A stretch of DNA of 32,750 nt from Candidatus Vecturithrix granuli (GCA_000739535.1 DF820465.1:1-32750); one strand, 5' to 3'. Counted from the stretch's first letter, positions 1 through 32,750 are shown. Notes: generated from the sequence alone by a model not told the origin. Program-made: numbers and translations.

Positions 1-19
1 GTCCCGAAGGGACGGGATA

Positions 20-160
20 TGGTAGCCCAGGGTGTCAGCCCTGGGGCTGAAAATCCGATGTGTGTGCCCTCCCCTCCCCGCGTTCCGCCGCTCGCGGCGG
101 AACGCGGGGAGGGGAGGGGGAACCCGCTTCCTGTCCCAGGGCTGACGCCCTGGGCTACCA
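20..160. repeat. Inverted-repeat element with G-rich hairpin
   Basis: The 27-base end at 20-46 is the reverse complement of 134-160 with one or two mismatches. Between them, 67-91 and 94-118 form a perfect 25-bp stem with a 2-base loop, so the whole 141 bp can fold as nested hairpins. No protein is convincing here. It resembles a REP/MITE-type intergenic element. The bases just outside (5-16 and 167-179) also hold short GC-rich self-complementary stretches. A transcription-termination role is possible, but there is no T-run. Confidence 0.7.
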
Positions 161-264
161 GATTCCGCCCCGTTGGGGCTTACAAGCTTATCCCGAACTC
201 ACGTTATGATAGGGTTTTGGAAAGAATGATACACTGTTCGTAGTCCGCGCTTTAGCGCGAACGG

Positions 265-447
265 CAAACCTGCCAAAGAGGGGAGGGATAACAGCGGATG
301 TGAGGAATCTTCGGATAGAACCGGCCGCGCTTCCCTCCGCAACTATGTCCAGCCATCAATGGCCGGGCTCAAAGCTGAAGGACGCTCAAGCGTCATGTTT
401 GTCAGCTTTGAGCGTCCTTCAGCCTGCTTCAGCTTTGAGCCTGGGCA
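265..447. repeat. Dispersed repeat family 1, copy A (long form)
   Basis: This copy holds the core ACAACAGCGGATG-type block (ATAACAGCGGATG here, 288-300) followed by GAGGAATCTTCGGATAG (302-318). The same blocks recur near 2424, 4622 and 32370. The 3' half is a nested hairpin: 366-380 pairs perfectly with 427-441, and 374-390 pairs with 406-423 apart from one extra base. It occupies the gene-free stretch before the RecG-like pseudogene. The rest of 448-665 holds only a possible TTGACA (567-572) and the AGGAAC-type ribosome binding site before 666. Confidence 0.75.
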
Positions 448-665
448 TTGATGCTCAGGGCTTAAGTCAGTTGCCATGATGCTCGTTCGCCTGCTTGGCA
501 AACGGATAAAATCTGCCCAGCGCGCCTCAATTCATTAACAGCTACAAGGATTTCCTGACTTTTTGCTTGACAAAATAGGAAAAAACACGTCATCTTTCTT
601 AGCAGCAAGAAAATTTCTCTCACAGAGGAACACCAGAAGAATGCGTTACACGAAAGGAACAGAAG

Positions 666-1413
666 ATGCAGCGTCCATTACACGAAAATCAATATATTGA
701 GTTCAAATCTGAAGCCGTCAAAGCCGCTGTGCTGGCTGAAGAAATAGTCGCCTTTGCCAATAGCGAAGGCGGGGAAATCTGGCTTGGCATCGAAGATGAT
801 GGGACGGTCTCCGGTCTGTCGCGCTCGTATGAAGAGGATTTGGCTCAACCAAACGCATTGCCTCATAGGAAGAATTGATGCGGCTCTTTCAAGCCTCCGG
901 CGCGTTTCATTATGATCTGGTCGAAATTGACCGGGCGCGGCTGACAGATTTGGATCTGGGGCAAATCGGGCAATACTTTACGCGGCATTCCATCAACTTT
1001 TTCGAAGAATCTGAGGCAGAACGGCTGCGGCTGATGTTCTATTCGGATATCCTTGGCGAGCGACAGCGCCCGACGTTATCCGGTCTGTTATTGTTCGGGA
1101 TGGCCCCGGAACGCTTACTGCCGCAAAGCGGCGTGAGTTTCGCGCATTTTGCCGGATCGAAAATCACAGCGGATTTGGTTGATAAAAAGACGATTGGCGG
1201 CGCCTTGCCGCAGCAAGTCGAAGGGACGCTCGCGGCCATCAAAATCAATCTGTTAACCCCTTCGACGATTATCGGCGCGAAACGGATTGACACGCCGCCC
1301 TATCCGGATCGCGTCTTACGCGAATGGTCTGCCAGGAAGCGGCAAAGCTCGGACGCAGCGTGCAGTTTCTGGAACAGGGCGAGGAATTCCACGTGATGCT
1401 GCCGGTGGGGTGA
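666..1413 (+). pseudogene. RecG/AlbA_2-type ATP-binding protein, decayed (pseudogene)
   Basis: Three pieces in three frames together resemble one protein of the AlbA_2 / RecG-like (Schlafen-AlbA) family. Piece 1 (666-878) has the N-terminal EFKSEAVKAA and IVAFANSEGGEIWLGIEDDG block and a good ribosome binding site. Piece 2 (frame of 875, usable to about 1322) has LMRLFQASGAFHYD, LSGLLLFG and SGVSFAHFAG, the usual middle part. Piece 3 (from about 1324 to the TGA at 1411) reads MVCQEAAKLGRSVQFLEQG and ends EFHVMLPVG, like the family's C-terminus. The second half of the AlbA_2 domain and the HTH/ATPase-like section between LRE and RMV are missing. Two internal deletions with frame changes explain this better than sequencing error, because whole blocks are absent. 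The family often acts as a transcriptional regulator. This copy is presumably inactive. Confidence 0.8.
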
Positions 1414-1460
1414 ATCTATACCGGCCGGATTCCCTGCATCCGTTGAGGCCCAGGAATTTC

Positions 1461-1489
1461 TTGACATGTCCCAAAATGGAAAATATGAA
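1461..1489 (+). promoter_or_regulatory. Near-consensus sigma70 promoter of the MNT/HepT-like pair
   Basis: TTGACA (1461-1466), a 17-base spacer and TATGAA (1484-1489) form a strong promoter. The surrounding ~40 bases (CAGGAATTTCTTGACA, then CCCAAAATGGAAAATAT) recur almost unchanged at 4766-4807, so the promoter lies in a duplicated segment. The start point should fall near 1495-1497, almost on the ATG at 1498, so the first gene may be translated without a leader. Confidence 0.6.
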
Positions 1490-1497
1490 TGAACACG

Positions 1498-1908
1498 ATG
1501 AATAAACGCGAAATGTTGACGAAAACGGAGCCCTCGCCAGATGGATTTGATTATGCCGCAGCGCGGCGGTATTTGCAAAAAAAACAGGAGGCTTCACAAG
1601 CCAGGCGGTTGATCCTCTGGCAGCAGGCCCAGGAGGATGCCCGGAAGATTATCGAGATGATCATCCAGCGCTATGCGCCGCAACGGATTATCCAATGGGG
1701 GTCTGTCCTGGCGCCCGCGCATTTTTCCGAAGCCTCGGATATTGATCTGGCCGTGGCCGGGGTGGATGCATTGGCGTTTTTCCGCCTGTTCGCGGACGCT
1801 GAGGAGATGACGCAGTTTCCTCTGGATCTGGTACGCTGGGAAGAGCTTCATCCCGCTTTTCAGCGCATCCTGACCATGAAAGGAACGGTGATCTATGCCG
1901 CGAAATGA
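1498..1908 (+). CDS. MNT-type nucleotidyltransferase (antitoxin-like)
   Basis: This is a small protein (136 aa) with the DNA polymerase beta-like nucleotidyltransferase core. It has G68-S69 in the context IIQWGSV, then D81-x-D83 (ASDIDLAVAG), and a probable third carboxylate at D110 (FPLDLV). An N-terminal helical extension of about 55 residues precedes the fold, longer than in minimal MNT proteins. It overlaps the next gene by 14 bases, and the pair matches the MNT/HEPN toxin-antitoxin arrangement. In characterised systems the MNT protein neutralises the HEPN RNase, by AMPylation in MntA/HepT of Shewanella. Another ATG lies at 1489, but it overlaps the -10 box of the upstream promoter, so 1498 is preferred. 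ATG 1513 is also possible, and none has a good ribosome binding site. Confidence 0.8.
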   Translation: MNKREMLTKTEPSPDGFDYAAARRYLQKKQEASQARRLILWQQAQEDARKIIEMIIQRYAPQRIIQWGSVLAPAHFSEASDIDLAVAGVDALAFFRLFADAEEMTQFPLDLVRWEELHPAFQRILTMKGTVIYAAK

Positions 1909-2398
1909 ACTCTTAGTGCTGGTAGGCGAGATCACGGAAAGCAAAGCCGTCCTGGATGCCATCCACAGATTGTATAGTTCGTATAAGTCTGCTTTTGTGG
2001 ATGAACAGCAGCGGGATGTGCGCGATGCGGTATTGTTGGCCGATATTCTATGCAACACCTATACCTGCGTCGAAACAATTTTGTTCCGAATATCCAGGGT
2101 CTTTGAGAACCATTTGGACACGCAGCAATGGCATAAAGAGTTGCTGCAAAAAATGCGCATCGAGGTGCCCGGTATTCGCAAGGCCGTCCTGTCTCAAACA
2201 TCCTATGCGCTGCTGGACGAATTGAGACGATTTCGGCATTTCAAACGCTATTATTATGATTTCGAGTATGACTGGGCGCGTTTGGATTATCTGAAATCAG
2301 TCTATGAACGCTTGTTCCCTCTGATTGAGAGGGAGTTGGATGACTATGCGGCATTTTTGCTGCACTGTGCGCATGACGATGAGGAAGGATCCCGCTAA
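1895..2398 (+). CDS. HepT-like (HEPN superfamily) toxin-like protein
   Basis: An all-helical 167-residue protein coupled translationally (14-base overlap) to the MNT gene. It resembles the HepT-like ribonuclease-toxin group, whose signature in family members I recall is an FRH..RHAY-type stretch near the C-terminal third. Here the matching segment is RRFRHFKRYYYDFEYDW (residues 111-127). The Arg is present (R114), but the His of the expected R-x4-H motif appears replaced by Tyr (Y119), with His only at 115. If that alignment is right, the RNase centre may be altered or dead. Family assignment rests on gene order, length and this motif. The exact catalytic status is inference. The stop lies directly before a dispersed repeat. 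Confidence 0.65.
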   Translation: MPRNELLVLVGEITESKAVLDAIHRLYSSYKSAFVDEQQRDVRDAVLLADILCNTYTCVETILFRISRVFENHLDTQQWHKELLQKMRIEVPGIRKAVLSQTSYALLDELRRFRHFKRYYYDFEYDWARLDYLKSVYERLFPLIERELDDYAAFLLHCAHDDEEGSR

Positions 2399-2409
2399 AG
2401 CGGGAACAA

Positions 2410-2600
2410 CGAACCTGGTAGGGACAACAGCGGATGTAAGGAATCTTCGGATAGGGCCGGCCGCGCCTCCTTCCGCAATGTTGCTGCCTTCAGCCCGGCC
2501 ATCAATGGCCGGTCTCAAAGCTGAAGGACGCTCAAGCACCCTGTTTGTCAGCGTTGAGCGGACTTCAGCCTGCGTCAGCTTTGAGCCTGGCCAGGGCTTC
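2410..2600. repeat. Dispersed repeat family 1, copy B (long form)
   Basis: This copy reads GGGACAACAGCGGATG, then AAGGAATCTTCGGATAG (2421-2455), followed by the same 3' half as copy A: GCCATCAATGGCCGG, CTCAAAGCTGAAGGACGCTC, then a degenerate return arm ending TCAGCTTTGAGCCTGG. It fills the gap between the HepT-like gene and the convergent AAA-ATPase gene. The stem is less perfect than in copy A, suggesting an older or diverged copy. Orientation is the same as in the other three copies. Confidence 0.75.
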
Positions 2601-2625
2601 AGGCAACGAGTTTCACGCTGCGTTT

Positions 2626-4383
2626 TCAGAGGGCAGCGATCTCCTCCATGGCCAGGACCTCGTGCGCGCAGAGGACAATCGCGACTTTTTTGACCGGTCG
2701 CTTGAAGGCTGCCGCATCCATATAACGGGCAAGCTGCTGTTTCGCCTGAAATAATGCCTTTTCCGTCTGCGCCTGTTTTTTCTTTTCCGTGTTGATGTCG
2801 CGGCTTTTCAGATATTTCAACTCGAAGATATAGCTATAGCGCACGTCAGGAAACAGATCGACGTCAGGATACAGAAAAATGTCACTATAGCCCTGCTCAA
2901 AGGCTTTCTCGCTCTCCACCCGGTACATGTCGGCCAGATTCAAATAGGCCAGCAGGAGCATTTTGACGCCTTCCTCATGAAATACAAAATCCCGCGCCGA
3001 GGCGGCCTGATAAAATTTTTCCAGAATATACGTCAACAAGACATTCCACTCCCCGTGTAACGCCGCGTCTTTAAAATACTGGTGGAGTTTATACATTTCT
3101 ACGTGAAAGTTGTAGGCGTCTTCAGCGGCCTGACGGATATAGCCCCATAACATTTGCCGAATCAACTTATTCGGGGGAATAAAGGTCGTCACGAACTGGT
3201 CCGCGGAAAGGATCGTGGTCAGTCCGAGAAAATACAACAGGCTCACAAATTTGTCCTGGTCAATCTCCTCTCCCACTGCGATGCTGAACACAAATCGTCC
3301 TGCCAGTTGCCCTTGTTCCAGCATCGTGTGTAAGACCTCAAAGTTTCCGTTCAATTGCCGGTCGAGAAAAATAAGGTATTTCAATTTGCCATAGTCTATG
3401 CGCACATTTTCATCCAGAATGTTGGGTGGGATTCTCCCATACATCTGATATTGATTGACGAAATACAACACCATATCCGAATTATAGACCCGTTCCTGGG
3501 CATCCGGACTGAAAACATAGCCGTCATACCAATCCGCCATGATGTCGAGGCAGGTCTGCCGGTCTTCGGCTTTGATGCCGCCTTCAGCCACGTAATAATC
3601 TATCAGGGTGTCGGTTTCCTGCCGGGTAAAGCCGATCATGGCATTCAGCGCCGGAAACAGCGAGATATTCGTCCCGATATTGAACCCGCTGGTCACATCA
3701 GCTAAGACCAACGGCGACACCCCGGTCACGAACAGCCGCTCAATCTTACCGTCGCGCGTACCGTCTTTAATCACGGCAAAAAAATTGCGCAAAAAGCCCA
3801 CGCCGTGCGTGACTTCAAGATAGCGCGCTTTGCCGTATTCGGTCAGGATATTGTTGCCGAAATTGTCATACTCATCAATCATCAGATAAAAGGTTTTGGC
3901 TTTGAGATTCAGGATATCGATCAATTCTCGCAACTGATCGCCGCCGTCTTGAATGGAGAGAATTTTCTCACCCTCCTGATCCGTGATCTCAAGATGGGTT
4001 TTGTTCAGAGTGAGAAACGTACGTATTTTGGCATGGACGCTCAGATTGAAGGATGTGATGGTGTCCTCAATCGTCCCGTAGGTTTTAATCCCCGAAAAGG
4101 TAAAAAACAGCACCGGATAGGCATTACGCAGGGGCGTGGGATGGCGGCCGATATAGGTCTGCCCGAACAAAGCCTCGAATTCCTCTGCGCGGTTGCAATC
4201 GTAATAATGCTGCAGCATGGAGACAAACAGCGATTTGCCGAAGCGCCGCGGCCGCAGAAAGACCAGAAAGCGCGTTCCCATCTGTTCCAGCAGCTCGATA
4301 TAGCGCGTTTTATCCACGTAATAAAAATTCTGCGTGGCCACATTCTTATAATTGCTCTGTCCATACGGAATCAATTTCATCAT
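2626..4383 (-). CDS. AAA-ATPase-like protein with C-terminal PD-(D/E)XK nuclease-like domain
   Basis: This is a member of the AAA-ATPase-like/DUF1703-type family (about 585 aa). Near the N-terminus it reads IPYGQSNYKN and YVDKT, followed by the Walker A-like RPRRFGKSL that typifies the family. LMIDEYDNFG is the Walker B. The C-terminal part has a PD-(D/E)XK-like signature, with D in LFPDVRYSY followed by FELKYLK (ExK), then a helix rich in K/Q/A. These proteins are abundant, often in many paralogous copies, in Bacteroidetes and some environmental phyla. Their function is not established, and defence or mobile-element roles are suggested. A longer frame starts with TTG at 4419, but the ATG pair at 4383/4380 begins the conserved MKLIPYG segment and is preferred. 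A TTGACA lies at 4419-4414 on this strand. It is convergent with the MNT/HepT-like pair. Confidence 0.85.
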   Translation of the reverse strand: MMKLIPYGQSNYKNVATQNFYYVDKTRYIELLEQMGTRFLVFLRPRRFGKSLFVSMLQHYYDCNRAEEFEALFGQTYIGRHPTPLRNAYPVLFFTFSGIKTYGTIEDTITSFNLSVHAKIRTFLTLNKTHLEITDQEGEKILSIQDGGDQLRELIDILNLKAKTFYLMIDEYDNFGNNILTEYGKARYLEVTHGVGFLRNFFAVIKDGTRDGKIERLFVTGVSPLVLADVTSGFNIGTNISLFPALNAMIGFTRQETDTLIDYYVAEGGIKAEDRQTCLDIMADWYDGYVFSPDAQERVYNSDMVLYFVNQYQMYGRIPPNILDENVRIDYGKLKYLIFLDRQLNGNFEVLHTMLEQGQLAGRFVFSIAVGEEIDQDKFVSLLYFLGLTTILSADQFVTTFIPPNKLIRQMLWGYIRQAAEDAYNFHVEMYKLHQYFKDAALHGEWNVLLTYILEKFYQAASARDFVFHEEGVKMLLLAYLNLADMYRVESEKAFEQGYSDIFLYPDVDLFPDVRYSYIFELKYLKSRDINTEKKKQAQTEKALFQAKQQLARYMDAAAFKRPVKKVAIVLCAHEVLAMEEIAAL

Positions 4384-4510
4384 ACCGTGATCTACACAAT
4401 ATCTTTGTCTGCCTGTCAAGAGAAAATCTCGGTATGCGCCGGATTTTTTTGCTTAACACATTCCACTTAGACACACTATTGGTAGTGGTTAAATAGTAAG
4501 TGATGCCCGC

Positions 4511-4570
4511 TCGTTGAGCGAAGTCGAAACGAGCTGCTCACTGTTCCCTTCGACTTCGCTCAGGGAACGG
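4511..4570. repeat. Dispersed palindrome family 2 (GAGCGAAGTCGAA), paired copies
   Basis: GAGCGAAGTCGAA at 4516-4528 is repeated in inverse orientation at 4549-4561, giving a 13-bp perfect stem. The right-hand copy is itself a palindrome-like unit, GTTCCC...GGGAAC (4543-4568), the same unit as at 32716-32743. It is intergenic and non-coding. The same core also sits inside the 100-bp elements at 12911 and 29929. Confidence 0.75.
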
Positions 4571-4599
4571 ACATCACATCATAGATTGGAAATAATGAC

Positions 4600-4740
4600 A
4601 AACCTGCCAAATAGGGTAGGGACAACAACGGATGCGAGGAATCTTCGGATAGACCGGGTGTGCCTCCTCCCATCCGTTTCTTCCTTTTATCCGCTGTTGG
4701 CATAACGATCAGACCCCTGTGCCAGGACAACAGCGGATGA
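4600..4740. repeat. Dispersed repeat family 1, copy C (short form)
   Basis: AACCTGCC, then GGGACAACAACGGATG and GAGGAATCTTCGGATAGA (4600-4652) match copies A and B. The 3' half differs: it closes with TATCCGCTGTTGGC (4688-4701), which is complementary to the start of the core, so this copy has short terminal inverted repeats. A further core fragment, GGACAACAGCGGATGA, lies at 4725-4740. There is no open reading frame of interest. Most of 4384-5259 is gene-free and holds this repeat, a promoter-like cassette, and a broken antitoxin gene. Confidence 0.7.
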
Positions 4741-4775
4741 ACATAGTGCTGATGAAAAATAGGCACAGGAATTTC

Positions 4776-4804
4776 TTGACAAGCCCCAAAATGGAAAATA
4801 TAAA
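4776..4804 (+). promoter_or_regulatory. Orphan near-consensus sigma70 promoter cassette
   Basis: TTGACA (4776-4781), exactly 17 bases, then TATAAA (4799-4804). The 40 bases around it match the promoter of the MNT/HepT-like pair at 1451-1490. No intact gene follows. The nearest downstream reading frames are short, and the first recognisable one is the broken antitoxin at 4968. A 17-base block at 4844-4860 (GCCAGGAAGCGGCAAAG) is identical to 1331-1347 in the RecG-like pseudogene, so this area shares rearranged pieces with the left flank. Confidence 0.55.
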
Positions 4805-4967
4805 TGATACCGGCAAACTCGGGCGCGGGCTGCCGATGATTTTGCCAGGAAGCGGCAAAGTTACAGAAAGGTAGTATTATCGATTGTCAACTACGATATA
4901 TGCACGAGATGAGCAGTTTACAAGCCTCTTCCAACTGTGTGAATTATGATATGGAGGAATAAATGTT

Positions 4968-5094
4968 ATGTATGCCATTGAGTTTGAAGCAACGATTAAA
5001 AAAAGGACGAATTTTTAGCCAGAGTGGCGCAGCACCGGTTTGATCTGCCGAAAGGCTATCGCTTTAAACGGGAAGAACTGTATGACAGAATCTA
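4968..5094 (+). pseudogene. Broken antitoxin-like small gene
   Basis: A good ribosome binding site (GGAGG, 4953-4957) precedes ATG 4968. The frame reads MYAIEFEATIKKRTNF and then stops at 5016-5018. The beginning resembles the start of small antitoxins that open with an xAIEFEAxIKxGxI strand pattern. In another frame, downstream bases read VAQHRFDLPKGYRFKREELYDRI and stop at 5094, resembling the C-terminal tail of the same class of antitoxins. A frame change and loss of the middle would explain both halves. No toxin partner follows. The antitoxin identity is inferred from short motifs only. Confidence 0.45.
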
Positions 5095-5186
5095 AGTGAA
5101 AACACGCTGACGATTCTGAATCCGTTCCTCATGGCCTGATACAGCAGTTTTCATCCTTTTCCGGATAATGGACGCACAAACAAATA

Positions 5187-5240
5187 TGGCACTTCAGATG
5201 CGTCGCCAACCCTTTAGGCAGCCTGACGTCTGAAGTGCCA
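5187..5240 (-). terminator. Hairpin, probable terminator of the PEP-CTERM gene
   Basis: TGGCACTTCAGA (5187-5198) and TCTGAAGTGCCA (5229-5240) form a perfect 12-bp stem, with partial pairing continuing into the loop. It sits 20 bases after the stop of the PEP-CTERM gene. Read on the - strand, the stem is followed by ATATTTGTTTG, a moderate T-rich tract, consistent with an intrinsic terminator of medium strength. Confidence 0.5.
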
Positions 5241-5259
5241 CTGTCGCCATCTTGAAGAA

Positions 5260-5697
5260 TTAGTGTTTTTTCCGTCGTGCCAGCCCAAGCAGTCCGAGCA
5301 CTCCTAAGCCCAGCAAAATCAGCGTACCAGGCTCCGGCACGGCTCCTGAACTAGGCGGAGTAACATTATCAGGAGTATAGCTGGCAGAAAAGCCAGAAGT
5401 AATATTCACTTCCCCTCCCACCAACTCATTAGTATTAAAGGACATGTTCGGCGTATAATCCTCTTCGACATCGCCGCCGGTCAATTCCGGTTCTTCGACT
5501 GTCATGTCATTCGTAGTAAACCCGGGCAATCCTGCTCCCCCACTCGAATTAAATTCCGGCCTGAGCCCAAAGACAACCGTTAAGGTGGTGTCGGGTTCCT
5601 CTGTACTAACGGTTAGCGAGTCCGCGCTGGCAATGCCGCCGGCGACCAGAACAAAGATAACGCAAACACCGATAAAGTATTTACACAAGTTTTTCAT
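5260..5697 (-). CDS. PEP-CTERM sorting domain surface protein
   Basis: A small secreted protein of 145 residues. It has an N-terminal signal peptide (MKNLCKYFIGVCVIFVLVAG, cleavage probably near ASA/DSL). The middle is acidic, Thr/Gly/Asn-rich and low in complexity, with loosely repeated GGxV/EE-TxNMSFNTNE-type units. The classic C-terminal sorting signal follows: VPEPGTLILLGLG, a hydrophobic helix, and a RRKKH tail. In PEP-CTERM/exosortase systems the tail is processed by EpsH-type exosortase, and such proteins accompany exopolysaccharide loci, which fits the neighbouring glycan cluster. No exosortase is in this window. The ATG at 5697 is chosen because AGGAG lies 8 bases upstream. A longer frame reaches 5748 without such a site. 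The protein's own function is unknown. Confidence 0.9.
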   Translation of the reverse strand: MKNLCKYFIGVCVIFVLVAGGIASADSLTVSTEEPDTTLTVVFGLRPEFNSSGGAGLPGFTTNDMTVEEPELTGGDVEEDYTPNMSFNTNELVGGEVNITSGFSASYTPDNVTPPSSGAVPEPGTLILLGLGVLGLLGLARRKKH

Positions 5698-5842
5698 AAC
5701 CAAATCTCCTCTTGAATATATTGCGCATACATTTTGCAACACTGACAAATTATGTCATTGATACTGCAAACTTCTGCACATCCCTATTTTGCATCATCAC
5801 AACGGATCTTGAAAAATGGGCCATTATATACGTCGCAAATCG

Positions 5843-6913
5843 TCACTTTTGTTCAAAAATTGCAAACACCGTATCGCCCGGATTAGCGTAATAGATATTC
5901 TCGATCTGCACTCCGCCAGCCGTTTCCCATCCGGCAAAGTAGGAACCTGCCGCCGGCGTCACGTTCACGTCCACCTGCTTGCCAGCAATATAAGTAATCG
6001 CCAATTCCGTACAGGCCGCATTACATACCTGGGACCCGGCCGTGATCGTTCCTGAGCCGCTGCCGGCCTTTTTCACCACTATCGTTTCCTGGCTGACCGT
6101 CTTCAATGTGGCACCGCTGCTGCCGCTAGCAGGCAAAGTTTCATGACCAGTAGCATACCAGCCGGCGAGCTTCGTATAAGACTTGCCACTAGAATACGTA
6201 AGATCGGCATTTAACGTCCATACTACGCCTCTGCCCTCAGCCGGTGGTCGCGCCCATACGATTCCAGCTTTGCTGCCATTATGACTGAACGCGGTGGCAT
6301 AATAACCCTTCCCAGCACTATAAGACTTACCACTGAGAAAGGCGCCAGCAGCACTTAATTTCCAGACAACTGCTGTCCCTTCATCGGCCGAACGCGCCCA
6401 GAGCAAATAGGCATTGGTCCCGTTATGGACAAAATCAGTGGCATAATAGCCTGGGCCCGCAGTATAAGATTTGCCACTGATAAAATTACCAGCGGATGTC
6501 AGCGTCCAGACCACAGCGCTCCCTTCAGCCGCTGGTCGTGCCCAGATCATGTACCCATTGCTGCCGTTGTGGCTAAATCCAGTGGCATAATAACCCTTCC
6601 CTGCAGTATAAGTCTTACCACTGACAAACCCGCCACTTGCATTCAACGTCCATAAAGTAGCTGTTCCCTCGTCAGCGGGCCGCGCCCATAATAAATAGCT
6701 ATTGGTTCCATTATGAGCAAACTCTGTGGCATAATAGCCAGAGCCAACACTGTACGATTTAAAGACACTATAGCCGCCGCTACCATCCAGTCCCCAGATC
6801 TCAGCCTTGCCCTCAGTAGCAGCATACGCCACATCGTTACTGCCTACTATGGTTAATAAAATAACCATCATTAGTAGATTAATTACCCCTACAATACTGA
6901 TTTTTTTCTTCAT
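5843..6913 (-). CDS. Secreted five-repeat (propeller-like) protein with InlB-B-like C-terminus
   Basis: The 356-residue protein starts with a signal peptide (MKKKISIVGVINLL..., cleavage near AYA). Five tandem units of about 48 residues follow (roughly 33-270). The consensus is VVWTLxxxGxFxSGKxYTAGxGYYAT, then FxHNGxNGYLLWARPAxEG. Five Trp-rich units of this size recall five-bladed beta-propeller lectins such as tachylectin-2, but that fold is an inference. Residues ~272-356 form a domain like the bacterial InlB B-repeat/Flg_new group (VKKAGSGSGTITAG, two Cys in CNAAC, FAGWETAGG, FAIFEQK). The same repeats plus tail end the much larger upstream protein, so this may be a stand-alone paralogue of its binding module. 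An AAGGAGA ribosome binding site precedes the ATG. No membrane anchor or sorting signal is visible at the C-terminus. Confidence 0.85.
   Translation of the reverse strand: MKKKISIVGVINLLMMVILLTIVGSNDVAYAATEGKAEIWGLDGSGGYSVFKSYSVGSGYYATEFAHNGTNSYLLWARPADEGTATLWTLNASGGFVSGKTYTAGKGYYATGFSHNGSNGYMIWARPAAEGSAVVWTLTSAGNFISGKSYTAGPGYYATDFVHNGTNAYLLWARSADEGTAVVWKLSAAGAFLSGKSYSAGKGYYATAFSHNGSKAGIVWARPPAEGRGVVWTLNADLTYSSGKSYTKLAGWYATGHETLPASGSSGATLKTVSQETIVVKKAGSGSGTITAGSQVCNAACTELAITYIAGKQVDVNVTPAAGSYFAGWETAGGVQIENIYYANPGDTVFAIFEQK
6110..6815 (-). repeat. In-frame 144-bp tandem repeats (5 units)
   Basis: Five direct repeats of about 144 bp encode the 48-residue Trp-rich units of the secreted protein. 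They are clearly diverged from each other (for example WTLNASGGF, WTLTSAGNF, WKLSAAGAF), so the array is not recent. The last unit is degenerate (WTLNADLTY ... AGWYAT). The same unit occurs at 7440-8180. Confidence 0.8.
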
Positions 6914-7177
6914 ATCCCTGTCTCCTTATCTTATTATTTCGACCCTACAATAACTTTAACCACGCAATACCCCCACAAACAGTCATTTAATCGCAACGAA
7001 AACAACTCTCCTCTTCTCGGTTCCCTGAATATCTCTTCCTCCTTTCTTGAGAGATTTATTATGATCTAATTTGGGATTTTCCAAAATACCAGGTTTGATT
7101 GAGATTACGGCAAAACTGAATTAATGCGTAATATAATTTTATGCAATTTATATGCCAATAAAACTCCTCGTGCTTCT

Positions 7178-10100
7178 CTATTTTTTCTCAAACACTGCGT
7201 ACACAATATCCCCTGGCTGAGCGTAATAGATATCTGTATAAAGGATACCTTTTTCATCCTGCCAGTAGCCAAAGACAGAAGACTCATCGGGTAGGATCTG
7301 TAAGATAACACTCTGCATATCATTGTACGGCAGTATCAGTTCCTGGCACCCTGCTCCACAGATCTGATCACCAGCGATAATCGTACCATTTCCGTTACCG
7401 GCTTTTCGAACCATAATGTAAGCGACTGCGTTTTCATCCGCTTTTATCCTGGACGATTTCACAACATTCGCCATCTGATCATAGCCAGTGGCATACCATC
7501 CCGATCCAACTGTGTAGAGCTTCCCATTGAGAAAATTGCCGCTATCCGTCAAGGTCCACACCACGGATTTGCCTTCCGATGATGGCCGAGTCCAGAGTAA
7601 GTATCCGTTTGTCCCGCTATGGGCAAACCCAGTGGCATAATACCCTGGTCCGGCGGTGTAGAGCTTGCCGTTCACAAAGTTCCCTCCGGCGTCCAGTGTC
7701 CAGAGAACGGCCTTGCCTTCGGCTGCCGGTCGCGCCCAGAGCAGATAACCATTACTGCCATTGTGTGCAAAATCTGTGGCGTAATACCCCGGTCCGGCAG
7801 TATAGAGCTTGCCGCTCACAAAATTTCCCTTGGTATTTAGGGTCCACAGAACCGCCCGGCCTTCCGCGGCCGGTCGCGCCCAGAGCAGATAACCATTCGT
7901 CCCTGTATAGGTAACTCCGGTAGCATAATATCCTGGTCCGGCGGTGTATAACTGCCCGCTCAAGAAGCTACCACTTGCATCTATCGTCCAGATGACCGCC
8001 CGACCTTCCGCGGCTGGTCGAGTCCAAAGAAGATAGCCATTCGTTCCGGGATATGCGACTTCATTGGCATACCAGCCTGATCCAACTGTATAGTTTTGCC
8101 CTCCCAGGAAATTACCCGCGTCATCCAAAGCCCACACGACAGCCGAGCCTTCTGCCGCTGGTCGTGCCCAGAGTAACCGGCCTTGCGGACCACCGCCATA
8201 CAGTGTCAATGTATAGGGATTTTCATCAGAATCGTTATTCGCAATAGACACTATTGCCGTACGGATGCCTGTCGCACCAGGCGCAAAACGAAGGTCGAAG
8301 GTCACAGACTCACCCGGAGCAACCGGAGATGCAGGTTGCCGGGTCACCGTAAAATCAGCAGCATGGGTACCGCTAATCGCGACTCTCGGTGAGCCGCTTA
8401 AGATCAAATCCGCAGTTCCGGCAGTATTTTCGATTGTAAAGGTCTTGGTCAGGCCAGATCCAACATTTACCATACCAAAATTATACTTGCTTGCCTTCGG
8501 AAGAGGTGTAGAACCTTGTTTTAGATGAACTTCAATAATATTATCATGCAATTTTACAAGAATTATTGAGGTAAATGGCTGCAAAGTCACGATGCCGTTC
8601 GCAGCCTTCTGATTGAGATCCTGGTAATGGCCCACCCCCAAATCAAAGCTTTTTGGGCTTTTGGTATCATTATACAGGATAACGGAACGGGGAGAATCGC
8701 CAGCGTTGAGTGTAAACCAATTTTTCTTTGAATTCCCATCCATGCCACTATATGCCTGCCATTCCGTCAGCGTTCGTCTGCCATCCCAGTTTGTGAGAGC
8801 AATATTTTTGTCCACAGAGGGATGAAAGAAATAGTTATTATTTGAGGCAAGCAGATTACTCATTTTTTCAACAAAAAACGTCCACGCTTTCTCGTTCAAA
8901 CCATATAACCTGTTGCTCGCAGATGTCACTCGACTTATACTCGCAGTTAAGCCAAGATCATCAACCTGGATAAGTCCGGCATATAATGATCCTTCTGAAG
9001 CCGCATTATAGACCGTATTATACTCGATTCGTCCGGTGGATTTTCGGAATAAAATCCCTGCGTTCGTCGCATTAATAATGGTGTTATTTGACAGCGTAAC
9101 GTCTCTTGAATACCCATCAATATAAAGCCCGACTCCAAACTGTTGCCGGTACGTTGCGATTACCCCATCGACATTGCCGACACTATCAAGAATAATGTTA
9201 TTCTTCAGCGTCACATTATATACCTTTGTCGAAGTTAAGTCCGTACTCACCTGATAAAACGTTCTGATGCCGCCACAATCTCCCTTTGCATAACAGGCTT
9301 GCTCAATCGCATTGTATTGGACAACATTGTTAGGGCCAAGAATATCAATACCTGTATAGGCGGATTTTTCGATTCGGTTATATTGAACGGTATTGCTGTG
9401 TCCGGAATCCTCAACAAGGTGTCTCCGGATTTCAATGCCTGTCCCGTCTTCATTACAACTTTCAGTACCGCTGATCTCGCACCCCATACCGGATTTGCCC
9501 AGGTTCTCGATCAATCCGATATTTTTAACGGAGTTATCCTGGATTGTTGACTCAGCCAAATAGCCCATAATGCCAAAATGGTTAGCACCTTCAATAACGT
9601 TATTGAGCAACGTCATATTACGTCCTCCGCGATAACCATTTCGCCCATTCGTCGCATCCCAGATTCCGGTACTTAAATTTATTCCTGTGGCGTTCACATC
9701 TCTAATCGTTGTGTTTTGAATCGTGATATGATGGTACACATCCCCTTTGAGAGATAAGGGGGTGCCGATGCCGTGATTAAACCAATTTTTGATCTCAAAA
9801 TTTTCAATAATCACATACGCTATAGGCAAGAGGGAGACATGTCCCAACATAATACTGCCATGTGTTAGAGGAGAACTATCCTCAAGGATGACGGACCCCT
9901 CCATATTCGCTGGCGGACCGCTGACAGAATATACATAAACTTTCTTATTGGTGGCATCGTAATACCACTCTCCATCCTGATCAAGGGTACCTAAATGATT
10001 GTTAAGAAAGTAACCCCAACCGGCACATCCATCCCTACAGCTTATGGTCTCGTTCAGTGTTAATGTGGTACTACCAGTTCCTACGACTTCACGGTTGAGA

Positions 10101-10726
10101 ATCCTCCAACGCTGACTTTTTATGTGAGCGATTGCCCCTGTCCAATCTTGTGGAGGGAGTGCGCTGTCCGTAATTTGAGTTGTTGTTGGCAAACTGTCAA
10201 TTGTTGAATATCCTCCGTTGAAATTGGCATCGTCGCTAACGTCGAGATTCGGCCAGCGTCCCAATAATAACCGCTGGCCATCTCTAAAAAGTTGATTAAT
10301 GCCTGAAGGAAATTTTCCGGAGTTTGTTTCTGCTGAAAGATCGGCGACATAGATGTTGCCGGAAGATAATGTCCAATCGGCAATAGCCTGCGTTCCCAAA
10401 AAGATCGGTTTATTGGTACAGCCTGCAGGGTAACTCCCAAAGGTAATCGGGGCGCTTGCCGTACCTGACCAGATGATTCTCAAGGTTTCAGCGCGCCAGA
10501 CATCCCCGCATTTGAACAAAACCTTGTCGCCCGGGTTCAAAGTTAAGGCATTCACTTTTCCGATCGTCTTGAAGGGGAAAGTCTGCGATGTCCCCGAATT
10601 AGTATCATCCCCGGTAGTGGATACATAGTAGGTTGTCGCCGTTGCGGTATTAACCGCGATTCTAAATAGCGTTAACGTCACTACCACTAAAACCTTCAAA
10701 GATATTTTTAAATTGTCTGTATTCAT
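7178..10726 (-). CDS. Secreted parallel beta-helix protein with Ig-like, five-repeat and InlB-B-like modules
   Basis: A 1182-residue exported protein. The N-terminal hydrophobic signal segment (~8-30) is followed by TTYYVSTTGDDTNSGTS, the usual opening of secreted right-handed parallel beta-helix proteins. Residues ~45-720 continue with N-I/V-I-rich coils (VQYNRIEKSAYTGIDILGPN, VTLSNNTIINATNAGILF). This fold is shared by polysaccharide lyases and epimerases, but no catalytic triad could be fixed by eye. Residues ~740-845 look like a choice-of-anchor-D/ASPM-SPD2-Hydin Ig-like domain (FGMVNVGSGLTKTFTIEN ... SIANNDSDENPYTLTL). Five 48-residue repeats (~850-1095) and an ~85-residue InlB-B-like tail follow, as in the downstream 356-residue protein. 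The first repeat is preceded by an extra RLLWARPAAEG strand and the last lacks it, the pattern expected for a ring-closing (Velcro) propeller. It may bind or modify the exported glycan. Confidence 0.85.
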   Translation of the reverse strand: MNTDNLKISLKVLVVVTLTLFRIAVNTATATTYYVSTTGDDTNSGTSQTFPFKTIGKVNALTLNPGDKVLFKCGDVWRAETLRIIWSGTASAPITFGSYPAGCTNKPIFLGTQAIADWTLSSGNIYVADLSAETNSGKFPSGINQLFRDGQRLLLGRWPNLDVSDDANFNGGYSTIDSLPTTTQITDSALPPQDWTGAIAHIKSQRWRILNREVVGTGSTTLTLNETISCRDGCAGWGYFLNNHLGTLDQDGEWYYDATNKKVYVYSVSGPPANMEGSVILEDSSPLTHGSIMLGHVSLLPIAYVIIENFEIKNWFNHGIGTPLSLKGDVYHHITIQNTTIRDVNATGINLSTGIWDATNGRNGYRGGRNMTLLNNVIEGANHFGIMGYLAESTIQDNSVKNIGLIENLGKSGMGCEISGTESCNEDGTGIEIRRHLVEDSGHSNTVQYNRIEKSAYTGIDILGPNNVVQYNAIEQACYAKGDCGGIRTFYQVSTDLTSTKVYNVTLKNNIILDSVGNVDGVIATYRQQFGVGLYIDGYSRDVTLSNNTIINATNAGILFRKSTGRIEYNTVYNAASEGSLYAGLIQVDDLGLTASISRVTSASNRLYGLNEKAWTFFVEKMSNLLASNNNYFFHPSVDKNIALTNWDGRRTLTEWQAYSGMDGNSKKNWFTLNAGDSPRSVILYNDTKSPKSFDLGVGHYQDLNQKAANGIVTLQPFTSIILVKLHDNIIEVHLKQGSTPLPKASKYNFGMVNVGSGLTKTFTIENTAGTADLILSGSPRVAISGTHAADFTVTRQPASPVAPGESVTFDLRFAPGATGIRTAIVSIANNDSDENPYTLTLYGGGPQGRLLWARPAAEGSAVVWALDDAGNFLGGQNYTVGSGWYANEVAYPGTNGYLLWTRPAAEGRAVIWTIDASGSFLSGQLYTAGPGYYATGVTYTGTNGYLLWARPAAEGRAVLWTLNTKGNFVSGKLYTAGPGYYATDFAHNGSNGYLLWARPAAEGKAVLWTLDAGGNFVNGKLYTAGPGYYATGFAHSGTNGYLLWTRPSSEGKSVVWTLTDSGNFLNGKLYTVGSGWYATGYDQMANVVKSSRIKADENAVAYIMVRKAGNGNGTIIAGDQICGAGCQELILPYNDMQSVILQILPDESSVFGYWQDEKGILYTDIYYAQPGDIVYAVFEKK
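7440..8180 (-). repeat. In-frame 144-bp tandem repeats of the beta-helix protein (5 units)
   Basis: Five direct repeats of about 144 bp encode the C-terminal Trp-rich units. The central ones are the most alike (LYTAGPGYYAT and GTNGYLLWARPAAEG recur), suggesting internal duplication or gene conversion more recent than in the array at 6110-6815. The motif order is the same in both proteins. Confidence 0.8.
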
Positions 10727-11079
10727 GTATTGCTTTCTTCACTACCCCTGGAAAGATGAGTACCTTTCCTCATAACAAACGTTCCATTATTCTATCGTAA
10801 AAGAACTTATGCTTGCGCAATTTTTATACCAAACCGAAACCGCTCAATTTGAAAAATCCATTTTATATAATAATTTAAAATGTGAGATCCTCCTTGATTG
10901 TCAAGATAAAAATCAATAGATTTTTTAAAATCTGTTCTCATCGCCAATTTATGCTACATTTTTTCGCAGTAATACTTTTTCACAAATCCCAGAAAGATTT
11001 TCACCACGCAAAAATACGGAGTTACTCGCCTCTGGGCCCAAAAGCACTTAGCCGTATATTAACTGTTAATCCGAATACT
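10727..11079. other. AT-rich intergenic region, possible promoter on - strand
   Basis: 353 bases without a convincing gene lie between the radical SAM gene and the beta-helix gene. On the - strand TTGACA occurs at 10904-10899 with AGGAGG in its spacer, and an AT-rich stretch (ATTTTAAATTATTATATAAA) follows at 10881-10862. This could be the promoter of the beta-helix gene, but the -10 match is poor. The short reading frames here are antisense or unsupported. Confidence 0.3.
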
Positions 11080-12837
11080 CTACGGTCTTTCCTCCTGGAA
11101 TTGATCACAACAACCCGATCGATCAGGGCATCTCAGACTATCGCCAGGAACAAAGAGTTGACGTCGCCGGTATGCTATCGTGTTATTCCCATTGTTGATA
11201 ACATAGCAAACTTTGCAGACCGCCGGAGCATTCTCCGTTTTATGATCCATTCGGAGTTTTTGCATAGCAAAGCAATTCCAAAATGATTTGAATGAACTGT
11301 TGCTGAAATTTATAACGAACGGCGCACCTGGATTAAGACATGGCACACAATTTCCCTCGTAGTTGATTCGGGCTACATCATAAAGATATCGGCATGCTCC
11401 GACTATATAATTGTCGACGGGAGCCAATTCTTCAAAGGGCAGAGGCATCGATAGGGCAATTCCACAGTCCCTTGCTTTGGCATGGGCCTGGTGGAAAACT
11501 TCATTGTAAATGTTCGGACAGTTCACGACACTCATGGGCCAATCCTCTTCCCGAAAGACGATCCCAAAGGATACTCGGAGGAAGTCCGCGCCAATATCTG
11601 CTGCTAATTGGATCATGTTGGAAACTTCGTGAATGTTTATACTGAAAAGGGTCATGGAAATTGCCAGCTTAAATGCCGCGCTGTGCATTTCGTCCCTTAT
11701 CCTGTTGATTTGCCGAAAACCAGCAAGAACTTGCACTAGTTTAGCCCCTGGACGCAATTGCGCGAATAGCAGCGGGTCGCTGCTGTCAATGGAAACTTCG
11801 AGGTAGCCCAGCACCTTTACTAGGCGTCTGCAAAGCGTATCACTCTGGAGCAGCGTCCCGTTCGTTGTGAGACTTAAGGCCACATCATATTCTTCCAGAG
11901 CGTTGATAATTCTGGACAAATAGGGCGACAGGAGAGGTTCGCCGACGAGCGATATATTGACATTCTCCGCAGTGGGAAACAGTTCGGCGATGGCTTTTTC
12001 CAGAGTCTGGTCGTCCATAGAGGGACATTGGTTCAAATCGCGCCCCAAATACTGACGGAAACAGCTAACGCATTTCAGATTACAGAGATTAGCACAGTCC
12101 AAAATAATATCGCGAGGATATGCACTCACTTTGGCTTTATTGGTGAACCTTTCGAGTAAGGCAAGCGATCTATTTGTGGCTCGCCAATGTTTGAGTAATC
12201 GCCGCCGAATGTTCCGATTGCGCCTCATACTCAGGAAGGCAAAGCGGCACAGATACCACCGCACCTGTAAAAGCCACATCGTCACACTCAGGTATTGCCA
12301 AATAAACAAGCGGTAACTACCATAATGTCTTTTGCTCCAGGGAAGATCCTCTGCCACTCGGATTGGAATAACCAGCGGACCCTCGGCGGTGAGTTCGATG
12401 AACCTGACATTGTGGACAGCCATACGAATAGTAAGTGTGTGTGCGCCAATCTCGCAAGGAGCAACGAATTTGAAGAATACCGTCATGCTTTTGTCTGGGA
12501 GAACCTCTTCCTCGATAGTCTCTCCATTTCCAATAAACACCCCGTCACAATAGAAGGCAACGTTCACTGGCATTTTGACATCATGATTTGTGTGCCAGCT
12601 TTGTTTTCCTGTATTCTTAAGGCGTATGCCCAATAACCAATGAGAAACTGCGAGCAAACAATAAGGGATATTATGATGTACCACAGAGACCTGCCAGTCC
12701 TCAGAATTTCGACATGTCGAATGCTTGCCCACAGCAAGCCAGGTGGAGAAAATTAGATGGAAGGCACGTTTTATGCTCTTGTTACAATAGGATACAAGCC
12801 GCATGAACGATGACAAACCATGTTGATAAGGATGCAT
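11080..12837 (-). CDS. Radical SAM/SPASM protein with N-terminal NTGxxxW Ig-like domain
   Basis: A 585-residue protein. The radical SAM motif CxxxCxxC is C252-NLK-C256-VS-C259, embedded in DIILDCANLCNLKCVSC. NISLVGEPLLSP is the glycine-rich SAM-binding strand and LSLTTNGTLL a later strand. The C-terminal part has spaced cysteines (GACRYLY, GNCVPCLNPG, AVCKVCYV) as in SPASM domains that hold auxiliary Fe-S clusters. Before the SAM barrel, residues ~50-160 form an Ig-like domain (VSVVHHNIPYCLL, KNTGKQSWH, FYCDGVFIGNG, GAHTLTIRMAVHNV). The same module occurs twice in the aminotransferase fusion encoded just upstream. Substrate is unknown. SPASM members modify peptides or sugars, and a role in making a glycan decoration or tailoring a surface peptide is inference from context. 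The start at 12837 has no strong ribosome binding site. Confidence 0.8.
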   Translation of the reverse strand: MHPYQHGLSSFMRLVSYCNKSIKRAFHLIFSTWLAVGKHSTCRNSEDWQVSVVHHNIPYCLLAVSHWLLGIRLKNTGKQSWHTNHDVKMPVNVAFYCDGVFIGNGETIEEEVLPDKSMTVFFKFVAPCEIGAHTLTIRMAVHNVRFIELTAEGPLVIPIRVAEDLPWSKRHYGSYRLFIWQYLSVTMWLLQVRWYLCRFAFLSMRRNRNIRRRLLKHWRATNRSLALLERFTNKAKVSAYPRDIILDCANLCNLKCVSCFRQYLGRDLNQCPSMDDQTLEKAIAELFPTAENVNISLVGEPLLSPYLSRIINALEEYDVALSLTTNGTLLQSDTLCRRLVKVLGYLEVSIDSSDPLLFAQLRPGAKLVQVLAGFRQINRIRDEMHSAAFKLAISMTLFSINIHEVSNMIQLAADIGADFLRVSFGIVFREEDWPMSVVNCPNIYNEVFHQAHAKARDCGIALSMPLPFEELAPVDNYIVGACRYLYDVARINYEGNCVPCLNPGAPFVINFSNSSFKSFWNCFAMQKLRMDHKTENAPAVCKVCYVINNGNNTIAYRRRQLFVPGDSLRCPDRSGCCDQFQEERP

Positions 12838-12910
12838 AAGTGTTGATTTTACCCTTATGTTCTCATTCTGAGTAGCCGTTAGAAACCCACCTTGCTCAAA
12901 CGGAACAACT

Positions 12911-13010
12911 ATGGCAATCCTAAATCATTTGTAACATGTTACTTCGACTTCGCTCAGTGACCAGGCGGTTGTCGAGCGAAGTCGAGACACAAATCAAGTA
13001 GGATCGCTAT
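12911..13010. repeat. 100-bp palindromic element, copy 1 (MITE-like)
   Basis: The reverse complement of this segment matches 29929-30030 over its full length with a modest number of differences: terminal ATAGCGATCCTA, TGTCTCGAC, GCTCGACAACCGCC, GGTCACTGAGCG, GATTTAGGAT. The ends are inverted repeats (ATGGCAATCCTAAATC against GATCGCTAT read inversely), and an inner stem pairs CGACTTCGCTC (12945-12955) with GAGCGAAGTCG (12974-12984). It lies between two - strand genes and carries no coding sequence. Confidence 0.75.
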
Positions 13011-13074
13011 ATCACAGTCCAAAACAAATTGAGAAGCCGCCAACAGAATGATCCGCCTCTGGTGAAATTATGGA

Positions 13075-16000
13075 CTACAAAACATCCGGAATCTCCAAAT
13101 AGCGCAGGTATTCATCATTTTCCCAGGCTCGAAAGATTATAGGGAGAACGGAAGAAAAGGCTTCAACCGTCTGTTCGTAAGCAGAATGGTCATGGGCGAA
13201 ACAAGGGAGCATGAACCCCTTGAACGTCAGGATTCCGTGTTTGAGGAGTTCTTGTTGCAACAGTGTTCTCAACAGAATCCTTTTCTCACCATCTGGCTCC
13301 TGAAAAGAGAGAGTCATCCGAAATGGCGGACCGATCATCTCTGCTGGCAAACCAATATCGAGGCAAATGGTATTGATGGCGTCTTTTAATTTCCCGCCCA
13401 GAGACCATATATGCCCTGGAATATCGTATTCTGCATAAATCTGCAAGGCTTCCTTTGCGGCGGCAAAGGAGTAAACTTCATCTTTGAATGTGGGTGTATA
13501 GTAGAGCCGGTGCAATGTCTGGTTGAAGATCTCTCGCTTCCCCACTAAAGCTGACAGAGGCATGCCCGCGCTCAGGGCTTTCCCCAAACAGAGCAAATCA
13601 GGAACAATCCCCAGCGCTCGCTGTACGCTGCCATGAAGATAGCGAAACCCTGAGAGAATTTCATCAAAAATGAGCACAGCCCCAGCATCATGGGTCAGAC
13701 GGGCAACCTCCCGAAGATACTCAGGCTCCGCATCTCGGAGAGGGCCGTTCACCCCTTCGACAGGCGAGGAAGGTTCGAGCATAACAGCGGCAATATTCCC
13801 GGCATGTTGGTCGAGAATCGCCTTTAAAGTAGAGGTGTCCAGATAAGGAAATTGAAGAGTCATCGGCTCAGGCGGTTCTGGCACACTTGATTGTCGAAAG
13901 CCGCACTGTACTGCAAACCAATCCTGCCATCCATGATAGCCGCAGACTAAAACCTTTTGTTTTTGCGTATAGGCCCGCGCCATACGGACTGCTGCGGTGC
14001 AAACATCCGAACCATTTTTGCCAAACAGAACCATATCGAGTTCAGGAAACAGGGCGCAAAGCTTTTCTGAGACTTCCATCTCAAGCGTATGGATAAGCGT
14101 GATAACTCCCCCCGAAGAAGAAAGTTCGCGGGCAATTGCCGCCTGAATGCGTTCGTTGGCATATCCAAGCAACGAACATCCCCATCCCATCACATAGTCA
14201 ATATACTCCCGCCCCTCCAGGTCCTGGATTCGGTATCCCTTCGCTGATTTTGCAAACAAAGGATATGTAAGGGTATCTCCGCTCAAACACACCCCCTGGC
14301 TTGGAGCAAAAAACCAGAAATTTCGACGCTCCGCAATTTCCCGCATCTGTTCTGAAGCGGTCTGCTCCCGCGCCTGAAGAGTCACAAGGAGTTTCAGAGG
14401 GGCGTACCCACAATTCTCGAACATTGTCACATTGTGAGTCACCATATCTAGCTTCAACTCGTGTTGCCCGGTGCATGCCGGGAGCTTTGCCGTGAGCGCA
14501 ATAACTGTGCTTTCCCCTGGTTTCACCTCTTCCCGGAGAGAGCGTCCGGTTACAAGATGTTCCCCGTCTAAAAAGAGGGCCAGCCCAGTAAAATGATTAT
14601 CAGCAGGATCGCGGTACCATGTTGCTGTTCCTGTATTTTGCACTTTCACGCGAAAACACCGAACCGAATTTCCCTCGAGAACAGTTGGAATATTATGTTC
14701 CAGGTAACAAACTGAATAAGGCTGAAGAGGAGGAGAAGTCTGAATATCCATAGCACGTGTCTCATGCAGAGATGAGGGAACGCCATATTGCGGAGTGCTC
14801 TCTCGGCATAAGAATCTCAGGTTACGCACAACAGCTTGTACATCAGGAAATCCGACAACCGCATAATCAACAGAAAGCTGTGGACAACCATGTCCGCTAA
14901 AAAGAAATTTATTCTTCTCAAAAAGATCCAGGGTGATGCAGTGTTTGCCGTGCCTGAGCGGCGCATCGAAAGTGAAAGCAAAATAGACCCGCTCGCCGGA
15001 AGGGACATCCATCCGAAGGCGAATGTTCTTGTACCATGCTCCGTCCAGATAGACGGCCAATCCCACAGTGCATTGCTCGTCCTTGCCGTCAGCATGCCAA
15101 TAATGTTGTCCGGTGTTACAAACATACACACGCGCCGAAACTCGTGAACCGGCTCGGACAGAGCGTGGAAAATCCCATGAAATAAATTGCAAGGCATACG
15201 GTTTTTTTGTCACCATAGGAGGGTAAAAATTGATTCCGGGAACAGAGCCGACCTTTAGCAGTTCCAGCATTTGCTCATGAAAACATATAAGTTCCTTGCG
15301 AATATCGATTCCCTCAGGACAATAACACGTCATCTGCGTACAGCGACGGCATAGACTTTCCTCATCTGGGTGTAACTTGAAATACAAAACCGGATCAAAA
15401 TTTTCATAATTGACTGAACGGCTCATATTAATATAAGCTGCGCGAAAGAGCCAGGAGATCGATAGCCCCTGACTGCATGTGTGGTCACACTTCCCACATC
15501 GGCTACACACCGATTGTTTGAGAATCGCTATATGTCTATGGACTTTTTCCCATTCATTTTGACTGAGCGAAAAGTTTCCATGCCCGGCCAGAGCGTTTTC
15601 GGCGGCTTCTTCAACTGAGGCTGTTCCAGGAAGAACGCAGGAGATGATGTTTTCCGATAATGTGGTTCTGAGAATATCGCTGGCTGTTATCGCTGAACAA
15701 TCACAGGCAAGAGGAGCATATCGTGGGAAAGCCTTTGCCTGACATAAAAGCCCACCCCCTAAAGGTTCCATAATCATAAGCCCCAAATCCTTTTCCTCGA
15801 TAAGGGGAAATATCTCTTGCTTTAGGAGAGGAATGTTCTCAAATTCCCATTTTCCTTTTACTCCCGGCGGGGGAACAACGTGGTCAAACAGAGTATCCGG
15901 GTTATAGGTCAGAAGGTGGAAACCGAGAAGATTGTATGAAAGCATCAGCACATCAAAGACATCTCGTTCGATGATCGTTTTAATGTGAGATGGCTGGCTG

Positions 16001-16437
16001 TGGGTATTACAGAAGATAGCGCCGATTCGCCCTTCTGCCTTTTTTTGCTGCAGAAACTCTACCAGCCCGCCTTTCCCCCATACATTTTCCCCAAATCGTT
16101 CCCGATCATACAATGAGGCAATTCCGAACAGATCAAGCCGATCGGTTTCAAAGGCCGCACAGGAACGTTCAAAGATTTGTTCGAAGTATTCCCGCGTGCC
16201 CCAGCCCTGGGCACATGTAAGAATCTTTGGATGAGGATGGCATTCCCGGCGTGCTGCCGTAATGAGCTTCTCAATACCTTCGTAGTCGGGAGAGGTGTGA
16301 ACGATGTTCACGCCAAGCTGAAAGCCACGTTTGAGGGTGTCGATCGCCTGCCGTTCTGGCACCAGACGGAGTTGACAGGTTCCGAAACCGACGGCGGAGA
16401 CATAGAGTTCGGAACGCCCCAGGCGACGATAATTCAT
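13075..16437 (-). CDS. Aldo/keto reductase-like / Fe-S / Ig-Ig / class III aminotransferase fusion
   Basis: The product is about 1120 residues. Residues 1-~300 are an aldo/keto reductase-like barrel (NYRRLGRSELYVSAVGFGT). Against the usual tetrad, Asp (FDTA) is His in VHTSPDY, Lys (TK) is Cys in LTCAQ, and His (xLH) is Ala in FGIASL; only Tyr seems kept. Residues ~305-375 carry CSRCGKCDHTC and CRRCTQMTCYCPEGIDI, for one or two Fe-S clusters. Two Ig-like domains follow (~425-510 and ~585-680), each with NTGxxxW and (L/V)xLDG-type strands. Residues ~700-1120 are a class III aminotransferase like glutamate-1-semialdehyde aminomutase (GYHGWQDW, FDEILSGFRY, PLP lysine K953 in LGKALSAGMP). ATG 16437 is preferred to 16485 because GAGAGGGG lies upstream. 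Such aminotransferases in surface-glycan loci make amino sugars or sugar-like amines. The actual substrate is unknown. Confidence 0.85.
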   Translation of the reverse strand: MNYRRLGRSELYVSAVGFGTCQLRLVPERQAIDTLKRGFQLGVNIVHTSPDYEGIEKLITAARRECHPHPKILTCAQGWGTREYFEQIFERSCAAFETDRLDLFGIASLYDRERFGENVWGKGGLVEFLQQKKAEGRIGAIFCNTHSQPSHIKTIIERDVFDVLMLSYNLLGFHLLTYNPDTLFDHVVPPPGVKGKWEFENIPLLKQEIFPLIEEKDLGLMIMEPLGGGLLCQAKAFPRYAPLACDCSAITASDILRTTLSENIISCVLPGTASVEEAAENALAGHGNFSLSQNEWEKVHRHIAILKQSVCSRCGKCDHTCSQGLSISWLFRAAYINMSRSVNYENFDPVLYFKLHPDEESLCRRCTQMTCYCPEGIDIRKELICFHEQMLELLKVGSVPGINFYPPMVTKKPYALQFISWDFPRSVRAGSRVSARVYVCNTGQHYWHADGKDEQCTVGLAVYLDGAWYKNIRLRMDVPSGERVYFAFTFDAPLRHGKHCITLDLFEKNKFLFSGHGCPQLSVDYAVVGFPDVQAVVRNLRFLCRESTPQYGVPSSLHETRAMDIQTSPPLQPYSVCYLEHNIPTVLEGNSVRCFRVKVQNTGTATWYRDPADNHFTGLALFLDGEHLVTGRSLREEVKPGESTVIALTAKLPACTGQHELKLDMVTHNVTMFENCGYAPLKLLVTLQAREQTASEQMREIAERRNFWFFAPSQGVCLSGDTLTYPLFAKSAKGYRIQDLEGREYIDYVMGWGCSLLGYANERIQAAIARELSSSGGVITLIHTLEMEVSEKLCALFPELDMVLFGKNGSDVCTAAVRMARAYTQKQKVLVCGYHGWQDWFAVQCGFRQSSVPEPPEPMTLQFPYLDTSTLKAILDQHAGNIAAVMLEPSSPVEGVNGPLRDAEPEYLREVARLTHDAGAVLIFDEILSGFRYLHGSVQRALGIVPDLLCLGKALSAGMPLSALVGKREIFNQTLHRLYYTPTFKDEVYSFAAAKEALQIYAEYDIPGHIWSLGGKLKDAINTICLDIGLPAEMIGPPFRMTLSFQEPDGEKRILLRTLLQQELLKHGILTFKGFMLPCFAHDHSAYEQTVEAFSSVLPIIFRAWENDEYLRYLEIPDVL

Positions 16438-16504
16438 CCTGCCCCTCTCTTCGACTTCACGTTGTGAAGGTTTATACATAATCATCGTTCGTTTAACAAT
16501 GGAT

Positions 16505-18913
16505 TTATTTTATATACCCTAATTCTTTAAGCTTTTTCACTGTTTCTTCATCTATGTCAGGAGAAGCTTGAGGTACTTTTCCCTGGTCTATGGTCTGCAA
16601 TTGGATGTTCTTCTGCCAACCAATAGAGGTATTTACAGTTTGCTGATACTCCTTTAACGCAGTTCGTAATCTTTCCAGAACATCAGGTTCTGCCTCAGCA
16701 ATATTATGTTGTTCGGCAGGATCTTTTTGAAGATCATACAGCTTTTCTACGTTACTTTTTGGAGAATAGAGGTATTTATATTGCTTCCATATAACCCCTT
16801 CATCAAATTCGGGACTGGATAAAGAAAAAAAGCTGTATTCTCTTTCAGGGGTTTTAAGTGCCTTGTCTTCAGAGTCAAAAAGTGATTCTCCATGAAAATA
16901 AGCAGGAACTGGTATATGATTCATTGCAAGTATTGTTGGAAGAATATCAATTGTCAGGACAGGAGAATCAATTTTCTGGGGATCAATATGCAAGCTTTTA
17001 GGATATTTTACCAGAAGAGGCACCTGTAATTCCTCATTATAAAGGCTCACCCCATGCCCCAGCCGGCCATGTTCCCAAAACTGTTCACCATGATCTGATG
17101 ACACGATGACAAGAGTTTCATCATACAATCCCTGAGAATGTAATTCGGCGATGATCTTTCCGAAGAATTCGTCGGCTAAGGCCAGGCCGGCATCATACAA
17201 ATCAACAATATAATCTTGTTGGCAGGCATCTCCGGGAGCATTTCTGTCAATAACAAAATTGTCTGCGCGATCGGAAAAGAGAACTTTAACACTGTCATCG
17301 AGGCAGGCTGCCTGGAAGTCAAGGAACTGTTCATCGTATGGAGCCACGGCCAGATAAGGGGTATGGGGCGGGATGACATGAATATGCAAAAAGAAGCGTT
17401 CCTGCTTGTTTTTTTGGAGCCAGCGTTGAATATCGTCAATATAAAATGGGTGCATTTTATGGTTCAAATTATCCTTATCTCTATTGTCAAAATCATTTGA
17501 AAGTCCATAAAAATTATCAAAAAAAGCATGGCTGGTGATGATTTGGGTAAAATAACCGTAGGGTTTTAAGAACGTCGGCAGGGTGGGATAGCTTCGACGC
17601 AATGGCAGCATACTTTCCAATTGCAGGTTGTCTGCTATTCGCCCGACTTGATGGGTTTTAGCATATAACGCCGTATAGTATGATGCAAAGGATGGCAGTG
17701 TCCAGGATACAGGGGTGTAACACTGGGTGTATTGGACGGTTTCTTGAGCGAAGGAATCAAGCTGTGGCGTCGTATTTCTTGTATAGCCATAAGAGGTGAT
17801 ATGATCTTTTCGTAACGCATCCAGTGTGATCAGAATGACATTATATTTAGGCGCCGAAACTTCCGAATAGATTCTCGGCTCACCCCATACTGCCAATATC
17901 TTCTGGGGTTCTACATTCGCTAACACATTAAATGACAGGCTAACGACTTTGCCTGCGAATTCGGACAGATCCACAGTATATTCTTGCCATGCTCGAAGTT
18001 TCGGTACGGCTATTTTTTCTGTAAAGACTTTTTGTTCATTGATATAAAAGGGCGAATTTAAGTCAGGTTGAAATTCTTTCACAACAATCGAGAACGTGAC
18101 ATCTGTTTTCTGGGATTTCACCGCCGGGTGAACGCCGAGAAAGAATTTCAGTGAAGAGTTCGGAGGGATATAACACTTTTCAAAGGCATAAGCGCTTTTA
18201 GGGGTCTGAATAATCCCGATTTTGGTGTCATCATCCAGCTTAATTCTGGAGATATTCACGACATGCTGGAGATCATGCGATGCATGGTCTGGAAAAGAAT
18301 AGTTTGGCAGATCCGGATCAAAATCTAAAGAAAAAAACTTTACGCCTAATTCGCGGGTATCTTCACTGACGCCTAAATCTTTCGGAGCAACAGCATAGGC
18401 GTAGGTAAAAGTCATGAGGTTTGGCCCTAATCTTAATACATTTTGTGGGATAGTGAACGCATATTCTCTGATCCCATATTGTAGTTCGAGGGTTGTCACC
18501 TGCTGACCATTCACCGTAATGTCAATAGTTTGCGTACGATCTTTTAATAGTGGGGCGCAAGTAATTGCCGCGTGGATATCCTGATGGTCAGCCAGATAAA
18601 ATTTTATCTGCGATTGTTTCCCGATCGACCAGATGAACCGCTTTTGCGATTCAGGATCCGTTACTGGCTCCCACCAGCCGCCTCCCAAATACTGTTTGCC
18701 AGCATGATCAAACACCATATAATCCAGAATTTGAAGAGCTTCTCCCCCGGGCTTTTGTGTGAAATCATGGCTAATTCGAGCACCTTTCTCTTCAGCGTTT
18801 TGATGGGCAGTCTCTCGACATCCTGAAAGTCCTCCCAAAAGCAGAAAGATCCCCCCCCAAAATAACCATAGCACTCTAATACTATGTATTGTGAATGTTC
18901 TTCTTTTCATCAT
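16505..18913 (-). CDS. Lipoprotein of the sulfatase/alkaline phosphatase superfamily, Thr in nucleophile position
   Basis: An 802-residue protein. The N-terminus is a lipoprotein signal (hydrophobic stretch then LSGC; +2 residue Arg suggests the outer membrane). About 300 residues of beta-rich sequence follow (residues ~40-350). The sulfatase fold then starts at YNVILITLDALRKDH, with a metal-binding Asp. SWTLPSFASYYTALY occupies the place of the C/S-x-P-x-R sulfatase signature, so T405 replaces the formylglycine Cys and Phe the Arg. VIVSSDHGEQFWEHGRLGHG is the second metal site. With Thr as nucleophile it is more like phosphoethanolamine/phosphoglycerol transferases or phosphodiesterases of the superfamily than a formylglycine sulfatase. 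It probably acts on the exported glycan or envelope lipid. GAGGAAAA precedes two possible ATGs (18913/18910). Confidence 0.85.
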   Translation of the reverse strand: MMKRRTFTIHSIRVLWLFWGGIFLLLGGLSGCRETAHQNAEEKGARISHDFTQKPGGEALQILDYMVFDHAGKQYLGGGWWEPVTDPESQKRFIWSIGKQSQIKFYLADHQDIHAAITCAPLLKDRTQTIDITVNGQQVTTLELQYGIREYAFTIPQNVLRLGPNLMTFTYAYAVAPKDLGVSEDTRELGVKFFSLDFDPDLPNYSFPDHASHDLQHVVNISRIKLDDDTKIGIIQTPKSAYAFEKCYIPPNSSLKFFLGVHPAVKSQKTDVTFSIVVKEFQPDLNSPFYINEQKVFTEKIAVPKLRAWQEYTVDLSEFAGKVVSLSFNVLANVEPQKILAVWGEPRIYSEVSAPKYNVILITLDALRKDHITSYGYTRNTTPQLDSFAQETVQYTQCYTPVSWTLPSFASYYTALYAKTHQVGRIADNLQLESMLPLRRSYPTLPTFLKPYGYFTQIITSHAFFDNFYGLSNDFDNRDKDNLNHKMHPFYIDDIQRWLQKNKQERFFLHIHVIPPHTPYLAVAPYDEQFLDFQAACLDDSVKVLFSDRADNFVIDRNAPGDACQQDYIVDLYDAGLALADEFFGKIIAELHSQGLYDETLVIVSSDHGEQFWEHGRLGHGVSLYNEELQVPLLVKYPKSLHIDPQKIDSPVLTIDILPTILAMNHIPVPAYFHGESLFDSEDKALKTPEREYSFFSLSSPEFDEGVIWKQYKYLYSPKSNVEKLYDLQKDPAEQHNIAEAEPDVLERLRTALKEYQQTVNTSIGWQKNIQLQTIDQGKVPQASPDIDEETVKKLKELGYIK

Positions 18914-19045
18914 TTTTTCCTCATTCTCTCCCCGTTCTTTTATTTTTCATGAGCCATTGTTATTTGCTTTGAACAGCTCTTACGAACATGAAGGTTTTAC
19001 AAGTGACAGTATCTCATTCATTGCTTTTGAATCTCAGGATAGGAT

Positions 19046-20227
19046 TTATAGGACCTTCCGATATTTCCAATGAACTTTCCGAAAATGATATCGCTGATAC
19101 ACCCAATAGTTCCAGGCATACCGAAGTTGTGAAAATGACTGAGCGGCCTCCTGAAAACCAGTGAGATGAACATGCGCTAGGTTCGCTGCTGAAAAATGAC
19201 TTGCCCGCTGTCTGCCTTTTACAATAAGCTGTTGACGCAAATTTTCATTCTTCCATACTCGTTCGATTGCACTACCAATACTTTCTGGGAATAAGGGATC
19301 GAAATATTCAACAACATCCCCTCCGACTTCAGGAAGCGACGTGACATTCGAAGCCACCACCGGGCAACCCGCTATCATCGCTTCGACCACGGGAATTCCA
19401 AATCCCTCAAACAATGAAGGAAAGACCATCATTTTAGCCCTGGTGTACAAATAGGCTAATTCTTCAATTGAGACATACCCGACATAAAAAACCTGTCCGT
19501 CAAGCCCATATTCAGAGACTTTTTGAACCAGAGGGTAATTATTGGGTACATTATCGTAGCCAGTAAAAACTACATTGATCCTTAACCCTCTTTCCCTTTT
19601 CAACCATTGTAAAGCCCGGAGCAAACTATCGTGATTTTTATGATGCCAGTGGTTGGCCGGATAAAAGATAAAATCTCCGTCTGGCAGGGGAGCCTGCAGG
19701 GGATGAGCAATATGCATCGCTCGGTAGAAGCGTTCGTCAGCACACAGGTGAGCAACAATCACTTTCTTTGGTGAAAGGCGATGAGATTTTACAATGGTTT
19801 TCTTAGAGAACTCAGAGATTGTCAGCACACGGTCTGCCATTTTGGTTGAGCCACCATAATGATAGGCCCGGTTGAATAATGCGATCCCTGTAAAATTTTC
19901 AGGATAAAACACTTCCTGAATATCTACTAACGTTACAACGGTTGGAATAGGTAAAGGTCTGGGCCATAACGATCCAAATGGGCAAAAATACAAATCAATT
20001 TTATCTAAATGGCATTTGATCTCCATCTGGTCATGTAACAAGATCGCATGATCTTGCCAGCGTGTATTTTCCATTTGCTTCAATTCTTCGGCATTGTGCG
20101 GAAAATGAAAAAAGATATATTCGTGTTGATCATCTTTCTTGAGTAATTCATGAAAGAGGTTGAAGAAATATTGTTTAATCCCACCAACGCTTGGTTGAAG
20201 TAAAAAACAGTTTACTCCGATACGCAT
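19046..20227 (-). CDS. GT4-family glycosyltransferase
   Basis: A 393-residue cytoplasmic GT-B enzyme. It starts MRIGVNCFLLQPSVGGIKQY, a typical N-terminal glycine-rich loop. LTISEFSKKTI and IFYPANHWHHKNHDSLLRAL mark the linker and second Rossmann domain. The EX7E motif of GT4 is E-GFGIPVV-E in FPSLFEGFGIPVVEAM, preceding AGCPVVASNVTSLPEV. It should add a hexose-type residue from an NDP-sugar to the growing glycan. An AGAAGG-type ribosome binding site is 8 bases before the ATG. It lies 97 bases after the GT2-methyltransferase gene, with no obvious terminator between, so it is probably cotranscribed. Confidence 0.9.
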   Translation of the reverse strand: MRIGVNCFLLQPSVGGIKQYFFNLFHELLKKDDQHEYIFFHFPHNAEELKQMENTRWQDHAILLHDQMEIKCHLDKIDLYFCPFGSLWPRPLPIPTVVTLVDIQEVFYPENFTGIALFNRAYHYGGSTKMADRVLTISEFSKKTIVKSHRLSPKKVIVAHLCADERFYRAMHIAHPLQAPLPDGDFIFYPANHWHHKNHDSLLRALQWLKRERGLRINVVFTGYDNVPNNYPLVQKVSEYGLDGQVFYVGYVSIEELAYLYTRAKMMVFPSLFEGFGIPVVEAMIAGCPVVASNVTSLPEVGGDVVEYFDPLFPESIGSAIERVWKNENLRQQLIVKGRQRASHFSAANLAHVHLTGFQEAAQSFSQLRYAWNYWVYQRYHFRKVHWKYRKVL

Positions 20228-20324
20228 GATTTAGCCTTCTGTTCGGATAGTTTATTATTGAAACCTCTAAAACACCCAACGATCTCCTAAGTCCGTCTCA
20301 TGATAGTTCAATCCATTTTATGCC

Positions 20325-22130
20325 TCACATTAAGCCATGTTCGATCGATCTGGATTGCAGCGATTTTTTTGCAATTCCGCTGATACGTTGAACCGGGTGA
20401 GGTCTCTGGTCTGGATCTGTGACGAGCCAATGTTGGACGCACTCTAAGCCTGCGGCTCTGAGCCAGGAATCAAAGCAGGCCACATTAGGGATGAACCAGT
20501 TAGAATGATCGTTCTTATACTTCCCGGAGTAAAATAAAGTTAATGGAATCTCAGCCGCGTTTAAACGAGCAAGGCTCTCCAACAGCTCCTGGGCAATCGG
20601 CTCCCCCTCAATCGTCTCGGCATAATGTAGGCAACATTCCCCTTCAAACAAAACAACTCCATCTTCAGCAAGCATTTTCTCGATTTCCTCAAAGGCCATC
20701 ACCGGATCTTTCAAATGGTAAAAGACACCGAAGAAACAGATTATATCAAACGATCCTTTTCCACTTAAAAGCTGAGATAACTCATAAACACTCCCCTGAA
20801 TATATGTGACCTTTGATTGCAAAATCTCTTTGGCCGTATTAAAACCGGTACGATTTGGATCTTGAATATCAAGCGCAACAACTTCAGCGCCTCTGGCTTC
20901 AAGTTCAAATGCTGCCGGTCCATCCCAGGTTCCGATATCAAGCGCACGCTTTCCTGAAAGATTTCGTGGGATTCCCAGCCAATCTAACAATGATTTCGCA
21001 TTAAATTGACATATACCCGGCGTAATCACTCCCGGAAGCAGCTCATACGAATGGTACCAGGACACCTTTGAGATTTTTTCCTCAATCGAGGGAGGAGTCA
21101 TAAATTTCATACTCGCCTCCTCAACTTCTAAAAGATATGCTCTCGATTTTTTTCTGACGCGATCAAAAGTTCTCCTTTTCTCAAGAATACTCAACGTCTG
21201 TTTCATAAGAAACAGGAATGTCTTAATATAATCTTTTGTTTCCTGAAGTTCCACTCTTTGTTCTGTCCTCTTTACCAATTGCCCTATAAACATAAGGAAA
21301 GGAACAACAAGTTTCTCGGTAAAAATAGAATAGCAGATTCTGGCAATACAACCGAGTGGATAATTTTCAACCAGGGTCAGCAAGCAATTCCTGCGATACA
21401 AATACATTTTCCGCTGAATATCTTTTCCCATTGCCTGGCTTTCAAAATGATAAGTCACGAGAGAAGGTTCATAAAGGACATCATAACCTACCAGATGAAT
21501 TCGCATACTGAGATCTATATCTTCCACAGGGTAAAAATATTTCGGATCGAATTCTCCCACCATCTCAAATACATCGCGCCGCAAAATCGTGCCTGCCGAA
21601 CATGATCCTAACACTATTCTTGAGATTTCATACTTCCCATCAGTATGCGCTTTCGAATAGTTATAATAAAAACCTCCCAATATACATCCCAGCCTATACA
21701 CGCCGCAATCGAGAAGAATCTCTTTATCAGAACCTTTGACGATCATAGAAGCCAATTGACCAATATTCGGATGCTCTTCCATGACATGTAACGCTTTAGC
21801 AAGCCATTCAGCATCCTCTACAAAGACATCATCATCAAAAATCACGATATACGGGCTATGTCCTGTTCGAATCGCAATATTTCTATTGTAAGCAGGGCCA
21901 TAATTCTCGGCTTGCTCGATCACCTGTACCCATGGAAACTGTTCTTTAACAATTGCGACGGTGTTATCAAGGGAGTGATCGTCTATAACAGTGCAAGTAT
22001 AATGGGGGTATGTTTGATTTTTGATTGAGGTTAATAGCCCTGGCAGATACTTACCCCCATTGTATGTCGGGATAATAATATCTATTTTGGTATTTTCTTT
22101 GTATCCAGTCATTTCACTATTCATCAACAC
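20325..22130 (-). CDS. GT2 glycosyltransferase fused to SAM-dependent methyltransferase
   Basis: A 601-residue fusion. Residues ~15-300 are a GT-A family 2 glycosyltransferase (DIIIPTYNGGKYLPGLL, VIDDHSLDNT, YIVIFDDDVFVED as the metal/nucleotide site, YFYPVEDIDLSMR downstream). Residues ~350-595 form a class I methyltransferase: KRALDIGTWDGPAAFELEAR is the glycine-rich loop, VVALDIQD the acidic strand end, FDIICFFGVFYHLKDP motif-like. It resembles the tRNA-mo5U34 (CmoB)/DUF1698-type and sugar O-methyltransferases near glycan loci. A chain-growing transferase with its own methyl-capping domain is plausible, since terminal methylation can stop elongation in ABC-dependent O-antigens. The frame begins with GTG at 22130; ATG 22124 or 22112 are alternatives. 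It starts 13 bases after the preceding GT2 stop. Confidence 0.85.
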   Translation of the reverse strand: MLMNSEMTGYKENTKIDIIIPTYNGGKYLPGLLTSIKNQTYPHYTCTVIDDHSLDNTVAIVKEQFPWVQVIEQAENYGPAYNRNIAIRTGHSPYIVIFDDDVFVEDAEWLAKALHVMEEHPNIGQLASMIVKGSDKEILLDCGVYRLGCILGGFYYNYSKAHTDGKYEISRIVLGSCSAGTILRRDVFEMVGEFDPKYFYPVEDIDLSMRIHLVGYDVLYEPSLVTYHFESQAMGKDIQRKMYLYRRNCLLTLVENYPLGCIARICYSIFTEKLVVPFLMFIGQLVKRTEQRVELQETKDYIKTFLFLMKQTLSILEKRRTFDRVRKKSRAYLLEVEEASMKFMTPPSIEEKISKVSWYHSYELLPGVITPGICQFNAKSLLDWLGIPRNLSGKRALDIGTWDGPAAFELEARGAEVVALDIQDPNRTGFNTAKEILQSKVTYIQGSVYELSQLLSGKGSFDIICFFGVFYHLKDPVMAFEEIEKMLAEDGVVLFEGECCLHYAETIEGEPIAQELLESLARLNAAEIPLTLFYSGKYKNDHSNWFIPNVACFDSWLRAAGLECVQHWLVTDPDQRPHPVQRISGIAKKSLQSRSIEHGLM

Positions 22131-22143
22131 AATATCTCAAACA

Positions 22144-23091
22144 TCATGGTATAGCTGCCAATCGATTGAGATAATTTGCCAATTCCTGATAGATTTTTTG
22201 AAATCTTTGTTGGATGTCAGCCTCCTCTTCAGGCATGGCTAATTTCCAAAAATACTGATGTAACAAAGGCAGAGTTTTCATCTTCATTCTGCCCTCTAGT
22301 TTTAAATCCCTGGCTTCAAGATGTTTAATCACATATTCGAAAAGATAGACCAGGTACGGTTTCAATCTGAAATATTCTGGCCGTCTTACATGACTGCGAA
22401 AAAGAATTGACCAGACTTCAAATAAGCGTTTAATTGATCCGGAACTGGTTTTCGCGTCTTTATGCAGCCTGGCAATAGCCACAAAATGCTTTGCCCGGTA
22501 GAAACGCATATTCATGGACTCCAAACGCAGAAAGAGATCATAATCCATTAACCAATTCAAATCAATGTTAACCCCCCCTGCTGCCTGCCAGACTTTCCGT
22601 AGGATACAGGTTCCGGGTTGCTGAATAAGCAAGCGCTTTTTGGCAAGATCCCCGGGTAGACAGGTTTCTGTGCCTATTGCCGGAGTAATCCCTTGAGGTA
22701 GAATAAAAATACCATCGCCATACACCACATCGGCGCCAACCTGTTCAGCTTCCCTGAGCATTTCCGCTACAGAAGGCAGGAGTATATCATCCGCACACAG
22801 CCAGGTGACCCATCGGCCTATTGCACGAGAAATGCCCTTATTAATAGCATCACTCTGACCTGCATCTTTTTCATTATAATGAAACCAGCGTTGTCTATTT
22901 CCACAAAACTCATCAAGAATCTCTGTTGTTCCATCTGTACTCAGCGCATTTTGAAAAATAACTTCACAATCCACTAATTGAGCGAGGGAAACTAATGATT
23001 CAAGTGTGTCCCTGATATATTTGGCTCCATTATATACAGGAACAACAATTGACAATATTGGTTCAGCGGTAATAGGATAAATTTGTGTCAT
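22144..23091 (-). CDS. GT2-family glycosyltransferase
   Basis: A 315-residue GT-A glycosyltransferase. LSIVVPVYNGAKYIRDTLESL is the family start, DCEVIFQNALSTDGTTEIL the nucleotide-binding strand (N where many have D), and WVTWLCADDILLP the DXD-like metal site. A glycine-rich acceptor region follows (GADVVYGDGIFILP). The C-terminal third is basic and helical, without clear membrane spans, so it acts at the cytoplasmic face. The gene starts 8 bases after the stop of the large fusion gene and ends 13 bases before the next one, consistent with one transcript. The donor sugar cannot be deduced. Confidence 0.9.
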   Translation of the reverse strand: MTQIYPITAEPILSIVVPVYNGAKYIRDTLESLVSLAQLVDCEVIFQNALSTDGTTEILDEFCGNRQRWFHYNEKDAGQSDAINKGISRAIGRWVTWLCADDILLPSVAEMLREAEQVGADVVYGDGIFILPQGITPAIGTETCLPGDLAKKRLLIQQPGTCILRKVWQAAGGVNIDLNWLMDYDLFLRLESMNMRFYRAKHFVAIARLHKDAKTSSGSIKRLFEVWSILFRSHVRRPEYFRLKPYLVYLFEYVIKHLEARDLKLEGRMKMKTLPLLHQYFWKLAMPEEEADIQQRFQKIYQELANYLNRLAAIP

Positions 23092-23099
23092 AGTTCCAT

Positions 23100-26000
23100 T
23101 TATACAAGGTGTAAACGACGAAACACTTTTACAAACAATTTCTGCTGCAATTCATTCAGTTGTTGCTGAATTCGGACGCGGTCGGTTTCACTCTCGGTCA
23201 ACCGCGTCTGAAGTTCTTCAATCACCTTCAACCGTTCGGCGCGGTCGGTGTCACTTTCGGACAGAGATGTTTGTAATTGTTGAATGACCTTCAATCGTTC
23301 GGCGCGGTCGGTTTCGCTTTCGGACAGAGATGTTTGTAATTGTTGAATGACCTTCAACCGTTCGGCGCGATCGGTTTCGCTCTCGGACAGAGATGTTTGT
23401 AATTGTTGAATGACCTTCAATCGTTCGGCGCGATCGGTTTCGCTCTCGGTCAAGTGCGTCTGAAGTTCTTCGATAACTTTCAGGCGGTTAGCGCGGTCGG
23501 TATCGATCTCGGCTAACTGTTCATGAAGTTCCTGGATGACCTTCAGTCGTTCGGCGCGGTCGGTTTCGCTCTCGGTCAAGCGCATCTGAAGTTCTTCGAT
23601 GACTTTCAGGCGGTTAGCGCGGTCGGTATCAATCTCCGCTAACTGCTCATGAAGTTCCTGGATGACCTTCAGTCGCTCGGCGCGGTCAGTTTCGCTATAT
23701 TTCAGAAACTCTACTGTTTTGATACAGAAATTAAAAAGCTGCTCGTATGTACCTTTTTCTTCAACAACTTTATAATCTCCTTTCCCTTGTAAGATATCAT
23801 CCACTATAGGCATGATATGTTGTAAAATCAATTCAGCAGGTAACGAATTGATACAATACGTCTCGTTAAACAGGCAATTCCAACTACAGTAGAAGCAAGG
23901 GAGGGGCGCGACAAACACTCGTCCTCTGGTCGTACACGGCGCAAAACGAGGCCAGTGACCTCCGCCAAAGATCGCAAACACCGGGATATTCAGGGCAGCG
24001 GCAAAGTGCATCAGGCCGGTATCGTTTCCTAAATAGCAGCATGCTTTCTGCGCTAATGCAGCTATCAGAGGAATTTCGCCATCTTTTCCTATCCAGCATA
24101 CGGGGTTTGCCCCGTATTGTCGGGCGAATTCAAGCACATTGTCGAGAATCGGTTTTTCGCTTGTATGGCCAATGAGTAAGGCGCGCATGTCGTAAATTTT
24201 TTCAAGCTCTGCAAGGCCGGCCGCAAAATGTTCGGCCGGCCATTGTTTGATCCGCACAGTGGCGATACCCGCAGGACAGCAAAAGATAAAACGCCCCGCT
24301 GGCAATTGAAAATCTGCCAGGATCTCTTCTGCGCGTGTTTCAATGTCTGGAGGAATGACAAGCTGAGGCTGAGGCAAGGGCGACGTTTGTCCGCTGAGTC
24401 GTTCCCACAACACTTGATATTTGGCAGTCTCATGGCTTCTTTCTTCTACTAGAACGATTTCATCGTATGGGCATCGGCTGAATGCTTGTCCCAACGCCGT
24501 CAAGGTTTTTTGCAGTTCCGCAGTCATCTCATGGCCGTGACCTGCGGTGATCCGTCTGGCAGACGAACACCGCACAGCCAAAAGATCGTCAATCCAGGTG
24601 CGATTGTACGCCGTTGTGAGCAGCAGATCATAGGAATCATCTTGAAAGGTGTTCAGAAAAGAGAGCACATTTTCTTGATTCGGTTCATTCTTATAGGGAT
24701 GAATCCTGATGGTTCTCCACTGGACTCGTTCAGGGAACAGGGATTGTAATTGATCGTAACCTTCTCGCACGAGCAGCGTTATTCTGGCATCCGGGACAAA
24801 ATCGAGCAAGGCTTGCAGAAAGCCTTGCAGGAGCACAATATCACCAAAGGTATCGAAGCGCGGGATCAGGATATTACGGCATGATTGCAGATCAAATTGC
24901 TCAACGTTCACCTGTTTCTCAGTTTGGTTTTTCATGTCAGCATGTTGCTTTGTTAAGATTGCTGCCCCGACCACATAATTGTGATGCGGCGCAGATTGTA
25001 AGTGCCATTGGATGAATTCAGCACAATCTTCAATATTCCAGTGCGGTTGTTGTCCGTCGTTGTCAAAGGCCGGATGATTCCAAATCCATTCTTCAAATTC
25101 CTTCATGGTTAAGGCTTTCCCATTCCATTCCGGAAAGGTCATACCCATGTCCGGTTCACAAATATCAAAAGAAATCGCCAATGTTCCACCGGGGTTTAAT
25201 ACTCGCGCCACTTCGTTGACGGCGCGAACTTTATCAGATTGGTGTTCAATCACCGAAAAACTTGTGACCACATCAAAGGCGTCATCGGCAAAGGGCAAAA
25301 TTTCATCAGTGACAATGCGCCAATCAACCGTCAAGCCGGTTTCCTGTTTGATCTTTTCCCATGTCGGAATCCATTGCGCATCAGTTTCAACCAGAGTCAC
25401 CTGTGCGCCTAATGATGCGAAAAACCAGGGCATGGGGCTGAGTTCGCTGCCAAAATCAAGCACGCGCATATTGGGCCAATCAAGCGAAGATAAGCCATGA
25501 AACCAAAGCCAGGGATATTCCCAGACTTTGGACCAGTTGGTAAATGTACGTAGTGAAAACTGGGCTGCAAGGGCATTCAACTGCTGCATAAACCGTACAA
25601 ATTTTTCTGATTTTACTTCTGCAACTGACACTAAGGCTAATAAGGGAACGGGCTGCTCTCTTCTACTTTTCATCGTGTTTTGCAGTGAAACATTCACCTG
25701 TTCTATGATAGGAGCCAATAAATTTTTATAACGGTTAATAGTTGTGTCTCTCAATCCCAATAAGCGGGAGCGTTCATCATCCCGTGTATCGAGAAACTTA
25801 CGAACGTGCTGTATAACTTCAATTACATCGAGCTCGCGCACATGATAACGGGGGATACCGATATAATCGCCAATCATAGCCCGGGTATCATTTCCTAAAA
25901 TAATAGCCGGAACGCCAAATCCTGCTGCGCACACAGCGCCATGTACTCGATTCGCCACAACGATATGACATGCGGCATATACATCAAAATAGTCGCGCCA

Positions 26001-26780
26001 ATCTCCAGATAGAAAGATTCGTTCTCCTGGAAGCGCAAATTTTAGCATAAATTCGGCTTCCGGCTGATCGTGCGCAATAAACAGTAATTTTCCTATTTTT
26101 CTTAATTCAGTGCTAAGAGCGAAGCACTGTTTTTGCCACAGAACAGAATCAAAATTTCCACACAGATCATAATGCCCTCCTAATGCCATCAAGTTCACGC
26201 CGATAACCTCATTGGTCGACACACTTATATGACACCGGCAGGCTGCCAGAAATGCCGGGCAGGGCAGCGTTTCATGCGGAAGTTGCAACACCTTGAGTAA
26301 ATGATCAGCCACAGGATCGCGCACGGTTGTCAGAGCCGCCCTGTCTGAGGCGGCTTTCGCAAATTGAACGCAGTCCGCATCATGCAGAAAGGCGTCACCC
26401 ATATCGCCCCAGGGTTGACAACTCCCAGCGCCAAGATTGATAAAAACCGGACGGCCCTCCTTGTTTTTCAGGATACGTTCTTTCCACATCCATTGATGCC
26501 ATGCGCTATTCAATGACGTTGATTGTCCATTCAATAAATGCCAATAGACCGGAGCGCCGCTTTGAATGAACAGATCGGAGTCCCAATATTTATCCTTAAC
26601 AATAAATGTCTCGTTTTCATCAGGAGTGTGCAGGGAAGCTTCCGAAAGTTTGTGGACATATAATGGCGTATATGTCATGTTCAATCTATCCAGAACTGCC
26701 CGGATCCCTTCTCGGATGAATTCATCACCGACGTTCACTCTACGTGATGTTAAAAAACCAATTTTACATACCATCATCAA
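23100..26780 (-). CDS. Polysaccharide pyruvyltransferase / methyltransferase / GT9 / coiled-coil fusion
   Basis: A 1226-residue multidomain protein. Residues ~4-340 match the polysaccharide pyruvyl transferase family (IGFLTSRRVNVGDEFIREGI at the start, HIVVANRVHGAVCAAGFGVP near the end). Residues ~430-600 form a class I methyltransferase (MRVLDFGSELSPMPWFFASL, FDVVTSFSVIEHQ, VARVLNPGGTLAISFD). Residues ~635-1000 are a GT9 ADP-heptose-type glycosyltransferase (IPRFDTFGDIVLLQG, KQWPAEHFAAGLAELEK, LGNDTGLMHFAAALNIPVFA). Residues ~1025-1226 are a 21-residue repeat (ETDRAERLKVIQQLQTSLSES type), three heptads each, predicting a long coiled coil, then a short basic tail. Three enzymes in one chain would couple sugar addition, methylation and ketal-pyruvate capping, and the coiled coil may set oligomer state or chain length. 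The start overlaps wzt by 17 bases; several Met codons (26780, 26777, 26774) are possible. Confidence 0.85.
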   Translation of the reverse strand: MMMVCKIGFLTSRRVNVGDEFIREGIRAVLDRLNMTYTPLYVHKLSEASLHTPDENETFIVKDKYWDSDLFIQSGAPVYWHLLNGQSTSLNSAWHQWMWKERILKNKEGRPVFINLGAGSCQPWGDMGDAFLHDADCVQFAKAASDRAALTTVRDPVADHLLKVLQLPHETLPCPAFLAACRCHISVSTNEVIGVNLMALGGHYDLCGNFDSVLWQKQCFALSTELRKIGKLLFIAHDQPEAEFMLKFALPGERIFLSGDWRDYFDVYAACHIVVANRVHGAVCAAGFGVPAIILGNDTRAMIGDYIGIPRYHVRELDVIEVIQHVRKFLDTRDDERSRLLGLRDTTINRYKNLLAPIIEQVNVSLQNTMKSRREQPVPLLALVSVAEVKSEKFVRFMQQLNALAAQFSLRTFTNWSKVWEYPWLWFHGLSSLDWPNMRVLDFGSELSPMPWFFASLGAQVTLVETDAQWIPTWEKIKQETGLTVDWRIVTDEILPFADDAFDVVTSFSVIEHQSDKVRAVNEVARVLNPGGTLAISFDICEPDMGMTFPEWNGKALTMKEFEEWIWNHPAFDNDGQQPHWNIEDCAEFIQWHLQSAPHHNYVVGAAILTKQHADMKNQTEKQVNVEQFDLQSCRNILIPRFDTFGDIVLLQGFLQALLDFVPDARITLLVREGYDQLQSLFPERVQWRTIRIHPYKNEPNQENVLSFLNTFQDDSYDLLLTTAYNRTWIDDLLAVRCSSARRITAGHGHEMTAELQKTLTALGQAFSRCPYDEIVLVEERSHETAKYQVLWERLSGQTSPLPQPQLVIPPDIETRAEEILADFQLPAGRFIFCCPAGIATVRIKQWPAEHFAAGLAELEKIYDMRALLIGHTSEKPILDNVLEFARQYGANPVCWIGKDGEIPLIAALAQKACCYLGNDTGLMHFAAALNIPVFAIFGGGHWPRFAPCTTRGRVFVAPLPCFYCSWNCLFNETYCINSLPAELILQHIMPIVDDILQGKGDYKVVEEKGTYEQLFNFCIKTVEFLKYSETDRAERLKVIQELHEQLAEIDTDRANRLKVIEELQMRLTESETDRAERLKVIQELHEQLAEIDTDRANRLKVIEELQTHLTESETDRAERLKVIQQLQTSLSESETDRAERLKVIQQLQTSLSESETDRAERLKVIQQLQTSLSESDTDRAERLKVIEELQTRLTESETDRVRIQQQLNELQQKLFVKVFRRLHLV
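23150..23700 (-). repeat. In-frame 63-bp tandem repeats encoding a coiled coil
   Basis: About eight full units plus a partial one of 63 bases encode the 21-residue repeat ETDRA(E/N)RLKVI(Q/E)(E/Q)L. Three adjacent units (about 23270-23455) are nearly identical in DNA, while the first four alternate two types (ETDRAERLKVIQELHEQLAEI and DTDRANRLKVIEELQ). This suggests both 126-bp and 63-bp duplication steps. The array is likely variable in copy number. Confidence 0.85.
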
Positions 26781-28104
26781 TTTTTCGATACTCTATTTTC
26801 ATAGGTAATTGCGCAATTCCATAAAAGGGAAAGATTTGGGTGGCATCAGCCGTGACGACCAGCGGACCTAATTGTTCATGTCTATCTTGAACATAACCTA
26901 TATTGGGATTGTGGTCGGTAGACGGTTCTGATGTCCCCAAACTGAAGGTGTATTCGCCTGGCTGCACATTCAACGCCAGTTTCAATATGACGATCATTTG
27001 TTCTCCATCCGCAAGGTCTGGTAAATGTATTCCTAATTGACGCGTTCCGGCTGCAAACACAAGATTTCCTAAGCGATCAAAGAGATGAATACCCGCGCTC
27101 GGTTCAACAATGGCTTCATTTGCCTGGAGCAAGAGGGAAAAGATCAAATGCTGCAACATTTCTACTTGCATGGTATCGCGTCCCAGGTTATCAGTTACGC
27201 GCGCGGCAAGTAGCTCGATCCCACGGGTGCCATGTCTGTGGGTTGAATGTTGTAAGATATTATGTTCAAGAATACGCTCAACATCGTAAAAATCATTTGA
27301 CACGAAAACATCTATAGGCTTAATAGAAGGACGGTCTTCTGGATATGTTTGGGTCTTTACACCAGGCTTTTCACCGATTGTTCCAAAATAACGGCTGACG
27401 GCTTCTTGCGCGTCTCCTAAGAAGACCACCTGTCCCTTTTGTAACAGGCATGCTCGTTGACACAAATTTTGGACTGCGATCGTATCATGCGAAACAAAGA
27501 GGCACGTCGTGCCTTTTGCGATAATTTCGCGGATTCGGGCAAAACACTTTTGTTGGAAGAAGACATCTCCCACGCTCAACGCCTCATCCACGATCAACAC
27601 ATCCGGGTCCACGCACACCTGCACCGCAAAGGCCAAACGTACATACATGCCGCTGGAATAGGTTTTGACGGGCTGGTCAATAAACTCGCCGATGTCGGCA
27701 AAATCCACAATCTTATCAAAGCGGGCGTCCATTTCGGCTTTGCTGAAGCCTAAAATCGCGCCGTTCAGATACACATTCTGCCGCCCCGTATATTCAGGAT
27801 TAAATCCGGCACCAAGCTCAAGCAGGGCGGAAATCCGGCCTTTGACCTCGACGGTCCCGGCGGTTGGTTTCAAAATCCCACACACGATTTGGAGCAGGGT
27901 AGATTTGCCGCAGCCGTTCCGGCCAATAACCCCCACGGCTTCTCCTTTGTGCACATCAAAGGAAACATCCTGCAAGGCATAAAAGGCATGGTGATACTTC
28001 TTGCGGAAGGGATGCAGAGCTTCTTTCACCCGATCAGCATGGCTATTGTACAACTGATATGTTTTAGTGATATTTTTGACGCTGATGACAACTTCGTCAC
28101 TCAT
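26764..28104 (-). CDS. wzt: ABC transporter ATP-binding protein with Wzt C-terminal domain
   Basis: A 446-residue ATPase for ABC-dependent polysaccharide export. Walker A is GRNGCGKST (61-69), the signature region KTYSSGMYVRLAFA, Walker B VLIVDEALSVGD, followed by the switch His in LFVSHD. Residues ~265-446 are a beta-rich Wzt-type C-terminal domain (HSTHRHGTRGIELLAARVTD, GEYTFSLGTSEPS). In E. coli O8/O9a this domain recognises the modified non-reducing end of the glycan before export, so its presence points to a terminally capped polymer. It starts 16 bases after wzm and overlaps the next gene by 17 bases. The C-terminal domain will be the specificity determinant. The same N-terminal motif (KxYxLYxS) recurs in a broken copy at 31381-31476. 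Confidence 0.92.
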   Translation of the reverse strand: MSDEVVISVKNITKTYQLYNSHADRVKEALHPFRKKYHHAFYALQDVSFDVHKGEAVGVIGRNGCGKSTLLQIVCGILKPTAGTVEVKGRISALLELGAGFNPEYTGRQNVYLNGAILGFSKAEMDARFDKIVDFADIGEFIDQPVKTYSSGMYVRLAFAVQVCVDPDVLIVDEALSVGDVFFQQKCFARIREIIAKGTTCLFVSHDTIAVQNLCQRACLLQKGQVVFLGDAQEAVSRYFGTIGEKPGVKTQTYPEDRPSIKPIDVFVSNDFYDVERILEHNILQHSTHRHGTRGIELLAARVTDNLGRDTMQVEMLQHLIFSLLLQANEAIVEPSAGIHLFDRLGNLVFAAGTRQLGIHLPDLADGEQMIVILKLALNVQPGEYTFSLGTSEPSTDHNPNIGYVQDRHEQLGPLVVTADATQIFPFYGIAQLPMKIEYRKIDDGM

Positions 28105-28120
28105 ACAATACTAGCTGCTC

Positions 28121-28951
28121 TTACAACACGTCAGCGAAATGGGGTTTTAATTTCTTAAAAATCAATGCTCCGGCAAACATTGTGAAAGCGGCCACAATCC
28201 AAAAATACAGAGTTTGATAAGGATGTTTCCAGAAGGGCAAAAAATAGATAAACGATTCCCGGTAGCCCTGCACAATGTAAAACATTGGATTCAGCTTAAA
28301 AAATATCCGTATCTGCGGCGGCATCATCTGAAGATCCCAGAAGATTGGGGTGATCCAGAACCCAATCTGGAGGATCACGTTCACAATCTGGCCGACATCG
28401 CGAATAAACACGTTTAAGGCAGACACCGCCCAGCTCAAACCCAGAGCCAACACACACAAACAGGCCAGATAATACAAAAATTGGAGATAATAGCCGCTCA
28501 CCGGCATCTTCTGCAACAGAATTAAGCCTATTAACACGACTAAAAATATCGCATGGGTAATCAAGCTTGACAAAATTTTGATAACCGGCAGGATGTTAGG
28601 ATAAAATAAGGTTTTTTTAATCAAGTGCGCATGAACAAGGATAATCCCGCTCGAACCATTGACGATATCGGCAAATATATACCAACTCGTCATTCCGGCG
28701 GTCAACCAGACTACAAAGGGCACATCATTTTTCGGCTGTACCTTGAACCCGACACTAAAGATGACCCAGTACAGCGTAATCATGACCACTGGCTGCACAA
28801 AGGCCCAGATAAACCCCAGCACTGAGCCGATATACTGAGTCTCCACTTCGCGTTTTGCCATGGAGCAAATCAGGTAACGCTGCACGAAGATCAAGCGCAA
28901 ATACAAATAAAAGTTCTCTATATACGCATAGATGCGTGATAAAATGACCAT
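28121..28951 (-). CDS. wzm: ABC-2 type polysaccharide/polyol phosphate export permease
   Basis: A 276-residue integral inner-membrane protein with about six hydrophobic segments. The N-terminal cytoplasmic amphipathic part (YLRLIFVQRYLICSMAKREVETQYIGSVLG) and FIWAFVQPVVMITLYWVIF are typical of Wzm/KpsM-like ABC-2 permeases. The PIFWDLQMMP stretch and the LNPMFYIVQGYRESFIYFLP segment match the family's later conserved region. With Wzt it would move the lipid-linked glycan across the inner membrane. An AGAGGA ribosome binding site precedes ATG 28951, which comes only 3 bases after the fcl stop, so it is cotranscribed with fcl and wzt. Confidence 0.92.
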   Translation of the reverse strand: MVILSRIYAYIENFYLYLRLIFVQRYLICSMAKREVETQYIGSVLGFIWAFVQPVVMITLYWVIFSVGFKVQPKNDVPFVVWLTAGMTSWYIFADIVNGSSGIILVHAHLIKKTLFYPNILPVIKILSSLITHAIFLVVLIGLILLQKMPVSGYYLQFLYYLACLCVLALGLSWAVSALNVFIRDVGQIVNVILQIGFWITPIFWDLQMMPPQIRIFFKLNPMFYIVQGYRESFIYFLPFWKHPYQTLYFWIVAAFTMFAGALIFKKLKPHFADVL

Positions 28952-28954
28952 GCG

Positions 28955-29887
28955 TTATCCTCTGTGTGTGGCTTCGAACCAGGCGTAGGTCTTGCGAATG
29001 CCATCAACTAAAGGCGTTTTGGCCTGCCAGCCTAGTTGCTGAATTTTGCTGACATCCAGCAGCTTGCGCGGCGTGCCATCTGGTTTGGTCGCATCAAAAA
29101 CTAATTTACCTTGAAAGCCGACAATATCTCGAATCAGTTCCGCCACTTCTCGGATCGAGATTTCCTTGCCCACCCCGACATTGATGATTTCCGGATCATT
29201 ATAGTGTTCCATCAAAAAGAGCAAGGCATCGGCTAAATCATCGACAAACAAGAACTCACGCAATGGTCGTCCGGTGCCCCATAGCACCACTTCCGGCGCA
29301 TTGCCCTGTTTAGCGTCATGAAATTTGCGGATCAACGCCGGCAGCACATGCGAAGATTGCAAGTCGAAATTATCATTGATCCCATACAGGTTTGTCGGCA
29401 TCGCGGAAATAAAGTTTACACCATATTGTCTGTGATAGGCCTGACACATTTTAATGCCAGCAATTTTGGCGATGGCGTAAGCGTCGTTAGTCGGTTCGAG
29501 TTTGCCATCCAGCAAATAGTCTTCCTTGATCGGCTGGCGGGCGAATTTGGGATAAATACAGGAACTGCCTGTGAACAACAGTTTCTTGACTTTGCACTTA
29601 TACGACGCATGGATCACGTTTGCCGCAATCATGACGTTATCATAAATAAATTCGGCCGGATAGGTCGAGTTCGCCATGATGCCCCCAACTTTGCCGGCTA
29701 CTACAAACACATAGTCAGGCTGTTCCTGCTCAAAAAACCGATCAACATCCGCCTGAATCCGTAGATCTAATTCCTGCGAGGTTCGCATCACAAGATTATG
29801 AAACCCTTGCTGCTGCAATGCGCGCAGCACGGCTGATCCAACCAGCCCGCGATGGCCTGTGATATAAATTTTTGCCTGTTTTTCCAT
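28955..29887 (-). CDS. fcl: GDP-L-fucose synthase
   Basis: A 310-residue short-chain dehydrogenase/reductase. The NADP-binding loop is [10 protein letters not shown] (11-20). Catalytic residues are S108/S109 in TGSSCIYP and Y137-x3-K141 in DAYAIAK; C110 and H180 ([10 protein letters not shown]) match the epimerase acid/base residues described for E. coli Fcl. It converts GDP-4-keto-6-deoxymannose to GDP-L-fucose by 3,5-epimerisation and reduction. Length and motif order are full. GAGGAG lies 8 bases upstream of ATG 29887. It heads the tightly packed fcl-wzm-wzt run. The usual partner gmd (GDP-mannose 4,6-dehydratase) is not in the window and must be elsewhere if the pathway works. Confidence 0.92.
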
Positions 29888-29928
29888 AAAGGCATCTCCT
29901 CTATATTTTAGGGAACTACGGGAATTTT

Positions 29929-30030
29929 ATAGCAACCCTAAATGATTTTTGTCTCGACGCCCCGCTCGACAACCGCCCGGTCACTGAGCGGAGTCGAAGT
30001 GAGCGATTACAACTGATTTAGGATCGCTAT
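29929..30030. repeat. 100-bp palindromic element, copy 2 (MITE-like)
   Basis: This is a full-length inverted copy of the element at 12911-13010. The ends ATAGCAACCCTAAATGAT and its inverse at 30010-30030 form terminal inverted repeats of about 20 bases with some mismatches. It lies in the 290-base gap between the GT4 gene and fcl, upstream of fcl on its coding strand, where it could insulate or alter transcription of the export operon. The remainder of the gap (30031-30177) is AT-rich with no clear gene. Confidence 0.75.
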
Positions 30031-30177
30031 TATGTAAGGAGGATTTAATTTCATGTGACACCCGATTTTCATCCTCCCTAAATGAAATCATGTCGTGTTA
30101 ATATACAAAGATTCCCCTCACATCCCTTATCCTATAAGGAATTCTTATCGGTCGTTCTTCAGAAAAAAACACTTTTT

Positions 30178-31368
30178 TTATTGATATTTTTTGTCAACCT
30201 TTTTTATAATGCCCTCATAAAACATTTCTAGTTCTTGCACAATACGCACTTTATCAAAATGCCTGACCGCGAACGCCCTGGCGCCTCTTGATAAGGTTTG
30301 CGCTAACTCCTTATTCTCTCTGATCATTTTGATCGCGCGTACAATTTCAGCGGCATCGCCTGTTTTCAGCAAAAAGGCCTCCTTCTGATCTTTCAACACC
30401 CACCCGATGTTTGCCTGAGGAGCCACCACGGGTTTTCCTGTGGCTAAGAATTCAGGAATCTTGGAGGGCAGCCGGTACTCATTAAATCGGTCAGATTTGC
30501 CTGGTTGAATGAGGATGTCGGCGATGGCGAGTAAGGGAGGGATTTTTTCTCCCGGCAGAAAGCCCAATTCAACAACATATTGCTGCAGCCGGGATTGATC
30601 TTCTCCTAAAAAGTCGCAATAATTCGTGCCTGTTCGGACAAGCCGTACCGGGATTCCTTCCTGATTTGCTGACGCGACTGCCATATACAAACTTTTTACT
30701 TCATCGGCATTGGCCAGATGAACATTTCCGGTATAAGTCAGCACCAATTCATCCTCCGCTATCCCCAACTCTTGCCGTAATGCAGCATATTGAGGTCGCG
30801 CTCCGAATTTCTCAACCTCAACAATCGGCCACAGGAGAAGCGCAGGCGTATGCTGCGGCACGAATTCGCGCAGCGACTCGATAATGAGCGTTATTCCGTC
30901 GGCTTCATGCAAAAATGTTTTATACCGTAAAGGATGAATAAGACTTTTAGGAATATGTCTTCGTCTGTACCACCCCCACACAGAGCGAAATTTGGCAATT
31001 GACATATTGAGATATCTTTCGAGAAGCACTTCTTCATGATCTTCTAAATGAATAATGAGTCTGCTGGAAGGGTACTTTTTTTTCAATTGCGTCCACTGCT
31101 GCCTGACCACCTCGCGGGGCGTCCAGACATGAATAATATCTGGCTCGCGTCCGTGTAAAAATTGAACGTGGGAGGTCAGCATCTCAGCGTATATCACCGG
31201 CGTATAGAACATCTGGCCGGAAAGATATTGTTGCGCAGTTTCCTTGTGCTCAGGCACCGCGACCATACAATCATATCCGCGTTCACACAAAGCGTTCGCG
31301 AAATGATGAATATGGATCGCGCTGTTAGCGATAAAGGTATTGTAAAGCACAAAAAGAATATTCAACAT
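30178..31368 (-). CDS. GT4-family (group 1) glycosyltransferase
   Basis: A 396-residue GT-B enzyme. It starts MLNILFVLYNTFIANSAIHI, a strand/loop start; DIIHVWTPREVV and LIIHLEDHEEVL follow in the N-terminal domain. The C-terminal Rossmann half has LVLTYTGNVHLAN, then ADILIQPGKSDRFNEYRLPSKIPEFLATGKPVVAP, with the family's acidic pair before the conserved GKPVV turn. The extended reading frame to TTG 31380 adds only four residues, and ATG 31368 begins the conserved segment. No strong ribosome binding site is visible. A 3' remnant of a different ABC gene's start lies immediately upstream (31381-31476), so the original upstream context of this gene has been deleted. It may be transcribed from within that remnant. 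Confidence 0.88.
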   Translation of the reverse strand: MLNILFVLYNTFIANSAIHIHHFANALCERGYDCMVAVPEHKETAQQYLSGQMFYTPVIYAEMLTSHVQFLHGREPDIIHVWTPREVVRQQWTQLKKKYPSSRLIIHLEDHEEVLLERYLNMSIAKFRSVWGWYRRRHIPKSLIHPLRYKTFLHEADGITLIIESLREFVPQHTPALLLWPIVEVEKFGARPQYAALRQELGIAEDELVLTYTGNVHLANADEVKSLYMAVASANQEGIPVRLVRTGTNYCDFLGEDQSRLQQYVVELGFLPGEKIPPLLAIADILIQPGKSDRFNEYRLPSKIPEFLATGKPVVAPQANIGWVLKDQKEAFLLKTGDAAEIVRAIKMIRENKELAQTLSRGARAFAVRHFDKVRIVQELEMFYEGIIKKVDKKYQ

Positions 31369-31380
31369 GGATTCAGACAA

Positions 31381-31476
31381 TCAGCGCAAGGGGCACAGTG
31401 CCTCTTTCAGCAGCGCCTGGGGCGAATCGTAGAGATGGTAGATTTTAGTCAAATGGTCAATGGTGATAATAGTCAT
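31381..31476 (-). pseudogene. Truncated start of a second Wzt-type ABC ATPase
   Basis: The 31-codon frame MTIITIDHLTKIYHLYDSPQ, continuing ALLKEALCPLR, then TGA, aligns with the first 34 residues of the wzt product (VVISVKNITKTYQLYNSHAD, RVKEALHPFR) at about half its positions. Everything from the Walker A onward is gone. The GT4 gene begins 12 bases after the stop. DNA identity to wzt is too low for a recent duplication, so it is the relic of a different Wzt allele or an earlier export operon. It starts 2 bases after the HEPN gene's stop. Confidence 0.7.
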
Positions 31477-31478
31477 AG

Positions 31479-31925
31479 TTATGCAGCATCGCTTGCGGTC
31501 GGAGGTTGAGGCAGCGGTTCTTCTTCTACGCTTTTTAGCCGGGCGCAAACGGTTGTATAGATGTCCTGGGCAAACTGATAAAATTCGCGGGCGTCTTGCA
31601 ATGTCGGCTTGCCGTTGGGCAAGAGGCCGAATTCGCCGGGATAACGGGAATCTATATACAACAGGTTGAGCCGCCGCAATATCGCCTCGTTCATGTGGAG
31701 TTGAATGGCGGCATCTGACGGGAGTAATTTCTCTAAACGAAGCAGATCATGAGTTTTAGGAAATCCGACGCCGTATTCTTCCAGGAGAGCTTTCAAACAT
31801 TTTTCAACTGCCTGTTGCGCATGAAACGCGGTCACATTGGTCAAATGTTCCTGACGAAAAAGCTGTTCGATCACTTCCACGTCATCGTGAGCGGCCTTCA
31901 GCCACTCGTTGGTTAGTGTTTTCAT
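31479..31925 (-). CDS. HEPN-domain protein (toxin-like partner of MNT)
   Basis: A 148-residue helical protein of the PF05168-type HEPN family. The first helix is LTNEWLKAAHDDVEVIEQL, then FHAQQAVEKCLKALLEEYG, FPKTHDLLRLEKLLP, and LLYIDSRYPGEFGLLPNGKP, the conserved order in this group. The C-terminus (SVEEEPLPQPPTASDAA) is an acidic, Pro-rich tail not usual for the family. It overlaps the MNT gene by 4 bases (ATGA), so the two are translationally coupled. In such pairs the HEPN protein is an RNase-like toxin or binding partner of the nucleotidyltransferase. Activity is not shown by sequence alone. A truncated paralogue lies at 32434-32709. Confidence 0.85.
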   Translation of the reverse strand: MKTLTNEWLKAAHDDVEVIEQLFRQEHLTNVTAFHAQQAVEKCLKALLEEYGVGFPKTHDLLRLEKLLPSDAAIQLHMNEAILRRLNLLYIDSRYPGEFGLLPNGKPTLQDAREFYQFAQDIYTTVCARLKSVEEEPLPQPPTASDAA

Positions 31926-32254
31926 AATAACGGGATTCCTTTTCGTAAAATTTCGCGCGCAAACGCGCTCTGCAACGCCACAAATCGGGCATGCATCGGT
32001 TTGGTGTGGACGATGACATCAACCGGAAAACGATCCCGCAATCCATCCAAACACCGATCAACCTTCAGTTTGATTTCCATATTCTGCGCAAAATTCTGGG
32101 GGATAAAATCGTCAGCGGTCACGACTAAGACGTCAACATCACTGTCCTTATTCGGTTCGCCGTAGGCGTAGCTGCCGAAGAGAATCACTTTCTCCGGCTG
32201 CAATGGTTTGAGCCGCTCGAGAATTTCCTGTTTGAGGGATTCCTCTAATTTCAT
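31922..32254 (-). CDS. MNT-type nucleotidyltransferase (antitoxin-like)
   Basis: A 110-residue minimal nucleotidyltransferase. The motif G27-S28-YAYGEPNKDS-D39-V-D41 carries the metal-binding Asp pair, and D79 in RFPVDVIVH is the likely third carboxylate, so the active site looks complete. It overlaps the downstream HEPN gene by 4 bases. The two form the second MNT/HEPN pair of the window, in the opposite orientation to the one at 1498-2398 and not closely related to it (a short PF01909-type core instead of the longer N-terminally extended one). No strong ribosome binding site was seen before ATG 32254. Confidence 0.88.
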   Translation of the reverse strand: MKLEESLKQEILERLKPLQPEKVILFGSYAYGEPNKDSDVDVLVVTADDFIPQNFAQNMEIKLKVDRCLDGLRDRFPVDVIVHTKPMHARFVALQSAFAREILRKGIPLL

Positions 32255-32369
32255 GGCGCGTGTCCTCTTGATGATTTTTCATGCCGCCTTGTCTGCATGT
32301 TTTCTCTGCTGACAGCTTTTGAGAGCCACGTGAGATTTGTCAAGCAGTTTTGCGCGTAAAAATCGCATG

Positions 32370-32450
32370 ACAACAGCGGAAGGGAGGAATCTACGGATTA
32401 GTGGACAGCCCCGCTGCTATCCGGTGTTTCCTTTCATCCGTTGGTGTCTT
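32370..32450. repeat. Dispersed repeat family 1, copy D (short form)
   Basis: ACAACAGCGGAAGGGAGGAATCTACGGATT (32369-32399) matches the core of copies A-C, and the close CATCCGTTGGTGT (32436-32448) is nearly complementary to its start, as in copy C. It lies between the MNT gene start and the truncated HEPN copy and reaches into the latter's last codons, so the HEPN fragment's stop region derives partly from the repeat. Confidence 0.6.
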
Positions 32451-32709
32451 CCGCTGAACCTGTGAGTCGGGTGCAGACGGTAGTGTAAATCTCTTGCGCG
32501 AACTGATAAAATTCGCGGGCGTCTGCCAATGTCGGCTTGCCATAAGGCAAAAGACCGAATTCGCCGGGGTAGCGGGAGTCAATATCGAGTTCGTTAATTT
32601 TCAATAAGGTCTCTTCATCTATGTCAAGAGTTTCGCTAGAAGGCAGTAATTGAAGTAATTTGCTGAGATCATGGGTTTTCGGAAAATTAGGTAGTGGTAT
32701 CCTGTACAT
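32434..32709 (-). pseudogene. N-terminally truncated HEPN paralogue
   Basis: The 91-codon frame contains the HEPN C-terminal two thirds (NFPKTHDLSKLLQLLP, LDIDSRYPGEFGLLPYGKP, REFYQFAQEIYTTVCTRL). This is about 70-80% alike to residues ~55-130 of the intact HEPN protein at 31479-31925, but it lacks the first ~50 residues with the first two helices. The break coincides with the GTTCCC...GGGAAC palindrome at 32716-32743. The window ends 41 bases further, so the missing 5' half could lie beyond the repeat. Its own MNT partner is not seen. Confidence 0.65.
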
Positions 32710-32715
32710 GATGCA

Positions 32716-32743
32716 CGTTCCCTGAGCGAAGTCGAAGGGAACG
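32716..32743. repeat. Dispersed palindrome family 2, single copy
   Basis: CGTTCCC (32716-32722) and GGGAACG (32737-32743) flank TGAGCGAAGTCGAA, the same unit as 4543-4568 in reverse orientation. It abuts the truncated end of the HEPN paralogue, which suggests this element marks a rearrangement point. Confidence 0.7.
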
Positions 32744-32750
32744 CCTGCGT

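Follow-up and report, generated by a model that had tools for sequence, protein, structure and literature searches.

The window, the whole stretch of 32,750 nucleotides from Candidatus Vecturithrix granuli analysed here (GCA_000739535.1 DF820465.1:1-32750), encodes an ABC-2 exporter (Wzm) with a Wzt_C ATPase, several glycosyltransferases, a GDP-fucose-synthase-like epimerase, a pyruvyltransferase/methyltransferase fusion and a sulfatase-family enzyme; by its predicted gene content it is a typical exported-polysaccharide cluster. Within it lies a single open frame of 1136 codons that joins, in this order, an aldo/keto reductase (AKR)-like barrel, two Cys motifs, two Ig-like (FW/NBR1-type) domains and a GSA-type class III aminotransferase with a PLP lysine. 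This frame, its parts and its downstream neighbour are as follows, with residues counted from the first codon of the longest ORF:

13075-16485, minus strand: fused ORF encoding the AKR-like barrel, Fe-S-type Cys motifs, FW1, FW2 and class III aminotransferase; start likely M17 at 16437
15511-16437, minus strand: AKR-like barrel, residues 17-325 (Pfam Aldo_ket_red, PF00248, residues 32-252, E 9.2e-10, 38.5 bits against a cut-off of 24; profile matches to L-galactose dehydrogenase and other AKRs; Foldseek, with a low-confidence barrel model, retrieves AKRs only)
16276-16308, minus strand: NIVHTSPDYEG, in which the tetrad Asp is replaced by His (codon 16297-16299) and the tetrad Tyr is retained (16282-16284)
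16207-16209, minus strand: Gln codon in place of the tetrad Lys, from alignments and profiles
16117-16119, minus strand: Ala codon in place of the tetrad His, from alignments and profiles
15475-15507, minus strand: first Cys motif CSRCGKCDHTC, residues 327-337
15316-15351, minus strand: second Cys motif CRRCTQMTCYCP, residues 379-390, with the spacing CxxCx4CxC
14857-15201, minus strand: FW-like Ig domain 1
14377-14721, minus strand: FW-like Ig domain 2, whose homologue in relatives is the N-terminal domain of their separate aminotransferase gene
13078-14283, minus strand: GSA-type class III aminotransferase domain, residues 735-1136 (Pfam Aminotran_3, PF00202, residues 742-1038, E 5.6e-40, 137.7 bits against a cut-off of 30.5; VIA-align of the full chain, Z 36.2 to 6hbv, an alignment that covers the aminotransferase only and is silent on the other parts)
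13579-13581, minus strand: PLP-binding Lys codon (K969, or K953 counted from M17)
11080-12837, minus strand: radical SAM/SPASM protein encoded downstream, bearing an FW domain at its N-terminus (12355-12699) and a CxxxCxxC motif (12061-12084, CNLKCVSC); PF04055 (36.9 against 29.5) and PF13186 (23.2 against 21.5) are above cut-off

M17 is the probable start of the fused ORF, because the family members open at an equivalent 'MnYrRlG'. The single frame described in the sequence-only reading, with its barrel, Cys motifs, Ig-like domains and aminotransferase, was borne out by the ORF, by Pfam and by alignment, as was the PLP lysine, which is Lys in all 38 aligned aminotransferases.

Several other features of the window were recorded. 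A 1226-aa protein (23100-26780, minus strand) combines pyruvyltransferase-like, methyltransferase and GT9-like domains with a coiled-coil-like repeat end (ESETDRAERLKVIQQLQTSL). Adjoining the polysaccharide locus is a small secreted protein (5260-5748, minus strand) that by eye ends in a PEP-CTERM-like sorting signal (VPEPGTLILLGLGVLGLLGLARRKKH). Two neighbouring proteins (5843-6913 and 7178-10726, minus strand) have in common a repeat of ~40 residues (YLLWARPAAEGRAVLWTL..G.F.SGK.YTAGPGYYAT), and the longer of them also has a right-handed beta-helix region. Two matches to Acido-Lenti-1 RNA (RF01687) lie in opposite orientation at the contig start (1-45, minus strand, and 135-180, plus strand). 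By eye, a nucleotidyltransferase-like gene overlaps another gene (1489-2398, plus strand) and a HEPN-like gene (31479-31925, minus strand) lies at the opposite end of the window; these are possibly toxin-antitoxin genes of the MNT/HEPN type.

Eight members of the family were found, two fused and six with the halves encoded by adjacent genes on the same strand. The fused members are the window protein and L092, a single frame of at least 1059 aa; the paired-gene members are L020, L069, L070, L084, L093 and L094. For example, in L020, a close relative that came from a one-genome-per-species scan, the AKR-Fe-S-FW and FW-FW-aminotransferase proteins are the products of separate adjacent genes. Profile searches of roughly 1,500 genomes added the six members beyond the window and L020. 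All members scored at E 1e-125 or better and the next proteins, where listed, at about 1e-40 or worse; scoring in the larger samples was limited to a few candidates per genome, and some members may have been missed. The relatives' loci come from genomes drawn from the phyla to which a Syntrophobacteraceae, a Chloracidobacterium and a Planctomycetota record belong. No member was found among 295 sampled genomes of the Nitrospirota-type phylum, the AKR part was absent from the three further genomes belonging to the window's phylum, five scans of viral contigs gave no relatives, and the plasmid matches were confined to remote aminotransferases plus two remote AKRs.

Two groups, (L094,(L092,L093)) and window/L070/L020, are common to the AKR tree and the aminotransferase tree. 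The second fused copy, L092, thus belongs to a different clade from the window protein, and it also comes from another phylum. Since the trees put the two fused copies in different clades, the fusion probably occurred twice, separately. An error of assembly or sequencing that joined two ordinary neighbouring genes might be suspected from the six relatives in which the halves are separate, but this is scarcely credible in view of the independent fused copy, the size of the contig (930,752 bases) and the unbroken frame across the junction, where the linker (about 14720-14860) has coding-like base periodicity and zero in-frame stops. The artefact was accordingly rejected. The sequence-only reading would have counted such an artefact, together with separate halves in relatives, against itself; the latter is what the six relatives have, but the former does not hold, L092 being fused as well. 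Judged from gene order, then, the frame is a natural fusion of proteins that elsewhere are encoded by neighbouring genes. The two apparently separate fusions are strong evidence that the AKR-like protein and the aminotransferase work together, and the functional tie between barrel and aminotransferase proposed earlier gains support from these fusions and from the six adjacent gene pairs.

Solved AKRs are the best profile matches of the barrel. In the window protein, the catalytic tetrad reads His-Tyr-Gln-Ala instead of Asp-Tyr-Lys-His. The canonical Lys falls opposite Q93 (Q77 from M17) in MAFFT, in the HMMER profile against solved AKRs and in hhalign; an ungapped single-sequence alignment would set Ala there, and none of these four aligners gives a Lys at this column. 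Of the replacements proposed in the sequence-only reading, His for Asp and Ala for His stand, while Cys for Lys was rejected as a mis-alignment: the three aligners give Gln, and the Cys sits two residues earlier. The same pattern runs through the family. Where visible, the Asp column is His in seven of seven members, the Tyr is retained in seven of seven and the Lys column is changed in seven of seven (Gln in five, Asn in one, Asp in one), and all eight have Ala or Ser in the His column. A two-sequence AlphaFold model of the AKR part reached a pLDDT of 41.8 and a pTM of 0.44, so the tetrad assignment is founded on sequence profiles and not on superposition.

Invariant positions account for 55 of 90 in the loops of the catalytic face against 38 of 215 elsewhere in the barrel, figures that are indicative, the loop limits having been set by eye from the alignment. 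In the window protein PGTASVEEAAEN aligns to the canonical NAD(P)-phosphate/adenine loop (G-T/A..E..EN), and this nucleotide-loop motif, PGT..(E)..EN, is retained in most members. A new conserved set has also appeared in the barrel (in M17 numbering H47, D51, Q77, 'FGI', 'DRE' and 'GE..VWG'). It is very unlikely that the barrel is an ordinary AKR, because the whole family is without the tetrad Asp, Lys and His, whereas all four residues persist in intact AKR-ferredoxin relatives, which supports the earlier proposal that it is no ordinary reductase. It looks repurposed rather than decayed, since nine related AKR-ferredoxins have an intact tetrad and the pocket face is strongly conserved.

The first Cys motif is close to the canonical 4Fe-4S motif; the second has its CxxCx4CxC spacing in all eight members and differs from the canonical CxxCxxCx3CP. 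Fer4 models match the window protein below their cut-offs, and we infer the Fe-S content of the AKR-like protein from the Cys spacing only. The two Ig-like domains are predicted at a pLDDT of about 70-90 in a full-chain AlphaFold model. Against the FW model (PF16158), the L020 copy passes (29.4, cut-off 28) and the window copies fall below (17.8-18.3), and by profile the domain resembles the FW domain of NBR1 (4ole, E 0.025). It is present on the AKR and aminotransferase proteins and on the window radical SAM protein. In the eight member genomes, 17 of 19 FW-like copies fall within the module locus; since 12 of these copies went into the profile itself, the fair test is provided by the three non-contributing genomes, where the count is five of six. 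The two copies outside the locus (L113, G000:C21:353915-354280, and L112) form the C-terminus of membrane proteins that are glycosyltransferase-like by eye, one of which belongs to the window genome.

The aminotransferase failed the HemL equivalog test (TIGR00713, 183 bits against a cut-off of 527; PRK06209, 240 against 486), and its solved fold neighbours include sugar C-6' aminotransferases. As judged from alignments and profiles, the first half of the fused protein represents a distinct AKR-ferredoxin clade in which the tetrad D-Y-K-H has become H-Y-Q-(A/S), and the second half an FW-bearing GSA-type aminotransferase. The nearest aminotransferases outside the family lie in loci with NeuB-type synthases and cytidylyltransferases, that is, sugar-acid loci. 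In L022 and L028 such an aminotransferase adjoins a Pfam-confirmed AKR that retains the tetrad Asp and Tyr, and in L032, L051 and L061 it lies near AKR-like motifs; the pairing of an AKR with an aminotransferase of this kind in sugar pathways thus has precedents. Three NeuB-type loci (L022 6283-8376, L058 7125-9173 and L026 6024-9176) encode the related aminotransferase as a fusion with a cytidylyltransferase, to which L026 adds a GFO/IDH oxidoreductase; these are further fusions within one aminotransferase family.

Wherever the relevant flank is visible, in six loci (the window, L069, L070, L084, L093 and L094), a radical SAM gene adjoins the pair; L020 and L092, cut by contig ends on one side, were left out of this count. 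CxxxCxxC is present in all six of these proteins, and the one in the window shares the FW/Ig-like domain of the fused protein. They fall into at least three types, 40-52% identical within a type and 20-29% between types, and because of this divergence they may differ in function. The radical SAM proteins of L069 (1653-3593) and L070 (5135-7336), which are encoded convergently, begin with an unassigned region of ~260-300 residues in place of the window's FW domain. From its repeated gene neighbourhood, the combination of AKR-ferredoxin, aminotransferase and radical SAM protein is a recurring three-part module.

We tentatively propose, with a probability of roughly 0.4, that this is an FW-tethered redox-amination module, built around a repurposed AKR barrel, whose target is a sugar in a glycan that is secreted or displayed on the cell surface. 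An aldehyde or ketone would be formed at a sugar carbon through oxidation by the radical SAM/SPASM enzyme, with the Fe-S motifs of the AKR-like protein handling the electrons, and the PLP enzyme would add NH2 and so turn the carbonyl into an amine. The FW domains might hold the parts of the module together or hold the substrate. The barrel, with its NAD(P)-phosphate-loop motif kept and its hydride-transfer tetrad gone, would serve as a repurposed pocket for cofactor and substrate and not as a classical carbonyl reductase. Against the glycan reading, L094 sits in no clear glycan locus, and no flavin is evident that could couple NAD(P)H to the one-electron chemistry of Fe-S clusters. It is quite improbable that the bolder version applies, in which a complex spread over several phyla would make an undescribed amino sugar, with the radical SAM protein oxidising the sugar, the tetrad-less barrel relaying electrons between NAD(P)H and Fe-S, and the PLP enzyme installing the amine.

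In the main rival the barrel still catalyses an NAD(P)-dependent reaction at a site rebuilt from His, Tyr and Gln, for instance as an epimerase, dehydratase or dehydrogenase that would itself make the keto or aldehyde substrate, with no need of radical SAM chemistry for the oxidation. The retained Tyr and nucleotide-loop motif, alongside the new conserved residues, would suit such a site, and in other loci outside aminotransferases are paired with ordinary AKRs; however, AKRs tune the Tyr with an Asp-Lys pair that is absent here, and a radical SAM gene stands beside the AKR and aminotransferase genes in six of six loci with a visible relevant flank, so that we consider this reading somewhat unlikely. 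For the oxidising side we favour the radical SAM protein, its electron partner being the Fe-S part of the AKR-like protein. A third view, near that of the sequence-only reading, takes the barrel to be catalytically dead and only a scaffold, or a platform on which the aminotransferase docks. This would account for the missing Asp, Lys and His in every member where these positions are visible and for the fusion or pairing with the aminotransferase in all members, but the replaced residues are themselves conserved (His and Tyr in seven of seven, a small residue at the His position in eight of eight), which makes it less likely. A mere scaffold would also need no catalytic-face loops more conserved than the remaining barrel, and we regard a dead platform as unlikely.

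The substrate, finally, might be a peptide or a small metabolite instead of a glycan, as with the class III aminotransferases of daptide-type RiPP pathways. Peptides are often modified by radical SAM/SPASM proteins, and the aminotransferase has a weak match to the daptide aminotransferase model NF041821; at 83 bits, however, this is far under the 450-bit cut-off, no precursor peptide gene was identified in a non-systematic look, and the best aminotransferase relatives lie in sugar-acid loci. The odds on a peptide or metabolite are therefore long.

Chemistry in the AKR superfamily is held to depend on the tetrad. A whole clade that keeps the AKR fold, the nucleotide-loop motif and the Tyr, with like substitutions at the other three positions, offers a direct case for asking what a tetrad-less barrel can do. 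With two fusions, six neighbouring pairs and a common binding-type domain, the joint function of the partners can be tested directly. As predicted from these genomes, the pairing of a reductase-like barrel with an aminotransferase in distantly related bacteria looks like an undescribed conserved system that probably aminates surface sugars; if the glycan reading is true, it would be an added route to amino sugars.

Each component belongs to a known kind (AKR-ferredoxin proteins, class III aminotransferases, FW domains, radical SAM/SPASM proteins), and our literature search returned no description of the clade, the fusion architecture, the module, or AKR pseudoenzymes with Fe-S parts. Part of the domain order is not new, as AKR-ferredoxin fusions already exist (e.g. 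L085). These COG1453-type proteins, an AKR with a 4Fe-4S dicluster, have the same two-part order and match the family over 350 columns (hhalign, probability 100, E 2e-47). Their tetrad D-Y-K-H is invariant in all nine compared, whereas the family here has H-Y-Q/N/D-A/S, and unlike them it has the second Cys motif CxxCx4CxC, an extra loop after strand 6 and an added FW domain. The solved AKRs closest to the barrel by profile (3e-8 to 3e-14) are L-galactose dehydrogenase and AKR11-type enzymes (8scc, 1ynp, 9yeb), which, unlike the family, have an intact tetrad and are without an Fe-S part.

The GSA-type aminotransferases of NeuB/cytidylyltransferase loci (PRK06209-like) are about 35-41% identical to the family enzyme and have the invariant PLP residues in common with it, and some adjoin an AKR gene; however, they are without the FW domain or a degenerate AKR-ferredoxin partner and are often fused to a cytidylyltransferase. 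HemL and the sugar C-6' aminotransferases (GenB1/GenB2, NeoB) share the fold and PLP site but have no fused domains, and the family aminotransferase reaches half or less of the HemL-type cut-offs. The FW-like domains, in turn, resemble by profile the FW domain of NBR1/ILRUN (PF16158). The bacterial FW proteins described so far are mainly XRE-type regulators (PMC3357945, PMC9233695), whereas those of the present family are carried on redox, PLP and radical SAM enzymes.
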